Shown here: positions 1 through 59,819 of the stretch, in pieces | Position numbering within the stretch: the first letter of the stretch is position 1 | Layout of the letters: every line of letters starts with the position of its first letter | From: a virus | Length of the DNA stretch: 59,819 nucleotides | Reading direction: 5' to 3' (one strand) | Virus record (IMG/VR): IMGVR_UViG_3300033149_006677 | Location: 1-59,819 of that record | Program-made: the position numbers and the translations under genes | The notes under the pieces: generated by a model | What the model was told of the DNA's origin: nothing | The model's database searches: none | Seen by the model: the letters and a program-made list of their open reading frames with translations, nothing else

Positions 1-114
1 ACATTATGTCAACTGAACATATGTTCTATAGAACAGGCGTTCTATTGACATAATAGTGGAACAAATGTTCTATTGACATAACGCATTCGAACATATGTTC
101 TAAATGGCCCTAGC
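1..114. repeat. Terminal direct repeat, left copy
   Basis: Bases 1-114 are identical to 59706-59819. This is what an assembler leaves when it closes a circular molecule or a terminally redundant (circularly permuted) phage genome. The unique genome length is therefore about 59,705 bp, and gene order should be read around the join. The repeat holds four of the five GAAC-N4-GTTC boxes. It could also be a true short terminal repeat; sequence alone cannot separate the two. Confidence 0.9.
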
Positions 115-132
115 CCGCTAGAACATATGTTC
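15..132. promoter_or_regulatory. Array of five LexA-like palindromes alternating with TTGACATAA
   Basis: Five GAAC-N4-GTTC boxes lie at 15-26, 31-42, 59-70, 89-100 and 121-132; three have the full core GAACATATGTTC, which equals the Bacillus-type LexA/DinR box. The 9-mer TTGACATAA lies next to the boxes at 45-53 and 73-81 (plus strand) and at 4-12 on the minus strand, with another minus copy at 59694-59702. Box starts are 16, 28, 30 and 32 bp apart. Spacing to a credible -10 is poor on both strands, so the 9-mers may be part of an iteron rather than -35 elements. The array lies between leftward genes at 184-564 and 59202-59474, so it may be an operator for the leftward small-gene cluster or a replication site. 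Confidence 0.7.
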
Positions 133-143
133 TAGCGGGCTAG
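110..143. repeat. Perfect 34-bp palindrome centred on a GAACATATGTTC box
   Basis: The two 17-base halves (110-126 and 127-143) are exact reverse complements, with no spacer. The arms extend the central box by CTAGCCCGCTA and its complement. No T-run follows on either strand, so it is unlikely to be an intrinsic terminator. A double-strand operator or cruciform is more plausible. Confidence 0.85.
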
Positions 144-183
144 TTTGTGTTGGGGCAAGTGCGTGTTTTTCTCAAGTGCTGCC

Positions 184-564
184 TTACTCGAACTTGACGC
201 CATACTTGGCGCAAAAGCGCTTGACGTACTCGATAACGTCTTTATTGACTGCTGCGCTTGCCTTTGCGTCTATCATACTGGGCAAGCTTTGCGCGCAAGC
301 TTTGCCCGTTCGCCAGTCCACAATAGCGCTTTTTATTCTGTAGCACTTGGTGTTTTCGAACAAGTAGGCCACAAAGTAGGCAAAGTGCCAAAAACAAGGT
401 CTTGCCAAAGTGCGCCCGTTCTTGCCCAAAGCCTTTGGGCAAGTGTTGGCAAGTAGTCTAAACTTGAGACTACGTCCTACTTGGCGCACTTGCGCGCTTG
501 GTCTAGTGCCCGTTGCCCGAAAAGCTTTCTCAAGCTCATCCGTAGTGACGCCCCAAACGTTCAC
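184..564 (-). CDS. Hypothetical protein, 126 aa
   Basis: I do not recognise this protein. It starts at a GTG (562-564) preceded on the minus strand by an AAGGGGG ribosome binding site at proper distance, and a candidate promoter lies at 612-640. It is basic and Cys-containing with no evident membrane segment or catalytic motif. Base usage in this gene and its upstream neighbour differs from the rest of the genome. It is the last leftward gene before the palindrome array. Confidence 0.6.
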   Translation of the reverse strand: MNVWGVTTDELEKAFRATGTRPSAQVRQVGRSLKFRLLANTCPKALGKNGRTLARPCFWHFAYFVAYLFENTKCYRIKSAIVDWRTGKACAQSLPSMIDAKASAAVNKDVIEYVKRFCAKYGVKFE

Positions 565-611
565 AGTGCCCCCTTTCTATTCTGTTTTTAAAGTGCCCCA
601 AACACAGCCCA

Positions 612-640
612 AGCCTAGCATAAAAGCGCTTTTTTGTCAA
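612..640 (-). promoter_or_regulatory. Candidate promoter for the 126-aa gene
   Basis: The minus strand reads TTGACA (640-635), a 17-bp spacer, then TAGGCT (617-612). The -35 is perfect and the -10 is weak. The spacer ends in TGC, as in the stronger promoters of this genome. It directly follows the terminator hairpin of the upstream gene. Confidence 0.5.
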
Positions 641-679
641 AAACACAAAAACGACACACGATAAAGCGTCGTGTGTCGT
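641..679 (-). terminator. Intrinsic terminator after the 93-aa gene
   Basis: Perfect 11-bp stem (651-661 with 669-679), 7-base loop, followed on the minus strand by TTTTGTGTTT. It lies just past the stop of the gene at 702-983. Confidence 0.75.
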
Positions 680-701
680 TCGGAACGGAACGCTTTGTAG
701 T

Positions 702-983
702 TTAAGCGTAGTTTAAAGTGTCCTCTATTTGTTCCAGTTTGTCCTGCAAGCGTATAATAGCGTCTATCGCTTGCTTGTCGTTGACAACGACAAGCTTTTC
801 GTTGTCGTTTGGCCATACAACGTCGCAAAGTGTTTCTAGTAAGCGTTGCGCTTGTATTACTTGTTCCCAAGCGTTACTTATTGCGTCTTGTAGTTCCTCT
901 TTGCGACGTACAATATAAGTAACGTCGCCAAGTGCGTCTTGTAGTGATAGCAAAACGTCGCTAGTGTTAACGTACGTAGTCAC
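702..983 (-). CDS. Hypothetical coiled-coil protein, 93 aa
   Basis: Acidic, strongly helical protein with long heptad-like stretches (Leu/Ile/Gln/Glu-rich, residues about 25-90). It starts at GTG (981-983) with a GGAGGTG ribosome binding site 7 bases upstream. I do not recognise the family. All ten Asp codons are GAC and all Asn codons are AAC, unlike the GAT-rich genes from 1.6 kb onward. A hairpin terminator follows directly, so this is a one-gene unit. Confidence 0.7.
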   Translation of the reverse strand: MTTYVNTSDVLLSLQDALGDVTYIVRRKEELQDAISNAWEQVIQAQRLLETLCDVVWPNDNEKLVVVNDKQAIDAIIRLQDKLEQIEDTLNYA

Positions 984-1598
984 TTTGTCACCTCCGTCGC
1001 TCCGTGTTCACTTGTGCGTTCCGTTCCGTTCACACCAACGATAACACGTCTTGCGCCAAAGCACAACCGCAAAAACGCTTAGAGCGTCTAAGCATATATG
1101 CTTATATGCTTTTGTGACAACGTTGTAACTATTTTTGTGACAGTATGTCACTATCGCTTGTCGTTTTGCTTGTGACAGCGTTTGTCGTTACTGCACTACA
1201 AAACCAGAGAAACCAGATATTTTTTGTCCTGTTTTGCGACACTAGCCAAACTAGAGAAAGCGGATACTTTTTGTCCTGTTTGTCGCCATAAAGCGGACAA
1301 AATAGCTCTTTTTTGTCAACTTTACAATAACGACTTGACAATAAGGCCGGTACCCCCTCTTGACATAATAAGTGGTCGGCCTAACCCCCTCCCGCGCCAT
1401 TTCTGCACTTTTCACTTGACACACTTGCTCTTTATCAAAACGACGGCACCCGTTATAGATACCGTCGTGAACATTATGCGTGTCAAGCACGATAAGGGCA
1501 CGTAGTGCCCATTATGCGGTCTGGGTTTTGCCCCTCAGATTTGGAATGAAGCGTTATAGTGAGATTTTAACTTGACACATCCCAAAGTTAGGGACACA
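984..1598. other. 615-bp non-coding stretch, rich in short repeats
   Basis: No ORF here has a ribosome binding site or protein-like composition. It holds a palindrome around 1093-1112 (AAGCATATATGCTT plus an overlapping ATATGCTT), three TTGTGACA copies at 1112, 1135 and 1170 (one within GTGACA-GTA-TGTCAC at 1137-1151), an imperfect direct repeat around TTTTTGTCCTGTTT near 1219 and 1267, TTGACATAATA at 1360, an inverted repeat ACGACGG/CCGTCGT near 1440-1468 and GGGCAC-GTA-GTGCCC near 1496-1510. This resembles an origin or an operator region, but no single function can be assigned. Confidence 0.5.
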
Positions 1599-2060
1599 CT
1601 AATAGAGGAACCAATATCCTTCCACGTTAACGATAGTCCCCTCGCTAGCTGAGGGCTGGCCATTTGTTACGACGATGTAGAGATAGCCCAAGCCTGTTTT
1701 CCCCTCACGCCCTAGGCAAAAGCTCATAGTTCCGTCTCTAGCATCTCTCCATGCATGTGGGATATGGGGCACGTTAAGCTTGGGGCAGAAGTGAACACAG
1801 CCTGTACGGTTATAACCAGCGAAGCGAAAGCTATGAGCATTAGCAAGTCTATATACCCAGTCAGTCACATACTCTTTGACCTCATCCTCAAGGTCAAAGA
1901 CACGGATCGCCTCTTCGAGATGGTTCATAATCCAGACTTGTGTTTCCTTTGGTAGGGTCTTCTTATTATCGTTAAGAATCCTTACAAGCTGATTATGGAC
2001 CACGGAGACGACTTCATTCTTAAGATCGAACAGCTTGATCAATTCATGAGTAGTAGCCAT
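1599..2060 (-). CDS. Hypothetical protein, 153 aa
   Basis: Not recognised. The N-terminal half (residues 1-75) is predicted helical (Leu/Val/Asp/Glu-rich), and the C-terminal half is rich in aromatic and Gly residues with a possible His/Cys pair (VHFCPKLNVPH). The ATG at 2058-2060 has GGAG 8 bases upstream. It is 12 bases after the stop of the preceding gene in the same leftward operon, so it is probably co-transcribed from 4321-4349. Confidence 0.65.
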   Translation of the reverse strand: MATTHELIKLFDLKNEVVSVVHNQLVRILNDNKKTLPKETQVWIMNHLEEAIRVFDLEDEVKEYVTDWVYRLANAHSFRFAGYNRTGCVHFCPKLNVPHIPHAWRDARDGTMSFCLGREGKTGLGYLYIVVTNGQPSASEGTIVNVEGYWFLY

Positions 2061-2072
2061 TAGTTTTTCTCC

Positions 2073-2456
2073 TTATGGTTGAGAACACACGTAAGCTTTG
2101 CCGAAAGCATCGAAGAGTGAACGGATGGTGTGTTCAGCAACTTCTTTACACTGGCGACAATCCTCGAACGTAAACGGTTGGCGCTGGCGGATGGTACATA
2201 TAGCGTCGGTGACATCCTTATCGATGTCCACGAGAGAAGCGTAGAGGACATTCATACCCTTGGTGGTGTTGTCCTCTGGTGGTAGCAAAGGCAATCTTTG
2301 TTCGAGCGCCTCAATGCACTGAGTGAGAATCTCGTGAGTGACGGAGAGATAACTCAGCTGAGACACGACGATAGGATAATCCTTTGCCTCTTGGAGATAA
2401 TAGAGACAATAGAGTATTTGAGTGGGGTCTACGCCGGTAAGTTCTTTACTGAACAT
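2073..2456 (-). CDS. Hypothetical protein, 127 aa
   Basis: Not recognised. Mostly helical, with a C-terminal CRQCKEVAEH segment carrying closely spaced Cys and His. Start ATG at 2454-2456 has GGAG at a good distance. A soluble, leftward operon member with no signal peptide or membrane segment. Confidence 0.65.
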   Translation of the reverse strand: MFSKELTGVDPTQILYCLYYLQEAKDYPIVVSQLSYLSVTHEILTQCIEALEQRLPLLPPEDNTTKGMNVLYASLVDIDKDVTDAICTIRQRQPFTFEDCRQCKEVAEHTIRSLFDAFGKAYVCSQP

Positions 2457-2521
2457 CGATGCTCCTTTACATTATGCTAGCCGAATGATTTGCAAGCCCA
2501 TATCCTATTTCCTCCCAACAC

Positions 2522-3010
2522 TTACTCTGAGTTCGGATGGCGTTTGCGAATCCATATTTCACACTTCCTCTTCCGCTTTGGCATTTCCTTTGGCGTATCA
2601 GTAACGCTTAAGGAAAACCACGGAGGACATCCTTTAGATTTCCAAAGATTGAACAGAAAATCGAAATCTGGCCGGAGATACGCGTCTGCTGTACTGTCCC
2701 ATGCAAACTTTATCACTTGCCAATCAGGGGGAGCATGCTCAATATGGTAGACATCTACCTCAACGAGCTGCGTGTCCTTAAATAAATCCCCAAGGGCACG
2801 AGCAGACGACTCTGTGATACCGACCTCTATGTAAGTAAGATCGGGAAGATTAACATTGATATACCTATGCTTGATCTCATCTCCATACAATTCACGTGTT
2901 AGGTCGAGAAGGCGCAAGCCGCCAGTATAGTCTTTGTGTACACCATAGGGTACGTATACCTTTGGCTTGCCATCCTCAGTTAGAAAATTGAAGCGAACAT
3001 AGAATTCCAT
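2522..3010 (-). CDS. Paralogue family A protein, 162 aa
   Basis: I place the start at ATG 3008-3010, which has AAGGAG upstream; an in-frame upstream extension to 3073 would overlap the preceding gene. The protein is clearly related to its neighbour at 3022-3432: both share VRFxFLTED near the N-terminus, GGLRLLD, an ARALGDLF block and a following VxVYxI segment. A more distant third copy is at 45509-45937. The C-terminal tail is Lys/Arg-rich (KRKRK). Function unknown; a small alpha/beta domain duplicated in tandem. Confidence 0.7.
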   Translation of the reverse strand: MEFYVRFNFLTEDGKPKVYVPYGVHKDYTGGLRLLDLTRELYGDEIKHRYINVNLPDLTYIEVGITESSARALGDLFKDTQLVEVDVYHIEHAPPDWQVIKFAWDSTADAYLRPDFDFLFNLWKSKGCPPWFSLSVTDTPKEMPKRKRKCEIWIRKRHPNSE

Positions 3011-3021
3011 TCTACATCTCC

Positions 3022-3432
3022 TTATGCTTCTGGGCCCAAGTAAAGCTCTTTGGGACAACCTTTGGCTTTCCACGTCTCAAGCAGAAATTGACTACTCGGA
3101 TATATCGTAGCGACTATGTCTCCCTCTTCCATTTCCGTTTGCCACACAGAGGGAGCATATTTGATATAGTAGACTTGTACATCTACCAAGTGCACATCCG
3201 CAAACAAATCGCCGAGGGCTCGCGCTTCAGCCTCTGGAAGCTCGACCTCTACAGAAGTTGCAGTGTAAGATTGGACATACACATCCTTTGGGCGAACATC
3301 TTCACCATATTTAGCTCGCACCTCATCGAGTAACCGCAAGCCGCCGATACACTCTTCATCAATACCATGAGGCTTATACCTATCTAGTCTGTTATCCTCT
3401 GTTAGAAAAGTAAAGCGAACTACAAAATTCAT
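3022..3432 (-). CDS. Paralogue family A protein, 136 aa
   Basis: Start taken at ATG 3430-3432, preceded by GGAG in the upstream small gene. It is a tandem duplicate of the gene at 2522-3010 and shares GGLRLLD, ARALGDLF and the VxVYxIxxAPxxWQ block. It ends 11 bases before the start of that gene. Function unknown. The conserved acidic and aromatic positions suggest a folded domain under selection, not a pseudogene. Confidence 0.7.
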   Translation of the reverse strand: MNFVVRFTFLTEDNRLDRYKPHGIDEECIGGLRLLDEVRAKYGEDVRPKDVYVQSYTATSVEVELPEAEARALGDLFADVHLVDVQVYYIKYAPSVWQTEMEEGDIVATIYPSSQFLLETWKAKGCPKELYLGPEA

Positions 3433-3433
3433 C

Positions 3434-3523
3434 TTATATCTCCTTTCCAAGACATGCGATGATCAGCGCCATAACAGCGCCAACCAGTGAAACGATACTT
3501 AACGCCAAAGCTACTTCTTCCAT
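3434..3523 (-). CDS. Small membrane protein, 29 aa
   Basis: Short ORF MEEVALALSIVSLVGAVMAL followed by IIACLGKEI. Nearly the whole length is one hydrophobic helix. GAGGAG lies 9 bases upstream of the ATG (3521-3523). Its own 3' end carries the ribosome binding site of the next gene, so the two are tightly coupled. Such single-helix phage peptides often target host membrane proteins, but no function can be given here. Confidence 0.6.
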   Translation of the reverse strand: MEEVALALSIVSLVGAVMALIIACLGKEI

Positions 3524-3538
3524 TACCACATTCTCCTC

Positions 3539-3973
3539 TTAGTCATCGGACTGCGCCGACTCTTCCCACTTTCTGTTTACATCGCCAATCAGCTCCACAA
3601 TTAGCGTATGCAGAGAAATAATCAATTCTTTTCTCGCCTCAGCCGTAGTCGCGACATCGCCTTGTAACACCGAAACAAGTACAGCCAATATGCCCTCTAT
3701 CTTGCTTCTAAGTATGGAGCCTGGATCAACACATGGATCGCCTCCTTTCCTCCTTTCAATGTCAAATAGCTCTATGATATGCCTGTAGTCATCATAGTAG
3801 CCCTCTAGAGTATAGGCGTATCGGCAGCTGGCATCTGTATCCCTGGTTAAGTACATACCCTGAAGAGCATTCATCAGTTCTGATTCTATCCGTTTGCGCA
3901 TGGCACCTCGCATATTCAATTCCTCTAAACCCATCTCTTCTCTTTGGCGAGACTCACTAGAACAAATCCTCAT
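3539..3973 (-). CDS. Hypothetical helical protein, 144 aa
   Basis: The start at ATG 3971-3973 follows the stop of the previous gene by 4 bases, with a GGTGG-type ribosome binding site. A longer in-frame reading to 4225 runs through the gene at 3978-4232 in another frame and is rejected. The protein is helical throughout, with an acidic C-terminus (EESAQSDD). Not recognised. Confidence 0.6.
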   Translation of the reverse strand: MRICSSESRQREEMGLEELNMRGAMRKRIESELMNALQGMYLTRDTDASCRYAYTLEGYYDDYRHIIELFDIERRKGGDPCVDPGSILRSKIEGILAVLVSVLQGDVATTAEARKELIISLHTLIVELIGDVNRKWEESAQSDD

Positions 3974-3977
3974 CGCC

Positions 3978-4232
3978 CTACCACCCCCATTTATCCAAGT
4001 ATTCTTGTCGGCGAATGTTATCCATAACCTCTTCCTCAATATCCTTTGGCAATCGAGAAATATATCGAGTAAACTTAGTACCACGAGGCAAATGCCGTGG
4101 TGTAAGACATCGCTGCCCCCAGGCCGGATGAAGTCCGCAAAACACGTGTACCCACATTTTGTATTGAGGATAATACTTGTAAATATCCTCATGAAGAGGA
4201 TATTCGCTCCAGCGCATAATACCAAATTTCAT
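3978..4232 (-). CDS. Paralogue family B protein, 84 aa
   Basis: Small protein related to the one at 55381-55626: both have a (Y/F)G(V/I)(I/M)(K/R)WS opening, a DIY block, RCL...RxLxRGxKFT in the middle and a PKxIxxE helix. Start ATG 4230-4232 overlaps the stop of a 21-codon leader (ATGA), and a GGAGAGGG site lies upstream. Function unknown. Paralogues at opposite ends of the window, both leftward, support a single leftward early region on the circle. Confidence 0.7.
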   Translation of the reverse strand: MKFGIMRWSEYPLHEDIYKYYPQYKMWVHVFCGLHPAWGQRCLTPRHLPRGTKFTRYISRLPKDIEEEVMDNIRRQEYLDKWGW

Positions 4233-4294
4233 CTTACCCTCTCCATTTCCACTGGTCCCATTGTAATGCTGAGAATTAGAAATAGTGTTTCCAT
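4229..4294 (-). CDS. Leader peptide, 21 aa
   Basis: First ORF after the strong leftward promoter. METLFLILSI opens a hydrophobic N-terminus, followed by a charged tail. A very good AGGAGGG site lies 9 bases before the ATG (4292-4294). Its TGA overlaps the ATG of the next gene, so it probably couples translation of the operon. It could be a functional micropeptide or only a coupling leader. Confidence 0.55.
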   Translation of the reverse strand: METLFLILSITMGPVEMERVR

Positions 4295-4320
4295 ATCACC
4301 TTGCCCTCCTTTCTAGCTAT

Positions 4321-4349
4321 ACTATAGCACACTTTTGTATCTTTGTCAA
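4321..4349 (-). promoter_or_regulatory. Strong leftward promoter
   Basis: The minus strand reads TTGACA (4349-4344), a 17-bp spacer ending in GTGTGC, and TATAGT (4326-4321). It fires into the leader peptide and the leftward genes down to 1599. It shares the TGTGCTATA signature with the promoters at 33412, 33561, 35406 and 43188. Confidence 0.85.
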
Positions 4350-4440
4350 GAGACGCCAAAACACGTATTTGCCTTGCGCATTTGGCAACATGGCACTATA
4401 CTACAAGCAGTCTCGTCTGCCATGTGCAGAAGGAGCAATC

Positions 4441-4467
4441 GGGAGTAGTGTGCTTGACACTACTCCC
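4441..4467. repeat. Inverted repeat upstream of the packaging promoter
   Basis: GGGAGTAGTG (4441-4450) and CACTACTCCC (4458-4467) are a perfect 10-bp inverted repeat with a 7-base gap, ending 10 bp before the -35 at 4478. No T-run follows. It is a candidate operator for the late promoter or the boundary between divergent units. Confidence 0.7.
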
Positions 4468-4477
4468 AGCACAGCCA

Positions 4478-4506
4478 TTGACACCTCCTATATAGTCATG
4501 TATACT
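4478..4506 (+). promoter_or_regulatory. Promoter of the packaging and head operon
   Basis: TTGACA (4478-4483), 17-bp spacer, TATACT (4501-4506). The transcript would start near 4513, only about 20 bases before the terminase small subunit ATG. Head and tail genes follow without a clear intrinsic terminator until 31912, apart from the hairpin at 11152. Confidence 0.8.
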
Positions 4507-4535
4507 TGAAGTAGATTATGTCAAGGAGGAAAGCT

Positions 4536-4925
4536 ATGCCGCTACCCAAGGGCAGCTTTGATGTTACAAAAGAAGAGGTGCAGCGCGCTATTGAATCGTC
4601 TCGTAGCGGCTTGCTGACAGATATTGCACAGAGACTTGGTGTTTCGCGTGCCGCGCTGTCGAAGTATCTAAAATACTGGCCCGATCTTGAGGAGCTACGG
4701 CAGCAGAAGAGAGAGACGTTTTTGGACCTTGCCGAGGATAAGCTGATGGGGCTCGTAGAGAATGGCGACCGCAAAGCTATCTTCTTCACCTTGGAGCGAC
4801 TAGGCAAGAATCGTGGTTATTATCGCCAAGAGGAACGCAATGTAACGCAGCGTGTAGTTATGGACGTAACCTATACCGATGAAGCACCAAAGACGGTAGT
4901 AGAGATGGACGATGACAATCGTTAG
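4536..4925 (+). CDS. terS: Terminase small subunit, 129 aa
   Basis: Recognises phage DNA and starts packaging together with the large subunit. An N-terminal helix-turn-helix (residues about 24-50, LTDIAQRLGVSRAALSKYLK) is followed by helices for oligomerisation and an acidic tail. The ATG at 4536 has AGGAGG at the proper distance; the earlier in-frame ATG at 4518 would lie almost at the transcription start and has no ribosome binding site. It overlaps the large subunit gene by 14 bases. Confidence 0.8.
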   Translation: MPLPKGSFDVTKEEVQRAIESSRSGLLTDIAQRLGVSRAALSKYLKYWPDLEELRQQKRETFLDLAEDKLMGLVENGDRKAIFFTLERLGKNRGYYRQEERNVTQRVVMDVTYTDEAPKTVVEMDDDNR

Positions 4926-6207
4926 AGAGGTTCGACTTAACATAAAATTGCCGAGGCCACATCCGAAGCAGAAAGAGATCAAGGATAGCCCAGCGAAGCG
5001 CAAGGTGATCTGTGCTGGTCGCCAGGCTGGTAAAACTACACTTGCTGCTATGGCTGCGATCGAGAGCGCACTAAGAGGTGGCCATGTGTTATATGCCGCG
5101 CCGACGGCGATGCAGACACAACAGGTGTGGGACTATTGCAAGACCTGGTTAGACGAGCCCATAAGCATGGGCTTTATTCGTAAAAACGAAACGGACCGCG
5201 TTCTGGAATTTCCTATACATGCCAGACATAACGGCGTCAGGGGAAGGATCCGTTGCGTTACCGCCTGGAATGCTAGCCACTTGCGCGGCGGGCATGAGAA
5301 TATGCTTATCCTGGACGAGTTTGCTCATATGGATGAAGAGGTCTGGTCTATGGTTGGCGCGCCGATGTTGCTTCGCACGAACGGCGTGGCCTGGTTCATC
5401 TCTACACCCAATCGCAGAAACCACTTCTATAAATACTATCTGCAGGCTATGGAGGATGGCAAGCGCTGGCAAGCCTGGCACTTTACAAGCCATGATAACC
5501 CATATCTAAGCAAAAGCGCGCTGGAAGAGATCACCAAGGATATGACGCGCAGCGAATATCTACAAGAGATCATGGCCGAGTTTCTGCCCGATAGTGGTAC
5601 GGTCTTTAGGAATATCGCTAACTGCATGAAGGCGCAACCGACTACTCCGCAAGAGCATGAGGGACATACTATTATCGCTGGTATTGACTGGGGAAGGACC
5701 AACGACTACACAGCAATATCTATTGTCTGTGCAGATTGCCGCTACGAGCTGGATAGAGCTAGGTACAGGCACATGGATACGTTAGAGCAGATTTCGAGGA
5801 TCAAAGAGCTGGTACATCGCTGGAACGTCATGTTTATGATCCCCGAGCAGAATTCTATTGGTATGCCTATTATCGATATGATATTAGACGATGAGGGATT
5901 CAAGGGTGTGCGCGTGGAGCCGATCACGGTTTCTGGAAAGAATAAGCAGGGGTTAGTGAGAGCCCTGGCACTGGCACTGGAAAGAGAAGAGTTTTTCTGG
6001 CAGCAGGACCCAGAGCTTGGCGTTAGAGACCCGTGGACACAGGAGCTAATGGCTTATGAGGAGCACGTAAATCCGAAGACGAATGTCGCTACATATAGTG
6101 CGCCAGCGGGGATGCACGATGATACTGTTGTCGCTAGGATGTTGGCCTACTATGGCTTGGATATTTGTGCTCCGATCTCTATATCAGATGTAACCTTTTG
6201 GGATTAG
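4912..6207 (+). CDS. terL: Terminase large subunit, 431 aa
   Basis: ATP-driven DNA packaging motor and headful nuclease. Walker A GRQAGKTT lies at residues 36-43 and Walker B LILDE near 132-136. A motor coupling segment (STPN) follows. The C-terminal RNase H-like nuclease shows GIDWG (about 257-261) and HDDTVVA near the end, supplying the metal-binding acids. Length is normal for SPP1-type large subunits. It overlaps terS and is followed after 5 bases by the portal gene. Confidence 0.95.
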   Translation: MTIVREVRLNIKLPRPHPKQKEIKDSPAKRKVICAGRQAGKTTLAAMAAIESALRGGHVLYAAPTAMQTQQVWDYCKTWLDEPISMGFIRKNETDRVLEFPIHARHNGVRGRIRCVTAWNASHLRGGHENMLILDEFAHMDEEVWSMVGAPMLLRTNGVAWFISTPNRRNHFYKYYLQAMEDGKRWQAWHFTSHDNPYLSKSALEEITKDMTRSEYLQEIMAEFLPDSGTVFRNIANCMKAQPTTPQEHEGHTIIAGIDWGRTNDYTAISIVCADCRYELDRARYRHMDTLEQISRIKELVHRWNVMFMIPEQNSIGMPIIDMILDDEGFKGVRVEPITVSGKNKQGLVRALALALEREEFFWQQDPELGVRDPWTQELMAYEEHVNPKTNVATYSAPAGMHDDTVVARMLAYYGLDICAPISISDVTFWD

Positions 6208-6212
6208 GAGAT

Positions 6213-7661
6213 ATGGCTACACTTTGGGAAAAGATTCTAAAGGCGCTTGGATTAACCAAGGAGAAACAGGACGATGGCCTACGAGCTATCTATGAGAACG
6301 AGCTCTATGAGGATTTGTCTCTAGAGGACAAAAAGCGTCTGGAGAAGTATGAAGCTGCGTGGCGTTATTATCGCGGCGAGCATAAGCCACAGCTCAAAAC
6401 CATTTCTGGTCTTTCTAACGATAACGTAATTCTTAACTACTCTAGGCGCATTGTCGATAAGGGCGTGTCCTTCCTCTTTGGGAAAGAGGTTGAGTTCCAA
6501 ATCGAAGAAGGGCGTGAAACTGAAGCCGAACGAGCACTGAATCGGATTTGGGGGCCAGAGAATAAGCGTGGGGCGTTTCTAAATGAGTTGGCCATTAATG
6601 GTGCCGTTTGTGGTACGTTCTATATTCAAATCGTTCCTTCACCAGTTGAGGGTGAGCCGCCGAGGTTGATCAATCTGAATCCAGCAGTAGTCTTCCCTAT
6701 TTATAACCCGATGGATGTAGACGACGTTTTGGTCTATGAGTTGCGCTACTTGGTTGGCCGCAAGATTAGACGGCAGGTTTGGGCTATCAGTGAGAATAGG
6801 CAAAACTGGATTTTCTGGACAGAGGAAAAGCAGCGAAATAAATGGGTGCTTATTCCGATGCCCGTTATGAATGCTTATGGTCAAGTAGAGATGTCCACAG
6901 AGCCTCAAACTTGGCCTTATCCTTGGGCGCCGATCGTGGCTGGGAAAAACCTGCCTAATCCCAACAGCTTTTTCGGTCTGAGCGATCTGGAAGATGCCGA
7001 CGTGAACGATGCTATTAACTTTGTTGCCTCGAACACGAACCGTATTTTGAAGATCTATGCCCATCCAGTTGTCTGGGGGCGAAATATGGGGCGAGATAAG
7101 CTGATTGACTGGACGCCAGGGAAGGCGCTGAACCTGGGGCCTTCGGGCGAGATGCATGCACTTGAGATGGAAAGCGATATGGCCGCAAGCCGCGACCACC
7201 TGAAACAGCTTATTAAAGCCTATCACGAGATCGTCAGGGTGCCCGAAAACGACCCAGAGTCTCTTCGCCTTGGTTCTATGTCTGGCTTTGCGCTGAGGAT
7301 CCTATATAGCGATCTGATTGAGAAGACGGAAACCAAGAGAAGACTATATGGCGATGCGCTGGTGCGGGTATCGCAATATGCATTGGAGCTTATGGGTTAT
7401 CCTAACCAGAACGTGAAGATTCACTGGCAAGATCCGCTACCAGTGGACGAGAGGGCAGAGATTGAGCGCGATCGATTTGACCTGGAATATGGTCTGGCAA
7501 GTAGAGAAACCGTTATGATGCGCAGAGGGCTTGACCCCGCAGTAGAAAGAGAGCGGATCGCCGCTGAGCAAGCCCAAAGCGGAGAAATTGGCGCAATGCT
7601 ATTGAGGGAGTTCGAAACTGGACGACAACAAGCGGAAGCAGAGGCGCTCACCATCGAGTGA
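6213..7661 (+). CDS. Portal protein, 482 aa
   Basis: Dodecameric channel through which DNA enters and leaves the capsid, related to SPP1 Gp6-type portals (LINLNPAVVFPIY, FGLSDLEDADVNDAINFVAS segments). The start is ATG 6213 with TAGGAG upstream; an in-frame extension to 6165 would lie inside terL. The C-terminus is acidic and helical, as is usual. Position directly after terL and before the MuF-like gene is the standard order. Confidence 0.92.
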   Translation: MATLWEKILKALGLTKEKQDDGLRAIYENELYEDLSLEDKKRLEKYEAAWRYYRGEHKPQLKTISGLSNDNVILNYSRRIVDKGVSFLFGKEVEFQIEEGRETEAERALNRIWGPENKRGAFLNELAINGAVCGTFYIQIVPSPVEGEPPRLINLNPAVVFPIYNPMDVDDVLVYELRYLVGRKIRRQVWAISENRQNWIFWTEEKQRNKWVLIPMPVMNAYGQVEMSTEPQTWPYPWAPIVAGKNLPNPNSFFGLSDLEDADVNDAINFVASNTNRILKIYAHPVVWGRNMGRDKLIDWTPGKALNLGPSGEMHALEMESDMAASRDHLKQLIKAYHEIVRVPENDPESLRLGSMSGFALRILYSDLIEKTETKRRLYGDALVRVSQYALELMGYPNQNVKIHWQDPLPVDERAEIERDRFDLEYGLASRETVMMRRGLDPAVERERIAAEQAQSGEIGAMLLREFETGRQQAEAEALTIE

Positions 7662-7704
7662 GCTAACGGGTCTGTATCTAGCCCTTACTAGACCAGCGAT
7701 AAAC

Positions 7705-8577
7705 ATGATTCAGTCGTTATTGCTGGCGGTTAGGGAAGCACGGGCCAACAATAAGAGAATAACGATTCCCAGCATTAGGCGTCTGGAGCTATTCCAAAGG
7801 GGAATGCGCGAGACGGCCGAGGCAATGCAGGAATTCACACGTCAGATTGAGCCGATCCTTTATTCCGAGGTGGAGTTCGGCTTGCGATCTGGATTGCATG
7901 ATGGCATCGTGAGGTTGCGGCGGAAGGCGCCCAATATCCCCTTCGCTGAGCTTTCAGAGGAGGGCCAAGACGCCTTTATAGAAGCCTATATGCGTAGATT
8001 ACCGATCAGAGAAGATACTTTGGCGCGCTTCCCTGAAAAGCATCAGAAACATATTGAGAAGAGCATACTGTTTTTGCTCCTCTCCTCTCTTGGCACGAGT
8101 GTCGTGTATGATAGAATCTACGATATTTTTGGAAAGCCATTGACGAATGCATTGCGGATTATAGATCACGAACAGTTTCGTGCTTATCGAGAGGCTATGC
8201 TAGCCCAATGGCGATACAACGAGCGATACGTCACGGGATGGATCTGGGTATCGCAGAGAGATTCTCGCACCTGCTTATCTTGCTGGGCGCTAGATGGCAC
8301 CTGGTTTCCTATCTGGGAGCCATTCTCGGATCATCCCAATGGGCGATGTTATCCAGAGCCTGCTTTGGCGGGAGAAGAGAACCGCTTTGTCGGTCGCGGA
8401 GAGAAAGAATTTATGTCTTTGCCTGAAGACATTCAGCTTGACATAATGGGTCCTGGTAAGTATAATCTATGGCGACAGGGTAAGGTTAAACTGTCCGACT
8501 TCATAGATGAATATAATGATCCATTGTGGGGTCGAATGTATAGAGAAAAGCCCCTAAAAAAATTAAGGGGGGAGTAA
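7705..8577 (+). CDS. MuF-like minor head protein, at least 290 aa
   Basis: SPP1 gp7/Mu F-type minor head protein that sits at the portal and enters the capsid. The C-terminal fingerprint is SRTCLSCWALDGTWFP (about 187-202) followed by HPNGRC. The ATG at 7705 lacks a ribosome binding site. The frame is open back to 7606, and a CTG at 7618 is preceded by GAGGGAG, so the true protein may be about 29 residues longer and start on a non-standard codon overlapping the portal gene. Confidence 0.85.
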   Translation: MIQSLLLAVREARANNKRITIPSIRRLELFQRGMRETAEAMQEFTRQIEPILYSEVEFGLRSGLHDGIVRLRRKAPNIPFAELSEEGQDAFIEAYMRRLPIREDTLARFPEKHQKHIEKSILFLLLSSLGTSVVYDRIYDIFGKPLTNALRIIDHEQFRAYREAMLAQWRYNERYVTGWIWVSQRDSRTCLSCWALDGTWFPIWEPFSDHPNGRCYPEPALAGEENRFVGRGEKEFMSLPEDIQLDIMGPGKYNLWRQGKVKLSDFIDEYNDPLWGRMYREKPLKKLRGE

Positions 8578-8578
8578 A

Positions 8579-8887
8579 ATGCCTTTTACAGATGCACCGT
8601 GGTCTACACCAGAGAGCAAGTTATCGACTCAGGATTTCTGTTCTGTTTGCTTGATTAACTTTAATGAGGGCGACAGAGATACTTGGGTAAAGAGTAAGTG
8701 CAAATTGCCAGTGCGCTCTCGTCCTGGTGCTCCCTATAATAAGAATGCGATTAGAAATGCTATTGCCAGGCTTAGCAAGACAAAGGCGCCGAGAGAGGCC
8801 AAAAGAAAGGCTGCCCGTAAATTGCTTCGTCTAGCTAAAGAGGCTGGGATCCAAACGGGCGAGATGCTTGCAAGGATGGCCAGATAA
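8579..8887 (+). CDS. Head-region hypothetical protein, 102 aa
   Basis: Small basic protein with CSVC near residues 21-24 and a later KCKLPVRSR block followed by long Lys/Arg/Ala helices. Proteins with this cysteine-then-basic-helix layout occur beside phage head genes; their role is not known to me. Ribosome binding site AAGGGGGG. It starts 1 base after the MuF stop and overlaps the next start (TAATG). Confidence 0.65.
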   Translation: MPFTDAPWSTPESKLSTQDFCSVCLINFNEGDRDTWVKSKCKLPVRSRPGAPYNKNAIRNAIARLSKTKAPREAKRKAARKLLRLAKEAGIQTGEMLARMAR

Positions 8888-9171
8888 TGAGTAAAATAGA
8901 TAGGGAAATAAAATCTATGATGGATGTTTACCATCCACGCATAGTTACATATAAAGAGCTGAGAAGGAAGCTTCTCCCTCTCTGCCACGGATTTAAGTGG
9001 GGAGAGGACACGATTCGGGATTTGTGGCTTATGGGAGCTCCGGTCCCGAATCCTGGGGGAAAAGAGGAAGCGCGGATCTTACTTCCGTCTCAGTTTAAAA
9101 AGTGGTTTGACGATGTTGCCTACCGAGTAGGAAAGGCCATCGAAAATATAATGAATATAGAGGAAGGCTAA
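8887..9171 (+). CDS. Head-region hypothetical protein, 94 aa
   Basis: Not recognised. Basic protein with a central Trp-rich segment (KWGEDTIRDLWLMGAPVPNP) that could be a winged or Myb-like DNA-binding fold. Start overlaps the previous stop. It lies between the MuF-like and scaffold genes, so a role in head assembly is possible but not shown. Confidence 0.6.
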   Translation: MSKIDREIKSMMDVYHPRIVTYKELRRKLLPLCHGFKWGEDTIRDLWLMGAPVPNPGGKEEARILLPSQFKKWFDDVAYRVGKAIENIMNIEEG

Positions 9172-9172
9172 G

Positions 9173-9871
9173 ATGACTGACAAAGAGAACGCGACGCCGG
9201 CGGAAATGGGCGATAGTGAAGAGCAGTCACAAGAAAATACCGTTACTACGCAGGACGCCAGCGGAAAAATGGCGGATGCTACAGTAGCTGAAGATGCCGT
9301 TAACGAGCAAGAGACGCAAGATCAGAATGATCCTGCATGGCTTAAGAAGCGACTTGAGCGTGAGCGGCGAAAGCTGGAGCGTAAGCTCAAAGAACAGTAT
9401 GGAGATTACGACCAGCTGAAGAAGGCGGCTGAAGAGCTGCAAAAGATTAAGGATGCTCAAAAGACGGAACAAGAACGTCTACAAGAGCAATTGGCAAAGA
9501 CACAGGCACGTCTCGCTGAGCTTGAACAGCAAGCAACAGAGCGCGCAATTCAAATGGCGGTTATGCAGGCTGCACAAAAAGCAGGCATGATTCGCCCAGA
9601 GTTAGCCTATAAACTGGTTGATCTTACTGCGCTTACTGTAACAGAAGATGGCGCAGTAGAAGGCGCAGAAGAGGCTATAGAAGAGGTTCTGGAGATGATG
9701 CCAGAGTTGCGCAAGAAAAAGGTGCCGACTGTTACTGCCGTTAATCCTTCTCAAGCGGCCAATCCGCCTTCGAAAACAGATGAAGATCGCATGCGGGAGT
9801 ACTTTGGTAACTCGCCTTCGTCTTTTTGGAATGGCAGTGGCGTTCGGATAGTCAAGGGACCACTGTCATAA
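9173..9871 (+). CDS. Capsid scaffolding protein, 232 aa
   Basis: An acidic N-terminus, a long charged coiled coil (residues about 55-130, Lys/Glu/Arg/Gln), a short ordered region and a flexible C-terminus ending in GVRIVKGPLS. This is the layout of GP20/DUF4355-type scaffolds. It lies directly upstream of the major capsid gene, as in most siphoviruses. No protease motif is visible, so the scaffold is probably released without a phage protease. Confidence 0.85.
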   Translation: MTDKENATPAEMGDSEEQSQENTVTTQDASGKMADATVAEDAVNEQETQDQNDPAWLKKRLERERRKLERKLKEQYGDYDQLKKAAEELQKIKDAQKTEQERLQEQLAKTQARLAELEQQATERAIQMAVMQAAQKAGMIRPELAYKLVDLTALTVTEDGAVEGAEEAIEEVLEMMPELRKKKVPTVTAVNPSQAANPPSKTDEDRMREYFGNSPSSFWNGSGVRIVKGPLS

Positions 9872-9893
9872 AATGCTCTAAAGGAGAACTACT

Positions 9894-10742
9894 ATGGCTA
9901 TCTCTAAAGTAAGCGATCTCAATGATCTCTTTAACGAAATCTACGAAGATGCGCTTTTTGTGGCCCGTGAGGCCAATATCATGTCTGGTCTTGTTCAAAA
10001 CCTATCGGCGCGGGGCTGGATGGATCGCAAGGTTGGCATCTATCCTGAGGTAACTGCCGTCGCTGTTGGTGAAGCGGAGGATTTCACTTCTCCGACCACG
10101 TTTGACAAGACTCTTAACGCCACACTTTCGCCTGGCGAAGTGATGGCACAAATCTTGCTGAGCGACCGAAGGATTGATACTGATCCAGACAATGCTCGAC
10201 AAGATGCTGCTCGTGAGCTTGGCATGGCAATTGCTAAGAAAATCGATGTTGACTTGCTAGGCGATTTTTCCGACTTTACCACTGACAAAGGGCCTGGTGC
10301 TGGTGGGACGGCAACCATCGCAAAGTTTGCGACAGCGGTAACCGTTCTGCGGAACGAAAACGCTCCTAACCCCCTGTATATCGTGCTGCATCCATATCAG
10401 TGGCATGACATCTGGGTAGAGCTTGGTCAGCCCGCCGCCAACAAGGCACTTCTTGGCGATGTTGCCAACCGCGCATTGCGTGACTTCTTCGTTGGCGATT
10501 GGTTGAACTGCCAGTGGTTTGTCAGCTCTAACATCGAGGTTGATGATAGTGATGATGCCGTTGCTGGTGTCTTTAACCCGCAGGCGCTTGCACTGGATAC
10601 TCGCAAGCCTCCGACGTTGGAGATTGAGCGGGATGCGTCCAAGCGCGCGTATGAGCTGAACATGTCTGCCGGTTACGCTCATGGCGTGTGGCGAGACGAG
10701 TTTGGCGTCAAGTATACATCCGATGCCAGCGAGCCGAGCTGA
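9894..10742 (+). CDS. Major capsid protein, 282 aa
   Basis: Predicted HK97-fold shell protein. The N-terminus carries a helical arm (FNEIYEDALFVAREANIM), followed by an E-loop-like segment and the long spine helix around ARELGMAIAKKIDVDLL. YIVLHPYQWHDIW and a DWLNCQWFVSSNI strand are typical of P22/N4-gp56-like capsid proteins. Ribosome binding site AAAGGAG. It directly follows the scaffold gene, which strongly supports the call. Confidence 0.9.
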   Translation: MAISKVSDLNDLFNEIYEDALFVAREANIMSGLVQNLSARGWMDRKVGIYPEVTAVAVGEAEDFTSPTTFDKTLNATLSPGEVMAQILLSDRRIDTDPDNARQDAARELGMAIAKKIDVDLLGDFSDFTTDKGPGAGGTATIAKFATAVTVLRNENAPNPLYIVLHPYQWHDIWVELGQPAANKALLGDVANRALRDFFVGDWLNCQWFVSSNIEVDDSDDAVAGVFNPQALALDTRKPPTLEIERDASKRAYELNMSAGYAHGVWRDEFGVKYTSDASEPS

Positions 10743-10757
10743 TAGGAGGTACTAACA

Positions 10758-11147
10758 ATGTTTCAAAGTGAAGTAAGGTTTCCGATCGTAGCGACTCTTG
10801 ATTACGATCCTGGTGCAGACGATGTTATCCCCCTGTGGAGATGCCCGTCTGATCTCGAAGGCGCGGTCATCAAGAGTGCTATGGCGGTTGTAGCAAACAG
10901 TGTGGCGGCAAGCACGACCAACTACTTTAGCCTGAATTTGCTAAACGGTGGCACGGCTGGCACCGCTACTACGGTAATCTCTAGCACAGTTGGCGGTACC
11001 GCTGGCTGGACTGGCCTCACCCCAAAATCGTTCACGATTTCGGCTGGCACGATCGCTGCTGGCGAAGTTGTATGTCTGAAATACAATGAGAATGGCACGG
11101 GCACATTCACTCAGCTTACCGTACAGCTGGATGTGGTATACAAGTAA
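10758..11147 (+). CDS. Probable capsid decoration protein, 129 aa
   Basis: Beta-rich, Gly/Thr/Ala-rich small protein without Cys. Gene order (right after the capsid protein) and strong AGGAGG site suggest an abundant structural protein such as a capsid decoration or head-fibre base. No sequence family recognised. A long hairpin follows immediately, probably lowering expression of the genes downstream. Confidence 0.6.
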   Translation: MFQSEVRFPIVATLDYDPGADDVIPLWRCPSDLEGAVIKSAMAVVANSVAASTTNYFSLNLLNGGTAGTATTVISSTVGGTAGWTGLTPKSFTISAGTIAAGEVVCLKYNENGTGTFTQLTVQLDVVYK

Positions 11148-11151
11148 AGAA

Positions 11152-11183
11152 AACAGGCGGTAGATTATAATCTACCGCCTGTT
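11152..11183 (+). terminator. 32-nt palindromic hairpin after the decoration gene
   Basis: Perfect palindrome: a 14-bp stem with a TATA loop. The stem is followed by ACAGGGAG, not by T residues, so it may act as an RNA-end stabiliser or partial attenuator separating highly expressed capsid genes from the weaker fibre genes. Confidence 0.6.
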
Positions 11184-11197
11184 ACAGGGAGAATACT

Positions 11198-11548
11198 ATG
11201 CGTACTTTTATGGAGTATCTGCAAAGATGGTTTCAAGGCGCCGAGACTCCTAATGTTGATGTTGCCTCGATCACTCTTCCCAGCGCCGTTTACAATGGGC
11301 AAAAAACTGTTACCACGGCGGGCACGGCGGAAGCGTTGGCATCTTCTCAAGAGCTAGTAAGTGGGGTAAGAATCAAGGCACTAAGTGGTAATGCAGGGAA
11401 TATCTATGTGGGCGATTCTAGTGTAGATTCTAGCAATGGGTTTGTGTTAGGTGCTGGTGAAGAGATATTCGTTGAGATAGACGATTTAGCGAAGGTATAC
11501 ATCGATGCTGATAACAACGGCGAGGGGGTAAGCTATCTTGGCTGCTAG
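11198..11548 (+). CDS. Small beta-rich virion protein, 116 aa
   Basis: After a short helical N-terminus the protein forms a compact beta domain (VSGVRIKALSGNAGNIYVGD, then a VYIDADNNGEGVSYL end). This type of domain is common in phage head fibres and decoration proteins. GGGAG upstream of the ATG. It overlaps the next gene by 11 bases, so the two proteins may form one structure. Confidence 0.6.
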   Translation: MRTFMEYLQRWFQGAETPNVDVASITLPSAVYNGQKTVTTAGTAEALASSQELVSGVRIKALSGNAGNIYVGDSSVDSSNGFVLGAGEEIFVEIDDLAKVYIDADNNGEGVSYLGC

Positions 11549-12290
11549 ACACAGGCTCAGGCCAGCATGGAGAAGGCGCGCTGATGTCTCTGGTTTGTGG
11601 ACCCCGCGCAAGCTGGGCTCTGCGCTTAAACTGTGGCTCAGGGCTGACGGGGAAACATATCAGGATGATGCTGGTACTGTTCCTGCGGTTAACGACGGGG
11701 ATGTAGTTGGGTGCTGGAAGGATCAGAGTGGAAACGGGAATGATGCTGCTCAGGCAACGACGAGCAAGAAGCCATTACTGAAACTGGGGATCAGAAATGG
11801 AAAGCAAGCATTGCTGTTCGACGGCACCGATGATTACTTATGGGCCAATCTCATGCAATCATTATCGCAGCCGTTTAGCGTATTTGCCGTAGCCCAACTA
11901 CTAGTAGCTGGAGACGATACGGCAAAACATATCATTGGTGGCTCAACAACAGACGAGCTTTCTCTTGGACAGCATCCATCAAGCAACTGGTTTTGCAATG
12001 CAGGAACAACGCTTCAGGATGGAAGTGCTGACGAAAATTGGGATATCTGGTCTGTGCTTTTTAATGGGGTGAACTCTGAACTACGTATCAATGGTAACAA
12101 TGTGGCATCTGGGGATGCGGGAACAAATAATCCAGACGCAACTGCCATTGGCAGAATGGGACCCTTTTCGACTGGTTTTTGGGAGGGATATATAGCGGAG
12201 ATTATTATCTGCGATCCCAGCCCAACTAATAATGATCGAGACAAAGTAGAATCTTATCTAGCCAAGAAATACGGGATAACATTATCATGA
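11538..12290 (+). CDS. LamG/concanavalin-like adhesin, 250 aa
   Basis: After an Arg-rich N-terminus the rest is a concanavalin/LamG-type beta sandwich: LWLRADGET, a WKDQSGNGNDA motif, LLFDGTDDYL and a C-terminal GYIAEIIICD...KVESYLAKKYGI block. These domains bind sugars and often sit on phage heads or tails as surface adhesins. The start is TTG 11538 with GAGGGGG upstream. Location right after head genes suggests a head fibre that binds host or environmental glycans. Confidence 0.75.
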   Translation: MAARHRLRPAWRRRADVSGLWTPRKLGSALKLWLRADGETYQDDAGTVPAVNDGDVVGCWKDQSGNGNDAAQATTSKKPLLKLGIRNGKQALLFDGTDDYLWANLMQSLSQPFSVFAVAQLLVAGDDTAKHIIGGSTTDELSLGQHPSSNWFCNAGTTLQDGSADENWDIWSVLFNGVNSELRINGNNVASGDAGTNNPDATAIGRMGPFSTGFWEGYIAEIIICDPSPTNNDRDKVESYLAKKYGITLS

Positions 12291-12619
12291 CAGAATGGAT
12301 TTATCGTCTCTATGCTCTTTGCCCAATAGATGAAGAGGAAACCATCAACGCCTTGTGGGGTTTGATCGCCCCTGGTCCCATCGAGGCAGAAACACAAACC
12401 TTTGGCGTGCCGTTCTCTGCTGATGGCAGAGAGCCCGCCACATATCGAGGCATCTCCAGCGCAGCTACAGAAGAGATGATTGCTGTGCTCAAGGAGCTGG
12501 AGCCAGAGATGGCGGGGCTGGAATACCTTGTGCAGGACTATGACAAGATCGAGATCAGCTTCACAGATTGGATTGCTGGGCTTGGATTGAAGCAAATTAT
12601 CCCTGAGGAATTGGTATGA
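12287..12619 (+). CDS. Hypothetical protein, 110 aa
   Basis: Not recognised. Acidic mixed alpha/beta protein. Start overlaps the stop of the lectin-like gene (ATGA), and its own stop overlaps the next gene, so translation is coupled. Possibly a chaperone or attachment factor for the fibre protein upstream; this is only position-based. Confidence 0.6.
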   Translation: MTEWIYRLYALCPIDEEETINALWGLIAPGPIEAETQTFGVPFSADGREPATYRGISSAATEEMIAVLKELEPEMAGLEYLVQDYDKIEISFTDWIAGLGLKQIIPEELV

Positions 12620-12807
12620 AAACGATCGTTATATTGATCAAAGACGACAAGACGGGCAAGACACGCAAGCGCTTCGTCGCTCTTGAAGATGGTTCTCCTG
12701 AATATGGGGACTTGGATCAGGAGCTGGACGCTAAGGACAAAGCTATCGTAAAAGCAGCTCTAGATGCTGTTGAGAAGCATGCCAAGAGAAAGAAGGAGAA
12801 AAAGTAA
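12616..12807 (+). CDS. Small charged protein, 63 aa
   Basis: N-terminal beta strands, then a Lys-rich helix ending in KRKKEKK. Overlaps the preceding gene by 4 bases. Not recognised. The basic tail could bind DNA or a membrane surface. Confidence 0.55.
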   Translation: MKTIVILIKDDKTGKTRKRFVALEDGSPEYGDLDQELDAKDKAIVKAALDAVEKHAKRKKEKK

Positions 12808-12809
12808 AA

Positions 12810-12944
12810 ATGTGCTTTATTGGGCTCGCAATGTTTGGATGTCTGGTGATGTTGTTGATATTGATATGTTTTCTCGTCGATGCAGGCGTGTTTTTGCCCA
12901 AAAAGAGTAGTGATAGCGATGATGGCTTCCAGTATCGACGGTAG
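12810..12944 (+). CDS. Single-pass membrane protein, 44 aa
   Basis: ATG at 12810 preceded by AAGGAG. Residues about 3-29 form one hydrophobic helix (FIGLAMFGCLVMLLILICFL), followed by a short Ser/Asp-rich cytoplasmic or periplasmic tail. The last gene before the glycan cassette. Function unknown. Confidence 0.5.
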   Translation: MCFIGLAMFGCLVMLLILICFLVDAGVFLPKKSSDSDDGFQYRR

Positions 12945-12983
12945 AGTTGATGGAATAGAACTATTCACAGAGGTATCAGTTTT

Positions 12984-13688
12984 ATGAAAATCTTAATCAC
13001 TGGCGCAGGCGGATTTTTTGGTTCCTGGTTAATTCCCAAGTTACGTGGACACAAAATCACCCAATATGATATTAAAGATGGGCATGACATCTTCGATGCG
13101 AAATGCTTATTAGAAAAAATGCAAGGACAGGACGCGGTTGTTCACCTAGCCGCTTATCCTAGCTATAGAACAGACATCTATCCGCAACTGTATACTCGTC
13201 TGAATATCATCGGGGTAGCCAAAGTCGTCGAGGCTATGTTGAAAACGGGAACGAAAAAGTTGGTTTACATCTCTAGCGGTTCGGTTTATGGCTTCGGACC
13301 AGAAAGGCCGATGGAAGGTTGGGTAACTCCACCGATTACAGAGGAACAATTTCCTACCAAAGAGCAATGGAAACTACTCGACGTTTATTCTGCCTCTAAG
13401 CTGGCTTGTGAAGCTTGGTTGAAAAACATACAAGATATTAATACCATTATTCTCAGGATAAATTGTATTGAGCCATATCATGAAGGCGCCAAAGACAGAG
13501 GGGATCATTGGGGATGGTGGTGCAGTCAGCGTTTGGCTGCGCGCGCAATCAGAGCCGCGCTTATCTATGATACAGATTATATGATAGTAAACGTCGGCGA
13601 AAAGAATCCCAATCTAGATACCACCAAGCTCAAAGAATTGCTCAGGGTGTTACGCAAACAAAGAAAGGATAACGAAGATGTTACGTAA
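12984..13688 (+). CDS. NAD-dependent sugar epimerase/dehydratase, 234 aa
   Basis: Extended short-chain dehydrogenase/reductase acting on nucleotide sugars. GAGGFFGSW (residues 7-15) is the NAD-binding glycine motif, VYISSGSVYG holds the catalytic Ser, and YSASK the catalytic Tyr/Lys. At 234 residues it is shorter than usual (about 300), because the C-terminal substrate domain is reduced, so the substrate cannot be guessed. First gene of the glycan cassette inserted between head and neck genes; overlaps the next gene. Confidence 0.85.
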   Translation: MKILITGAGGFFGSWLIPKLRGHKITQYDIKDGHDIFDAKCLLEKMQGQDAVVHLAAYPSYRTDIYPQLYTRLNIIGVAKVVEAMLKTGTKKLVYISSGSVYGFGPERPMEGWVTPPITEEQFPTKEQWKLLDVYSASKLACEAWLKNIQDINTIILRINCIEPYHEGAKDRGDHWGWWCSQRLAARAIRAALIYDTDYMIVNVGEKNPNLDTTKLKELLRVLRKQRKDNEDVT

Positions 13689-14958
13689 GGAATTTGGCAT
13701 AGGCCCGTTCTATCAGAGCTTTCCAGAGTCTGGTAACGCGGTACAGCCTATCAAAGAGCTCGAATCTCTTGGAATCCCTATTGTTGTTCGTTGTATGGAC
13801 ACGGATCGTATGTCGAGGAATCCGTTTCCTGGGCACATCGTGCATACTCGCCTGTGGCTTGAGCTAGATGCACATCGTAAGGGTGATGCCTTTGAACACT
13901 CTCTGATGGACCGAGGAGTAGAGGGCGCCAAGCAATACATTGAGTATTTGCGCCCACGTTACGAACGACTTTTGGCAATGGGCCTTGAGCATATTTCCGC
14001 TACGAATGAGCCACATCCACACGTCGTAGAGCAATTGCAAAGATACACCGATTTCGAATGCTATTGGGCCGAGCAAGTTGGAAGAATGGGTTTCAAGCCT
14101 TGGGTTTGGGATTGGGGAGTTGGCTGGCCCCCCGAAAATACCGAAGAGATCTGGGGCAAGGCGGTAGAAGTTGCGCGCCAATATGGCGGAGGGCTTTGTG
14201 TTCACGAATATGATGCCCCTACTTTGTTCTCCAACCTTGGTTACCACACATTGCGCCTTCAGATGTATGTTCCCAGGCTAGTAGAGCTAGGCTTCGTTTC
14301 TCCAGAAGACGATGGCTGGATTTTTATAGGTGAGTGCGGAATCGATGGTGGTGTTATCGACTGGCGCCATGATCCTGATTTTATAGGCATAACTCCCAAG
14401 AAGGGCTGGCGAGATTGGGCCAAGTCTTGGGCGTATGATGGCTCAGAGTATGGTTTGCCAAAGAAGACTTCGCTAACAGAGGAACTCTACTTTGCCATGC
14501 TCAAAAAGCTTTGGAATTACTACAAAGAATGGCCCGTACTTGGTGCGACAGTCTTTGTTACCCACCCGTTCAAAGATTGGCAGAGCTTTGACTACAATGC
14601 AAAGTTGATTCGCTTAACAGCCGACGAGTATATCAGAGTATATCTGGAACCAGAGGCGCCATCTGAGGATGAGCTCCCAGAGCACATCGCCAAAATTGCG
14701 CCGAGGATCATAGATTTTGCCCACGAGGTTGTATTACCGCTGAATGAAGAAGCAGCGCTTTTCCGCGCTGGATATGCAAGGGGATTAATGCCTGCCAGCG
14801 ACGAATATGGCTTTATCGACATAGACAAAGATGGCAACACGACTTGCGACATTGTTCTCCAAGTCTTTCGCACAAGGGACAATCCCTACAAGCTCTATAT
14901 CGGCATGTGCGATAGAGGTAAATGGGATAAAGTCTACTGGCTTGAGACTGATAACTAG
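13678..14958 (+). CDS. Glycoside hydrolase-like TIM barrel protein, 426 aa
   Basis: The N-terminal about 310 residues look like a clan GH-A barrel: ISATNEPHPH places the likely acid/base Glu after Asn on strand 4, and FIGECGID supplies a likely nucleophile Glu near the end of strand 7. A separate C-terminal domain (about 340-426) follows an acidic linker. It could cut host capsule or exopolysaccharide or act on glycans made by its neighbours. No signal peptide, so it is either virion-bound or released at lysis. Confidence 0.7.
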   Translation: MLRKEFGIGPFYQSFPESGNAVQPIKELESLGIPIVVRCMDTDRMSRNPFPGHIVHTRLWLELDAHRKGDAFEHSLMDRGVEGAKQYIEYLRPRYERLLAMGLEHISATNEPHPHVVEQLQRYTDFECYWAEQVGRMGFKPWVWDWGVGWPPENTEEIWGKAVEVARQYGGGLCVHEYDAPTLFSNLGYHTLRLQMYVPRLVELGFVSPEDDGWIFIGECGIDGGVIDWRHDPDFIGITPKKGWRDWAKSWAYDGSEYGLPKKTSLTEELYFAMLKKLWNYYKEWPVLGATVFVTHPFKDWQSFDYNAKLIRLTADEYIRVYLEPEAPSEDELPEHIAKIAPRIIDFAHEVVLPLNEEAALFRAGYARGLMPASDEYGFIDIDKDGNTTCDIVLQVFRTRDNPYKLYIGMCDRGKWDKVYWLETDN

Positions 14959-14960
14959 GC

Positions 14961-14988
14961 TTTACAAATCGACAAAGCATGGTATAAT
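14961..14988 (+). promoter_or_regulatory. Internal promoter of the glycan cassette
   Basis: TTTACA (14961-14966), 16-bp spacer, TATAAT (14983-14988), 30 bases before the ATG of the radical SAM gene. It lets the second half of the cassette be transcribed independently of the late operon. Confidence 0.7.
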
Positions 14989-15018
14989 AGTATCACACAA
15001 TAACATATAAGGAGAGTT

Positions 15019-15804
15019 ATGCATCTCTGCATAAACCCTACTTGGAAGTGCCAGAACAATTGTATGCACTGCTGGTTAAACCACTCCATTCGTCAACGCC
15101 CCCAACTTCTGAATGCTAGCACCCGCCCCCTTGAAGACTGGATAAAGGCAATCAAGCGTACCAAGCCAGAGCTGGTAGACATCGCTGGAGGAGAGCCCCT
15201 GCTAGTTCCTTGGATTGCCGATCTAATTGCTAGCTGCCCAGAGACAAGATTTGGACTTAGCACAAATGCTTTGAGCATAGAGGGTGTTCGAAGACTAACC
15301 AAAAAGCGCTTGGCGAACCTAATATCTATCAATGCTAGCATTCACCCAGAGACGAGAAAGCGAAACTATGGCGCATTCTTTTTCTTGCAGGTTCGGCGCT
15401 TGGTAGACGCTGGTTATACAGTACATTGCAATGTCGTCGATTACGAAGATACCGTAAAAAGGGCCGAACATATTATCCAAAGGCTTAACCTACTCAAGGT
15501 GCCGGTAGTCGTTTCGCCATACGAAAACGTTAAAGAGCTGGCGAAGCTTTCTCCGATCAAGCTTCGCTGTAAGGCTGGACGGAATCATCTAGTTGTCGGC
15601 CCAGACGGGCTTGCATGGCCTTGTCTAACTACATTGCGTTCACCATATTGGGAAGAATATATCCTTGGCAATTGGCTAGATGATGATATTGACTTAAGCA
15701 AAGTCCCCAACCCATGCATGTTAAGATGTACAGACTACTTTGTCCTTATTGGCAAGCACCATGCTGGTGATATGTGGGGTGTAAAGCCAGAGCAAGTAAA
15801 ATGA
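15019..15804 (+). CDS. Radical SAM/SPASM-like enzyme, 261 aa
   Basis: CQNNCMHC near residues 11-18 is the CX3CX2C motif that binds the 4Fe-4S cluster, and DIAGGEPLL is the GGE SAM-binding motif. The C-terminal half has further cysteines (CKAG, WPCL, PCMLRC) resembling a SPASM/auxiliary-cluster domain. These enzymes modify peptides or sugars by radical chemistry. The gene has its own promoter and AAGGAG site, and is coupled by ATGA to the amidase gene. Substrate unknown. Confidence 0.85.
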   Translation: MHLCINPTWKCQNNCMHCWLNHSIRQRPQLLNASTRPLEDWIKAIKRTKPELVDIAGGEPLLVPWIADLIASCPETRFGLSTNALSIEGVRRLTKKRLANLISINASIHPETRKRNYGAFFFLQVRRLVDAGYTVHCNVVDYEDTVKRAEHIIQRLNLLKVPVVVSPYENVKELAKLSPIKLRCKAGRNHLVVGPDGLAWPCLTTLRSPYWEEYILGNWLDDDIDLSKVPNPCMLRCTDYFVLIGKHHAGDMWGVKPEQVK

Positions 15805-16343
15805 AAATAGACGGTAGATGCCTAACCATTCCCGAATTCATACAATATGTAGATAGTCTCACAAATATGAGCCCTCCGATTGCCATTTTTCTACATCACA
15901 CATGGAAACCTACTACACAGGGCTGGGGGGGAAAGCGCACAATTCGGGCTATGGCCAACTTCTATGAGCAAAAGATGGGCTGGGATGCTGGGCCACACGT
16001 CTTCGTGGCGCCAGATGGGATTTGGCTTTTTACCCCCTTGGATCGAGACGGCATAGGCGTCAAGGGACATAACAAATGGACCAAGCATATAGAAATGGTT
16101 GGTAACTATGATACCAAGTTACCTGAGGGCGCAATTCTTGAAAACACCATTGCTGTTCTTGGCTACCTACTATACAAATTTGGCCTACCAATGCAGAACC
16201 TATTATTCCACAGAGATTTTTCGTTCAAGACCTGTCCTGGAAAAATGGTAACAAAGGAGTGGATTTATCCAAAGGTCGGGCTTTGGATAGAGAAATATAT
16301 CACGGAGACGATAAAGAGGAAGATCGATGCGTATTCTGGCTAG
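15801..16343 (+). CDS. PGRP/amidase_2-type peptidoglycan amidase, 180 aa
   Basis: Probable N-acetylmuramoyl-L-alanine amidase. FLHHTW (first Zn ligand His), a GPHVFV strand and FHRDFSFKTCPG (second His and Cys ligands) match the family. Start is ATG 15801, overlapping the previous TGA. No signal peptide, as for holin-dependent endolysins. It is embedded in the glycan cassette, so it is either the endolysin or a virion cell-wall hydrolase. Confidence 0.85.
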   Translation: MKIDGRCLTIPEFIQYVDSLTNMSPPIAIFLHHTWKPTTQGWGGKRTIRAMANFYEQKMGWDAGPHVFVAPDGIWLFTPLDRDGIGVKGHNKWTKHIEMVGNYDTKLPEGAILENTIAVLGYLLYKFGLPMQNLLFHRDFSFKTCPGKMVTKEWIYPKVGLWIEKYITETIKRKIDAYSG

Positions 16344-17499
16344 TTCAAATTCGATGCATGCGCCAACTGGATATGGCGTACAAATGAAAGGCTTGTTACC
16401 AAGGCTACAAAAAGCGGGTCATGATATTGCTATGTTCGCGTGGTATGGCCTCGACGGCGCTCCTATCAATGCGGGGAAGATAAAGATCTATCCAAAGGGG
16501 CGACATCCTTTTGGGGCAGACGTTATCGGGCTACATGCTAGAGATTGGCGCGCAGATGTAGTCCTTACGCTGCAAGATATTTGGCCATTGCCAGAGGGCT
16601 ATGGAGCACAATGTGGCGTTCCGTGGTTGGCCTGGTTTCCCGTAGATCATGAGCCAGCGCCGCCGAGAGTAGTCGCCAGGGCAAAGGAGGCTTCTTATCC
16701 CATTACATACAGCAAGTTTGGCTATGAGATGATGAAAGAAGCCGGCGTGGAGACAACGTATATCCCACACGGAATTGATACAGGCGTTTTCTGTCCTGGT
16801 GACAAGAAGGCTGCGAGGGATCGCCTTGGCTTGCCACATTCCGCGTTCATCATAGATATGGTCGCCGCCAATAAAGATGTTCCAAGCAGAAAGGCTTTGT
16901 GCGAGAACATTCAGGCATTCAAGATTTTTCACGAGAGGCATCCAGACTCTATCCTCTACTTACATACGAGCATGATGTCTCCAACTGGTATTAACCTGCT
17001 GGCGTTTCTAAAGAGAATTGGCTTGGGAGACGACGCTGTACGCTGTGTAGATCAATATCGTTATAACAGTGGGCAATTGTCGCAATACTACATGGCGCTT
17101 ATCTATCAGGCCAGCGACCTTCACCTCGGTGCTGCGATGGGAGAGGGCTTTGGTATTCCGATCTTAGAAGCACAGGCTTGTGGCACCCCCGTGATCACCA
17201 CTAACTTTACGGCAATGCCAGAGTTAACTTGGTACGGTATCGCGGTTGAGCCCCTGCAACTTTTCTATACGCCCCTGGATTCATTCCAAGCGTGGATAAG
17301 CATTGAGAATGTAGCTGAGGCACTAGAGACCATCTACTCTTGGGATCAAGATACGCACAAATCTCTTCGTGCGAAGGCACTTGAAAAGGCACGGGAGTAT
17401 GATTGGGACAAACTGATTGAGGAGTATTGGCTACCCTTCCTGCAACAGGTTGAAAATGAGCTTGGCGCAGGTCTCAGCATGGTAACGTTTGAAGGATGA
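16327..17499 (+). CDS. GT4-family glycosyltransferase, 390 aa
   Basis: GT-B fold transferase using a nucleotide sugar. The N-terminal Rossmann domain opens with a TGYGVQ glycine loop, IPHGIDTGVF lies at the linker, and the C-terminal donor site shows MGEGFGIPILEAQACGTPVI with the EX7E-type acidic pair. It overlaps the amidase gene by 17 bases. Probably glycosylates a virion protein or a host-surface glycan. Confidence 0.9.
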   Translation: MRILASSNSMHAPTGYGVQMKGLLPRLQKAGHDIAMFAWYGLDGAPINAGKIKIYPKGRHPFGADVIGLHARDWRADVVLTLQDIWPLPEGYGAQCGVPWLAWFPVDHEPAPPRVVARAKEASYPITYSKFGYEMMKEAGVETTYIPHGIDTGVFCPGDKKAARDRLGLPHSAFIIDMVAANKDVPSRKALCENIQAFKIFHERHPDSILYLHTSMMSPTGINLLAFLKRIGLGDDAVRCVDQYRYNSGQLSQYYMALIYQASDLHLGAAMGEGFGIPILEAQACGTPVITTNFTAMPELTWYGIAVEPLQLFYTPLDSFQAWISIENVAEALETIYSWDQDTHKSLRAKALEKAREYDWDKLIEEYWLPFLQQVENELGAGLSMVTFEG

Positions 17500-18743
17500 G
17501 AATAGCACTATATAACCCACCAGTTTTTCACTATACAGGCATACACTATGCGATTAATCCGCCGCTAGGGCTACCTATTCTTGGTTCGGTGTTGCGCAAT
17601 GCGGGCCACGAAGTGGAGATCGTAGACCTAGAGGCGTTAATGATTTCGCCACAGCGTTTAAGCATGCAATATGCCAAGCAAAAGGAGCGCTGGCCTGACG
17701 TTGTTGGATTTACCTGCCTATCACAGAACGTGCGTGGTGTTGCGGATGCGATCACAGCATTGCGATATGCTGGCTTCGACAGACCTATTATTGTAGGTGG
17801 GCCACATGCAACGTTGTTCCCTAAAGAGATTCTAGATATTGGTGCCGATATTGCCGTTCGTGGCGAATGTGAAGGAAATATCGTATCGATCATAGAGAAT
17901 CTTGAGGGGCCTATCATACAGGGGCAGAGAATGCCCATTGAGGATATTCCCGTCCCTCTTTGGGGAAGGCATATGCCAAAGCCAAACCAATACTCTGGCA
18001 ATCTCCCGAGGATAGATTTCCCAGAGGCGATCACTATGTGGTCGCGTGGTTGCCCACATCGCTGCATTTTCTGTGCTAATCCTGTATTCAGACGCCAAAA
18101 GATACGGCGTCGTCCTCCAGAAAACATCTTGGAGGAATTACAGGGGCTACGACGTTACAACATTCGTAGCCTTTTCGTTTACGATGATGAGCTTGTCGGC
18201 GGCGGAGGAGTGAGTTGGCTTTCCCAAGTATGCTATACCATTGCGCCACTAGGATACACTTGGAAATGCCAAGGACGCTGCTCTAAGCGCTTTGTAACGA
18301 AGGATCTACTACAGCAAATGTATGATGCTGGTTGCAGGGCGATAATGTGGGGCATAGAATCTTTTCACGAAGATATTTTACATAACATTCGCAAGGGGAC
18401 TACTGAGGAAGACATTTGGCATACATTACGTGCTGCCCACGAGGTTGGAATTGGCAATTGGGCTTTTCTGATGGTTGGAAACTACGGCGAAACAGAGAAG
18501 CATCTAGCTTATACAGAGAGGCAATTAACGAAAGCCGTCCGAGAGGGTCTTATCCAATGGCGACAGGTCACGGTATGCACACCCACTCCTGGCTCCGATC
18601 TATACACGATAGCACAGCAAGAAGGATGGTACACAAAGCCACCAGAAACTGGTCCACAGATGGCACAGGTATATTCGTCTACCCCTTGGCTTACCGCGAA
18701 ACAGATCAAAAAGTGGAAAATGAGGCTAGAAGCAGCAAGATGA
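17496..18743 (+). CDS. B12-binding-type radical SAM enzyme, 415 aa
   Basis: An N-terminal cobalamin-binding-like Rossmann domain (residues 1-140, with PPLGLPILGSVLRNAGHEVE and IIVGGPHATLFP) is followed by CPHRCIFC at about 186-193 for the 4Fe-4S cluster and a radical SAM barrel (MWGIES). Family members methylate unactivated carbons or rearrange substrates. It lacks an obvious DxHxxG cobalamin ligand, so B12 would bind base-off without His, as in many of this class. Coupled by ATGA to both neighbours. Confidence 0.85.
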   Translation: MRIALYNPPVFHYTGIHYAINPPLGLPILGSVLRNAGHEVEIVDLEALMISPQRLSMQYAKQKERWPDVVGFTCLSQNVRGVADAITALRYAGFDRPIIVGGPHATLFPKEILDIGADIAVRGECEGNIVSIIENLEGPIIQGQRMPIEDIPVPLWGRHMPKPNQYSGNLPRIDFPEAITMWSRGCPHRCIFCANPVFRRQKIRRRPPENILEELQGLRRYNIRSLFVYDDELVGGGGVSWLSQVCYTIAPLGYTWKCQGRCSKRFVTKDLLQQMYDAGCRAIMWGIESFHEDILHNIRKGTTEEDIWHTLRAAHEVGIGNWAFLMVGNYGETEKHLAYTERQLTKAVREGLIQWRQVTVCTPTPGSDLYTIAQQEGWYTKPPETGPQMAQVYSSTPWLTAKQIKKWKMRLEAAR

Positions 18744-19711
18744 AAGTGATGATGTTACACTATAGGCAAGATCGTGGCGGTGGAGCAGAAAGCTCCTTAC
18801 GCGATCTATCCAAAGCGCTTGAGATGTGTGGGGTCGAAGTCGTTCAGTGGTTTGGCCCAGTAGAAGGGGGCATCAAGTTACATCGACCAGACATAGTACA
18901 CGTTCAGACGGTTCATTGTGTCGGTTGGGGGCGAGCATCAATCGAGTGGCTACAAAAGAATAACTATCCTCACCTATTGGCGCTGCACGACTATTGGTCT
19001 TTCTGCTCTGGCAGGATGTTGCTAAGACTTGGGGATATGTCTTGTGCCGCCGTGGACGGCGTCTGTGATGGAAATTGTGATAACGTAAACGTTTTCGACA
19101 TTTGGGGAAAACTAGTAAACAACTCACCAACCATTACGTTTAACCCATACTCTGTAGAAATCTTTGAGCGAAACGGAGTAAAGATAGATTATTGCGTTCC
19201 ACATGGTATCGACACAGACTTCTTTAAGCCAGGATTAATAAAGTGTCTAGATGCGAAAATCGTTACTGCAACAGCTTGGCCTGGTGCACTAACGAAGGGA
19301 ATGCATATCTTAGATAAGGCATTAAAGAAAGCGAAGCTTACCGCGAGGTGTATTTCGAGCGTATCGCGAGCGGAAGTCCGCGATGCCTTGCGAGAAGCGT
19401 CTATTTTTGTCTTCCCATCTTGCTATGAGGAGACCTTTGGCCTTTGCCTAGCGGAGGCGATGGCATGTGGTCTTGCCTGTATCGCTTCCGATGTAGCAGG
19501 CGCAAAATATCAGGCGGAACAATCGGATGCCGTCGTTATTGTTCCAAAGCGAGACCCCGATGCTTTAGCGGAGGCACTGCACAAGCTAGCTACAATGCCT
19601 CACAGACGATACTACTTGGGGCTTATGGCGCGTAACTACATGGAACAACACGGCACTCTTTTGCGCATGGGCCAAGATTATGTTAAGATATACCAAGAAC
19701 TAATCGGATAG
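18740..19711 (+). CDS. GT4-family glycosyltransferase, 323 aa
   Basis: Second GT-B transferase of the cassette. Key segments are RGGGAESS (acceptor-side glycine loop), VPHGIDTDFFKP and CYEETFGLCLAEAMACGLACI with the donor-binding EX7E. ATG 18740 overlaps the previous TGA; a longer in-frame extension upstream lies inside the radical SAM gene and is a shadow. A Cys cluster near residues 94-115 is unusual for GT4 enzymes. Confidence 0.88.
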   Translation: MKVMMLHYRQDRGGGAESSLRDLSKALEMCGVEVVQWFGPVEGGIKLHRPDIVHVQTVHCVGWGRASIEWLQKNNYPHLLALHDYWSFCSGRMLLRLGDMSCAAVDGVCDGNCDNVNVFDIWGKLVNNSPTITFNPYSVEIFERNGVKIDYCVPHGIDTDFFKPGLIKCLDAKIVTATAWPGALTKGMHILDKALKKAKLTARCISSVSRAEVRDALREASIFVFPSCYEETFGLCLAEAMACGLACIASDVAGAKYQAEQSDAVVIVPKRDPDALAEALHKLATMPHRRYYLGLMARNYMEQHGTLLRMGQDYVKIYQELIG

Positions 19712-19718
19712 GAAAACT

Positions 19719-20297
19719 ATGGCAATCAGAGATGGTATGTCAAATCTTATAGCCAGGTTACGCAGACTTATCAGTGATACCAATAATGAAGTCTGGGATA
19801 ACGACGACCTACAGGATGTTCTAGATGAATTCAGAGTAGATATTTTTGAAGAGTCACTGATTAGCAAGCCACAGATCATCTATTCAGACGACGAGTCGAA
19901 AACTGTATATCACTGGTACTATTCCAAATACGGTAATTTTGAAGAGGCTACCAGTGGGACTCTTGCCTGGCGCGTCTACGATCATCTTGGTGAAACCATA
20001 GGTACTGCAAACTACACGGCAGATTATATTCGGGGGCATATTTACTTTACAGCGGACCAAGAGGGAAGCGCCAGGTATTTAGATGCAAGAAGTTATGACA
20101 TCTATCGTGCGGCGGCATACTTGTGGCGCGAACGCGCAGGGCAATTAACAGACCGTTACAACATAAGCATCGACGGCCATAGGATGAACAGATCTGAATG
20201 GTTCGAGCACTGTATGCAAATGGCTGAGCGATTCGAGCAGCTCGCGGGGCCCACGGTATCTACGCTGGTAAGACATGATGTTAACATAGAGGGATAA
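19719..20297 (+). CDS. Head-tail adaptor (gp15-like), 192 aa
   Basis: First neck gene after the cassette. The N-terminal helix (MSNLIARLRRLISDTNNEVW) and the YDIYRAAAYLWRERAG helix resemble the SPP1 gp15/HK97 gp6 adaptor that binds the portal. Followed by head-closure, tail-completion and tail-terminator genes in standard order, with overlapping start/stop. Confidence 0.75.
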   Translation: MAIRDGMSNLIARLRRLISDTNNEVWDNDDLQDVLDEFRVDIFEESLISKPQIIYSDDESKTVYHWYYSKYGNFEEATSGTLAWRVYDHLGETIGTANYTADYIRGHIYFTADQEGSARYLDARSYDIYRAAAYLWRERAGQLTDRYNISIDGHRMNRSEWFEHCMQMAERFEQLAGPTVSTLVRHDVNIEG

Positions 20298-20671
20298 TGT
20301 TAGAGACAAACGAACTAGCTAATATCAGAGCTGACATAGAAGATACATTTGACAACACATGCACAATCTTACGCCCCACGATTTCGTTCACTGCTAGCAG
20401 GGCAGTGACGACTACCTGGGGCACAGTAGCTACAAATGTAGCTTGCACGCTCAGGAAATCGCAGGGACAGATTGCGGGTACCCGTGCTATTGCTGGAGAC
20501 AAAATTATAGAACAGGCGACGTATTATTTAAGCTTGCCATATGATCAAGACATTAAGGTTTCAGACCGTGTGGTTATAAACAACACCACATACGATGTTC
20601 GCACAATAAATGCCGATGACGCAACACGTGGCTGTCTACGCGCCGTGATAGACGAGGCAGAAACAGAATGA
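20297..20671 (+). CDS. Head closure protein, 124 aa
   Basis: Small beta-barrel protein of the gp16/Phage_H_T_join type: TCTILRPTIS opening, WGTVATNVACTLRKS and KVSDRVVINNTTYDVRTI strands. It would plug the portal-adaptor channel and form the docking surface for the tail. Overlaps neighbours on both sides. Confidence 0.75.
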   Translation: MLETNELANIRADIEDTFDNTCTILRPTISFTASRAVTTTWGTVATNVACTLRKSQGQIAGTRAIAGDKIIEQATYYLSLPYDQDIKVSDRVVINNTTYDVRTINADDATRGCLRAVIDEAETE

Positions 20672-21189
20672 TAGCCAATAAAATTAGGATAAGGTTCATT
20701 AAAGATGATAGAGTGCTACAAAGAATGATCCGGCAATTAAGGGGCAAGCCAGCCAGGATTGTTCATGACGGCGTACCTTATGGTGTTATTCAGGAGTTTG
20801 GTTCGGCAACCAAGGCAGAGGGACCAGTGCCCAAGACGCCGGCATATGAGATTCTCCCAAAGGAGAAGCAAGCGCTCTATTGGCCTGAGCTTGGGCATCC
20901 AATATCTAAGGTTGGCCCGCCTGTTACGAGGCCACACCCAGGCGTAACGCCCACACCATTCCTGACGCCTGCGGTAGAGCAACATCGCATCACATACATG
21001 AGAGGCGTTAGCAGCAAAAGGTTTCTAAGTCGGCCAGATGCAGTGATTGAGGATATTGCGCGCAAGGTATTAGCGTCGGCATTGCAAAGAGTCCCAAGAG
21101 ATAGTGAGGAATTGGCTAAAAGCCTAAAGTCTAGTAAGCCAGAAGATGTTCCTCACATCACAGAACATACTATCGGGATCAAGCTATAA
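20668..21189 (+). CDS. HK97 gp10-like tail-completion protein, 173 aa
   Basis: Has the layout of neck proteins of the HK97 gp10 family: an N-terminal helix pair, a YGVIQEFGS motif, a PFLTPAVEQH segment and a C-terminal helix around IARKVLASALQRV. Overlaps the head-closure gene by 4 bases. Confidence 0.75.
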   Translation: MIANKIRIRFIKDDRVLQRMIRQLRGKPARIVHDGVPYGVIQEFGSATKAEGPVPKTPAYEILPKEKQALYWPELGHPISKVGPPVTRPHPGVTPTPFLTPAVEQHRITYMRGVSSKRFLSRPDAVIEDIARKVLASALQRVPRDSEELAKSLKSSKPEDVPHITEHTIGIKL

Positions 21190-21191
21190 AG

Positions 21192-21593
21192 ATGCGAGAA
21201 ATAGACATTGCCTTAGGAAGTCATTTAATAGCCAGCACAGCGCTAACTTCTTTGTTGGCAGACACGACATCTATTTATCTATATCGCGCTAACGATGAGG
21301 CGCCGTTACCGTACGTGGTCTATTTTCAGAGCGCTGGTGTAGATGAAAACTCTTCGCCAAGACGAGCACGGAGAGTTACCTATACAATCAAAGCGGTATC
21401 GTTAGATTTAGATACTGCCCTACAAATAGAAGAGGTGCTCGACACTGTAATGGATGACAGCCCAGACTTGAATCCAACGTCATGGGGAAATTATAGGACT
21501 GAGCGCATTTCTGATATAATGTATGCCGAAGAGTCCAAAGGGCTCACATATTATCATGTTGGAGGCCAGTGGCGAATATACATCGCCAAATAA
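21192..21593 (+). CDS. Tail terminator protein (DUF3168-like), 133 aa
   Basis: Ring protein that ends tail growth and joins tail to head. IDIALGSHLIAS, LPYVVYFQS and the C-terminal GLTYYHVGGQWRIYI strand fit the DUF3168/gp17 family. Located between gp10-like and major tail genes as expected. Confidence 0.8.
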   Translation: MREIDIALGSHLIASTALTSLLADTTSIYLYRANDEAPLPYVVYFQSAGVDENSSPRRARRVTYTIKAVSLDLDTALQIEEVLDTVMDDSPDLNPTSWGNYRTERISDIMYAEESKGLTYYHVGGQWRIYIAK

Positions 21594-21605
21594 CAGGAGG
21601 AAACT

Positions 21606-22010
21606 ATGGCGACAACTGGAAGAATTTCTGGAAAGGACGTATACATCGAGTTTGATGGCATAGACATCAGCGGCGATGTTACCTCGGTGTCTTGGACCGA
21701 GGACGGCGATGTCGTAGATGTTACAGCCGCGAACGACAGCTTTCACTACTACGTCACGACCAGAAAAGATGGCACGCTGGATGTAGAGGCGTTCTTTGAC
21801 GCAAGCACGACAACGGCATTTGACGCGGTGGCCGTGAATACTGCTGGGACGCTTATCGTTGCGCCAGCCGGTACCGCGAGTGGCAATCCGAAATACACTT
21901 GGGATCGCGCTATCGTGTCTAGCCGCGGTGTAACCATCCCATTCGATGGTGGCGTCACTTGGACAGCTACATTCCAATTCTCTAGCGAAGTCTCGGAGAG
22001 CACGTACTAA
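21606..22010 (+). CDS. Major tail protein, 134 aa
   Basis: Tail-tube subunit. Beta-rich, with GDVTSVSWTEDGDVVDVT and a C-terminal GGVTWTATFQFSS strand typical of small siphovirus tube proteins. Strong AGGAGG site. Followed directly by the tail assembly chaperone and the tape measure gene. Confidence 0.85.
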   Translation: MATTGRISGKDVYIEFDGIDISGDVTSVSWTEDGDVVDVTAANDSFHYYVTTRKDGTLDVEAFFDASTTTAFDAVAVNTAGTLIVAPAGTASGNPKYTWDRAIVSSRGVTIPFDGGVTWTATFQFSSEVSESTY

Positions 22011-22318
22011 TGGCTGAAGTAGTTATCGCTGGTAAAAAGGTCATCTTAAAAGAGCGTGTTGGCGGAAAGGATGGCTGGAATGCCTTGCGTATCATCTCAA
22101 GGCATTTCAAAAAAGGTACAGATCCAATCGCCAACATGGAATTCGAGGACGCAGTAGCTATCTGCAAATCGATGATCGAGTCTTGGGAATTCGAGGGCGA
22201 TCCGTCGGCTATCGAAAGCTACCAAGCGTTGGATACAATCACGGAGTTCTTTCCGCTGATTGCCGCCGTGATTCAAGAGATGAACAAACATATTGAAACG
22301 AGCCAGCAAAAAAACTAA
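22010..22318 (+). CDS. Tail assembly chaperone, short form (gpG-like), 102 aa
   Basis: Helical acidic protein between the tube and tape measure genes, the position of lambda gpG. It ends just after the slippery heptamer A AAA AAC (22309-22315), so a fraction of ribosomes would shift by -1 to make the gpGT-like long form. It probably coats the tape measure protein during tail assembly. Confidence 0.85.
   Translation: MAEVVIAGKKVILKERVGGKDGWNALRIISRHFKKGTDPIANMEFEDAVAICKSMIESWEFEGDPSAIESYQALDTITEFFPLIAAVIQEMNKHIETSQQKN
22309..22315 (+). other. -1 ribosomal frameshift site A AAA AAC
   Basis: In the frame of the short chaperone the bases read CAA AAA AAC TAA. This is the classical X XXY YYZ heptamer, and the next frame is open from 22315 to 22548. 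It sits 1 base before the short-form stop codon, as in lambda-type G/GT genes. Confidence 0.9.
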
Positions 22319-22548
22319 CTAAGGCCACATTCGTTTCTCTTCGATATGGCGAGCCTATGCCTTGGGATGTGCTCAGATGGTATCTAGTAGAGTTAACTGG
22401 ATGGACCCTTGAAACAATAGATAGTCTAACCATAGAAGATATTTTATCTTGTTTGGCATACCATCGTGGAAGGGCTGCCATAAAGGAAGTAGATACGGTA
22501 GTGGCGCAGACCAAAGCGGCCGGTCGCAAACGTAGGAGATGGAGATAG
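22315..22548 (+). CDS. Tail assembly chaperone, frameshift extension (T part), 77 aa
   Basis: Made only by -1 frameshifting, giving a long form of about 179 residues. The extension opens with TKATFVSLRYGEPMPWDVLR and ends in a basic tail (GRKRRRWR). There is an internal ATG at 22357 but no ribosome binding site, which favours frameshifting over independent start. The tape measure gene begins 4 bases later. Confidence 0.8.
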   Translation, partial: LTKATFVSLRYGEPMPWDVLRWYLVELTGWTLETIDSLTIEDILSCLAYHRGRAAIKEVDTVVAQTKAAGRKRRRWR

Positions 22549-22551
22549 GCA

Positions 22552-25500
22552 ATGGCAGGACTTGGTGCGCCAACACAGATAGCATCGCTTTTTGCAGTCA
22601 TAGGTGCGGACTTAAGCCCTCTCAACAGAGGGCTTAGATCCGCATCTTTTGCTTTGACGAGGTTCCAGCGCACATTTGGAACCATTTCGGATGCTATCTC
22701 TAATGTTGGGCGCGCACTAACGCTTGGTATCACATTTCCCGTAATCGGGCTTGGTACAGCGATTATCGGCGCAGCCACAAAGTGGGAAAGCGCTTTTATT
22801 GGTGTCCGAAAAACGGTCGATGCCACAGAAGAGCAGTTTGCGGAATTAGACAAGCAACTGCGAGATATGTCGCACAGAATTCCGCTAACCCCCTTCGAGC
22901 TAGCAGGTATCGCGGAAATCGCTGGTCAGCTAGGCTTCCCCATAGAGCAGATTGAACAATTTACCGAGACTGTTGCTCAGATGGCCGCTAGCACGAATAT
23001 GAGCGCGGAAGAGGCAGCTATGAGCTTGGCTCGCTTCCTGAACATTACCAAAGAGCTAGGCCCAGCCGGTACAGACATGGCAAGGCAATCCGAGCTAGTC
23101 GGCGCAGCCATTGTTGATCTTGGTAACAATTTCGCTACTACAGAGACCGAAATTTCGAGTATGGCATTGCGAATTGCTAGTGCCGGCGCCGTCGCGAATA
23201 TGACCCAAGATGAAATTCTTGGCATCGCTGCCGCGCTGTCTTCTCTTGGTGTCCACGCCGAAATGGGCGGTACCGCAATCTCTAGAGTTATCTTAAACCT
23301 TGCCAGTGCTATGAATACTGCTGGTGGCGAAATCGTAGATAACACAGACAAAATGGAAAAGTCTCGAGAGAAAATCGAGAGGCTCAAAAATGACATCGCC
23401 ATCGTTAACCAGCAGTTGAGTGAATACAACGAGAAGACAAAACCCTCTACTATTATGCGAGCGCAAGAGCGACTCCGACGTTACAATGAAGAGCTAGAAG
23501 AGGAGATTGAAAACTTAGCTGCGCTGCGAGAGCAACACGGTATGCTCAAGGACGATGTCAAGGCCATCTACGCTGAGGTGATGGGAATAAGCGTAGAAGA
23601 GCTTACAAAAATGTGGGAAGAGGGCCCAACAGATGCGATACTGGCGTTTATTCAGGGCCTTGGCCGCATGGCGGATGAGGGCAAAGATATTTTGCCCATA
23701 CTCAAGGACCTGAAGCTGAGCAATGTTCGGACCAGAGACGTATTGCTTCGTGCCGCCGCTGGTTACGATACCCTAACGGCAGCGGTCGATAGGGCGCATA
23801 ACGCATACCGAAGAGCAATTGAGGGAGATTCGGCACTTGTAGCGGAGGCCGAAAAGCGCTTCAAATCTTTCGAGTCTCAGCTCAAGATTACGAAAAACCT
23901 ATTAATCGATATGGGCATCACGATCGGGACTACGCTATTGCCCCCATTGAATGAGTTCCTTAAGACCATCAAGCCAATTATCGAACGGATGATAGATTGG
24001 GCGGAGACCCATCCAGAACAAACAAAGCTAGCTGTGGCCATCGCTGCCACCGCCGCGGCGGTTGGACCATTGCTCATGCTTCTAAGCGCCCTTATGACAC
24101 CAATGGGTCAAATAACATTCACGCTATCCACCCTGATAGCCCTCTTCTCGCTTGGCGATGATACGCTCTCCAAGCTTGGCGATACGGTAAAGACATTTGC
24201 ATCCGATGCCCTTCGCAAACTCGGCGAGAAGATTAAAAATACAGACTTTGGACAGTTAGCCAAGGACATCTTAAACGGCATCGCCGCTAAATCGGAAGAT
24301 CTCAACTCTTGGGCTATCTCCTTTATTGGTTCGGCACGCGATGCGCTAGCAGAAGGTCTTGGTGTAGAATCTACATGGTCAGCTATCGGGCAAAAGATGA
24401 TCGAAAAGATAAAGCCCGCTGTCGATGCGCTTGCGACTTGGGCATCCGAGTTAGGGGGAAAGCTCATAGAGGCACTTGCCAATGCCCTCGGTGCGGAGGA
24501 CACATCGTATGAGTCGATCGTCACCGCAATCTTGGGGGGGCTTGGTAGAGTTGTCATCGACGCCAGTGAGTTCGCCGGCAACATTTTGCACAACATAGCT
24601 GAATTTGTTGGTAGCGAGAAAGCCCAGTCTTACATGGAGGAAATAGGCGAGAACCTGGCTACAGCGCTTGCTACATTCTTCCAATCGGATACTAAGATGG
24701 GCGAGGATGTTATAACTGCCCTTATCGGTGCTATGGCCCAAGCAGCTATCGACGTAAGCGCGCTTATGGCGAATTTACTGGGAACTATGGAGGCGTTTAT
24801 AAAGAGCGATGCTGCCACTACTTTTGTCCAAGGCATTGGAAAAGGGCTCGGTGAAGCTATCGCCAAGGTATTCGATATAGAACATGGTCTTGGTGTTGGC
24901 ATCCTGCTGGCAATAATCAGAAACATCGCTAGGGCGATAGCATCCAGCCGCAAGATATTTGGAACCATCGCCGCCAATTTCTTGGGTGGTTTTATCGAGG
25001 GGCTCACTGGTACAAAACTGACAGACAAGCAAATAGAAGCACTTGCCAAAGTTATTGCCCCAGTATCTGTTCTAGGGAAGAAAATCGATGAGAACTTAGA
25101 AAAAGCCACGGCTACGCTAATTGGTCCTGCGTGGGAAAAGATTGGGGAAGATCCCAAGACACAGCAGCAAATCTATGACATGCTATTTCCATCGATCGGT
25201 GTTGTCCCACAAGAAACCATTAATGAGGCGCAAGAGTCTGGCACGACGATCAGTGGCGAGATCATTTCTGGCATAGTCACCGGAATGAATGAAAAAAAGG
25301 CAGAAGCAAACGATGCGATAAAGGACATAGCAAATACGCTGATAAACATCGCACAAGATATACTCGGGATTCGGTCCCCCTCCAAAGTATTCTTAGATAT
25401 TGGCAAGGCCATAGGTGAGGGCCTAAAAGCTGGTATTGTCTCCAAGATCAGAGAGATTGCCAACGCAGCAGCCGATATGGTCAGAGCCGCAATCCAGGCA

Positions 25501-26427
25501 GCACGAGAAGCCGCAGCCATTGCCTCTCCATCCAAGGAGTTTGCTGAGATCGGTGAGCTTATGGGGCAAGGCTTAGCAGAAGGAACACTTGCCACAACGG
25601 GGTTGCTCAACGACTCTTGGAAACAAATTATAGATGGGATTGTAGAAGACACCGAAGATGGATTTAAGAGGATCAAAGAGGGCTGGCTAGACAATGCCAA
25701 GAAGTTCCGCAAGGTAATCAGCCGCGTGATTGACAATGTCAATAAGGCGTTTGAGAGAATAGACATTGTAACCTCTATTCTCTCTGGTGCTGAAGACTAC
25801 ATAAAGGAAATGTTAATCGATCCGCTAGAAGAGTCTCTCAGTGGGGTGGAGGATGAGATCAAGACACTCCAGCGAAAATTCTATCTCACTGAGGAAGAGC
25901 AGGCTCGCCTAAATGAGCTACTTGCAGAGCGAGATCGTCTAACTGGAGAAATAGAGGCCAAAGAGAACAGGATCGCGCAAATAAGAGAAAAGCAGACTCA
26001 GATCGACTTTCTGAGAATGCAACTAGAGCTTTTGACCCTTATCAAAGATTCTGGGCTAGATGCGAAAGACATATTGAGCGGTATTCAGCTTGGTCTAGAG
26101 GCAGACGCCGAGGCGATCTTTGACGCGATGTCTCAAGTACTTGATGCGTTAATAGAACAGGTGAACGAGCAGCTTGGGATTGCTTCGCCGTCCAAGGTCT
26201 TTGAGAAAATCGGCCAATTGATGATGGCTGGTATGGAGAAGGGGATCAAAGAATCTATGCTTAAGCCCGCGGTTGCTACCAGAGACGCGATAACACAAAT
26301 CGCGAACAATAATATGACTATGAACCGCAAAGATGTAATAGTTATCAATGATAGATCGGCGCAGGCTGCTTTCTGGTACTCGCGTCGCGAAACTGAGCTG
26401 CGCAAACTTGCGATGGGAATGATGTGA
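22552..26427 (+). CDS. Tape measure protein, 1,291 aa
   Basis: Sets tail length and is ejected with the DNA. The N-terminal part has the TMP core (AAISMARFLNIT-like Ala/Leu-rich helices and MGGTAISRVILNLASAM), a coiled coil near 270-330, a hydrophobic membrane-prone stretch near 490-535 and three copies of the (I/R)ASPSKxFxxIG motif near 939, 989 and 1210. At about 1.5 angstrom per residue the tail would be roughly 190 nm. No peptidoglycan hydrolase domain recognised. Confidence 0.95.
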   Translation: MAGLGAPTQIASLFAVIGADLSPLNRGLRSASFALTRFQRTFGTISDAISNVGRALTLGITFPVIGLGTAIIGAATKWESAFIGVRKTVDATEEQFAELDKQLRDMSHRIPLTPFELAGIAEIAGQLGFPIEQIEQFTETVAQMAASTNMSAEEAAMSLARFLNITKELGPAGTDMARQSELVGAAIVDLGNNFATTETEISSMALRIASAGAVANMTQDEILGIAAALSSLGVHAEMGGTAISRVILNLASAMNTAGGEIVDNTDKMEKSREKIERLKNDIAIVNQQLSEYNEKTKPSTIMRAQERLRRYNEELEEEIENLAALREQHGMLKDDVKAIYAEVMGISVEELTKMWEEGPTDAILAFIQGLGRMADEGKDILPILKDLKLSNVRTRDVLLRAAAGYDTLTAAVDRAHNAYRRAIEGDSALVAEAEKRFKSFESQLKITKNLLIDMGITIGTTLLPPLNEFLKTIKPIIERMIDWAETHPEQTKLAVAIAATAAAVGPLLMLLSALMTPMGQITFTLSTLIALFSLGDDTLSKLGDTVKTFASDALRKLGEKIKNTDFGQLAKDILNGIAAKSEDLNSWAISFIGSARDALAEGLGVESTWSAIGQKMIEKIKPAVDALATWASELGGKLIEALANALGAEDTSYESIVTAILGGLGRVVIDASEFAGNILHNIAEFVGSEKAQSYMEEIGENLATALATFFQSDTKMGEDVITALIGAMAQAAIDVSALMANLLGTMEAFIKSDAATTFVQGIGKGLGEAIAKVFDIEHGLGVGILLAIIRNIARAIASSRKIFGTIAANFLGGFIEGLTGTKLTDKQIEALAKVIAPVSVLGKKIDENLEKATATLIGPAWEKIGEDPKTQQQIYDMLFPSIGVVPQETINEAQESGTTISGEIISGIVTGMNEKKAEANDAIKDIANTLINIAQDILGIRSPSKVFLDIGKAIGEGLKAGIVSKIREIANAAADMVRAAIQAAREAAAIASPSKEFAEIGELMGQGLAEGTLATTGLLNDSWKQIIDGIVEDTEDGFKRIKEGWLDNAKKFRKVISRVIDNVNKAFERIDIVTSILSGAEDYIKEMLIDPLEESLSGVEDEIKTLQRKFYLTEEEQARLNELLAERDRLTGEIEAKENRIAQIREKQTQIDFLRMQLELLTLIKDSGLDAKDILSGIQLGLEADAEAIFDAMSQVLDALIEQVNEQLGIASPSKVFEKIGQLMMAGMEKGIKESMLKPAVATRDAITQIANNNMTMNRKDVIVINDRSAQAAFWYSRRETELRKLAMGMM

Positions 26428-26428
26428 A

Positions 26429-27874
26429 ATGCCATTCAAGCTAACACTTGAGAGATACAACGAGGCAACAGTAAACCTAAATAGTGGTTCCGTGCCTGGA
26501 TTTTGGCTTGATAGCGGAGATGATAATTGGCAGGCCAAGGAACCCACATCTGATCCCTTTGACGCGCCGCAGACGATAACCGAAGAATTATCGCTTCTTG
26601 TCAAGGGAACAAGCCACGACAGTCTTGCACAATTGCTGCAAGACCTGAACGACATGAAGCAAGCTGTACGGGACTTTGAACTACACAAGCCTATGGCAAA
26701 GCCTGTGTGCATGCATGTTCAGTTAAGTGATGAATCGTATGAGAGAGTCGCCCTCATACGTAGATTGGACTCGGCAGAAGTTTCCAGCTCCGCCTCAGAT
26801 TTGATAGAGGAATATATGCTTCGCTTGGCACTCTCTATTGATCGGATGCCATACTGGGAGACATTTGATGACTTAGACATGTCGTCATATGAAACTGAAC
26901 TTCTGCCATCTAGCACATGGGGAACAGCACCAGTGGTTGAGATGCATCTCAATGTCAATGGAGATGCAAACGCGCGAGTTGCCAAACTACTATTACAGCA
27001 TATTAGCACGGGGGGCACAATACAGAACCTGTGGCTTGGGATTAGAACACATGGTTTTGAGGCGGACGCGCTGGGACATACATTTGTGCCATACTTTGAG
27101 GCGGAGAGTGGCGTTTACGCCAAGGGAACAACCATTTCTAAAATTCCCAGCGCTGAAGCTTTTGGTGGAACATTTGTGCGTATCCCAAGTGGGGTTTCTA
27201 GCTGGATGGTAACCACTAGATGGATTCTCGGCGAATCTCTTTGGGGGTCTCCAAACGTATACTTGGAGAATCAATTCGGCCGCTATTTATGGCTGATGAG
27301 GGCACGCGCCGGTAATGATGGAACGTGGAGCACAAGGTTACTATGGGGATACAGAGCAATGGATGATAGGGACTTCTCTCCAGGGCCTACTGTTGACATA
27401 ACGGGAACGGCTTGGCACATCTATGAAATGGGCTACCAAAGTGTCCCACTGTACGACATGCGAGATGGAATTGGCAATTCACTCTATACAGCGGGGTATG
27501 AGATTCGTTTACAAGCAAAACAAAATGGTGGAACCAGTGGCTTAGATATTGATGCCATTGTGATGATCCCAGTGGAAAACGGTATCTTGTCCGTAAAGAA
27601 CGCGAATCTCGAGGATTCAGATCAGCTGATATTCCAAACATATATGGATGAATCTATACATTGTATGTCCATAGATATAGAAGATGAGTCTGTCGAGTTA
27701 ATTCCTGAGTTTAGCTCAGATGGTTTCTACTTGCCACCAGGCGGTACTGCATATCTTATTCTAGCCGCATCTCAGGGAACCTCGACTGTGAATGATGCTA
27801 TTTCGTATTGCTCTATTACGCAGTACATTTACATAAATGAGCGCTATCACTCGCTACGCGGAGCGGATACATAA
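26429..27874 (+). CDS. Distal tail/baseplate protein, 481 aa
   Basis: Large beta-rich protein directly after the tape measure gene, where siphoviruses encode the distal tail protein (Dit). The N-terminal about 150 residues (KLTLERYNEATVNL and TEELSLLVKG) resemble a Dit core, followed by jelly-roll-like carbohydrate-binding repeats (WGTAPVVEMHLNVNGDANAR and similar). Function assigned mainly by position. The start is 1 base after the tape measure stop. Confidence 0.65.
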   Translation: MPFKLTLERYNEATVNLNSGSVPGFWLDSGDDNWQAKEPTSDPFDAPQTITEELSLLVKGTSHDSLAQLLQDLNDMKQAVRDFELHKPMAKPVCMHVQLSDESYERVALIRRLDSAEVSSSASDLIEEYMLRLALSIDRMPYWETFDDLDMSSYETELLPSSTWGTAPVVEMHLNVNGDANARVAKLLLQHISTGGTIQNLWLGIRTHGFEADALGHTFVPYFEAESGVYAKGTTISKIPSAEAFGGTFVRIPSGVSSWMVTTRWILGESLWGSPNVYLENQFGRYLWLMRARAGNDGTWSTRLLWGYRAMDDRDFSPGPTVDITGTAWHIYEMGYQSVPLYDMRDGIGNSLYTAGYEIRLQAKQNGGTSGLDIDAIVMIPVENGILSVKNANLEDSDQLIFQTYMDESIHCMSIDIEDESVELIPEFSSDGFYLPPGGTAYLILAASQGTSTVNDAISYCSITQYIYINERYHSLRGADT

Positions 27875-28986
27875 TGACTAGTATCCTTCTCCTTGGCAGA
27901 CTAACGGATAATATGCCCTTTCTCGGCAATATCACAAGTATCGCTAGAGACTGGCAACGCTCAACAGATGCAATCGGCGGATATTCCGAGGCATCCTTTC
28001 ATATTTCTAATCTCTCCAGAGGAGAGTTAGTAGATTTTTACAACGAGAACTTAGGCTGCATTATCCGAGAGACGAGTTATGGTCTTGTCACCTGGGAAGG
28101 CATGATCGTAGAAATGCGCCTAATCATTAACGATGTGGAGTATATACGCACACTAGACGCGGACTGGTTCCACAATAAGGTTGGCGTAATTTACAGTAGT
28201 GGCCCGAACAGGCTGACGATTCCTTTCGACTACGATCAAGAGTCAATAGATACATATGGTGAAATGCAATATATTATCTCCCTGGCAGGAGCGACCAGCG
28301 AGGCAGCAACCGCATTACGAGACAGACATCTCAAGGAGTTTGCTTGGCCCAGGTCGAGGATGGTTGGGCCTATCCCGTTTGGATATTGGACACGCAAACA
28401 GCAAGGTTTGCATATAATGTGTCTAGGGCTTTGGAATACACTGAATTGGCGCTACCACACAACAGCCAATGAAGATCAAGCATCAATCAGCGTTGCTGCA
28501 CTAGTGCAAGAATCTGAATTCATATCTGCCGGCGAGATACAGGATAATACCATGACTGTTCGGGTTGATGGCGATCCAAGACCGATAAGGCTCGGAGATG
28601 CCATTGCCGATATTGCCGAACAGGGCGATATTGATGGCAATATGTGGCAAGTTGGTGTTTACAATAACAGGCAGCTAGTATATGAGCAGGCGCCACAGGA
28701 GGTGGACTACGTAATTCGAGGGGGGAGACTTACCGAGCGAGTAGGCAGTGAGATTCCTCTTCCTTTTGTAAAGCCTGGCAAATTAGTTAGAAATGATGAT
28801 GCACCAAGAATATATACCGCAAACAGGGCGGAGGATATATGGAACGATCCAACTGTCGCCTACATAGAATCCGTGCAGTTTCGTGCCCCCAATGAGCTAT
28901 CGTTGCGACTTTATGGCAAAGAGCCACTGACAAGCACACTACAGCTACATATCGCCAGAGGATTTTCAAATGTTACGCAGGTCTAG
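27874..28986 (+). CDS. Tail-tip protein, 370 aa
   Basis: Follows the Dit-like gene with overlapping start/stop, the position of the tail-associated (Tal/gp27-like) hub. GRLTDNMPFLGNITSIARDW and a YSEASFHISN segment suggest a gp27/gp44-like beta fold. No enzymatic domain visible. Low sequence recognition; the call rests on order and size. Confidence 0.6.
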   Translation: MTSILLLGRLTDNMPFLGNITSIARDWQRSTDAIGGYSEASFHISNLSRGELVDFYNENLGCIIRETSYGLVTWEGMIVEMRLIINDVEYIRTLDADWFHNKVGVIYSSGPNRLTIPFDYDQESIDTYGEMQYIISLAGATSEAATALRDRHLKEFAWPRSRMVGPIPFGYWTRKQQGLHIMCLGLWNTLNWRYHTTANEDQASISVAALVQESEFISAGEIQDNTMTVRVDGDPRPIRLGDAIADIAEQGDIDGNMWQVGVYNNRQLVYEQAPQEVDYVIRGGRLTERVGSEIPLPFVKPGKLVRNDDAPRIYTANRAEDIWNDPTVAYIESVQFRAPNELSLRLYGKEPLTSTLQLHIARGFSNVTQV

Positions 28987-29416
28987 ATATTGGGGAACTA
29001 AAGAGCAGCTTTTTGAAGCGAATGTCATCAATACACTGATGTACAAGTTTGTTCCGCTACAAACCGAGGCCACTAGCACAAACTGGGACGGTGATTCTTT
29101 TAGCACGACCTCGGCGACGAAAATTGATTTAAGTAGTGAATTCGGCATACCAGATAACGTGAAGGCTGTATTGGTGCGGGTGAGTGCGCGAGATAGTGGA
29201 TCGCAAGCTGGCGGCAGACAATACATTATTTTGGGGCCTAGCAGCACATCTGGTGGCGCATTGGTGCTCGAATTGTCTGGGGTAGATAACGATGCTTGGC
29301 GACACGAAACGGGCATTATTCCCTGCGATGACAATGGTGATATTTACTATACCATAAGTGCCAGCGGAACAGACACTATGGAAATTTACTTATATATCTT
29401 TGGATATTGGATATGA
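28970..29416 (+). CDS. Tail fibre or receptor-binding protein, 148 aa
   Basis: Compact beta-rich protein with SARDSGSQAGGRQYIILGPS and a C-terminal YYTISASGTDTMEIYLYIFG strand, like globular ends of phage receptor-binding proteins. Overlaps the tail-tip gene by 17 bases. Probably the host-binding end of the tail; not proven. Confidence 0.55.
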   Translation: MLRRSRYWGTKEQLFEANVINTLMYKFVPLQTEATSTNWDGDSFSTTSATKIDLSSEFGIPDNVKAVLVRVSARDSGSQAGGRQYIILGPSSTSGGALVLELSGVDNDAWRHETGIIPCDDNGDIYYTISASGTDTMEIYLYIFGYWI

Positions 29417-30351
29417 GCAAGCTAGGACTATGGTTTAAGGACATGCCAGATATAACCGATGATATAACCAGGCTTGTTGCTCACAGCAACATCCCTTGGC
29501 TTAAGGTTGCCATACCAGACAGATGGGGTATACCGCCGTCGGCTATTTTTCGCATGCAAACTATAGTGGCGTCGTTTCCATTACGAGATGACATAGAATA
29601 CGTCAGGCAGGGGAAATGGGGCGCGATAGAGTATTTCAATGCTTATAAGAAGCGATACCAAGCGCTAGCGGCGATGGACATAAGAGATTTTACGGGGCCA
29701 AGTGGAGGAAGTGCACCTTTGGATGAGGATAACGATGCGGTAGCTAGCTTTTGGCTTGAATGGAGTCAGCTTGTCGTAGCGCTGGATTGCCATCCCTGGA
29801 TTCTCTCCACAAGCCTTGGCGGACTAGACATATTATCTGGCAAATACGATGAGGCTATTGCATTCGCCGTGAAGCACGATGGTGGTGTGGAAATACCCGC
29901 CGCCGATCTTTTCTCTCCAAAGTATTATTATCTTGTAGAGAGGGTGGGCAATAGGCCATCGATTCTAGCTAGCGAGACGGACCCAAAGAGAAAGTGGAAG
30001 CAGCTATTGGAGTATGACGATAAGCTGGCCGAAGAAGAAAGCATTGCCGCAATCATCGTAGACGCTGGTGACGACAGAATTGTTTCGCAAGTTGTCAAAA
30101 AGCATGCTTTTCCCAGCAGTATAGAGGCAATTATTGTCAACAAGATGCGTGGCAAAACTTTATCTTTGCACGAAGATAAATTACTATCATATGGGCGGAC
30201 GATTGGACTAGCTCCAATCTCCGAGGAAATTATTGTAGGGCCATATTTTGCTCAAGCATTCATGTGCCTTCAGAAGCCAAACGAGCGATTTGTTCTGTAC
30301 TATTCGCCAGACAGATCGCGCGTGGTTAAAAAGATAAAGCTAAGGTCGTGA
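29413..30351 (+). CDS. Tail-region protein with barrel-like start, 312 aa
   Basis: Start ATG 29413 overlaps the previous TGA. The N-terminus (LGLWFKDM...LVAHSNIPWLKVAIPDRWG) resembles the first strands of glycoside hydrolase TIM barrels carried by some phage tails, but no catalytic pair can be pointed to. The C-terminal 40 residues form a small beta domain (FVLYYSPDRSRVVKKIKL), common at the end of bacterial surface glycosidases. Treat as hypothetical. Confidence 0.5.
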   Translation: MSKLGLWFKDMPDITDDITRLVAHSNIPWLKVAIPDRWGIPPSAIFRMQTIVASFPLRDDIEYVRQGKWGAIEYFNAYKKRYQALAAMDIRDFTGPSGGSAPLDEDNDAVASFWLEWSQLVVALDCHPWILSTSLGGLDILSGKYDEAIAFAVKHDGGVEIPAADLFSPKYYYLVERVGNRPSILASETDPKRKWKQLLEYDDKLAEEESIAAIIVDAGDDRIVSQVVKKHAFPSSIEAIIVNKMRGKTLSLHEDKLLSYGRTIGLAPISEEIIVGPYFAQAFMCLQKPNERFVLYYSPDRSRVVKKIKLRS

Positions 30352-30728
30352 TCATGGAAACGTTGCTGTTAAATCTTGGTGCTACTGTTGGTGGGTTCTC
30401 TGGTCTGGTCGCTATGGTTTTAATGATTTGGTTTTTGAGGCTACAATCTGCTATACAGAAAAATATGGAGAACAGAAGTATGGCAGATCAAGAATTGCTG
30501 GACACACTTGTACAGGAAATTGTCTCTGCAAGACACGAGAGCAACGACATTATCAGCGCCAACACGGAAGCGCTGACAAAGGTTGCCATTCTATTGGCGC
30601 AACTCTCCGATGACCTAGAGCGTCATAACAGAGAAACCACCAGCATGCTAACAGAGTTAAGTAACTACGTAAGGAAGGGCCAAATTGACAAACACTCGCT
30701 GGACACAAGAGGAAGTACATCTTCTTAA
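30348..30728 (+). CDS. Membrane-anchored coiled-coil protein, 126 aa
   Basis: Hydrophobic helix at residues about 9-31 (TVGGFSGLVAMVLMIWFL) followed by a long coiled coil. Start is the GTG at 30348 (overlapping the previous TGA) or the ATG at 30354. The topology resembles phage XhlA/haemolysin-like lysis accessory proteins or tail-anchored spanin-like factors. Located near the holin. Confidence 0.55.
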   Translation: MIMETLLLNLGATVGGFSGLVAMVLMIWFLRLQSAIQKNMENRSMADQELLDTLVQEIVSARHESNDIISANTEALTKVAILLAQLSDDLERHNRETTSMLTELSNYVRKGQIDKHSLDTRGSTSS

Positions 30729-31596
30729 CATGCTTTACCAACGTGGGCTCACCTATGAGCAGATAGCCAATGAGCTCAGGTCGAGGGGTATTAACCGCAC
30801 CGTAAAGGCGGTTATTAAAAAGGTAAAACGAGAAAGGAAAAAGGACAGATCAAGTTGGTACGTCAACATCATTCCATCTCCAACAGAGCGCTTTGACAAG
30901 CCCTTGGAAGTAGAAGAGGACAACATCGTCCTCTTCTTTGATATGCATGCTCCATTTCATGATGCCAGGTGGATAAACTTGGTCATAGAGCTCGCGCTGA
31001 AGTACGATTGCTCACTAGCTGGTATCGGCGGCGATCTTGTAGACTTTACAGCGCTGAGCAAATATGGGCGTCAGGAGCGTGTAGAGCTGGAGGATGAGTT
31101 CCGCTCGGCCGAACAGATTATCTCTGCGTTGGCAGACACATTCGATAGAGTAGTCTACTGTGGTGGAAATCATGAGATGCGCCTGCCACGGTTAACGGGC
31201 AATGCACTGAACCTACTGGACACCATGAAGTTTTTCGTTAGGCGCGAAAATGTATTGCTAACTGACTATCAATGGTTTATAATACGTAGTGCAGGGGAAA
31301 AGTACTATGTAGAACATCCGAAAAACTTTTCCTCACACGCGACACTGGTACCAAAGGCTCTATGCAGCAAATTCTTATGTCACGTCATCGCTGGTCATGG
31401 TCACCGATGGGGCATAACAAGAGATGCCTCCGACAACTTCTGGGCCATAGATGCAGGGATGTGCGCAGACATAAAAAGACTAGCCTACGTTTCCAAGGTA
31501 CACAGTCGCTTGCCCAAAATGTCTCAAGGGGCAGTTATTATCAAAGAAGGTATCCCAATTTTACTCTCACCGAACAACATAGACTTTTATCGTTAA
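30685..31596 (+). CDS. Metallophosphoesterase with N-terminal Myb-like domain, 303 aa
   Basis: Calcineurin-like phosphoesterase: DMHAPFHD, GGDLVDF, CGGNHE and GHGHRWG are the metal-binding motifs in order. An extra N-terminal domain (WTQEEVHLLNMLYQRGLTYE) is a SANT/Myb-like helix-turn-helix, which suggests nucleic-acid targeting. It starts at TTG 30685 with GGAAGGG upstream and overlaps the preceding gene by 44 bases. Possible DNA/RNA 3'-phosphatase or nuclease. Confidence 0.8.
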   Translation: MTNTRWTQEEVHLLNMLYQRGLTYEQIANELRSRGINRTVKAVIKKVKRERKKDRSSWYVNIIPSPTERFDKPLEVEEDNIVLFFDMHAPFHDARWINLVIELALKYDCSLAGIGGDLVDFTALSKYGRQERVELEDEFRSAEQIISALADTFDRVVYCGGNHEMRLPRLTGNALNLLDTMKFFVRRENVLLTDYQWFIIRSAGEKYYVEHPKNFSSHATLVPKALCSKFLCHVIAGHGHRWGITRDASDNFWAIDAGMCADIKRLAYVSKVHSRLPKMSQGAVIIKEGIPILLSPNNIDFYR

Positions 31597-31605
31597 GGAG
31601 GACCC

Positions 31606-31902
31606 ATGTTCGAGGAAATTTTGAGCAACGTCACCGTTTTGGCATTTCTAGCCGTTACGCTGTCGAAGGTAATAGAAAACACAATTGGCAAGCTGTACGA
31701 GAACATTCCCGTTCTCAAAAACTACAAGTGGACTATTATCTTTTGGAGCATTCTTGCAGGAATTCTGCTTTGTCTCAGGGCGGAGATCGGCATTTTGCCC
31801 GCGCTCCCCCCTCCGGACAATTATATACTGGCCGGTGTGATGGTCGGCTGTGGCGCTGGCCTCTTCTGGGACATCGTTCTAGACCCTGGCCCAAATTCCT
31901 AG
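31606..31902 (+). CDS. Holin-like membrane protein, 98 aa
   Basis: Helices at about 8-22, 41-60 and 74-92 are hydrophobic (YKWTIIFWSILAGILLCL, YILAGVMVGCGAGLFWDIVL). AAGGAGG site. Last gene of the late operon, directly before a strong terminator, which is the usual place for lysis genes. The amidase at 15801 or the lysozyme-like protein at 51759 would be its partner. Confidence 0.7.
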   Translation: MFEEILSNVTVLAFLAVTLSKVIENTIGKLYENIPVLKNYKWTIIFWSILAGILLCLRAEIGILPALPPPDNYILAGVMVGCGAGLFWDIVLDPGPNS

Positions 31903-31911
31903 GAGCTATCT

Positions 31912-31939
31912 GGGGATGGATTGCATCCATCCCCTTTTT
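31912..31939 (+). terminator. Late-operon intrinsic terminator
   Basis: 9-bp perfect stem (31912-31920 with 31926-31934), 5-base loop TTGCA, then TTTTT. Confidence 0.9.
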
Positions 31940-31951
31940 GGCGTCTCATAT

Positions 31952-31980
31952 TTGACAAGTGAACAAGTATGGCATATACT
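31952..31980 (+). promoter_or_regulatory. Promoter of the regulatory gene cluster
   Basis: TTGACA (31952-31957), 17-bp spacer, TATACT (31975-31980). Drives the three DNA-binding-protein genes at 32019-33184. Confidence 0.85.
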
Positions 31981-32018
31981 ATACGAGTAGCACACATACT
32001 ATAATGTAAGGAGAACAA

Positions 32019-32216
32019 ATGGGAAAGCTAGTTACTGTAAGAAAGCTCACTGAGCGATATAATGTCGCGCCATCTACGATTCGTAAATACATTTACGAAG
32101 GGAAGTTTAAGTCAGCAACCAATTTTGACAGACGCTGGTATATAGACGAAGACGAGGCAGAAATCGTCCTTGCAGCTTTCGACACGCAGAAGGAGAGAGA
32201 TGGTCGAGATAAGTGA
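32019..32216 (+). CDS. MerR/excisionase-type DNA-binding protein, 65 aa
   Basis: Winged helix-turn-helix: VRKLTERYNVAPSTIRKYIYEGKFKSA followed by a RRWYIDEDEAE wing. Same fold as phage Xis/AlpA and BldC proteins. First gene after its own promoter. A transcription regulator is likely because no integrase is seen for an excisionase to act with. Confidence 0.75.
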   Translation: MGKLVTVRKLTERYNVAPSTIRKYIYEGKFKSATNFDRRWYIDEDEAEIVLAAFDTQKERDGRDK

Positions 32217-32550
32217 AGAAATCCGCAAGCTTGGCGAGTTAAAAGGGTATCTATCTATTAAGGATATTGTCCGAGGGACACATTTGAGCGAGTCATCGAT
32301 TCGCAGCCTCATCTATTCTGGTGAGCTACCAGCCCGAAAGGACGCTGGTATCTGGAAGGTATCTGTCGAAGACCTTGAAAATATGCAACCGAAGGATCAC
32401 AGGAAGCGCAAGCTTTCTGATGAGGACGTTCGTTTTATCAGGGAAAATAGGGGCAAGATTTTACAAGAGGACCTTGCCAAGATGTTTGGCGTATCCACGT
32501 CACACATTAGCTATATTCAGCTGAGGAAACGACGCCCAAATGTCAGATAA
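32200..32550 (+). CDS. Double helix-turn-helix regulator, 116 aa
   Basis: Start ATG 32200 has AAGGAG upstream. The N-terminal domain (LSIKDIVRGTHLSESSIRSL...) is a second excisionase-like winged helix, related to the preceding gene. The C-terminal region (ILQEDLAKMFGVSTSHISYI) is a separate helix-turn-helix. Overlaps both neighbours. Probably a repressor or activator of adjacent promoters. Confidence 0.7.
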   Translation: MVEISEEIRKLGELKGYLSIKDIVRGTHLSESSIRSLIYSGELPARKDAGIWKVSVEDLENMQPKDHRKRKLSDEDVRFIRENRGKILQEDLAKMFGVSTSHISYIQLRKRRPNVR

Positions 32551-33184
32551 CGTTCCTATTTTGGCACAGGTTATTCCCCATGCCAAGCCAACACTTGTCT
32601 CTTTGGATTTCGATCCTAATATCACCGAGGAGCAATTTGGTTCCGTTTTGCACTGCCTTGTAGACATGCAGGTATTTTCAGGAAGGTATCTTCCTATCTA
32701 TCTTGGTGATGCTCTGAACTATGGAGAGATGCGCTGGAAAGAGACTTACGCGCAATATGTAGACATAACGGGGCTCCGCGTCGAGTTACTCAGAGATTAT
32801 AAGTGGGTTATGGGGCGCGTACCCAAGGCGATTAGGAGAGAAAACCTGTACTACGGACATTACAAGGCAGTTGCGCCACTCAGCACTATTGAGGAACGAG
32901 CGGCTTGGCTGGATTGGGCGGACAAAAATAACGTCTCGACAACGGAGTTAAGAGAGGCGATTAAGTTAACGCGCTCACAGAATGAACCAGAAGAAGAGGT
33001 GCTACCACCAGAGGATGATAAAATCCTGTTAAGTAACGAGCCCGAAGATGTTTCACCAGAAGATGTTGACATCAGGGATATTGTTATAGCACTGGTAGCT
33101 ACTGCCAGGAAAGAGGCTTGGGATCAAGTCTGGGAGCTGATAAAGATCCTCGCTCAAAAATACAACATCGCCTACCCCGAATAA
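32540..33184 (+). CDS. Putative ParB/KorB-like DNA-binding protein, 214 aa
   Basis: Helical protein. Residues about 35-140 (LPIYLGDALNYGEMRWKET, LYYGHYKAVAPL, ERAAWLDWADKNNVSTTELREAIK) resemble the helix-turn-helix regions of plasmid/phage ParB-like proteins, followed by an acidic linker and a C-terminal helix for dimerisation. Last gene of the cluster, before a bidirectional terminator. Recognition is weak. Confidence 0.5.
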   Translation: MSDNVPILAQVIPHAKPTLVSLDFDPNITEEQFGSVLHCLVDMQVFSGRYLPIYLGDALNYGEMRWKETYAQYVDITGLRVELLRDYKWVMGRVPKAIRRENLYYGHYKAVAPLSTIEERAAWLDWADKNNVSTTELREAIKLTRSQNEPEEEVLPPEDDKILLSNEPEDVSPEDVDIRDIVIALVATARKEAWDQVWELIKILAQKYNIAYPE

Positions 33185-33203
33185 CGCTCTCAGGCTCGAT
33201 ACA

Positions 33204-33241
33204 TAAAAAGAGAGAGCTCCCGTTTTGGGAGCTCTCTCTTT
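33204..33241. terminator. Bidirectional terminator between regulators and Y-like RNAs
   Basis: Perfect 13-bp stem (33209-33221 with 33227-33239) and 5-base loop. On the minus strand TTTTT follows (33208-33204); on the plus strand TTT follows. It ends the regulatory operon from the left and the RNA/Ro60 unit from the right. Confidence 0.85.
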
Positions 33242-33407
33242 GTGAAAGGGGCGGGAACGGAATCACACAGCGAACAAGAAAGGAGCGATGAGAGTGAGAG
33301 AAGGAGGGTGCTGTGTCGTATTATTCTGTTTTATCGCGGGCAAATATCGGTATGGGAATTCGGCAATCGTCAACATTATTGATAACCCATACCACTCGGC
33401 CCTGCAT
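33204..33407 (-). ncRNA. Candidate Y RNA 2 (Ro60 partner)
   Basis: The RNA starts 5-7 bases after the -10 at 33412-33417, almost exactly at the Ro-binding stem. Lower helix: GC-A-GGGC (33405-33399) pairs with GCCC-GC (33341-33336), with a bulged A. The internal loop is CGAGU on the 5' side and GAUAUUU on the 3' side. Upper helix: GGUAUGGG with CCCAUACC (8 bp), then GUUAUCA. This copies the Ro60-binding region of animal Y RNAs (GGUCCGA...GGGUUAUC). Downstream, a 7-bp pairing (33310-33316 with 33265-33271) closes a long pyrimidine-rich loop. The core is about 71 nt; the 3' end is probably at the terminator, giving about 200 nt, unless processed. Confidence 0.75.
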
Positions 33408-33411
33408 AACT

Positions 33412-33440
33412 ACTATAGCACAAAAAACCTAGCTTGTCAA
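33412..33440 (-). promoter_or_regulatory. Promoter of Y-like RNA 2
   Basis: Minus strand TTGACA (33440-33435), 17-bp spacer ending TTTTTTGTGC, TATAGT (33417-33412). It lies in the 3' end of Y-like RNA 1, whose T-run is inside this spacer. Confidence 0.85.
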
Positions 33441-33555
33441 GGTTCGCGGGCAAGGTGCGATACGGGGATTAAGCGGCACATGGCCACTGGGGTTTCAAAC
33501 CGATAACCCGTATCTTTCGGCCCTGCATTAGCAGGAACCCCCACGGTTCCTGCGT
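33422..33555 (-). ncRNA. Candidate Y RNA 1 (Ro60 partner)
   Basis: Begins about 6 bases after its -10. A strong 5' hairpin (9 bp, 33553-33545 with 33539-33531) precedes the Y core. Lower helix GC-A-GGGC (33526-33520) pairs with GCCC-GC (33451-33446). Internal loop CGAAA / GCACCUU has the same 5/7 size as in RNA 2. Upper helix GAUACGGG pairs with CCCGUAUC (8 bp), then GUUAUC. Compared with RNA 2 two upper-helix pairs change on both sides (A-U to G-C and C-G to U-A). The RNA probably stops at a short stem plus UUUUUU near 33427-33422. I see no clear tRNA-like T-arm. Confidence 0.75.
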
Positions 33556-33560
33556 AAACT

Positions 33561-33589
33561 AGTATAGCACAAAACGTTTGTCTTGTCAA
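33561..33589 (-). promoter_or_regulatory. Promoter of Y-like RNA 1
   Basis: Minus strand TTGACA (33589-33584), 17-bp spacer ending TTTTGTGC, TATACT (33566-33561). It has no ribosome binding site or ORF after it, consistent with an RNA gene. Confidence 0.85.
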
Positions 33590-33602
33590 GCCCCACAGAG
33601 AA

Positions 33603-33645
33603 GGAAAGCGCCCTTTGGGCGCTTTCCCGATGGCCCTCGGCCATC
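33603..33645 (-). terminator. Two back-to-back hairpins after the Ro60 gene
   Basis: Perfect 11-bp stem (33603-33613 with 33617-33627, 3-base loop) and perfect 7-bp stem (33629-33635 with 33639-33645, 3-base loop), one base apart. They lie between the Ro60 stop and the first Y-RNA promoter. The tail on the minus strand is TTCTCT, so termination may be partial. Confidence 0.65.
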
Positions 33646-33676
33646 CACCTCCACTACAGGATTGCCTATATTATAG

Positions 33677-35341
33677 CTAATCTCTCTTGGAGAACAAATC
33701 TCCACGGACAAATCTTTCCAATACTTTCAGTGCGCCCGTGTCAAGACCAACGATGCCTAGCGAACCAGGGTCCTCTGGGTCGAGAATTGTTATATCCGTA
33801 GCCGTCATCGCAAGGACAAAAATCTTTGCGTCTGGATTCACATATTTCCGATACTGTTTAAGCGCCTCTACTGGATGCGTATCACCATACCACGTTTCGG
33901 AGTCGGTGATAACACCGAATACATCAACTTTGATATTATTATGTAGGGCATACAGCATCGGCGCGGCACAATCTGTAGCACCAAAATATAGGCGATTCGA
34001 TCGCTCAATCACATCTCTTGGCCCATCACCTGGCAGTACGATCAATGGTTGCACGTGATGAGAAAACGCAGTAGTTCTCACCTTGTCCCCAAGCTTATTT
34101 ACGAACATGGATGCTATAGCGGCGCCCGCTTCCCTACAGGTAATGTTCCTCATGGGGCTTTCCCAATCCATAGACCCAGAGACATCAAGCGCCAATAACA
34201 CCGAGGTATCTCCCAGATCAACATTATCCATAGACAGGAAAAATGCTTGCTCAAGCGCGGCCTCAATATCGTGGTCAATTTGAAGCCTATCTCTTACTGC
34301 ATCTGGGTCTTGCATATACATCAGCTGTAGGTATTTATCCTCTTTCGGCTTAACATATGCTAGCAATGCCTGCAATACAGACATAGGATGGATTCTCGCA
34401 ACGCGCAGATATTTTGGACTGGTAACCCTGCTGATGAGCAGCTCCTTATACTTCTTATCTTTCCAAATGCCGCGGGAGCCCAGTTGCCGTATATTTCTGA
34501 GCAATGCGTCGAGTGGCATATCGGGCAGCAGCTCTTTCCAAACGTCATCGTCATTCAGCCATTTGCCTGGCACAAACTCCCAAGCAGCGCGGTTTTCTCT
34601 GATGAGCGATATAACCTCTTCCTTGGTCTGTGCTCTCTTTAGCCTTTCGACAAGACCGATCGATGGTAACGAAAACAAATCGCAGAATTCTACAGACTCG
34701 CGCTCTACTTTTCCTAATGCCCAACGGTATGCCAGGTTATGTCTCTTGTCTTGGCATCTCACATGTGCCAGGCGCAAGACATCCCTATGCGTCCAGCGTA
34801 CCCCCTCGATAGTTCTGCCTTGGTACTTGGCCATTTGGAAACCAATAGCGTCAAGATCTTTGCCATTATACCAGCTTTCGATCAGTCGTCTGATTCTACG
34901 ACCCCAGCCACGCAGTGCGTTAATATAGTGTACGAACATGAACAGATGTGTACCCGTGCGCACTACTTTGCGGAATGCGCAACCCGCATACCTATAATCG
35001 TCCTTAAAGGCGATTAGGTCAGGTAGAAAAGCAACAGCCAGGGCAAAAAGCGCTGGATTGTTCTTGGGCGCTCGCCCCTTGGTAGAGACATCGACGATCA
35101 TATCGATCGCCTTTTTGTAGTTTTCGTTTAGACACTCTTTGATGCGTTCGTAGTTGCTCTTAACGAGGTCGCGCTCTTTTACATAGTACGTACCGCCCTC
35201 AGCACCGAGAATCAGAAAGCGCTCAAATGCTTCCCACTTATCGGTTCTATAAGCATAGCCACCCGCATTATTTGGTTGCATTCCTGGTGGCGGCTCGCTT
35301 TGTAGCATACCCAACTGCATGAAATGTTTTGCGTATGGCAT
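33677..35341 (-). CDS. rsr: Ro60/Rsr orthologue (TROVE + vWA), 554 aa
   Basis: Ring-shaped RNA-binding protein that holds Y RNAs on its surface and the ends of misfolded RNAs in its central hole. TROVE landmarks are RFLILGAEGGTYYVKE near residues 37-52, THLFMFV, and WTHRDVLRLAH. The vWA domain has an intact MIDAS: DVSGSM near 386-391, GATDCAAPM near 454 and TDSETW near 482, all as in animal and bacterial Ro60. Length is close to the usual 530-540. Start ATG 35339-35341 has AGGAGGG upstream; the in-frame extension to 35485 crosses the promoter. It has its own promoter and is followed by two Y-like RNAs. In Deinococcus the Ro60-Y complex ties to PNPase for RNA decay. Confidence 0.95.
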   Translation of the reverse strand: MPYAKHFMQLGMLQSEPPPGMQPNNAGGYAYRTDKWEAFERFLILGAEGGTYYVKERDLVKSNYERIKECLNENYKKAIDMIVDVSTKGRAPKNNPALFALAVAFLPDLIAFKDDYRYAGCAFRKVVRTGTHLFMFVHYINALRGWGRRIRRLIESWYNGKDLDAIGFQMAKYQGRTIEGVRWTHRDVLRLAHVRCQDKRHNLAYRWALGKVERESVEFCDLFSLPSIGLVERLKRAQTKEEVISLIRENRAAWEFVPGKWLNDDDVWKELLPDMPLDALLRNIRQLGSRGIWKDKKYKELLISRVTSPKYLRVARIHPMSVLQALLAYVKPKEDKYLQLMYMQDPDAVRDRLQIDHDIEAALEQAFFLSMDNVDLGDTSVLLALDVSGSMDWESPMRNITCREAGAAIASMFVNKLGDKVRTTAFSHHVQPLIVLPGDGPRDVIERSNRLYFGATDCAAPMLYALHNNIKVDVFGVITDSETWYGDTHPVEALKQYRKYVNPDAKIFVLAMTATDITILDPEDPGSLGIVGLDTGALKVLERFVRGDLFSKRD

Positions 35342-35366
35342 AGTTACCCTCCTATTGTCTGAAGAT

Positions 35367-35395
35367 ACTATAACATAAAGGCGCGAGTTTGTCAA
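35367..35395 (-). promoter_or_regulatory. Promoter of the Ro60 gene
   Basis: Minus strand TTGACA (35395-35390), 17-bp spacer, TATAGT (35372-35367). It is divergent from the replication promoter; the two -35 elements are only about 10 bp apart. Confidence 0.85.
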
Positions 35396-35405
35396 ATATC
35401 GAGAC

Positions 35406-35434
35406 TTGACTAGCTTTTCGTTTTGTGCTATACT
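35406..35434 (+). promoter_or_regulatory. Promoter of the replication operon
   Basis: TTGACT (35406-35411), 17-bp spacer ending TTTTGTGC, TATACT (35429-35434). The last 8 bases of the spacer equal those of the Y-RNA promoters. Confidence 0.85.
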
Positions 35435-35440
35435 ATTATC

Positions 35441-35592
35441 GTCGGTGGGCGAGCTAGTTAGTGACACCCCAATATCCCCAAACAACTATTAACAAGCTCA
35501 AGTCACATTGCAGAAGACTCCGAAAACCGCACAAAATACCCAACGCGCAGATAAATGCCCACCGGCAGTGGGGCGGGAATTCCCGCCCCACT
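35441..35592 (+). other. Structured leader of the primase mRNA
   Basis: The transcript begins near 35441, about 177 nt before the primase ATG. CGGUGGGC (35441-35448) pairs with GCCCACCG (35557-35564), closing a domain of about 108 nt. Inside, GAGCU-A-GUUA (35449-35458) pairs with UAAC-A-AGCUC (ending near 35497). A perfect 26-nt palindrome (35567-35592) then forms a terminator- or sequestrator-like hairpin before the coding region. The layout suggests an attenuator or riboswitch-like element, or a small RNA ending at the hairpin. No known riboswitch class recognised. Confidence 0.55.
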
Positions 35593-35617
35593 AAATACTA
35601 TAATAGAGGCTTGCCTG

Positions 35618-36523
35618 ATGTATCCTGAAATGATACGATTAGCGCAAGAGCGCTGGAACATAACGTTAAAACACAAGACACAGCACGAATGGGCAGGGCC
35701 ATGCCCATGGTGCGGTGGAGAGGATCGATTCCTGGTTTGGGAAGAGGGTAATTATTGGTGTAGACAATGCAAGAGGGACGGATGGGTGACAAAGAACAAT
35801 CACCAAGAATTATCTTTGGCCGAAGAGAATCGCCTCAGGATCGTTAGGCTAGAACAAGAGATAAAGCAAAATCAGAAAGCCGTGGACAAACGGCTTTCTG
35901 CGTTAGAGAGGATGGTTAGAACCAAGGAACACATCCTATTTCACGAGCTATTGAGGAAAAACGATGAGGCAAGAGAATGGTGGTGGCAGCAAGGAATCTT
36001 TGATGAGGCAATAGAGAGATGGTTATTAGGATATTGCCCAAAGTGTCCAACAGATCGAGAGCAAAGACCTAGCTACACCATCCCTGTTTTCCAAAACGGA
36101 AAACTAGTAAATATAATCCATCGCCTACATGGTACAAACAAAGACAAGTACAGGCCACACATCGCTGGTCTTGGCTCAAGACTATTTAACGCCGATTTGC
36201 TTAAGCGCGATATTTCTGATATATATATTGTCGAGGGGGCAAAAAAGGTAATTGTCCTCGCTCAAAACTACATAGATGCCGTAGGTATCTGTGGGAAAAC
36301 TAACTTCAAGCCCTGGTGGGCAAAGTCATTTAAAAAGTTTCGCAAAGTATATGTGTGTCTTGACCCAGATGCAGTTGAAGATGCCATTCGAATCGCCAGG
36401 ATGATAGGGGAAAATGCCAGAGTAGTAAGGCTCCCCTACAAGCCTGACGATTTTTTTGTTCATATGAATGGTACCTTACAGGATTTTCAGGCTTACGTAT
36501 CGCTTGCCAAAAGAGTATGTTAA
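35618..36523 (+). CDS. DNA primase (zinc finger + TOPRIM), 301 aa
   Basis: Makes RNA primers for replication. The CPWC (29-32) and CRQC (48-51) pairs form the CHC2-type zinc ribbon. The TOPRIM domain shows IYIVEGAKK near 202-210 and VCLDPDA near 245. The chosen ATG 35618 has AGAGG at proper spacing; an earlier in-frame ATG (35555) lies within the leader stem. Short for a DnaG (about 600), since the helicase-binding domain is absent. First gene of the replication operon. Confidence 0.85.
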   Translation: MYPEMIRLAQERWNITLKHKTQHEWAGPCPWCGGEDRFLVWEEGNYWCRQCKRDGWVTKNNHQELSLAEENRLRIVRLEQEIKQNQKAVDKRLSALERMVRTKEHILFHELLRKNDEAREWWWQQGIFDEAIERWLLGYCPKCPTDREQRPSYTIPVFQNGKLVNIIHRLHGTNKDKYRPHIAGLGSRLFNADLLKRDISDIYIVEGAKKVIVLAQNYIDAVGICGKTNFKPWWAKSFKKFRKVYVCLDPDAVEDAIRIARMIGENARVVRLPYKPDDFFVHMNGTLQDFQAYVSLAKRVC

Positions 36524-36532
36524 GGAGTGCAC

Positions 36533-38299
36533 ATGAATCTGAACAGCTCGATCTTTGAACGCGGTCTTCCCTGTGATGCAGTAGGCTTACTGGTATACAT
36601 GTTATCCAAGCCGAAGGGCTGGAAATTCTCAATGAAAGAGCTCCAAGAGCAATGGGACATGGGGCGGACAAAGTTGAGGAGATTACTCAAGATTCTGCAA
36701 GACAAAGGATTCTTGGTACGCAAGATGCTCCACGACAAAGACGGGCGCATAGTTTGGGATTGGCAAGTTTACGATGAGCCACAAGAGATAGAGTCTACCA
36801 CCGACGGAAAATCGACCTATGGTAAATCTACCGTTGGGAAAAACACCACCGACCGAAAACCTGCCTATGGTTATTCTACCACTGAAGCTAGCATCGCCAC
36901 TGTAAATACCACCGACAGAAAACCGACCTATGGTAAACCAAAGACCTGCATCGAGGTAACCTGTTATCCTGAGTTTGCTGGTGTACTAACCAGGGATGCG
37001 ACCGCAGATGCTGAGTTCACAAACGGGTATACCAGAGGCGGAAAAGTAACCGACGGTGTGGAGATTCGGCGCTACGACATCGGCAACACCAGGGGTACAA
37101 AAACAACCGATGGCGCGGTAATTAATTATATAAATTATAATTCTCTAGAAAGTTTAATTAACTCTAGGGTTAATTTACCCGATTTAGGGAAGATTAACTC
37201 TACAGAGGTTAAAGATAGAATCCCTTCTGAGTGTAAAGGGTCTTCTGGAGATAAAATTACAAAAAGAATTTCTGGGGTTTGCGTTAGCAAACCCCAGAGC
37301 TCTCGGAGCTTTAGCTCCGAGAGCTTAAAGAATTATATATTTAACAACGCGCGCGCGCGCGATGGCGAATCTAACCGCATGCTTATCTGGAAAACGAACT
37401 TTGAAGGCCCTGAATTTGCTCATCGGCCTGATACAAGCGAGGCGGATCCAACGCTCAGAGAAAAAACGAGTGCGGATGCAGACGTTAACCCTTGGCGAGA
37501 TAACAGAACTGAGGAGCCAACTGTAAGGTTCATCCCGATAAGCGACATCGTGGAAATAATTCCCAAAGAAAAGGTTGTAAAATTCACTCCTGTGTGGAAG
37601 GCAGCTGGATTGGAATCCGAGCCCGAAGACATCCCGTGGTGGGAGGATCCCGAAACCGATGAAGCGCAAGAGAACCCCTCTTCCCTTGGTAACCAGAAAG
37701 AAGCAGGCATTCCTGCTATCGAGAGGAATTCCGAAAAAGCAGAGGATGAGAGCCCGCACGCTATTCAGCGTGCGGGCGAGGCGTCTACGACGCCTCAATC
37801 GCGATCTTTGTTTTCCGTTTCTGGCATGGATGTATCTTCGTGCAAAGACAAGAATTCACCAGACAAGATGCCAAGGGAAGGGAAGCGAGAGCTTTCACCG
37901 CATCAGGCGCTCTTCTCCGCCTTGGCAAGCGTCTGCAATATCGATTGGCGTCTAGCTACACAAGTACAAAAGGGGCAACTTAATCGTGAGAGCTCTCTCC
38001 TGCTCAAGGCTGGTATCACTCCCGACGATCTGTTCGAGTTCGGCGAATGGTGGGATAACCACTCTTGGCGGAGCAACATGCGAGGGCGATACAGACCCCC
38101 TGGCCCGTGTGAGGTACGAAAGGTTTGGGGGGAATTCGAGGCTTGGAAGGAGGAAAATGCTGAAAGAGGTGACATGACGGTACTTGATTTGCAAGAGGAG
38201 AGAACAGAGGTGTGGGATTTGAGTGAGAAGAGAACATTGGTGCTCGACCTATCGATCGGGAATGGGAAGATCATAAAGCGAACAGAAAGCGAGGGATAA
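36533..38299 (+). CDS. Replisome organiser with long variable linker, 588 aa
   Basis: The N-terminal winged helix (residues about 10-75, MKELQEQWDMGRTKLRRLLK, LQDKGFLVRK) is typical of phage replication initiators. The C-terminal 130 residues (LSPHQALFSALASVCNIDWR, then WWDNHSW, GPCEVRKVWGEFEAW) resemble the helicase-loader region of phage O/DnaD-like proteins. Between them are about 350 residues of low complexity with TTDxKxxYGK repeats. The linker DNA holds direct repeats, an AT-rich segment and paired hairpins. Located between primase and helicase genes. ATG 36533 has AAGGAG. Confidence 0.75.
   Translation: MNLNSSIFERGLPCDAVGLLVYMLSKPKGWKFSMKELQEQWDMGRTKLRRLLKILQDKGFLVRKMLHDKDGRIVWDWQVYDEPQEIESTTDGKSTYGKSTVGKNTTDRKPAYGYSTTEASIATVNTTDRKPTYGKPKTCIEVTCYPEFAGVLTRDATADAEFTNGYTRGGKVTDGVEIRRYDIGNTRGTKTTDGAVINYINYNSLESLINSRVNLPDLGKINSTEVKDRIPSECKGSSGDKITKRISGVCVSKPQSSRSFSSESLKNYIFNNARARDGESNRMLIWKTNFEGPEFAHRPDTSEADPTLREKTSADADVNPWRDNRTEEPTVRFIPISDIVEIIPKEKVVKFTPVWKAAGLESEPEDIPWWEDPETDEAQENPSSLGNQKEAGIPAIERNSEKAEDESPHAIQRAGEASTTPQSRSLFSVSGMDVSSCKDKNSPDKMPREGKRELSPHQALFSALASVCNIDWRLATQVQKGQLNRESSLLLKAGITPDDLFEFGEWWDNHSWRSNMRGRYRPPGPCEVRKVWGEFEAWKEENAERGDMTVLDLQEERTEVWDLSEKRTLVLDLSIGNGKIIKRTESEG
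36797..37240 (+). repeat. Iteron-like repeats and AT-rich stretch inside the replisome organiser
   Basis: Three direct repeats of about 32 bp begin with ACCACCGAC at 36797, 36845 and 36908 and contain CCTATGGT; two shorter relatives (ACCGACGG, ACCGATGG) follow. At 37117-37190 the sequence becomes very AT-rich with repeated TTAATT/TTAACTCTA. Iterons beside an AT-rich tract inside the initiator gene recall the lambda origin within gene O. This is a candidate replication origin. Confidence 0.45.
37271..37325 (+). repeat. Back-to-back perfect hairpins, pair A
   Basis: Stem 1 is 12 bp (37271-37282 with 37287-37298, loop GTTA); stem 2 is 12 bp (37298-37309 with 37314-37325, loop TTTA). They touch with no spacer and lie in frame within the linker of the replisome organiser. 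Confidence 0.85.
37752..37796 (+). repeat. Back-to-back perfect hairpins, pair B
   Basis: Stem 1 is 11 bp (37752-37762 with 37767-37777, loop ATTC); stem 2 is 8 bp (37778-37785 with 37789-37796, loop TAC). Contiguous, in frame, with different sequences from pair A but the same design. Confidence 0.85.
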
Positions 38300-38300
38300 C

Positions 38301-39272
38301 ATGGCCGTTAAGAATCTCGATGCTATCATTCACGACCCCGCCACAATAGCCTCTTCCTGGTTGCAATTCGTAGAGCACAACAAGGATTTACCAGGGATAA
38401 CATGGGGCATCAAGGAGCTCGACGATGTAATCTTGCCGCTCAGACCTGGTGAGTTAGTTGTACTGATGGGCAGGCCAGGACATGGGAAAACGAGTCTTGC
38501 TTTGTGGTTGGCGCTGAAAGTAGCTAGAGAGATCAAGGCCGAGCAAGAGGAAAAGGATGAGATAGACAACAGGGTTGTCTGTATCTGCTCTTGGGAACAA
38601 ACAGTTGAGGAACTCGAAACGATAATTCAGAGCCGTGATGGGCTGACAACATCCGATCTGATCTGGGGCAATGTAGACGCCGATGCAATTCGGCGCCGCG
38701 TTGTTGACCGCGCTCGTCTCCCACTTTGGATAATCGGGTACAGCATGCAGCATGCTGGTGAAGAGATGCCGAGGATGACGCCCGATATTATATTCTCCGC
38801 GATCGAGGAGATGGAAAGGAAATACGACACGCATCCGAAGCCTGCCTTGGTGGTATTCGACTATCTACAGCTGATCCCAGTTCCAAGCGCAAGAGATCGT
38901 GTTAGAGAGGTTACAGAGGCTACTCTACGGGCAAAGGAATTGGCTTTGCGCATTGGCGCACCGATTATACTTTGCGTACAGGCATCCAGAGAAGCGGACA
39001 AGAGAAATCCCCCGATTCCCGCGCTTGGCGATTGTCAGTGGAGCTCTGGCGTGGAACAGGCTGCCGATCTTGTGCTTGCTGGTGTAAGGCCATTCCAAAT
39101 CAGTGGTTTACAAACCATAAAGCTGGATGATGGCAGAGAGGTCGAGGTTAACGAAAATGTCTTGATCCTGCGTGTTCTCAAACAGAGATTCGGAACCGGT
39201 TATGGTACGTTTGCACTTTACTTTGATCCCGCTCGACTTGTGTTGCAAAGCCTTACCGCTCAAACTATTTGA
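38301..39272 (+). CDS. DnaB-like replicative helicase core, 323 aa
   Basis: RecA-fold helicase. GRPGHGKTS (57-65) is Walker A, VVFDYLQLIP Walker B, ILCVQAS the sensor and QWSSGVEQAADLVL the region with the hexamer finger. The N-terminal primase-interaction domain of DnaB is absent, so the protein is about 130 residues shorter than DnaB. Located after the loader-like gene, 1 base after its stop. Confidence 0.88.
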   Translation: MAVKNLDAIIHDPATIASSWLQFVEHNKDLPGITWGIKELDDVILPLRPGELVVLMGRPGHGKTSLALWLALKVAREIKAEQEEKDEIDNRVVCICSWEQTVEELETIIQSRDGLTTSDLIWGNVDADAIRRRVVDRARLPLWIIGYSMQHAGEEMPRMTPDIIFSAIEEMERKYDTHPKPALVVFDYLQLIPVPSARDRVREVTEATLRAKELALRIGAPIILCVQASREADKRNPPIPALGDCQWSSGVEQAADLVLAGVRPFQISGLQTIKLDDGREVEVNENVLILRVLKQRFGTGYGTFALYFDPARLVLQSLTAQTI

Positions 39273-39297
39273 CAAACGTCGCAAAGTATGCTATGGT
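39269..39297 (+). promoter_or_regulatory. Promoter of the recombination genes
   Basis: TTGACA (39269-39274), 17-bp spacer ending TATGC, TATGGT (39292-39297), beginning within the helicase stop region. Confidence 0.8.
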
Positions 39298-39333
39298 ATA
39301 CCTGAAGGTAAAACCAAACTATAGGAGGGTGTC

Positions 39334-40266
39334 ATGGAAAAGCTAAAACTCGGTTCATTGGAAATTGCCTACGAAAAGGCTGAGGACTTGCCAGCGCTCT
39401 TTGAAAAGATGCGCAAACTCATGGCTTCTATTGGAGCGATGAAAAAGGATGGCAAGAACACATACTTTGGATACAAATTTGTATCCTATGAGGCGATGGC
39501 TGCGACCATCAGAGCTTCTCTGGTGAATGTTGGCCTTGCCTTTTTTGTGTGCATCGACGACGTTACGGTCGAGAATGGCAAAGAAACCACGGTGGTTGTT
39601 CGAGGTAGAGAGGAAAAGAGTGTGCCGCGCAATCATCGGCTTGTGACGGGGGCGTTGTATTTCGCAGATGTTAACACGGGTGCGATCGTGCGCGTGCCGT
39701 GGGCTGGTGAGTCATTCGATAGCTCTGACAAGGGCTTGGCTAAAGCCGCGACATTCTTGGAGAAGTACGGCTTGCTACGCAACATTCTTGGCACCGAAGA
39801 GGGCGAGGTTGATCCAGATATGGATGCCGATCTCGTTCATCACTCTAGGCCGGTGGTGAAAAAGAAAGGAGAGGATGAGCGATTTACGTATATGCTTGGG
39901 GCGATTGAGCCTGTAGCAAAGAGGCTGAAGTTAGATGCGGAAAAGCTTCTCTATGCTATCACTGGCAAAAAGACGTTCGAGGAATTGCTGCAACTGTTCC
40001 CTACGATTGCCAAAGAAAAGAAAAGCCTTAATGCGTTTATCGAGAGTATGGTGATGGCTGCTGAGGTGCTTTACGCATGTCACCAAGCGCGATCTGAGGG
40101 CTTGACCGTGCCGAAATTAGTGGAGGTGCTCAAAAACGAAAACATGCTATCTCGGTACGATGAGAAATATGGTCGGGCCAATATCCTGTTCATCAACAGG
40201 CAAGCTGGTATTGAAGACATCGTGGATGTTTGGGTTAGTGCTGGCGAGGAGTTAGGAGGACTATGA
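39334..40266 (+). CDS. erf: ERF-family single-strand annealing protein, 310 aa
   Basis: Anneals complementary single strands in phage recombination. The N-terminal 150 residues carry the ERF pattern: KMRKLMASIGAMKKDGKNTY, FGYKFVSYEAMAATIRASLV, and SSDKGLAKAATFLEKYGLLR. Strong AGGAGGG site after a dedicated promoter. Longer than usual (about 200), with a C-terminal helical extension that may bind the clamp or SSB encoded next to it. Confidence 0.8.
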   Translation: MEKLKLGSLEIAYEKAEDLPALFEKMRKLMASIGAMKKDGKNTYFGYKFVSYEAMAATIRASLVNVGLAFFVCIDDVTVENGKETTVVVRGREEKSVPRNHRLVTGALYFADVNTGAIVRVPWAGESFDSSDKGLAKAATFLEKYGLLRNILGTEEGEVDPDMDADLVHHSRPVVKKKGEDERFTYMLGAIEPVAKRLKLDAEKLLYAITGKKTFEELLQLFPTIAKEKKSLNAFIESMVMAAEVLYACHQARSEGLTVPKLVEVLKNENMLSRYDEKYGRANILFINRQAGIEDIVDVWVSAGEELGGL

Positions 40267-41366
40267 GAATGAAGGTATCGCGTAACGTTTTGAACTACGG
40301 CTTGAACTTGGTATCCAGGGTTGTGCCGACGCGTGCTGGGCTGCCGATTTACACGTGTGTGCTTTTTGATGCGTCACCAGATGGGCTTGTGCTGACGGGT
40401 ACGGATGTAGAGAGAACCATTCGGTGCAAGCTGCCAGCGGATGTGGATGAGGGCTTTACTGTGGCTGTCGGCTGTCGTCTTCTGCGTGACTTGGTAAAAG
40501 CGATGACCGCTGATGATATAGATGTCAACATAGAGGGCAAAAGCATGGTGCTGAAGTCAGAGCACATGCGATATACATTGGACATCATGAGAGCTGAGGA
40601 TTTCCCAGAGTTTGTGATGCCAGAAGTTGAGCCCGTAGTGGCTATGTTATCTGATCTAGCTGCTGCTATCAAGCAGGTGTCGTTTGCGGCGTCATCTGAG
40701 GTGTCGCGGCCTGTTCTCACGGGTGTTCACATGGTGCTTGATGGGGAAAGGCTTGAGCTTGGTGCTGCGGATGGATACCGTCTATCCAGGACGAAAATAG
40801 ACGCGCATGGCAAGCCGTTTGATGTGATTGTGCCTGTCGGTGCGTTACGCGAGCTTGCTGTGCTGGCAGATGTGAGCGAGGTGGTTGAGATCAGGCTAGC
40901 CCCGAATCGTCCACAAATCGTATTTGACATTGGCGATATTATCATCGCGTCTCAGCTGTTGGAGGGGGCTTATCCAGATTTTGACGCGATTATTCCAAAG
41001 GAGCATAAAGTTTCTGTAAAGATGGACAAGGGGCGATTCGCTTCTGCGGTTCGGGCTGCGTCTATTCTGTCATCTAGATCGGAGGTGTCGAGGATATTAA
41101 AGAGCTCCTATATCGATCTAGAGATAACAGGCGATGGCGTCATCGTTAAGAGTGGGGTTTCTGGTGTTGGTAGCATGGTTAGTCAGGTGCCTGCTACAGT
41201 AGAGGGTGAGGCGATGTCACTATCCGTGGCGGCGCGGTTTTTGCAAGATGCTTTAGGCGCGATAGAAGAAGATGAGGTTAGTATCTATTTGCAAGAACCG
41301 TTGGCGCCGATGCTTATCTTAGGTGGCGAATTTCCAGAGCAAGTGGTTATGCCAGCTAGTAGGTGA
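40263..41366 (+). CDS. dnaN: DnaN-like DNA polymerase sliding clamp, 367 aa
   Basis: Beta clamp that tethers polymerases to DNA. Length equals bacterial DnaN (366). Three-domain pattern with internal repeats: a first domain with LPIYTCVLFDASPDGLVLTG, a second with RPVLTGVHMVLDGERLELGA and DGYRLSR, and a C-terminal PMLILGGEF strand. Start overlaps the ERF stop (ATGA) with GGAGG upstream. No polymerase gene is in the window, so it probably acts with the host polymerase or steers ERF, nuclease or methylase proteins. Confidence 0.9.
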   Translation: MRMKVSRNVLNYGLNLVSRVVPTRAGLPIYTCVLFDASPDGLVLTGTDVERTIRCKLPADVDEGFTVAVGCRLLRDLVKAMTADDIDVNIEGKSMVLKSEHMRYTLDIMRAEDFPEFVMPEVEPVVAMLSDLAAAIKQVSFAASSEVSRPVLTGVHMVLDGERLELGAADGYRLSRTKIDAHGKPFDVIVPVGALRELAVLADVSEVVEIRLAPNRPQIVFDIGDIIIASQLLEGAYPDFDAIIPKEHKVSVKMDKGRFASAVRAASILSSRSEVSRILKSSYIDLEITGDGVIVKSGVSGVGSMVSQVPATVEGEAMSLSVAARFLQDALGAIEEDEVSIYLQEPLAPMLILGGEFPEQVVMPASR

Positions 41367-41372
41367 AGGATC

Positions 41373-41537
41373 ATGAATGAAGGTTTTGTTCAAATCGAGG
41401 AAAAGATCGACGAGCTCATGGCCTATATGGTGGCCGTGGGAGTGGTAAAAACGATCGGTGAGATTAGGAAGATAAAGGAATTGGCCGAGGAAATTATTAG
41501 GGCCTGCGAGCAAGTGGAGGAGAATGCCGAGGGATGA
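41373..41537 (+). CDS. Small helical protein, 54 aa
   Basis: Starts 6 bases after the clamp stop; GAAGGA upstream. One long amphipathic helix with Glu/Lys heptads, so a coiled-coil adaptor is likely. Its TGA overlaps the start of the next gene. Not recognised. Confidence 0.6.
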   Translation: MNEGFVQIEEKIDELMAYMVAVGVVKTIGEIRKIKELAEEIIRACEQVEENAEG

Positions 41538-41839
41538 GGATAGCCATACACTTTTTGCTCATCGTTCTGATAAACATGGCGATAAGTGGAAAGGTGCGAA
41601 ACTTTTCGGCAAGCGTCTTTCTGTCTGGATTCTTGAGCTATCTACTCATAATGTTCATGGGTACGGTACTGAAATTCAAATTGGATCAGTGGTCTGAAGT
41701 CTGCTTTTGGTTACTTGGAATGTTTCTGAGTATAATTATCTGGCGCAATTCGAGCGCTAGCGATTCGGTTATATTGATAGTTACGCTTCTCATATCGCTT
41801 ATTGCCTGTGTGATTCTGCGGGCAATCTTTATGCTTTAG
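41534..41839 (+). CDS. Membrane protein with about four helices, 101 aa
   Basis: Hydrophobic segments near residues 5-17, 27-46, 54-70 and 78-100 with very short loops. Not recognised; could be a holin or a superinfection-exclusion protein, though its site between clamp and SSB genes is odd for either. Confidence 0.65.
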   Translation: MRIAIHFLLIVLINMAISGKVRNFSASVFLSGFLSYLLIMFMGTVLKFKLDQWSEVCFWLLGMFLSIIIWRNSSASDSVILIVTLLISLIACVILRAIFML

Positions 41840-41848
41840 GAAGGTAGA

Positions 41849-42244
41849 ATGTACAGTACAGCATTTATTATTGGGAATCTTGGTCGCGATCCAGAGCTTA
41901 GATATACAGCCAAGGGTACACCTGTCGCGCAATTGAATGTAGCGGTTACTAATGGTTATGGTGATAATCAGGAGACGGTGTGGTACACCGTCTCCGTCTT
42001 TGGTCGAATGGCTGAGCTGTGTGTGGAGTATCTGAAAACTGGTAGTATGGTGCACATTCGGGGGACAATTCGGAAGCCGTATGCGTATCTGTCGAGGGAT
42101 AATGAGCCGAGAGCAATCCTACAGATGGTTGCGCATGACATAAAATTCTTGTCTGGGATAAAGCGGAAGAGCACGAAAACAGAGAGCAAATTGCCGAAGG
42201 CGATAGAGGAAGCCGCGGAGGGTACGGAAGACATTCCATTCTAG
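41849..42244 (+). CDS. ssb: Single-stranded DNA-binding protein, 131 aa
   Basis: OB-fold SSB: FIIGNLGRDPELRYTAKGTP, VAQLNVAV, VWYTVSVFGRMAELC and GSMVHIRGTIR. The acidic C-terminal tip EDIPF is the partner-binding tail of bacterial SSB, so it can recruit the host proteins that bind SSB. AGGAAGG site upstream. Confidence 0.95.
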   Translation: MYSTAFIIGNLGRDPELRYTAKGTPVAQLNVAVTNGYGDNQETVWYTVSVFGRMAELCVEYLKTGSMVHIRGTIRKPYAYLSRDNEPRAILQMVAHDIKFLSGIKRKSTKTESKLPKAIEEAAEGTEDIPF

Positions 42245-42256
42245 GCAGGATGTCCT

Positions 42257-42595
42257 ATGCCGTATCGAAACAAAGAAGATAAGATCAATGAGGCCATAGA
42301 CAAAGTCGTATTTGAGGGCTTAACCGTTGGTAAAGCGGCCAAGGCGGTAGGTATCTATGATTCTAGTATTTACAGGTACCTAAAGAAGCACGGTATGAAT
42401 TCTACAATGCTTCTAGCCATGTCGAGGGCCATTCATGCACGGCAGGAGGGCAGATGTGATTTGTGCGGTATACTAGAAAGCGAAGATGATTCACCACATA
42501 TCAATGGACGCTGTGAGGTTTGTCGCAGCGTTTATGGCGATGCGCCTGTCGCAGAAGTCATGAGGAGAATTCTATTTCTGATAGATAATGCCTGA
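42257..42595 (+). CDS. HTH and zinc-ribbon protein, 112 aa
   Basis: The N-terminal helix-turn-helix (GLTVGKAAKAVGIYDSSIYRYLK) resembles transposase/resolvase-type domains; the C-terminal CDLC...CEVC pair would bind zinc. Overlaps the next gene by 8 bases. Likely a DNA-binding regulator or endonuclease accessory factor. Confidence 0.65.
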   Translation: MPYRNKEDKINEAIDKVVFEGLTVGKAAKAVGIYDSSIYRYLKKHGMNSTMLLAMSRAIHARQEGRCDLCGILESEDDSPHINGRCEVCRSVYGDAPVAEVMRRILFLIDNA

Positions 42596-42893
42596 TAAAG
42601 CAGATCGTAACACGAAAGAACTAGATAATGCGTTAGAACGTCTTGGTTGGTCGCTGATCAAGACACACGGTGTTGGTCGCTCCGCAATGCTTGGTGGTTT
42701 TCCAGATCGCATAGGCGTAAGGGATTGGCACATCTGCTTTTTCGAATACAAGTCTATAAATGGTAAACTCACGCCGGCGCAAAAGAAATTTAGGGATACG
42801 TATGCGGCGCCGTATGTGATTTTACGCAAGCCTGATGATGCAGTCTGGTTTACGCAAGAGGTATGGCCGTGGATAGTGAAAAATTGCGGTTGA
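42588..42893 (+). CDS. VRR-NUC domain nuclease, 101 aa
   Basis: Stand-alone PD-(D/E)XK-type nuclease, a Holliday-junction-resolvase-like family. GVGRSAMLGGFPDRIGV holds the first acidic residue; FFEYKSINGKLTPAQKKF gives the ExK active site and the Gln of the VRR motif. Usual length for phage members (about 100). Located with ERF and HNH genes. Confidence 0.85.
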   Translation: MPDKADRNTKELDNALERLGWSLIKTHGVGRSAMLGGFPDRIGVRDWHICFFEYKSINGKLTPAQKKFRDTYAAPYVILRKPDDAVWFTQEVWPWIVKNCG

Positions 42894-43186
42894 AGGTACT
42901 AGAGCGGGATAGTTATCTCTGCATCAATTGTCTGTGTGAAGGGCGACTGAAGCAGGCGGAGGATGTGCATCATATTGTTCACCGCGGAAAGGCGCCCGAA
43001 TCGCTTATCTGGCGATTAGAGAATATGATTTCGTTATGTCGAGATTGCCACAACAGGGCCAATTCTAAGGAAGCAAAATTACGGCATCTGCGTTTCATGG
43101 AAAAGCGATATGGTTACAAATATGAGGAACAACCATGGATCGGGATACTGGGGCGAGCGTCTTTGCGCAAAGATATTTTGCCCTAA
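42863..43186 (+). CDS. HNH endonuclease, 107 aa
   Basis: CINC (Zn pair) followed by EDVHHIVHRG, LENMISLCRDCHNRAN: a complete HNH core with the structural zinc. Overlaps the VRR nuclease by 31 bases. May be a packaging-associated or homing nuclease; in this phage it sits with the recombination genes. Confidence 0.85.
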   Translation: MAVDSEKLRLKVLERDSYLCINCLCEGRLKQAEDVHHIVHRGKAPESLIWRLENMISLCRDCHNRANSKEAKLRHLRFMEKRYGYKYEEQPWIGILGRASLRKDILP

Positions 43187-43187
43187 C

Positions 43188-43216
43188 TTGACAAACTCAG
43201 CAAAGTGTGCTATAGT
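43188..43216 (+). promoter_or_regulatory. Promoter of the accessory operon
   Basis: TTGACA (43188-43193), 17-bp spacer ending GTGTGC, TATAGT (43211-43216). Confidence 0.85.
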
Positions 43217-43221
43217 ATAGT

Positions 43222-43379
43222 TGTCAAGCGAAAAAGCCTGGTCTAGTCTTCCGTAGGGAGGACTATATTATAAAAAATTCCTGGTATCTAGAGCCATCAA
43301 GTGAAGAGAAAACGCCAACCAAGTGGGGATAAGATGACCAGGGCTTATCCCCATACAAGCAAAAGAAAGCGAGGCCAGA
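43222..43379 (+). other. Structured 5' leader of the accessory operon
   Basis: About 155 nt without a supported ORF. An 8-bp hairpin (AGUCUUCC, loop GUAG, GGAGGACU) lies near 43244-43263, and a TGGGGATAAG/CTTATCCCCA stem of 10 bp near 43324-43353. The loop of the second stem (GACCAGGG) is complementary to AGCCUGGUC near 43234-43242, so a pseudoknot is possible. Candidate regulatory leader; no known class recognised. Confidence 0.45.
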
Positions 43380-43721
43380 ATGAGCGATCTTTATGTCCAT
43401 CTCGTAGACCAAGAGGGGTATTCAGAGGCTGAGGCTGCCGAAGCCGTGGATTTAGCCGTACAAGATCATACAGCTTGGCGAGCTAAGGCAAGGAGGATGG
43501 CAAAGAAAAGGATGAGGGAAAAGCCGATCGACCAGGAATTGTACAGGCTGGCGCAGAATCTTGAGGATATGGCACTGCTATTGAGCAACATCCCTGAAAA
43601 GGGTGCCGAGCGGGACACGGTGTTGGAGGTGATCAAGTATGACATGAAAGGGATGGCGATGAAGTTCGGTGAGATGATCGATGAGCTAGACAAAGAGATG
43701 GGCAATGGGCGATGGGGGTGA
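43380..43721 (+). CDS. Hypothetical helical protein, 113 aa
   Basis: First gene of the accessory operon. N-terminal acidic region, a basic AKARRMAKKRMREKP helix, then amphipathic helices with Met/Leu/Glu heptads. A GCGAGG site. Not recognised. Confidence 0.65.
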   Translation: MSDLYVHLVDQEGYSEAEAAEAVDLAVQDHTAWRAKARRMAKKRMREKPIDQELYRLAQNLEDMALLLSNIPEKGAERDTVLEVIKYDMKGMAMKFGEMIDELDKEMGNGRWG

Positions 43722-43724
43722 AGG

Positions 43725-43961
43725 ATGCCAGATATTGCTACCATAAACGAAAAGCTGGATGACTATGCAGAGCAGCTAGCTATGCTATCCGACATAATCA
43801 AGGGTCGTAACTACATGTTGGATAGTGCAGGGCAAAAGGAATTGTGCCAGTTTATTATTGAGGATGTGCACAATATCATTATGGCGTCACTATTAGTGTA
43901 CATCGATCTGAAAGAGGTTGTAGAGGAGGGTGCAAATGAGCGCTCTGTCAGTAATCGGTAG
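43725..43961 (+). CDS. Hypothetical protein, 78 aa
   Basis: Small helical protein, 3 bases after the previous stop. Its 3' end overlaps a 33-codon membrane ORF. Not recognised. Confidence 0.6.
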   Translation: MPDIATINEKLDDYAEQLAMLSDIIKGRNYMLDSAGQKELCQFIIEDVHNIIMASLLVYIDLKEVVEEGANERSVSNR

Positions 43962-44037
43962 TTTCTGTTGTGGCTTTTTGGTGCTCTGCATGTTGCTATT
44001 CGCGATTGACGTTATGTTGAGGGGAAGGGGCATGTAA
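43936..44037 (+). CDS. Single-pass membrane peptide, 33 aa
   Basis: AGGAGGG precedes the ATG (43936). Almost entirely one hydrophobic, Cys-containing helix (SVIGSFCCGFLVLCMLLFAI) with a basic RGRGM end. Its TAA overlaps the next ATG (TAATG), which argues for translation. Confidence 0.6.
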   Translation: MSALSVIGSFCCGFLVLCMLLFAIDVMLRGRGM

Positions 44038-44495
44038 TGGTTGCGGAAAAGAGGCACAATGGCTTACTGCTCTTTTTCGTCGCCGGCATCGTTATTGCTC
44101 TGGTTTGGCTTAGTTGTGTGCCGAGCACATGTGTACAGAAGACGACTGTTCTAATGGGTGATATACGTGTAAAGCTACGTGCCGACAACCATGCGTTTGA
44201 GAAACATGGGACTTCGGCGTGGGACTATCTTCGGAAGCACAATTACCAAGAGGTGTGGCACAGTGAAAAAAGGCAAGCATTTATGGTAGATCATTGTGAC
44301 GTGCGCACGAATATGTGCGCCGTTATGTTTTTAGGGGCGAGGGATTTAAAGACCAGCAATCTGAGCCTCTTAACCAGAGCTGAGCTGGATGCGCTTATAG
44401 ACAATCGCCTACAGTTGACGTGCTTTTGGATGCCACGGGCGCGTCTGCTTCGTAAGGCTGCAATAGATCGGTACGTAAGATTATGGCCGAGGTGA
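44037..44495 (+). CDS. Signal-anchored hypothetical protein, 152 aa
   Basis: An N-terminal membrane anchor (residues 9-27, LLLFFVAGIVIALVWLSC) follows a positively charged start, so the remainder is probably outside the cytoplasm. Several Cys could form disulfides (VPSTC, HCDVRTNMC). Not recognised. Translation coupled to the preceding membrane peptide. Confidence 0.6.
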   Translation: MVAEKRHNGLLLFFVAGIVIALVWLSCVPSTCVQKTTVLMGDIRVKLRADNHAFEKHGTSAWDYLRKHNYQEVWHSEKRQAFMVDHCDVRTNMCAVMFLGARDLKTSNLSLLTRAELDALIDNRLQLTCFWMPRARLLRKAAIDRYVRLWPR

Positions 44496-44502
44496 TAAGG
44501 CA

Positions 44503-44967
44503 ATGGACTTTGTATTTGATGCACCTTCTCGATTGGATGAAATAAAGAATCTCGAAAATTCATGCGTCATAGATGGCGGATTTACCGTAGAGTATTCCTT
44601 TGATCGTCAGTGTTGGAAGTCTTTGGATGTTGAGTCGGCCACTTTGTTTCCTGACGATGTCCGTATTATTTGGAGTAGGTGGTTTGGGCCATTTAGGGTC
44701 AAGTGGCATAAAAGCGAGCCTAGGGTAGTGGCTACCACACGTGACACGGCCGCAATAGATTTATTCAGGGCAGCTAGTGTTTGTAATGTGCCGTGGTGGA
44801 TTCGGTGTTCGGGAGAAATTATAGAGGCCCTACTTACAGGAGAGCCCGATCATTTTCTGTATATCATGTGTTATGGCATGTATGTCGAGGACACCAAGAT
44901 AGAGGATGGATATTGTGTGGTGACTGTCTCTATGAGCGGTCCGAGATGTTATATCGAGAGTAGTTAG
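44503..44967 (+). CDS. Hypothetical protein, 154 aa
   Basis: Soluble mixed alpha/beta protein with several Trp and Cys. GGTGATAAGG upstream. No motif recognised. Confidence 0.6.
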   Translation: MDFVFDAPSRLDEIKNLENSCVIDGGFTVEYSFDRQCWKSLDVESATLFPDDVRIIWSRWFGPFRVKWHKSEPRVVATTRDTAAIDLFRAASVCNVPWWIRCSGEIIEALLTGEPDHFLYIMCYGMYVEDTKIEDGYCVVTVSMSGPRCYIESS

Positions 44968-44977
44968 GAGGATTACT

Positions 44978-45463
44978 ATGGCTGAAGAGATTCTTGCGCC
45001 CGCCCCCATTCCCGAAACAGAGAAATGCAAAGTCTTTCTATCGGGATCGATAGAAATGGGGACCGCCCATAAATGGCGGAGAAAAATTATTGATGCACTG
45101 TTGAGTGAGCGCGTTGTTTTTCTCAACCCGCGGAGGGAAGACTGGGATTCGTCTTGGTCACAGAGCGTTGATAATCCAGCCTTTGTTGAGCAAGTGGAAT
45201 GGGAACTTGCCGGTTTGGAGCAAGCAGATGTAATCGCCGTGCATTTCCAACCAGGCACAAAAAGCTCCATCACACTCTTAGAGCTCGGCTTGTGGGCTGT
45301 TGAGTGTAGGAGGGGTGATAAGAAAATTATCGTGCATTGTCCCGAAGGCTTCTGGCGCAAGGGGAACGTGGATATTGTGTGTAAACGATATGGTATCCGA
45401 CAGGTTGACTCAGTGGATGAGCTTATTGAGGCATTAAGAGAAGCGATTCATCGGCGTGGGTAA
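44978..45463 (+). CDS. Nucleoside 2-deoxyribosyltransferase-like protein, 161 aa
   Basis: VFLSGSIEMGTAHKWR opening, FLNPRREDWDSSW, then WELAGLEQADVIAVHF and SSITLLELGLWA correspond to the DRT-like fold, with a likely catalytic Glu in LLELG. Such enzymes swap or remove bases of deoxynucleosides, so the phage may recycle or modify its nucleotide pool or destroy a signalling nucleotide. AGGAGG site. Confidence 0.75.
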   Translation: MAEEILAPAPIPETEKCKVFLSGSIEMGTAHKWRRKIIDALLSERVVFLNPRREDWDSSWSQSVDNPAFVEQVEWELAGLEQADVIAVHFQPGTKSSITLLELGLWAVECRRGDKKIIVHCPEGFWRKGNVDIVCKRYGIRQVDSVDELIEALREAIHRRG

Positions 45464-45508
45464 AGATAGGTATCTAGGTACTACATGACCAAGATAGGAG
45501 GAATGAGA

Positions 45509-45937
45509 GTGAGGTTCTTTGTTATTCTGAACGTGAAGAATCTTGAAAAGGGAGAGCAGGTATGGCCGAAGGATAAGCCTGGTGGGCTCGCACTTGTGGA
45601 CAGGATTCGAGAAGAGTATCCGCAGGTGTCGCTCTCTGACATCGTTTCCGAGCCCATTCAGCGCTACAGACAGAAAGGCAAACGCGTAGCGATAGAGATC
45701 CATGATGAGGGACTTATCCGAGAGATCGGTAGGCGCTCTGGCGCATTCATGAACCACAATGCTGTTGAGGTTGATGTTAGCCTTGGGCTTTTGCAGGAGC
45801 GTTATTTGATTTGGGATGTGAAGCGAAGTGATTACGGGACGCTCCTGGTCGCCGAGATTTTGATGGATAAGTTTATTCTCGATTGGTTTGGGCGGATTCG
45901 CTGGCGCCCAGTAAAAGTGAAGTCATGGATGCTATAG
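45509..45937 (+). CDS. Paralogue family A protein (third copy), 142 aa
   Basis: The start is taken as GTG 45509, which has AGGAGG 7 bases upstream; an in-frame ATG at 45485 lacks a site. It shares the order of motifs of the proteins at 2522-3010 and 3022-3432: an N-terminal FFVILNV strand, GGLALVDRIREEY, and NAVEVDV. Similarity is low, so it is an old duplicate. Unlike its relatives it is transcribed rightward. Confidence 0.65.
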   Translation: MRFFVILNVKNLEKGEQVWPKDKPGGLALVDRIREEYPQVSLSDIVSEPIQRYRQKGKRVAIEIHDEGLIREIGRRSGAFMNHNAVEVDVSLGLLQERYLIWDVKRSDYGTLLVAEILMDKFILDWFGRIRWRPVKVKSWML

Positions 45938-45957
45938 TTTAAGTGGTGAGGTGCTGA

Positions 45958-46182
45958 ATGCTGGGCGTAAGTGAATGCCGGTTGGTCATTCGGTTGGCAT
46001 CAGAGCTTGCTGAGTGTTTGAGAAAATACGACAAATTGAATGCTCGTAGTGATGATATCGAGCCGAGGGCATCGGCTGATATGCTGAATACTATGGAGAG
46101 GGAGATTGCTTCTCTCATGGGCGAGATCGAAACCGCTACGGTTGATTTTTGGGGTAGCAATGCTTGGCTGTTTGAAGAATGA
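45958..46182 (+). CDS. Hypothetical helical protein, 74 aa
   Basis: Helical, with GGTGAGG upstream. Its last 11 codons belong to a 112-bp segment duplicated at 46845-46956. Not recognised. Confidence 0.6.
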   Translation: MLGVSECRLVIRLASELAECLRKYDKLNARSDDIEPRASADMLNTMEREIASLMGEIETATVDFWGSNAWLFEE

Positions 46183-46262
46183 TGATAAATGGAGGAGAAA
46201 ACTAAAGTGGGGATGTTAGTCTACACCTTTGGTTACCAGGGGCGCGATCCGCAAGAGTTGCT
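46151..46262 (+). repeat. Duplicated 112-bp segment, first copy
   Basis: About nine in ten positions match 46845-46956. It spans the 3' end of the 74-aa gene, the ribosome binding region and the first 25 codons of the DUF488 gene. Scar of a tandem duplication. Confidence 0.85.
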
Positions 46263-46851
46263 AATGTTGTCGAGGCGACATAAGGCTGCAATAATCGATG
46301 TGCGCTATCATCCGCTGTCCGAGGACAAGCGGTGGAACAAGGGTGCGCTCAAAAGGCTGTTTCGAGAGCACTATTTTTGGATCCGCGATTTCGCAAGCGT
46401 CCGCGATGTGTGTGATGGCAAGGCGAGAATCGTGAATTTTTGGAGTGGTGTGAAGAAGTTGAGAGAGCTTTATTATTGCTCATATATACTTCTTTGCGAG
46501 GAAGAGCATCCAGATGACTGTCATAGAACGACCGTCGCCAAGTGGTTAGACGAAGAAGTGGCTGGATTTGAGTACAAGGGCGACATGGGCAATATGGATG
46601 TTGTCTTTGTGGAATCGGTGGTCTTTAGCTGGTTAGTGTCATTGACCAAGCGCCGCGGAGAAAGCGGGAGAAATCCGCGCCTCGGCTTTACAAAGGTAAT
46701 CTCTGGTTGGTGCGTTATTCCTGGCTGTGAGAAGCAACCATACATTGGGATTGAGATGTATGGAACCGACAAGGAAATTCGCAGGATGGTTGATAAGGCT
46801 ATACAGAGGCGGTTTGCTCAAGCGTATGTACATGTTTTCGAGAAGGGGTAG
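46189..46851 (+). CDS. DUF488-family protein with C-terminal extension, 220 aa
   Basis: DUF488 core: VYTFGYQGRDPQELL, IIDVRYHPLSEDKRWNK, and LLCEEEHPDDCHRTTVAKWL (conserved Cys-His-Arg). The family is thought to be enzymatic or nucleic-acid-related, but its reaction is not established. Residues 125-220 are an extra domain with CVIPGCEKQP. It has a tandem paralogue at 46883-47293 that lacks this domain. Confidence 0.85.
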   Translation: MEEKTKVGMLVYTFGYQGRDPQELLMLSRRHKAAIIDVRYHPLSEDKRWNKGALKRLFREHYFWIRDFASVRDVCDGKARIVNFWSGVKKLRELYYCSYILLCEEEHPDDCHRTTVAKWLDEEVAGFEYKGDMGNMDVVFVESVVFSWLVSLTKRRGESGRNPRLGFTKVISGWCVIPGCEKQPYIGIEMYGTDKEIRRMVDKAIQRRFAQAYVHVFEKG

Positions 46852-46956
46852 TAATGCTTGGCTGTTTGGAGAATGATGATAAATGGAGAAGAAAACTAGA
46901 GTTGGAATGTTAGTTTACACATTTGGTTACCAGGGGCGCGATCCGCGAGAGTTGCT
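46845..46956 (+). repeat. Duplicated 112-bp segment, second copy
   Basis: Second copy of 46151-46262. Before the second DUF488 start it retains a remnant of the 74-aa gene's last codons in the same order, which fixes the breakpoint in that gene. Confidence 0.85.
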
Positions 46957-47293
46957 TACGCTTTGCAAGCGTAAGGATGCCGTTGTGGTCGATGTGCGTT
47001 ATTCGCCACGATCTAGAAACCCGCGTTGGAATAGGCGGATGCTAGAAAAAGTGCTTGGCGAGCGTTACGTCTGGATTCGCGAGTTTGGAAATAAAAACTA
47101 TGCGACTGGTGGCAGGATCAAGCTTGTGGACTTTGCCGCTGGAGTGGAGAAACTGAATGGCTTGCAGTATAATTGTTGTATCCTTCTTTGCCAAGAGGCG
47201 GATCCCGACAAGTGTCATCGGAAGGTGGTGGCAAGAATGTTGAATCGGCAGGGCTTTGTCTATCTTGGCGAGCTGAAAGGAAAAGCGAGATAA
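46883..47293 (+). CDS. DUF488-family protein, 136 aa
   Basis: Short DUF488: VYTFGYQGRDPRELL, VVDVRYSPRSRNPRWNR and LLCQEADPDKCHRKVVARML. Duplicate of the preceding gene but without the extra C-terminal domain. Its stop overlaps the start of the DUF5131 gene (TAATG), and DUF488 and DUF5131/Gp37-68 proteins are often neighbours in phages. Confidence 0.85.
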   Translation: MEKKTRVGMLVYTFGYQGRDPRELLTLCKRKDAVVVDVRYSPRSRNPRWNRRMLEKVLGERYVWIREFGNKNYATGGRIKLVDFAAGVEKLNGLQYNCCILLCQEADPDKCHRKVVARMLNRQGFVYLGELKGKAR

Positions 47294-48006
47294 TGGCGGG
47301 GAAATCAAAGATCGAATGGACAGACGCTACATGGAATCCGACTATGGGCTGTACCAAGGTTAGCCCAGGTTGTAAGCATTGCTATGCAGAGCGAATCGCC
47401 AAGAGGCTTAAGGCGATGGGAGTACCTGGCTATGAGCGCGGCTTTGAGCTGAGCATCCACAGTAACCTCTTGGACCGCCCTTTGCGCTGGCGGAAGCCTA
47501 GAATGGTATTTGTAAACTCTATGAGCGATCTCTTTCATGAGGATGTTCCTGAGTGGTTTATTCAGAGTGTTTTTGCGATCATGCACAAGGCTTCGTGGCA
47601 TACGTTTCAGATTCTTACCAAGCGCTCTGGGCGCTTGGCGGAGCTTGCTCAGAAGCTGGATTGGGCGGAAAACATCTGGATGGGGGTGTCGGTGGAAAAT
47701 GAGGATTACTTGTTTCGCGTAGATGACTTGCGAAAGACTGAGGCCAAGATCAAGTTCTTATCGTTAGAGCCATTACTTGGCCCGCTTCCGCGTTTGGATT
47801 TAGAGGGGATTGATTGGGTTATTGTTGGTGGGGAGTCTGGCCCCAATGCTAGACCTATGGACATCGGCTGGGTGAGAGAAATTCGTGACAAGTGCCTAGA
47901 GGCAGGGATTCCGTTTTTCTTCAAGCAATGGGGTGGAGTGAACAAAAAGAGCACGGGGCGTGTCTTGGATGGAAGAGTCTGGGATCAAATGCCAAGCAAG
48001 GGGTAG
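47293..48006 (+). CDS. DUF5131 (phage Gp37/Gp68 family) protein, 237 aa
   Basis: KIEWTDATWNPTMGC followed by SPGCKHCYAE gives the family's Cys cluster, which is likely to bind a 4Fe-4S centre in a radical-SAM-like barrel. Later motifs NSMSDLFHEDVP, ILTKRSGRL, SLEPLLGPL, VGGESGPNARPM and FFKQWGG are all conserved in this family. Reaction unknown. The start is ATG 47293, overlapping the previous stop; an in-frame extension upstream is a shadow. Confidence 0.9.
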   Translation: MAGKSKIEWTDATWNPTMGCTKVSPGCKHCYAERIAKRLKAMGVPGYERGFELSIHSNLLDRPLRWRKPRMVFVNSMSDLFHEDVPEWFIQSVFAIMHKASWHTFQILTKRSGRLAELAQKLDWAENIWMGVSVENEDYLFRVDDLRKTEAKIKFLSLEPLLGPLPRLDLEGIDWVIVGGESGPNARPMDIGWVREIRDKCLEAGIPFFFKQWGGVNKKSTGRVLDGRVWDQMPSKG

Positions 48007-48091
48007 TTGGGTAGCAGATAGGCCGGTACCATTTTGGTCGGAAGCTATTAGTGAGTTGGCTAATAAGAATTGGAGAAGAGGAGTGGAATAA
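47969..48091 (+). CDS. Possible small protein, 40 aa
   Basis: Open frame overlapping the end of the DUF5131 gene by 38 bases and ending TAATG on the next gene start. No good ribosome binding site; listed because it fills the 84-base gap and has protein-like composition (WVADRPVPFWSEAISELANK). Confidence 0.3.
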   Translation: MEESGIKCQARGSWVADRPVPFWSEAISELANKNWRRGVE

Positions 48092-48372
48092 TGTTGAAGT
48101 ATCATAGTTGTGGCGAGCCGATCTGGGAAAACAGAATCTGGAACGGCAAAGCATGGATAAATGTGTATTTGGGACGAGGCGGATTGCCGGCAGAGCGCTG
48201 TCCGCGTTGTACAAGATTGATTATGGAGGATGATCTATCGCCGGTGTGGCTCGATGACTTCTCGGATCTCATTAAATGTGAAAGAGAGGGGATAATCTAT
48301 GATTTAGGATATGACAGTGGCTGGAATGCTGGTTATCGTCTAGGTGTTGAGGATGGGAAGAGGAAGCGATGA
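48091..48372 (+). CDS. Zinc-ribbon-like hypothetical protein, 93 aa
   Basis: ATG 48091 has AGGAG upstream. HSCG and CPRC could form a zinc site (residues 5-8 and about 37-40). The C-terminal GYDSGWNAGYRLG segment is Gly/Tyr-rich. Overlaps the methylase start by 4 bases. Not recognised. Confidence 0.6.
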   Translation: MLKYHSCGEPIWENRIWNGKAWINVYLGRGGLPAERCPRCTRLIMEDDLSPVWLDDFSDLIKCEREGIIYDLGYDSGWNAGYRLGVEDGKRKR

Positions 48373-49232
48373 GCATGGGAAGGCTAGCGCCACTTCGATG
48401 GTTCGGGGGCAAGTATCATCTTGCGAATAAACTCCTCCCGCTTATTCCCGATCATCATACCTATGTCGAGGTATTTGGTGGTGGGGCTATGCTGTTGTTT
48501 GCTAAGGCGCCATCTCCCGTTGAGGTGTACAATGACATCGACGGTGGCCTGGTAAACTTCTTTCGAGTGATACGCGATGAAAAGAAGTTTAAGCAATTCC
48601 ATAGGCTTGTGTCGTTGACGCCCTACTCTAGAGAGGAGTATTACTTCTGCCGAGATACATGGGAAAGCATTGAGGATGATGTTGAGAGAGCGTATAGGTG
48701 GTACGTTGTAGCGAGAATGGGCTTTAGTGGCGATTTTTCGAAAGGGGGGTGGAGCTTTGCAGTTACGGCGTCCGTGAATGGTATGGCTCAGCCCTGTTGG
48801 CGATGGCTCTCTGGTATTGACAAATTGCCAGAGATTCACAAAAGAATTATAAGAGTTCAAATAGAGCATTATGATTGGAGGAAAATTTTAGAAATATACG
48901 ACACTGAAGATACATTCTTTTATTGTGATCCCCCATATATCTTGAGCACCAGGCGTAGTGGTGGGTATAGATACGAAATGACGAATGATGATCATAAAGA
49001 GCTAGTGGCTGAAGCCTTAAGACTCAAGGGCAAGGTCATGCTGAGTGGATACGATCATCCTATCTACAAGCCACTTGAAGATGCAGGATGGAGCAAGCGA
49101 CAATTCGATGTCGCTTGTGTCGCGGCTGGGCGCACTCGTGCTACTGGATTGCGGGGCGCGGGTTCTGCTAGTCATCAGCGGCGCACAGAGTGTGTGTGGA
49201 TGAACTATGAGATACAGAGAAAGCTATTCTGA
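48369..49232 (+). CDS. dam: Dam-type DNA adenine methylase 1, 287 aa
   Basis: D12-class N6-adenine methyltransferase. RWFGGKYHLANKLLPLIP (N-terminal), VEVFGGGAMLLFAK (SAM-binding FxGxG), VEVYNDIDGGLVNFFRV and FFYCDPPYIL (catalytic DPPY). Such enzymes modify GATC or related sites to protect phage DNA from restriction. Its paralogues are at 50155 and 50905. Confidence 0.92.
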   Translation: MSMGRLAPLRWFGGKYHLANKLLPLIPDHHTYVEVFGGGAMLLFAKAPSPVEVYNDIDGGLVNFFRVIRDEKKFKQFHRLVSLTPYSREEYYFCRDTWESIEDDVERAYRWYVVARMGFSGDFSKGGWSFAVTASVNGMAQPCWRWLSGIDKLPEIHKRIIRVQIEHYDWRKILEIYDTEDTFFYCDPPYILSTRRSGGYRYEMTNDDHKELVAEALRLKGKVMLSGYDHPIYKPLEDAGWSKRQFDVACVAAGRTRATGLRGAGSASHQRRTECVWMNYEIQRKLF

Positions 49233-49246
49233 GCTAGGAGGCGTAA

Positions 49247-49450
49247 ATGAGCGAGACTCTTGTGGATGATGTGCGACGACTTATTATTGCTGCTCTAAGG
49301 TGGTACGAAATGAAGTCTGCGGCCAATGCCAGAGAGCTGAGGAACTCAGTTACGGCGCTGTTGTCTGATTTGCGACAAGAAGGGTACGACGAAGATCGCA
49401 TAGACGAGCTATTGGATACATGGAGGAAAAGTAATGGAAAAGCAAATTAG
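49247..49450 (+). CDS. Hypothetical protein, 67 aa
   Basis: Small helical acidic/basic protein, with GGAGG at a good distance. Its stop overlaps the next gene by 17 bases. Not recognised. Confidence 0.6.
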   Translation: MSETLVDDVRRLIIAALRWYEMKSAANARELRNSVTALLSDLRQEGYDEDRIDELLDTWRKSNGKAN

Positions 49451-50168
49451 TGGCATTTTGTACCAGCTGACGGAGCAAATCTTTCTAAAAGAGGGACGAC
49501 ACGATCTACACAGCGCATGTTATGGCGCCGAGTATGAGACGGATGTATTTATGATGCATCCTTACTGTTGGTGCCAAAGAGACGAGTGTCCTTGGTGTCG
49601 GGCGGAGGATCCAATGCCTAACTTCTGGTACAAGCCTACCGATTTCAAGGTTTGGTGGTATAAGTATGTTGGGCGCGACATGACGTGTAAGGGAAACTAC
49701 CCTCATGATATGTATGTTAAATGCTTTGAGAGCCTATGGCCCAAGGATAGCGATGAAAATTGCTGGTACTTATTGTTAGAAGAATCAGACATGGTGGCTA
49801 AGCTAGTCTTATGCTTTAATGTCTACGATACAGGATCTAAGGTAGAAGGCGAGATCCCGCTGATGACTTGGTTCGGTTGGCTTTTTGGGTGGGATTTCGA
49901 TGCTTTGTTTTCGGGACTCTTGGATGGGCTTCAGCTGGCGTACAATGACAAAGAGCTGATAAGACGAATTGAGGAGCTGGATCGGCAATATCCGAGCCTT
50001 CGTCGTCTTATCGCCAAGAGGGCGACCGAGTGGCATTTCTCGATGATCGAGTGGCACGAGAAATGGATTAATGAGATCAAGCAAAATGTTCTCAAGGGCA
50101 ACCTTCAGGATGTAACGCCTAGTATGTATCTCTTTGGCGCAGAGGATCTGACGGATGATAGCGAATAA
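49434..50168 (+). CDS. Hypothetical protein, 244 aa
   Basis: N-terminal Cys/His/Trp-rich region (PYCWCQRDECPWC, residues about 43-55) might bind a metal, followed by a hydrophobic aromatic stretch (LMTWFGWLFGWDFDALF) and helical C-terminus. Not recognised. Located between methylase 1 and the defective methylase. Confidence 0.6.
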   Translation: MEKQISGILYQLTEQIFLKEGRHDLHSACYGAEYETDVFMMHPYCWCQRDECPWCRAEDPMPNFWYKPTDFKVWWYKYVGRDMTCKGNYPHDMYVKCFESLWPKDSDENCWYLLLEESDMVAKLVLCFNVYDTGSKVEGEIPLMTWFGWLFGWDFDALFSGLLDGLQLAYNDKELIRRIEELDRQYPSLRRLIAKRATEWHFSMIEWHEKWINEIKQNVLKGNLQDVTPSMYLFGAEDLTDDSE

Positions 50169-50892
50169 TATGCGGGTCTTTAACCAAGAGCTTTTAAAGT
50201 ATATACCAGAGCACAAGATATACGTCGAGATGTTTGGTTCGGCGGGGGCTTTGCTTTTTACAAAGCCTCCTTCCCAAGTGGAGGTCTATAATGACATAGA
50301 TAGTAATTTGATAAAGCTCTTTGAGGTTTTGCGAAATGTAGTAAAACTTCAAAGCTTTTCGAGAATTGCGAATTTTCCCGATTCATTTATGGGGAGCGAG
50401 TCCCAGGATGAGGAAGGGACCCAGGATTGGGCTTTTTACGTGCGCCTGCATGAATGGTTCAGCAGGGTCAGATCGGTGCTAGATGATAGCAATGTGTACC
50501 GCTCACATAAGCATGTGCAAAGAATCATCCATAATGTTCGTGGACATGGGTCCAAATGGTTAGAGGATGTAGACGGGCTGGAGCAATTGTATGCGCGCAT
50601 GCTTCGAGTGCAGATCGAGCACTACGATTGGAGGAAGATATTCGACATTTACGACAGGCCCCACACATTCTTCTATTGCAATTTCTTGGCTGACTATTGT
50701 GCTGGCATGTTACCAGAGGAGGTAGATGAGTTTATAGAGAGAGCGGATGCGATAAAAGGGATGGCAATGGTTGTTGGGACTAACGGCATCCGCGATAAGT
50801 TGCAGGATCATGGGTGGCATTGTATAATCATAGAGGACGTGGTTGCCCCTGTCATCTTTGTCAACTACGCTCATTCCATCAAGATAATCTAG
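50155..50892 (+). CDS. Dam-like protein lacking the catalytic motif, 245 aa
   Basis: Clearly a D12 methylase relative: KIYVEMFGSAGALLFTKPP, QVEVYNDIDSNLIKLFEVL, RMLRVQIEHYDWRKIFDIYD align with methylase 1. Where methylase 1 has FFYCDPPY it has FFYCNFLA, so catalytic Asp-Pro-Pro-Tyr is missing, and FxGGG became FGSAG. The reading frame is intact with overlapping start, so it is more likely a DNA-binding or regulatory partner than a decayed gene. Confidence 0.8.
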   Translation: MIANNMRVFNQELLKYIPEHKIYVEMFGSAGALLFTKPPSQVEVYNDIDSNLIKLFEVLRNVVKLQSFSRIANFPDSFMGSESQDEEGTQDWAFYVRLHEWFSRVRSVLDDSNVYRSHKHVQRIIHNVRGHGSKWLEDVDGLEQLYARMLRVQIEHYDWRKIFDIYDRPHTFFYCNFLADYCAGMLPEEVDEFIERADAIKGMAMVVGTNGIRDKLQDHGWHCIIIEDVVAPVIFVNYAHSIKII

Positions 50893-50904
50893 AGGGGAAA
50901 ATGA

Positions 50905-51765
50905 ATGCCACGAAGTATAACGAAGCCTTTCACATGGTTAGGAGGAAAGCATTTTCTTGTCGGCAAATTGCTACCCTTGGTACCACATCATAAAGCGTAT
51001 ATAGAGCCATTTGGCGGTGGCGCTAGCATGCTGTTGAGAAAGGACCCTGCGCCGATTGAGGTATATAACGACATTGACGCAGGGCTTGCTAATTTCTTTA
51101 GGGTTATAAAAGATGAGGAGAAGTTTAAGAGATTCTACCGAATGGCTGTGCTTACATTAGTGTCTCGTGAAGAATACATGGTATGCCGAGACACATGGCA
51201 AGATGAGAAGGATGATGTCATACGGGCGTATAAATGGTTTGTCGTCGCGAGATTGTCTTTTGGCGGATTGTTCGCTGAGGCATGGGGCTTTTCGGTAAAT
51301 TCCACGTCCAACAACATGGCTCAGCGTTGTGCGTCCTGGATGTCTGCGCTAGCTGGCATGGTAGATGTACACGAGCGATTCAAAAACGTGATAGTTGAGA
51401 ATGCTGATTGGCGTGTTATCATGGATAAGTATGACTCTCCTGATGCTTTTTTCTATCTTGATCCGCCTTATGTTCCATCTACTCGTCGGGCCGGTAAGTA
51501 TGCGCATGAGCTGACTATGCAAGACCATGAGGATTTGATTGAGCGGATCCTGAAAGCGGAGGGCAAGATTCTGCTGAGTGGCTATGACAATGAGCTATAC
51601 GATGGATTGGTCGATGCGGGTTGGACAAAGATGGTGTTCGAGACTACATGTTTCGTTATCGCGCATACCACATTGACGAAAAACCTAGGAAAGGGCGCAT
51701 TGAAGGACCAAAAAAGGCATGAGACAATATGGATGAATTATAACGTGGGGGGCGGATTATGCTAG
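50905..51765 (+). CDS. Dam-type DNA adenine methylase 2, 286 aa
   Basis: Intact D12 methylase: TWLGGKHFLVGKLLPLVP, IEPFGGGASMLLRK, VYNDIDAGLANFFRV and FFYLDPPYVPS. It is closer to methylase 1 than the middle copy is. AGAGGGG site. Two active-looking adenine methylases suggest two target sites or redundancy against restriction. Confidence 0.92.
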   Translation: MPRSITKPFTWLGGKHFLVGKLLPLVPHHKAYIEPFGGGASMLLRKDPAPIEVYNDIDAGLANFFRVIKDEEKFKRFYRMAVLTLVSREEYMVCRDTWQDEKDDVIRAYKWFVVARLSFGGLFAEAWGFSVNSTSNNMAQRCASWMSALAGMVDVHERFKNVIVENADWRVIMDKYDSPDAFFYLDPPYVPSTRRAGKYAHELTMQDHEDLIERILKAEGKILLSGYDNELYDGLVDAGWTKMVFETTCFVIAHTTLTKNLGKGALKDQKRHETIWMNYNVGGGLC

Positions 51766-52082
51766 AGACATTCTTGGTTTTGGCGATTCTTGCGATAGCT
51801 AGGCAATATGATGTGTCAGAGCAGTATATGGAATGCATAATATATCATGAGTCGGCAGGCGATCCTGCTGCTGTTGGCGATGAGGGCGAAGCTATTGGAT
51901 TGCTCCAGTGGCATGAGGACTCGTGGAGATTCGTTAGAGAGAAGATGGGCGAGGACCCATCGCCAGAGTTAAGATGGAACCCGATCGAATCTGCAAAAAC
52001 GGCCGCGTATGCCATGCGACAACTCGGTTTGTGGCATTGGTGGTCTACTCACGATATGTGCAAGCAATTCCTTGAGCCGTGA
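51759..52082 (+). CDS. Lysozyme/SLT-like cell-wall hydrolase, 107 aa
   Basis: N-terminal hydrophobic start (LETFLVLAILAIA) could be a signal or SAR sequence. The core reads ECIIYHESAGDP with the likely catalytic Glu followed by Ser, then GEAIGLLQWHEDSW, the GLxQ motif of transglycosylase-like lysozymes. Last rightward gene, before a terminator. It may be a second lytic enzyme next to the amidase at 15801. Confidence 0.75.
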   Translation: MLETFLVLAILAIARQYDVSEQYMECIIYHESAGDPAAVGDEGEAIGLLQWHEDSWRFVREKMGEDPSPELRWNPIESAKTAAYAMRQLGLWHWWSTHDMCKQFLEP

Positions 52083-52124
52083 CGATGCTGAAAAAAACTT
52101 TAACGTTTTCCGATACTTTTGTGC

Positions 52125-52160
52125 AAAAAAAGAGAGGGCGCCACATCGGCGCCCTCTCTT
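52125..52160. terminator. Bidirectional terminator at the convergent junction
   Basis: Perfect 12-bp GC-rich stem (52131-52142 with 52148-52159), 5-base loop. TTTTTT follows on the minus strand (52130-52125). It separates the rightward operon (ends 52082) from the leftward one (ends 52179). Confidence 0.9.
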
Positions 52161-52178
52161 GTAATGCTAGCTTTGTAG

Positions 52179-53234
52179 TTACTTGATCTCTTTCACCTTA
52201 TCCCTGATGGCGCGCAAGGCTATAGGCCATGTGTCCTTGCCATCGTACATGGCAAACGCGACGGGCATTGCGCGCTTAGGGATATTCTTCACAACCCATT
52301 GTGCGAAGCTTGCGCGATCTTGGTCAAGCTCTGACGCAATGTTGGCTTTCGTGCATTCAGAGACAACCTCGAGGGCATGATTCTCTATACGCGATACGAT
52401 GGACAAAATACGGGGCAAGAATTCGTCTGGTATTCCCTCGATGTAGTCGGGTAAAGAACCATCCAGCATATACTGGTAGATGCGCTTGGGCGACATATTG
52501 TAGAGCATACGATGGACTCTAAGATAGTCATCGCCCTTGAACTTGAATCGTTGGCCGTCCTTGAATCTTGCTACAAAGCCTTCCATCTCCGCAGCTTCTA
52601 TCTCTCTGGTCGCATCGATGAGCTCATCGATGTTACGGAAGAACCACATTTTAGGCGTAGACAGATTCAGCTCCTTGGCTAATGGCAGAAACTCTGTCAT
52701 CCAGTAGTCCTGTCCCGTAAAGCGATCAATGCAGCCTATTAGCACCAATTCGCTTTTTCCCTTGTAATCTACTACTATTCGGTTTTCTGGATAGATAATC
52801 TCGAATAGCAGCGTTAGATTGTCGGGGATCTTGGATACATCCACGTGCTTGTTGAGCCATTCGGTTGCCCATAGTGCTTGGTCGGATGTAAACGACTGCT
52901 TTGTCGCAATCTTGTGTTCGCCATTCTCGCGATACAAGATGCCCAGGGAGCCGTCCATCTTTGTGGTCACTTCCCGAAGGGGGGCGGATGTGACCCGCCC
53001 CCCTTGATTCCAGTTGAAAAACTTTTCGAATGGTAGCGCGACAATCTCTCTCGTGCTTGGATTGAGAATAAGGCCACGGCAGATACGCTCTACCCAAGGC
53101 CATTTATCCTCTATCACCGCATTCCTGGTGTAGTGCAGTAGCACCAGATCATTGTGTTTTATGCGGCGGATGTTCCAGAGCTTTTCGATTTCTACGCCGC
53201 GCTCGATCATGTCAAACAGGACACTGATATTCAT
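52179..53234 (-). CDS. T4 Rnl1-like RNA ligase, 351 aa
   Basis: ATP-dependent RNA ligase that joins 3'-OH and 5'-phosphate RNA ends. TTKMDGSLG gives the adenylated Lys (K92) of motif I, CRGLILNPSTREIVALPFEKFFNW lies upstream as in Rnl1, LLFEIIYPENRIV is motif IIIa/IIIb-like, EGFVARF motif IV, and RFKFKGDDYLRVH motif V. Start ATG 53232-53234 has GGAGAG upstream. Last gene of the leftward operon. It may repair tRNA cut by host defence nucleases, as T4 Rnl1 does. Confidence 0.88.
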   Translation of the reverse strand: MNISVLFDMIERGVEIEKLWNIRRIKHNDLVLLHYTRNAVIEDKWPWVERICRGLILNPSTREIVALPFEKFFNWNQGGRVTSAPLREVTTKMDGSLGILYRENGEHKIATKQSFTSDQALWATEWLNKHVDVSKIPDNLTLLFEIIYPENRIVVDYKGKSELVLIGCIDRFTGQDYWMTEFLPLAKELNLSTPKMWFFRNIDELIDATREIEAAEMEGFVARFKDGQRFKFKGDDYLRVHRMLYNMSPKRIYQYMLDGSLPDYIEGIPDEFLPRILSIVSRIENHALEVVSECTKANIASELDQDRASFAQWVVKNIPKRAMPVAFAMYDGKDTWPIALRAIRDKVKEIK

Positions 53235-53244
53235 CTCGTCTCTC

Positions 53245-53604
53245 CTAGATGCCAAGCTTGCGACGAATTAGCTCCACGAATTGTGGACAATACTTGGTTA
53301 TAGCATGTGGTCGCTTGTCGATGAGGCTTTGAGCAATGCGCTTTATTGCGTCCATTGCATCCTCGGCATAGATGGTCGCTGCAATACGGTCGTCTATGCT
53401 AGGATGTGCCCCCTCGCCCCATCGTTTCAAAATATCAATGGTCTCCGACGCGTCTTGGCGCGTCATGTCCTCTGTCTGTAGATCGAACTGGTCAACGAAT
53501 TCCGCAACAGTTGGGAATGCGTCACGGTAGAGATCCGCTTGGCGCTTAATGCGCTCAACTAGATCGTTGATATAGGCCAATTGCTTTTCTGTAGCTTCTC
53601 TCAT
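53245..53604 (-). CDS. Hypothetical helical protein, 119 aa
   Basis: Starts with REATEKQLAYINDLVERI, an ATEKQxxYIxxL motif common to small nucleic-acid-associated phage proteins. Helical throughout. AAGGAGG site. Ends 10 bases before the RNA ligase start; not recognised further. Confidence 0.65.
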   Translation of the reverse strand: MREATEKQLAYINDLVERIKRQADLYRDAFPTVAEFVDQFDLQTEDMTRQDASETIDILKRWGEGAHPSIDDRIAATIYAEDAMDAIKRIAQSLIDKRPHAITKYCPQFVELIRRKLGI

Positions 53605-53762
53605 CGCTGTTTCCTCCTTGCCATTATCCAGGCGTTTCTAATCAGCCTCAGCATTCCAATGGTGAATATAACGATATTCAGGTATAGCAATGCATATCCC
53701 CCTTCCCATGTATCTTTGCGCAAAGATACATGCTTTATTCTGATGTTTTTGTACAGACCCAT
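53601..53762 (-). CDS. Single-pass membrane protein, 53 aa
   Basis: A reading frame (MGLYKNIRIKHVSLRKDTWE...) with a hydrophobic helix near residues 22-40 (GYALLYLNIVIFTIGML) and a basic end. It overlaps the previous small gene and its stop overlaps the next start (ATGA). No clear ribosome binding site, so translation would be coupled. Confidence 0.5.
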   Translation of the reverse strand: MGLYKNIRIKHVSLRKDTWEGGYALLYLNIVIFTIGMLRLIRNAWIMARRKQR

Positions 53763-53815
53763 AGGCCAATGAGAATAGCCAGCGTGAATGACAGCATAAA
53801 CACCAAGTCATTCAT
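53735..53815 (-). CDS. Single-pass membrane peptide, 26 aa
   Basis: GGAGGAG lies 6 bases before the ATG (53813-53815). The peptide is mostly one hydrophobic helix (LVFMLSFTLAILIGLWVC). It starts 8 bases inside the upstream gene end. A perfect 20-bp palindrome (53710-53729) follows its stop. Confidence 0.55.
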   Translation of the reverse strand: MNDLVFMLSFTLAILIGLWVCTKTSE

Positions 53816-54194
53816 CTTTCTCCTCCACTACATCTCCTGACGTTACAACATCTTCTGGCTGGTACCCCGAGTTTTCACATGCTCTCTGCAGGAGATCTTC
53901 ATCTACCAGATCGTCAGGCTTCACCCATTTTCTTTTGCGATAGCATTTGACCAAGTAGTAGATTTCTCCCAGGGTTCCCGTGACTGGTAATGTTGGCAGA
54001 TAGATGCCCATGTCGCCAAGGTTGCCAATGCCATATTCGTCGATGACAGTTTTTTTGAATACCTCCAATGTTACTTCCGCATCTTTGCACCAGCATTCCC
54101 AAAGCTTTCGCAATCCCTCGTCAGGATCCTTACATGCATAATAGTCGTTACCATCGAACACGATAGTCGCAAAATAGTAATTAGTCTTGCTCAT
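53808..54194 (-). CDS. Hypothetical protein, 128 aa
   Basis: Start at ATG 54192-54194 with GGAGGGGG upstream. Acidic, aromatic-rich, with two Cys-Trp pairs near residues 34-36. Overlaps the previous gene by 14 bases. Not recognised. Confidence 0.6.
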   Translation of the reverse strand: MSKTNYYFATIVFDGNDYYACKDPDEGLRKLWECWCKDAEVTLEVFKKTVIDEYGIGNLGDMGIYLPTLPVTGTLGEIYYLVKCYRKRKWVKPDDLVDEDLLQRACENSGYQPEDVVTSGDVVEEKDE

Positions 54195-54582
54195 CATCCC
54201 CCTCCGCAAAATAGATGTGATTTACTTCATCGTCGCTTATCTCAATTGGGATAAAGCTCGGCGGGATGGAGGCCTCGCCGAGAAGATGCATCAGCCGCTT
54301 CTCATCTACTGGTACATAGCATTGCGCACAGCGCACAGCACCATGATACCAGTAACGAAAGATGGTGTTACTAAAGTCGCTTTCGATGTAGGTAGGCAGC
54401 AGATTGCTCACCTTTTCGATAGGTATCGGTTCGCCCTTGGCGATCATCTCTTTGACTTTCGCCATGCCTTCGGCAAACTCCGCTTGCCACATCTCGAATA
54501 GTCTAGAGAGAATTAGAGAACGGGATGGTTCGATCGTGAGCTTCTCTCCATCCCACAGCGTAAAAACATCATACACCCTCAT
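54181..54582 (-). CDS. Hypothetical protein, 133 aa
   Basis: Mixed alpha/beta protein with CAQC in the middle (possible metal or disulfide site) and acidic C-terminus (EGDDEQD). GAGGAATG upstream. Not recognised. Confidence 0.6.
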   Translation of the reverse strand: MRVYDVFTLWDGEKLTIEPSRSLILSRLFEMWQAEFAEGMAKVKEMIAKGEPIPIEKVSNLLPTYIESDFSNTIFRYWYHGAVRCAQCYVPVDEKRLMHLLGEASIPPSFIPIEISDDEVNHIYFAEGDDEQD

Positions 54583-54585
54583 CTC

Positions 54586-55002
54586 TCATTCCTCCTCTTC
54601 TAGCAATTGTCTGTTTAATCGCCGTAGCGCGCCATACATGTGTGGTTCCGGTGGCATGATAATAAGCGCGTCGGCATCTGAGTACCATACCCAGTCTAGG
54701 CCAATGCTGTAAAGTATCTCGGTGATTGCCTCGACTGTTGTCATGCGCAGTATCTTTGGCCTAATGACTTCCAGGAAATCTTTTATCCCGCGGATGCACA
54801 ACGCCTTTTGAATGGTTGCAAAAGGGGCTACTCTCTCGAAATTCTCTTCGGCGATTGGCTTAGAAATCCTCCAATCTCCGTATGGTCGCCAATCGCCGTC
54901 GTTCCAGAATTCGCATTCCGGTCCTTTGTATCCAGCATTGGCCGGCAAGATGCACTTCTTCAGAATGCCCACGTACTCGTATGATCGCTTTAGCCTGCTC
55001 AT
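54586..55002 (-). CDS. Hypothetical protein, 138 aa
   Basis: Start ATG 55000-55002 with GGAGG upstream; an in-frame extension to 55047 lies inside the previous gene. Contains ECEFWNDGDWRPYGDWR and an acidic tail. Not recognised. Confidence 0.6.
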   Translation of the reverse strand: MSRLKRSYEYVGILKKCILPANAGYKGPECEFWNDGDWRPYGDWRISKPIAEENFERVAPFATIQKALCIRGIKDFLEVIRPKILRMTTVEAITEILYSIGLDWVWYSDADALIIMPPEPHMYGALRRLNRQLLEEEE

Positions 55003-55397
55003 TTTACCTCCAATGGATAGCGGACGATTAGAAGCATATCTTTCCATTCGTAGTATGTCCAGTCATCGGCGTCAGCAGCATTTGCTATCGCCTCGATGGC
55101 AGCACGAAACGCTTCAGGTGCGATGTCACCCACAAGCCCTAGATGGTTAAGCTCTGTTCCGATGCTCACGATAAGGGGCTCGATCCCATATATTTCGAGG
55201 GCATTGTACTTTGGGATTCCGATGGGCATCTGCTCCGTTAGATTTTGGAGCTTCACCATCCACATTGGGATGAAGTGCTTTGATCCGAACGGGGAGGAAT
55301 CGCTCTCCTCTGTTCGCAATGGACAGTTTTCCCAATCGTCTTTGTTGAACACGGTAACGATGTTGTAGCGCACGGAGATTTCATCGTCGTGAATCAT
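54999..55397 (-). CDS. Hypothetical protein, 132 aa
   Basis: Alpha/beta protein with a beta-rich N-terminal half and a helical AFRAAIEAIANAADADD segment. GGAGGGAG site upstream. Overlaps neighbours on both sides. Not recognised. Confidence 0.6.
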   Translation of the reverse strand: MIHDDEISVRYNIVTVFNKDDWENCPLRTEESDSSPFGSKHFIPMWMVKLQNLTEQMPIGIPKYNALEIYGIEPLIVSIGTELNHLGLVGDIAPEAFRAAIEAIANAADADDWTYYEWKDMLLIVRYPLEVK

Positions 55398-55626
55398 TTT
55401 GCTCCCTCCAGAATGCTAGGTTCGCATCAATCTCTTGTTTGATACGCTTGGGCACATGTCCAGTGCGGTAGGTGAATTTTGCCCCCCTGCCTAGGATGCG
55501 CCCAGAAAGACAGCGATCAAGACCTTCTGGTAAATCGCAATATGCCTTCACCCAAGCCTTCTCATCTTGTACGTACACATAGATGTCTCTATGTGTACGA
55601 CTCCATTTGATTACACCATAGCTCAT
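55381..55626 (-). CDS. Paralogue family B protein, 81 aa
   Basis: Related to the protein at 3978-4232: YGVIKWS, DIYVY, RCLSGRILGRGAKFT and PKRIKQEI line up with it. Start follows GAGGAGG. The pair is about 8 kb apart across the join of the circle. Function unknown. Confidence 0.7.
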   Translation of the reverse strand: MSYGVIKWSRTHRDIYVYVQDEKAWVKAYCDLPEGLDRCLSGRILGRGAKFTYRTGHVPKRIKQEIDANLAFWREQNDSRR

Positions 55627-55967
55627 TCCATGCCTCCTCTTTTGACATTTGTTGCTCCGAGACCATCTGCGCAGCGCGGTAGGTTCTCATCGTAGACCTC
55701 CAGCGCATGTCGTGCTAGCTGGTACCAATCGACGCGCCCTAGCGCACGATTGGTCAGGTCAGTGACAATGCCGCTGTCTTCGGGAATTTGGCTGATCAGG
55801 TCAAAAACCCAATCCTCGACGAAATTGCAGATGCTGTCGGCAAGCGTAAACTCATCGAGTTTCTGCCCCTCATTCTCCATCTCTTGCAGCATCTCTTGGA
55901 TACATTCCTCAATCCAGAGGTTAAGCGCCCATGTCTCTTTGTTGGCCCATCCCAGAAACTTTTCCAT
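55623..55967 (-). CDS. Hypothetical protein with NKETWxLNLW motif, 114 aa
   Basis: Opens with GWANKETWALNLWIEE, a conserved start of a family of small phage and plasmid proteins of unknown function (often annotated as DUF7249). Helical, acidic. AAAGGAGC site. Overlaps the next gene by 4 bases. Confidence 0.65.
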   Translation of the reverse strand: MEKFLGWANKETWALNLWIEECIQEMLQEMENEGQKLDEFTLADSICNFVEDWVFDLISQIPEDSGIVTDLTNRALGRVDWYQLARHALEVYDENLPRCADGLGATNVKRGGME

Positions 55968-55979
55968 TTTGCTCCTTTC

Positions 55980-56231
55980 TCATCTGAAACTAGGTATGTA
56001 CCAATCGTCGGCGGGGATACCATCTGCCAAGTTTTCGTATTCCCACCGACGTAGGATGCGTGTAAGGCTTGAACATGCTTTCCAGCGTTTCTTTGGATCT
56101 TTTGTTCTCTGGATGACCCGAAGGTCATCCAGAGCGCAGCGCAATTGCGTTTTTCTGAGATGAAGCGCGATAGCTTCATCTCGAAGGTACTTTGCCAATT
56201 CTCGGACAGTCATCACGTAGTCACAATCCAT
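55980..56231 (-). CDS. Hypothetical basic helical protein, 83 aa
   Basis: GGAGG upstream of ATG 56229-56231. Basic helical protein (TVRELAKYLRDEAIALHLRK). The same AGAAAGGAGCAAxATG start box recurs before 55967, 56524 and 57108 in this cluster. Not recognised. Confidence 0.6.
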   Translation of the reverse strand: MDCDYVMTVRELAKYLRDEAIALHLRKTQLRCALDDLRVIQRTKDPKKRWKACSSLTRILRRWEYENLADGIPADDWYIPSFR

Positions 56232-56524
56232 CGCTCGTCCTCCTTCTCATGCTCGTCGTAGTAATTGAGAAGGGCCCTTATGCATGCCAAGCGGCTTCTG
56301 AATGGCCCTATCTCAATTCCCTCCCAGGCATCACCATTTTCATCGACGCCATGCAGGAACCCTCGCCATCCGCCACGTGAGTAGTAGACAGATGCTCGTA
56401 TCCCCGCTTGGAATGACGTACCGTCGCGATGCTGTATCGGCATGTCGCAGGGCTGTATGGGGACATCATCTGACAGCGTAAATGTCTCGACACGATACCA
56501 ATACCATTCGCTTTCTCCTGGCAT
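56213..56524 (-). CDS. Paralogue family C protein, 103 aa
   Basis: Related to the protein at 59202-59474: VETFTLS, FQAGIRASVYY, GWRGFLHGV and IGPFRSR...IRAL(L)xxxDE align. Beta-rich N-terminal half, helical end. Strong AAGGAGC site. Function unknown. Confidence 0.68.
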   Translation of the reverse strand: MPGESEWYWYRVETFTLSDDVPIQPCDMPIQHRDGTSFQAGIRASVYYSRGGWRGFLHGVDENGDAWEGIEIGPFRSRLACIRALLNYYDEHEKEDERWIVTT

Positions 56525-56536
56525 CTTGCTCCTTTC

Positions 56537-56803
56537 TTAGATTAGCCCCAAGATCAATGGCCAAGCCGGATAGCCATGTGGGCAATGGCCATCCGGTTCT
56601 ACCCAGCATCCGTCCGGCGTTTCGCAAACGCCATCCATCATTTGCTCCACCATGTCGTCGAAGCTCGGGACATCATGGAGCTCCCAGAACCCATTGTGTT
56701 TCTCTGCTAGATGGTCCCTCTTCTCTTTGGGGATAGATGCCTTGTAGGCTCTACCATCTAGCAGGCCGTCGGAAGAGATGTGGAAAAACACGTATGCTTT
56801 CAC
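56537..56803 (-). CDS. Hypothetical protein, 88 aa
   Basis: The GTG at 56801-56803 overlaps the previous TGA and has AGGGGG at good spacing, so it is preferred over an upstream ATG inside the neighbour. Cys/His-rich end (DGCWVEPDGHCPHG). Not recognised. Confidence 0.6.
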   Translation of the reverse strand: MKAYVFFHISSDGLLDGRAYKASIPKEKRDHLAEKHNGFWELHDVPSFDDMVEQMMDGVCETPDGCWVEPDGHCPHGYPAWPLILGLI

Positions 56804-57108
56804 AATGCTACCCCCTTGTGGATCATGACGTAGGTCCATGGCCAGTTTACGGACATGGCCCACTCATAGAATTTAGCACTAGCGTAGGCTAATGCTACCG
56901 ACAATTTGACATTGTCGCGCTCAAGTATCGCAGATGCTATCTTGAGGGCGACATCAGCAGCGCGAGGATCAAACTCGTAGAACGATGCGATAGCGCTGAA
57001 AGCATCGCTAACTGCGCTATCGTCCTCGAGATTGTGCATAGCCTCTGTAATCTTGTCACAGACACTCATGGCTTCCTCGCTGTACAGGATCATCGCTTTT
57101 CTGTTCAT
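56800..57108 (-). CDS. Paralogue family D protein, 102 aa
   Basis: Start at ATG 57106-57108 with AAAGGAGC upstream. Helical, related to the next gene upstream (57120-57383): AFSAIASFYEFDPRAADVAL and CAFCSVASFYCYEHSALGIA align. Tandem duplicate of unknown function. Confidence 0.65.
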   Translation of the reverse strand: MNRKAMILYSEEAMSVCDKITEAMHNLEDDSAVSDAFSAIASFYEFDPRAADVALKIASAILERDNVKLSVALAYASAKFYEWAMSVNWPWTYVMIHKGVAL

Positions 57109-57119
57109 TTTGCTCCTTT

Positions 57120-57383
57120 CTAGACAATGGTCCACTCTAGGAAACATTCTTTGGCTTGCTGGAGTGCATCCTCCAGCAAGCCTCGATCGCCCTTCCGTAT
57201 GGCATCGGCTATCTTCAGCGCGATGCCGAGTGCGGAATGCTCGTAGCAATAGAAAGATGCTACAGAGCAGAAAGCACAATCCACGAAAGCGTGATTGTCG
57301 CTGTGCGCGATTGCTTGCTCGATATCATCGAGAGCAACCGCTGCATCCCGAAAATAGTTCAGCCAATTCTTTTGTTCAGCCAT
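57120..57383 (-). CDS. Paralogue family D protein, 87 aa
   Basis: Second member of the tandem pair with 56800-57108; shares LKIADAI, SVASFY and a terminal FLEW. AAAGGAG site. Overlaps the upstream gene by 8 bases. Confidence 0.65.
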   Translation of the reverse strand: MAEQKNWLNYFRDAAVALDDIEQAIAHSDNHAFVDCAFCSVASFYCYEHSALGIALKIADAIRKGDRGLLEDALQQAKECFLEWTIV

Positions 57384-58113
57384 GGTTTATCTCCTTTGCA
57401 ATTTCTGTTTTGATAAGGATTGGCTTACACTTGAATGAGTGTGCCAACGCATTTGCAAGGCTCGTCTCATGGCCAGGCCAGACGTATAGCAGATGCTCCG
57501 AGGGCGCACAGATGACACGAGGACAATTAGGAATGGTTACGTATTCTCCTTGGATGCGAATATCGGGGTACCACTTCTTTAATTCCTCAAAGCTCAAGAT
57601 GAATTCTGAGGAGAGAATGGTGTCGACAGCGCAGATCTTTTTTGCGAAGCAAACCATTTCGTACTCGCTGACATCAAACGCCCAAGCCAATGACTGATAC
57701 TCATTGGCAAGCTCAAGCGAATGCTCTGCCAGGAGTCGAATGGCCCGCTCGGAGCATTCGAGAGTGCCGAACGATGCCTTGTCGACGCCAATTATGTCGT
57801 CGCCGATGGCTCGCGCAGCGTCTCGGCAGATTGGCAAGCCAAGCGGATCTGCCTTGGTTCCTACCCATGCTTCAAAGACTGGTGCTAATCGGTACACACA
57901 CCAGACATCATCATCTGGTGAGCGCGTCCAAATGGCAGCCAGTCGAGCTTCTGCATTGTACCCGACGACTGATCGGTGCAGCCAAGCACGATCTTCTAGC
58001 TCGTCTACATTAGTCTCTTTGGGATGATGCAGAAGCCTCTTGGTGACAAATTCGCCATAGGTGCGGTACATCGCACTACCGAACCGTGGATTGCGGACCT
58101 TGTAGCATTGCAT
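57376..58113 (-). CDS. Paralogue family E protein, 245 aa
   Basis: Related along its whole length to the gene at 58177-58911: both open MQ(C/W)Y(K/R)V, share a RxAPxxxAWV block, GDDIIGVD / GGHVVGID, a WAFD / WVWE helix, PSEHLL / PDEHRL and FKCKPILIK / FGMKPVLLV near the end. Function unknown. GGAGG site upstream. Confidence 0.7.
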   Translation of the reverse strand: MQCYKVRNPRFGSAMYRTYGEFVTKRLLHHPKETNVDELEDRAWLHRSVVGYNAEARLAAIWTRSPDDDVWCVYRLAPVFEAWVGTKADPLGLPICRDAARAIGDDIIGVDKASFGTLECSERAIRLLAEHSLELANEYQSLAWAFDVSEYEMVCFAKKICAVDTILSSEFILSFEELKKWYPDIRIQGEYVTIPNCPRVICAPSEHLLYVWPGHETSLANALAHSFKCKPILIKTEIAKEINHG

Positions 58114-58176
58114 AGTGTACCTCCAAGATTGTTGCTAGAGGGAATGAGCGATAAGCGCCCATTCCCCAGGGCGGAC

Positions 58177-58911
58177 TCATTTGACAACGAGCAGAACAGG
58201 CTTCATGCCGAACTGCTCTGTGATGAGGTCACGCAGATTGCGTGACTCGTGAGCATGAAGCTCAAGCCTGTGCTCATCTGGCGTGTAGACAATTCGTCTA
58301 TATGAGCATGTCGTATAGACGTATGAATTGTCTTCACGGACTAGCTCAGCGAATGGGTAGCCAGGCCGAATGTATCGGTCCTCGTCCATCCACTTTGCTA
58401 ATTCCTCCAAGGTCTCTACATTCTTCGTTCCTTCTGGATTGTGGAGAAGAAACTTGAACAATGCTAGAACTTTGTCGTCATCTACTAGCCCTTCCCATAC
58501 CCATGCTGTATGGGAGAGGGTGATGGCCGCGACAAGAATGTCATGAGCTAGACGCTTGCGAGCATTCTCACCTTTCTTGGCATTGGTGTAGACAGGCTCA
58601 TCTATACCAACCACATGCCCGCCAAGCTGCCATGCGGCGAACTTGGCGACCATTGAGTTTGCCGCCAGCACCCATGCGTCTAGCATAGGTGCAATGCGGA
58701 GGGCGGCACGAATTGGAGTACCGTCAACATCTACGGAGAATAGTGCAATGCCAGCCTTCCAGTCGTAGCGGACATCATCTACCAGGACTCTTAGAATGTC
58801 GTCGTCCTGGTAGTCCGAGGCGAACCATTGGAGTCGCCTCGCCATTGTCTTCCCTACGAGATGACGCATAGCCATCTCGTAGCGGAAACCATCTACCCGA
58901 TACCACTGCAT
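58177..58911 (-). CDS. Paralogue family E protein, 244 aa
   Basis: See 57376-58113, its tandem paralogue. GGAGGTG upstream of ATG 58909-58911. Between the two genes lies a nested hairpin (GGGAATG/CATTCCC, about 58139-58166). Not recognised. Confidence 0.7.
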   Translation of the reverse strand: MQWYRVDGFRYEMAMRHLVGKTMARRLQWFASDYQDDDILRVLVDDVRYDWKAGIALFSVDVDGTPIRAALRIAPMLDAWVLAANSMVAKFAAWQLGGHVVGIDEPVYTNAKKGENARKRLAHDILVAAITLSHTAWVWEGLVDDDKVLALFKFLLHNPEGTKNVETLEELAKWMDEDRYIRPGYPFAELVREDNSYVYTTCSYRRIVYTPDEHRLELHAHESRNLRDLITEQFGMKPVLLVVK

Positions 58912-58912
58912 G

Positions 58913-59098
58913 TCACACCTCCCGTGGACATTGTGACCAAGAGCACCATGGCCTTCTCTTGGTCATTAGAATATAAAAACAATCCGCAGTCCACGGCGCC
59001 ACATGAGCACCAAGACTGCGGATGCCATAGCCAGCCACAGAGACATCGTTGTCTCTCGTTATCATTATTCTTTTTTCTGAAATGTCGTGGGAGCTCAT
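58913..59098 (-). CDS. Possible small protein, 61 aa
   Basis: ATG 59096-59098 follows GGGAGG with 4-base spacing. Ends 1 base before the next gene. Composition is plausible but not convincing (CSWSQCPREV end). The region could also be just tRNA trailer. Confidence 0.4.
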   Translation of the reverse strand: MSSHDISEKRIMITRDNDVSVAGYGIRSLGAHVAPWTADCFYILMTKRRPWCSWSQCPREV

Positions 59099-59120
59099 AA
59101 TGCCTCCCAGAGAGTTATCA

Positions 59121-59193
59121 TGTCGCCAGCGGGACTCGAACCCGCATTCTGGCCTTGAAAGGGCCATGTCCTATCCAGTTAGACGATGGCGAC
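59121..59193 (-). tRNA. tRNA-Glu(UUC)
   Basis: 73-nt cloverleaf on the minus strand: acceptor GTCGCCA/TGGCGAC, D arm GTCT...GGAC, anticodon stem TGGCC/GGCCA with loop CTTTCAA (anticodon TTC), T arm GCGGG-TTCGAGT-CCCGC, discriminator A. CCA is not encoded. It lies between leftward genes and would be co-transcribed. The only tRNA seen. Confidence 0.95.
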
Positions 59194-59201
59194 GGCAGAG
59201 C

Positions 59202-59474
59202 TCATTTCTCTATATCATACATGTCGCATATTTCATCTAATCGCTTTAGTGCAGCCATGATAGCAGTTGGACGATTGGGAAACGGACCCATGATGCTATC
59301 GTGCCAATGGCCGTAGTCGATAACACCATGGAGAAGGACCTTCCAGCCATCCCTTTCACACCAGACAGTTGCTTGAATGCCTGGCTGACAGACCATGCCA
59401 AGCACTTCGGAGAAATGCATAGCTGGCCCTTGGGATGTGAGCGTGAAGACCTCAATTCCGACTCTGGGGTTCAT
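59202..59474 (-). CDS. Paralogue family C protein, 90 aa
   Basis: Start at ATG 59472-59474 with AGGAGG upstream. Related to the protein at 56213-56524 (VEVFTLT, GIQATVWC, GWKVLLHGV, MGPFPNRP). First gene of the leftward cluster after the join. Function unknown. Confidence 0.68.
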   Translation of the reverse strand: MNPRVGIEVFTLTSQGPAMHFSEVLGMVCQPGIQATVWCERDGWKVLLHGVIDYGHWHDSIMGPFPNRPTAIMAALKRLDEICDMYDIEK

Positions 59475-59705
59475 GTTGCCTCCTGTAGTAAATTGCAAAA
59501 GCTCTAAGCTCATCGAGCTTTTGTCACATGCTGTAGCTCTGAGCATTCGGGATGTGGGATGCGACACAGGATAGTAAATGCTCAAAGCTCTCCAGGAATG
59601 CCGCTTTTCCCCCATGAGGCTCTATCCCAGAATGCCCCAGGATGAGCCTCATGGATAGGAATGGGGGAACATGAAGCTGGGGCGCCTCATCCGTTATGTC
59701 AAGTT
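59475..59705. promoter_or_regulatory. Non-coding region with inverted repeats before the terminal repeat
   Basis: No convincing ORF. An 8-bp inverted repeat AAAAGCTC/GAGCTTTT lies near 59491-59516 and an 11-bp perfect one CCATGAGGCTC/GAGCCTCATGG near 59618-59661. TTGACATAA on the minus strand ends at 59694. Together with bases 1-143 this is the upstream region of the leftward cluster. Confidence 0.5.
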
Positions 59706-59819
59706 ACATTATGTCAACTGAACATATGTTCTATAGAACAGGCGTTCTATTGACATAATAGTGGAACAAATGTTCTATTGACATAACGCATTCGAACATA
59801 TGTTCTAAATGGCCCTAGC
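59706..59819. repeat. Terminal direct repeat, right copy
   Basis: Identical to 1-114. Carries the first four GAAC-N4-GTTC boxes. Confidence 0.9.

Follow-up and report, generated by a model that had tools for sequence, protein, structure and literature searches.

Why would a phage carry two radical SAM enzymes and two glycosyltransferases among the genes for its capsid and neck? The question is raised by an uncultivated virus, IMG/VR record IMGVR_UViG_3300033149_006677, whose entire 59,819 bases are the window analyzed here. Positions 1-114 are identical to the last 114 bases, and given this exact direct terminal repeat the record probably represents a whole phage genome. Its head block runs in the order TerL, portal, head morphogenesis, scaffold, major capsid protein (MCP), Dec, private genes, the cassette (12984-19711), and neck genes of the Ad1/Hc1/Ne1 type. 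We propose that the cassette represents, in this phage, a cytosolic virion-glycosylation locus that is shared across the lineage and whose radical SAM enzymes tailor the glycan, a reading to which we assign a probability of roughly 0.55.

All of the genes in question lie on the plus strand. MCP (9894..10742; phrog_267) is followed by Dec (10758..11147), a predicted jelly-roll cement or decoration protein, and by a LamG-like virion structural protein (11538..12290; phrog_10356) that is private to this phage (no relative in the other loci compared). The cassette itself comprises a short SDR or nucleotide-sugar-epimerase-like protein (12984..13688; PF01370, 71 bits; phrog_540), a putative glycoside-hydrolase-like (GH) protein (13678..14958), a radical SAM enzyme with a SPASM/twitch-like C-terminal Cys domain (15019..15804), an Amidase_2 protein (15801..16343; PF01510, 47 bits; phrog_1493), the glycosyltransferase GT4a (16327..17499; phrog_2170, 126 bits), a radical SAM enzyme with a B12-binding domain (17496..18743), and a second glycosyltransferase, GT4b (18740..19711). 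(The start codons of the amidase, at 15801, and of GT4b, at 18740, are corrected ones.) The slot is closed by an Ad1-like gene (19719..20297) and then Hc1, a head-tail adaptor (20297..20671; phrog_615). The Ad1-like gene has a weak PHROG match to a family of unknown function, so its putative role in head completion is taken from synteny; its position and conservation are seen in relatives. Cassette genes overlap by 4-17 bp except for a single 60-bp gap between GH and SPASM, which is the one departure from the overlapping run that a preliminary description had reported. The gap holds an internal promoter, a feature that it had also mentioned: TTTACA-16-TATAAT (14961..14988), 30 bp 5' of the SPASM start codon, matches 11/12 positions of a sigma-70-like site; chance would give 0.18 strong sites of this kind per 12.6 kb, and one was seen.

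The gene content given by that description also held, except for the glycoside hydrolase. The GH-like protein has NEP at 110 and GEC at 218, 108 residues apart, which recalls clan GH-A, and its label comes from these motifs only. It has no family match in Pfam, PHROG, NCBIfam, or the PDB and no relatives among viral contigs, phages, and plasmids, and its single-sequence structure model (pLDDT 33) is useless for judging the fold, so we treat its identity as unconfirmed. The amidase, for which neither the other loci nor the phages collection yielded a relative, is likely to be an endolysin or cell-wall amidase and may merely be a lysis gene.

The other enzymes are easier to place. The B12 enzyme matches both the B12-binding domain (PF02310, 69 bits) and Radical_SAM (PF04055, 71 bits) above the cut-offs, and CxxxCxxC is kept in 24/24 B12 enzymes. 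By its domains it is a B12-dependent radical SAM protein, for which cobalamin use and methyl transfer are only predicted. Its nearest solved structures are 9ccb and AprD4, an enzyme that has the B12 fold yet is not known to use cobalamin. As the match to AprD4 reaches just 4e-11 (single sequence) to 8e-15 (profile), the reaction of AprD4 cannot be transferred to the B12 enzyme. With the help of a reductase partner, AprD4 strips a hydroxyl from a sugar (PMC5461906), which makes the neighboring SDR suggestive, but no more than that. The AprD4/AprD3 system (apramycin C3 deoxygenation) is alike in pairing a B12-fold radical SAM enzyme with a reductase to act on a sugar, although it serves antibiotic biosynthesis. 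The SPASM enzyme is borderline in Pfam (Radical_SAM 29.8, cut-off 29.5; SPASM 18.4, cut-off 21.5), but C11/C15/C18 (the CxxxCxxC motif) and C184/C202/C233/C237 are invariant across nine aligned sequences. The C-terminal cysteines are those predicted for an auxiliary cluster, which makes it, by sequence, a SPASM/twitch enzyme; with the SPASM score below the cut-off, one auxiliary cluster is likelier than two. (One homolog, L018:17581-18399, has CPNAGICRYC, a Cx5Cx2C spacing in place of Cx3Cx2C, and the same motif check flagged L104, L106, and L107.) Both glycosyltransferases are GT4-type by profile (PF00534/PF13692; phrog_2170). The nearest solved structure to GT4a is chlorovirus B736L (residues 8-346, 6.5e-12). 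B736L is a GT-B enzyme that binds GDP-mannose and has no established acceptor (PMC9614988). Neither the SPASM enzyme nor GT4b had a match in the phages collection (50,697 records) at the limits used. Assignment of a radical SAM enzyme as a viperin (pVip) was rejected (27.5 bits against a curated cut-off of 180), as was a viperin or defense island, for which the PADLOC match was weak and partial (33.5 bits over residues 8-89 only).

Is the cassette an insertion? The preliminary description said so, from the break in head-to-neck gene order, but this is misleading. A search with the B12 enzyme returned 17 viral loci, and wider scans used MCP, SPASM, GT4b, and GT4a as queries; the nonredundant loci were then annotated with profiles. 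Phages with MCPs as far from this one as 34-43% identity again have GT4a, B12, one or two SPASM genes, and GT4b between MCP and the neck genes. GT4a lies 3' of MCP in 56/59 capsid-related loci (those with at least 2 kb downstream), and 57/66 nonredundant loci sampled by GT4a have MCP/Dec upstream or neck or tail-tube genes downstream; the set of loci was built up from cassette carriers, so the two fractions hold for the surrounding lineage of this phage and not for phages at large. The glycosyltransferase is thus linked to virion genes. It shifts among MCP-Dec/Ad1, Hc1/Ne1, Ne1/TCP, and TCP/MTP but keeps to the virion block, and its divergence follows that of MCP (Mantel r = 0.54, against 0.59 for portal and MCP; each 0/500 by shuffle). 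We therefore rejected an insertion limited to this phage. With the locus fixed in the lineage and a GC content of 47.5% against 47.9% for the genome, it is old. What is peculiar to this phage is that SPASM lies 5' of GT4a, that the GH and amidase genes are private, and that the distance from MCP to GT4a (5,585 bp) is the longest in the set of loci compared.

Two named phages share the slot: Microcystis phage Mae-JY09 and Pontimonas phage phiPsal1 have a GT4a homolog directly after the capsid gene or genes and before the neck genes, as here. Unlike here, their versions lack radical SAM genes and GT4b, and consist of GT4-GT2-SDR or GT4-methyltransferase-GT2. (In phiPsal1, an HK97-type MCP by annotation heads the order MCP-GT4-methyltransferase-GT2-neck.) A more distantly related GT4 lies between portal and MCP in S-CBS4, and no GT4a, GT4b, or Dec was found in the Pelagibacter-phage relatives. 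As a separate matter, the Mae-JY09 stretch that we read (L020) has 73% GC; the GC content of Microcystis is far below this, so the host given for it may be incorrect.

Around the constant GT4a, the payload is modular. Of 41 complete slots, 12 are GT4a plus SDR, often with GT2, and 12 carry B12, each time with SPASM and GT4b. These associations are not random (Fisher's exact test: B12 with SPASM, P = 8e-7; B12 with GT4b, P = 1e-8; SPASM with GT4b, P = 2e-8). SDR genes are present in about half of the slots, and the alternative payloads are GT2, methyltransferase, sulfotransferase, GT17, and acetyltransferase genes, which fit glycan tailoring, and MptE-like genes. Mapped onto the MCP tree, presence of B12 takes 6 changes, compared with 15.3 when labels are shuffled, so it has mostly been inherited with the capsid and exchanged a few times; pelagiphage-type MCPs of phages that lack the glycosyltransferases form long branches near the B12 carriers. 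In the nearest MCP relative (L025, 61%), GT4a, a GT2-like gene, B12, and SPASM are displaced by two genes and follow Hc1.

This variability could also mean that the slot is a tolerated cargo site that collects unrelated moron genes. The private GH and amidase genes would suit such a site, as would the HNH-like and methyltransferase genes in some slots. We consider this very unlikely because GT4a is near-universal, co-occurrence is nonrandom, catalytic motifs are kept, and inheritance is mostly vertical.

The same associations bear on whether a virion protein is itself the substrate of the radical SAM enzymes, through RiPP-like C-methylation or epimerization, with glycosylation being separate or later. 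Among NCBIfam models, the B12 enzyme scores highest with the RiPP enzyme ApyD (104 bits, far below the 750-bit cut-off), SPASM enzymes often act on peptides, and the epimerase-type YydG is among the PDB profile matches. But no dedicated precursor-peptide gene was seen alongside, the radical SAM module is statistically tied to GT4b, and the sugar enzyme AprD4 is among the top solved relatives of the B12 enzyme. Direct modification is, in our judgment, improbable.

In L012 and L019, the B12 enzyme also sits in a different glycan cassette that follows an unrelated, HK97-like capsid gene and, as read from the sequences, contains GT2s, a MobA-like nucleotidyltransferase, and an FkbM-like methyltransferase. 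A genome scan found it in one Nanoarchaeota MAG contig (39% identity), which is perhaps viral or misbinned. The B12 radical SAM protein of Streptomyces phage SF3 was rejected as a kindred locus, as it is 26% identical, has nucleotide-metabolism neighbors, and is not in a glycan locus. In L129 (4821-7193), and also in L014, L015, L016, and L017, an intein interrupts the B12 gene exactly at the third Cys of CxxxCxxC (junctions RGCPHRCIF|CVTGDT...GVAISN|CANTIFG), and a ribonucleotide-reductase-like gene downstream (1,026 aa) apparently holds a second intein.

Which virion protein might be glycosylated? The MCP of this phage ends in ...SDASEPS, and the MCPs of GT4a carriers end in APTS, TPTS, APSS, TEPS, and similar. 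Of 103 MCPs, 71% have P[ST] among their six C-terminal residues; the figure for other 6-mers is 3.6%, and no other protein class tested exceeds 5%. The motif is present in 21/34 representatives below 60% identity. It is found in 0/6 relatives that lack the glycosyltransferases and in 0/80 further pelagiphage-type MCPs, which end in DSSIQ, but those 80 are near-copies and the controls amount to essentially one clade plus two strays. We found no match to MCP in the PDB. The tail also tracks Dec (78% of MCPs with Dec have it, against 27% without), so it could instead be a structural tail for docking the cement protein.

Dec itself is the rival candidate. Its AF2 model is a confident jelly roll (pLDDT 93.6), and phage cement proteins make up 5 of its 8 top structural matches (KHP40, GP4, KHP30, BPP-1, and Pam1; Z = 8.2-9.0). 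As unrelated jelly rolls reach Z of about 8, the match in fold is moderate evidence by itself, but Dec adjoins MCP in most relatives, which strengthens the prediction that it is a cement protein. The S+T content of the whole protein is nothing special. Also, Dec is absent from 15/110 loci that keep GT4a, so it cannot be the only acceptor.

The steps that we infer are as follows. GT4a, made alongside the capsid proteins, would take a sugar from a host nucleotide sugar and attach it, as the first residue, to a virion protein that is exposed; the C-terminal Pro-Ser/Thr tail of MCP is the likeliest site, with the adjacent Dec as the alternative. GT4b would extend the glycan. The B12 enzyme could then tailor the sugar or glycan by C-methylation or deoxygenation, the SPASM enzyme by oxidation or epimerization of a carbon, and the SDR might reduce or epimerize an intermediate; these reaction types are guesses from family knowledge. 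The resulting glycan would alter surface recognition. The idea of an unusual modified sugar or a changed virion protein, raised in the preliminary description, is thus the best fit to the linkage with MCP and cement genes, the cytosolic enzymes, the tailoring payloads, and the MCP tail, with the acceptor, sugar, and chemistry as conjectured here. That the locus recurs in this position in many uncultivated and divergent phages suggests that their shells are coated with an unusually modified sugar.

The main rival, which was also raised at the outset, is late remodeling of a host surface glycan, with expression timed by the position among virion genes: this could mask receptors, exclude superinfection, or keep progeny from adsorbing to debris. 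Phage glycosyltransferases are frequently interpreted in this way, and the late-operon position would suit a late surface change too. GT2, methyl-, acetyl-, and sulfotransferase genes, which are found in the slots, are also found in O-antigen loci. Furthermore, in pelagimyophages, which are likewise aquatic, host-recognition regions contain glycosyltransferases and some radical SAM cassettes, and these have been read as modifying the O-chain (PMC7029224). However, those hypervariable regions are located with host-recognition and tail-fiber genes, in contrast to the capsid-neck slot here, and the tight co-location with capsid and neck genes holds across divergent capsids. Also, the cassette has no membrane segment (maximum KD19 of 1.69) and no flippase, polymerase, initiating transferase, or export genes. 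We keep host-surface remodeling as an alternative but consider it unlikely.

Finally, virus-encoded glycosyltransferases can hypermodify DNA (as cited in PMC12619734), and the cassette could belong to such a pathway. This seems highly improbable: 16 related records have no thymidylate-synthase-type hydroxymethylase and no Tet/JBP match above the cut-off (there was one sub-threshold Tet match), and the genes lie in the virion block, away from the replication genes.

Elsewhere in this genome are a Ro60/TROVE protein gene (33677-35485, minus strand; PF25045, PF05731) and, 3' of it, a sub-threshold Y RNA match (33331-33406, minus strand; 25 bits, gathering threshold 38, E = 0.048), a possible phage Ro60-Y RNA pair. 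The same phage encodes a T4 Rnl1-type RNA ligase (52179-53255, minus strand; PF09511), tandem near-duplicate DUF488-type genes (46189-46851 and 46883-47293), and a DUF5131 protein (47173-48006) with very strong matches to the PADLOC candidate defense models PDC-M41B/M30B. A DUF5131 homolog adjoins the cassette in L014-L017/L129.

Virion glycosylation has precedents. In mycobacteriophages (Che8, Corndog, and Myrna; Freeman et al. 2023, as reported in PMC11256854, PMC12619734, and PMC12363180), glycans are on the C-termini of capsid and tail-tube subunits (PMC12619734; PMC12363180). The likeness is in phage-encoded glycosyltransferases and a C-terminal target on the capsid, here proposed to be a Ser/Thr tail; the differences are that our glycosyltransferases lie inside the head-neck block with radical SAM and SDR genes, and that our system is known from genes alone. 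Chlorovirus PBCV-1 glycosylates its capsid autonomously (its GT4 enzymes are B736L and A546L), and B736L is the best solved relative of GT4a; like our phage as proposed here, it has a virus-encoded glycosylation machinery with tailoring enzymes, but PBCV-1 is a eukaryotic virus with N-glycans. To our knowledge, no radical SAM enzyme has been noted in chlorovirus capsid glycosylation.

We tentatively suggest, at somewhat less than even odds, that a widespread uncultivated lineage carries on its capsid, possibly on a C-terminal Pro-Ser/Thr tail, a glycan that is built by a constant GT4 and rewritten by two radical SAM enzymes, and that this diversifying locus makes the first radical-SAM virion glycan. 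If so, capsid glycosylation would be a fixed, modular trait of a large lineage of environmental phages rather than a peculiarity of mycobacteriophages, carried in the capsid operon and swapped in the manner of a serotype locus. The capsid C-terminus would be a testable acceptor, and the slots would offer compact sets of glycosyltransferases and radical SAM enzymes for the study of unusual bacterial glycoproteins. It would also add radical SAM chemistry to the biology of the virion.

What the first reader, a model, noticed from the sequence alone, without database searches (positions are those of the whole stretch)
33204..33589. Two tandem Y-like RNAs with independent promoters next to the phage Ro60 gene
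Seen: both RNAs have the same lower helix (GC-bulged A-GGGC/GCCC-GC), a 5/7 asymmetric internal loop and an 8-bp upper helix followed by GUUAUC. Two upper-helix pairs differ by compensatory changes between the copies (A-U/G-C and C-G/U-A). RNA 2 closely resembles the Ro-binding strand of human Y4 RNA (CGAxGGUA...GGGUUAUCA). Each has a TTGACA-17-TATAxT promoter and no ORF. Literature on bacterial Y RNAs reports phage examples, but a two-copy set like this deserves direct study.
Basis: partly seen in the sequence, partly recalled or inferred. Interest (0 to 1): 0.92.

Follow-up and report, generated by a model that had tools for sequence, protein, structure and literature searches.

The report
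Two Y RNAs beside phage Ro60
An uncultured phage carries its own copy of Ro60, a ring protein known from animals and some bacteria, together with two small partner RNAs of the Y RNA family; the identification is sound, but having several such RNAs turns out to be common, and the unexpected part is that these simple phage and bacterial forms carry sequence motifs known from animal Y RNAs.

Summary
A covariance model built from 25 Y-like RNAs of other Ro60 phages, with the window left out, finds exactly these two RNAs in the whole window (33336-33405, E 4e-5; 33446-33526, E 4e-4; next best 0.78). Rfam's vertebrate Y_RNA model finds RNA 2 as its only hit (E 2e-4, below the curated cut-off). Both have the Ro60 site: a helix with one bulged C and a G.U/A-U step. 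The neighbour is a true Ro60 (E 1e-75 to Xenopus Ro60) whose start must move to ATG 35341. Ro60 and each RNA have their own TTGACA-17-TATAxT promoter, and a strong terminator closes the set. What is not unusual is the pair: 40 of 85 phage Ro60 loci and 37 of 80 bacterial ones carry two or more candidates, and Salmonella has rsr-yrlB-yrlA. Neither RNA has the tRNA-like module of YrlA, so a role as Ro60 ligand and gate is likelier than PNPase tethering. Side result: these minimal RNAs keep the UUA(U/C)C motif known from animal Y RNAs and nematode sbRNAs (49 of 55 found by structure alone). No transcript or binding data exist.

The parts
35367..35395 (-). Promoter of Ro60, TTGACA-17-TATAGT
   Evidence: 11/12 match; lies inside the longest ORF reading, so it argues for the downstream start
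33677..35341 (-). Ro60 (TROVE + vWA) gene, 554 aa, ATG at 35341 with AGGAGGG at 35353-35347
   Evidence: Pfam vWA_Ro60 6e-49, TROVE 4e-24; phmmer to 1yvp E 1e-75; start from promoter, Shine-Dalgarno and alignment
33602..33628 (-). Hairpin after Ro60, probable terminator (12-bp stem, UUCUCU tail)
   Evidence: fold -26.7 kcal/mol, z -2.7; the U tail is poor
33561..33589 (-). Promoter of RNA1, TTGACA-17-TATACT, TG extended -10
   Evidence: 11/12
33531..33553 (-). 5' hairpin present only in RNA1 (GCAGGAACC...GGTTCCTGC)
   Evidence: fold
33446..33526 (-). RNA1 core: minimal Y RNA with 40-nt apical region; bulged C 33519, UUAUC 33502-33506
   Evidence: phage Y-RNA model R1, 24.9 bits, E 3.6e-4 over the window, window not in the model
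33412..33440 (-). Promoter of RNA2, TTGACA-17-TATAGT, TG extended -10; begins just after RNA1 ends
   Evidence: 11/12
33336..33405 (-). RNA2 core: minimal Y RNA; bulged C 33398, UUAUC 33381-33385, AUG/CAU in the upper stem
   Evidence: R1 28.5 bits, E 4.1e-5; RF00019 25 bits, E 2.3e-4, below gathering 38
33207..33241 (-). Strong terminator closing the set (15-bp stem, T run); as an inverted repeat it may also end the converging plus-strand gene 32540-33184

Best explanation
This is a self-contained Ro60 ribonucleoprotein cassette of a phage: promoter, Ro60, terminator, promoter, Y RNA 1, promoter, Y RNA 2, terminator. Shown by sequence: both RNAs are members of a minimal Y RNA class that sits next to Ro60 genes in phages and bacteria. 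They carry the bulged-C Ro60 site and the UUAUC loop motif and lack the tRNA-like module of YrlA. Inferred: during infection Ro60 binds both RNAs through the bulged lower helix on the outside of its ring. The RNAs stabilise the protein and block or tune entry of other RNA 3' ends into the ring (the gate role). Two copies with separate promoters and different apical parts supply an excess of ligand and perhaps two partner specificities. The complex would handle damaged or misfolded RNA of the infected cell, in company with the phage's T4-type RNA ligase.
For: Models: R1 built without the window finds both RNAs, E 4.1e-5 and 3.6e-4, next 0.78; RF00019 finds RNA2 only. Association: 125 of 125 R1 hits around phage Ro60 genes and 108 of 108 around bacterial ones are on the Ro60 strand. 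In 20 whole phage records (2.0 Mb), 41 of 45 hits lie within about 3 kb of Ro60. The reverse test, scanning IMG/VR for GGGCCGAAGN3-9GGTTATC, gave 24 Y-structured matches, 21 with Ro60 on the same strand. Structure: 92% of cells paired and covariation 0.61 against 0.22 shuffled in 106 bacterial sequences. Protein: Ro60 E 1e-75 to 1yvp, and positions aligned to Xenopus K170, R174 and H187 are kept (that these bind Y RNA is from memory). Cassette. Phage RNA ligase. Gate and ligand roles: PMC4726728; YrlA's tRNA-like domain as the PNPase binder: PMC8394870.
Against: No transcript, binding or phenotype data. Scores are modest: no Rfam family reaches its curated cut-off on either RNA. RNA1 has a C-G pair at the position where 67 of 74 phage and 48 of 55 bacterial RNAs have A-U or U-A. 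R1's seeds were chosen with a motif that requires GGUUA and the bulge, so covariation in A2 is partly by construction. The role in infection is inference; the host is unknown.
Confidence: 0.7

Rival explanations
1. The RNAs are tethers: the lower helix binds Ro60 and the apical loop docks Ro60 onto the host exonuclease PNPase, making a RYPER-like degradation machine that the phage directs at structured host RNA.
For: The bacterial precedent is a Ro60-Y RNA-PNPase complex in Deinococcus and Salmonella (PMC7790460, PMC8394870). RNA2 has a largely open 29-nt apical loop; RNA1 has 40 nt there.
Against: In YrlA the PNPase-binding end is the tRNA-like domain (PMC8394870), and neither RNA here matches YrlA or tRNA models at E 1 or better. 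24 phage loci carry a tRNA-mimic Y RNA beside a minimal one, which suggests a division of labour.
Confidence: 0.17
2. RNA1 is a reduced tRNA-mimic Y RNA and RNA2 a minimal one, so the pair repeats in small the mixed sets of other phages; RNA1 would act on tRNA-handling enzymes or nucleases as a decoy.
For: RNA1's apical part begins GGUUUGAAACC directly after UUAUC, close to the T-arm-like GGUUCGAUUCC at the same place in the L052 RNA at 3644-3760; gaps of 0-3 nt occur in 5 of the tRNA-mimic RNAs. YrlA as a competitive inhibitor of an anticodon nuclease has been proposed (PMC7790460).
Against: No tRNA or YrlA model match; the T-stem would be only two pairs; the same letters fold as a 4-bp hairpin. 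The comparison was made after seeing the data.
Confidence: 0.08
3. The structures are not Y RNAs but terminators, attenuators or DNA-level repeats of the phage.
For: Hairpins are common in intergenic DNA; fold z-scores are only about -2.
Against: Two independent covariance models and the strand-specific Ro60 association; promoters placed 6-7 nt before the RNA starts.
Confidence: 0.03

Closest known systems
Bacterial Y RNAs next to rsr: Salmonella yrlB-yrlA, and YrlA (RF02553)
   Same: Two RNAs directly downstream of Ro60 on its strand (PMC9879122); basal helix that binds Ro60.
   Different: YrlA has a tRNA-like domain (PMC8394870), these have none; Salmonella transcribes the set from one sigma54 promoter, here each RNA has its own sigma70-type promoter; RF02553 does not match.
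Vertebrate Y RNAs (RF00019) and nematode stem-bulge RNAs (RF01656)
   Same: [quoted passage not shown] RNA2 also has the A/GUG-CAC/U upper-stem motif (PMC4450293, PMC4726728).
   Different: Below the RF00019 cut-off (25 against 38 bits); no oligo-U tail from Pol III; RNA1 has ACG/CGU in the upper stem and gives no RF00019 hit.
Y-like RNAs beside Ro60 in sequenced actinophages and IMG/VR phages
   Same: Same strand, same bulged helix and UUAYC, often in sets of two to six.
   Different: Most lie upstream of Ro60 (105 of 117; 12 downstream) and most lack a recognisable promoter of their own; many sets include a tRNA-mimic RNA.

Membership tests
Ro60 / Rsr protein | TROVE domain followed by Ro60-type vWA domain | tested here: met
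   Pfam TROVE 3.6e-24 and vWA_Ro60 6e-49; E 1e-75 to 1yvp
Ro60 / Rsr protein | Residues contacting Y RNA | tested here: inconclusive
   Positions aligned to Xenopus K170, R174, H187 are K, R, H; their role is from memory and there is a 4-aa insertion in this stretch
Y RNA (Ro60-binding) | Basal helix of about seven pairs with a single bulged cytidine (PMC4726728) | tested here: met
   GC-A-GGGC/GCCC-GC, bulged C, then G.U and A-U in both RNAs; R1 matches both. With the extra bulged A there are six pairs below the C and two above it
Y RNA (Ro60-binding) | Asymmetric bulge on the opposite strand (three nucleotides in vertebrates) | tested here: inconclusive
   Five unpaired nucleotides on the 3' strand above the UU, against two on the 5' side; asymmetric in the same sense, but the size differs
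Y RNA (Ro60-binding) | Physical binding to Ro60 | not testable with these tools
   needs gel shift or pull-down
Rfam Y_RNA RF00019 | Score at or above gathering (38 bits) | tested here: not met
   RNA2 25 bits, E 2.3e-4 in the window; RNA1 no hit
Rfam YrlA RF02553 | Model match and tRNA-like domain | tested here: not met
   no match at E 1 or better and no tRNA match in this region
[quoted passage not shown]
   UUAUC directly after the upper helix in both RNAs
Vertebrate Y RNA / nematode sbRNA motifs | A/GUG-CAC/U in the upper stem (PMC4450293) | tested here: inconclusive
   RNA2 has AUG/CAU (met); RNA1 has ACG/CGU (not met) (population counts)
Minimal Y RNA class of Ro60 loci (model R1) | R1 match on the Ro60 strand near Ro60 | tested here: met
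   24.9 and 28.5 bits; cores begin 151 and 272 nt after the Ro60 stop codon, same strand

The most novel reading that the evidence does not exclude
Phage and bacterial Ro60 genes are served by a widespread class of minimal Y RNAs that no prokaryotic Rfam family covers. They share with animal Y RNAs not only the bulged Ro60 helix but also the UUA(U/C)C motif and, in bacteria, the UG-CA upper-stem core that were tied to chromosomal DNA replication in animals. The motifs would then be an old property of the Ro60 particle, the animal and prokaryotic Y RNAs would be homologous, and phages would move the cassette about.
Probability: 0.35. Interest if true: 0.75.

Novelty: new member of a known kind. 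Interest (0 to 1): 0.5.

Why it matters
Ro60 and Y RNAs are known mostly as human autoantigens, and the role of prokaryotic forms is unsettled. A compact phage cassette with two RNAs differing mainly in their apical part is a convenient system for separating the gate role from the tether role. The wider result bears on an open matter: a review states that bacterial Y RNAs are not homologous with the vertebrate clades (PMC4726728), yet minimal bacterial ones pass Rfam's curated cut-off for nematode sbRNAs, and UUA(U/C)C, which full-length sbRNAs need in replication assays (PMC4450293), is present in 49 of 55 prokaryotic and phage RNAs found by structure alone.

Tried and rejected
Single-protein searches of viral and genome contigs with this Ro60 found nothing; the alignment A1 was needed. 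A search for close relatives of these very RNAs (GCAGGGCCGANNGRTAYGGGTTATC) in IMG/VR found none. RF00019 on ten named phages gave only weak hits far from Ro60. tRNA/YrlA identity for RNA1 was considered and not supported. Chance origin of the promoters was rejected. Host: terminase and helicase relatives are too distant to tell; Chloroflexota are prominent among the nearest cellular Ro60 genes, which is only a hint. A first script failed on a bug and was rerun. The main papers on bacterial Y RNAs (Chen 2014; the Sim and Wolin reviews) are not held, so I cannot say whether the minimal class is already described there. The alternatives of decoy for a host Ro60 and of DNA-level function were considered; neither has support.

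Full report
What is there. On the minus strand, between the Ro60 gene and a strong terminator, lie two RNA genes. RNA1 (core 33526-33446) and RNA2 (core 33405-33336) have the same bulged lower helix, an asymmetric internal loop, an 8-bp upper helix with two compensatory changes between the copies, and UUAUC. A review describes the vertebrate Ro60 site as a seven-pair helix with one bulged cytidine and a bulge opposite (PMC4726728).

Is it more than chance. Rfam RF00019 over the whole window gives one hit, RNA2, E 2.3e-4, below the curated cut-off. I then took Ro60 loci of other phages: ten annotated actinophages and 80 IMG/VR loci found with a Ro60 alignment. A structural descriptor found 51 Y-like RNAs, all on the Ro60 strand, against 3 in twice as much shuffled sequence. 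From 25 of these, without the window, a covariance model R1 was built. It finds RNA2 and RNA1 at E 4.1e-5 and 3.6e-4 over the window with filters off; the next match is at 0.78. E-values from this short calibration are rough, and the seeds were chosen with a motif, so covariation in the seed alignment is partly by construction. The bacterial hits (106 distinct sequences) show covariation 0.61 against 0.22 in shuffles, with all slid controls near 0.1, though that alignment was fitted to the model.

Association with Ro60. R1 hits: 125 in phage loci and 108 in bacterial loci, every one on the Ro60 strand. In 20 whole phage records (2.0 Mb) 41 of 45 hits lie within about 3 kb of Ro60. From the other side, an IMG/VR scan for GGGCCGAAGN3-9GGTTATC gave 24 matches with Y structure, 21 of them with Ro60 on the same strand; two of the three others lie on locus pieces of about 2 kb or less.

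The cassette. Nine promoter-like sites of 11/12 or better occur in the window against 0-2 per shuffle. Three serve this module: Ro60 (35395-35367), RNA1 (33589-33561), RNA2 (33440-33412). The first lies inside the long TTG-started ORF. Together with AGGAGGG at 35353-35347 and the lack of any counterpart of the first 48 residues in relatives it puts the start at ATG 35341 (554 aa). A 12-bp hairpin follows Ro60 and a 15-bp terminator follows RNA2. There is none between RNA1 and RNA2, so RNA1 may also be made as a precursor through RNA2.

How common. Of 85 distinct phage loci 69 have at least one Y RNA candidate and 40 have two or more; of 80 bacterial loci 65 and 37. Salmonella has rsr-yrlB-yrlA (PMC9879122). 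Phages have been reported to carry YrlA (PMC7765460). The pair as such is thus ordinary. Less ordinary are position downstream of Ro60 (12 of 117 phage hits) and a separate good promoter (16% at 9/12 or better; 4% at 10/12 or better).

What it probably does. YrlA's tRNA-like end is the part reported to hold PNPase (PMC8394870). Neither RNA here matches YrlA or tRNA models. I therefore favour the ligand-and-gate role over the tether role for this phage. RNA1's apical region opens with GGUUUGAAACC, which resembles a T-arm at the same place in L052, but the evidence is thin. The phage also encodes a T4 Rnl1-type RNA ligase (52179-53255), which fits a setting of RNA damage and repair during infection; a survey of jumbo phages likewise discusses TROVE proteins alongside RNA ligases (PMC7824862).

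A wider result. A scan by structure alone, with no UUAYC requirement, gave 55 hits on the Ro60 strand and 3 on the other; 49 of the 55 have UUAYC at the helix-loop junction against a background of 1.2%. That motif is known at the same place in vertebrate Y RNAs and nematode sbRNAs (PMC4450293). In bacteria U-A and G-C dominate at the two positions of the animal UG-CA core (39 and 38 of 55); in phages an A/U pair is kept (67 of 74), more often turned round. Four bacterial RNAs pass Rfam's cut-off for the nematode sbRNA family RF01656. Homology and convergence on Ro60 cannot be told apart with these data.

Verdict. Real, correctly identified, a new member of a known kind; the broader minimal class deserves a look.

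Noticed in passing
window 52179-53255 (-): T4 Rnl1-type RNA ligase (Pfam PF09511 3.9e-19, PHROG 562), so the phage has RNA repair as well as Ro60; no polynucleotide kinase was recognised.
   Followed up: partly
window 48369-49232 and 50905-51765 (+): Two DNA methyltransferases close together (PHROG 56; the first is Pfam D12 class), probable counter-restriction.
   Followed up: no
window 4321-4506, 43188-43216, 31952-31980: Further TTGACA-17-TATAxT promoters; those at 4349(-) and 43188(+) share the extended -10 TGTGCTATAGTA with the Y RNA promoters, and 4349(-) and 4478(+) diverge from one regulatory region.
   Followed up: no
L128:4691-4756, L133:4670-4735, L108:2848-2920, L141:2685-2754: RNAs beside bacterial Ro60 (Chloroflexota, Sungbacteria) score above Rfam's cut-off for the nematode sbRNA family RF01656.
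   Followed up: partly
L004, L010, L057, L072, L123: Long mixed arrays of minimal and tRNA-mimic Y RNAs (up to about eight candidates) beside Ro60, not annotated in the named phage records among them.
   Followed up: partly
MT897905 71209-71294, MH727564 72190-72273, NC_070782 71026-71112: Y-like RNAs 8-10 kb upstream of Ro60 in Streptomyces phages.
   Followed up: no
L241 near 8455 (-), and the record of L078 at 260660: Y-structured RNA in a 14-kb phage piece without Ro60, and one about 140 kb from Ro60 in a 296-kb phage: possible orphan Y RNAs.
   Followed up: no
L078:2292-2407 (+): wcaG RNA (RF01761, 56 bits against 42) just after Y RNAs of a large phage.
   Followed up: no
Mycobacterium phages Iota (MK359330) and NoodleTree (NC_054719): Ro60 gene split in two annotated ORFs in one, reduced to a 13% piece in the other: loss of Ro60 within a phage cluster.
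   Followed up: no
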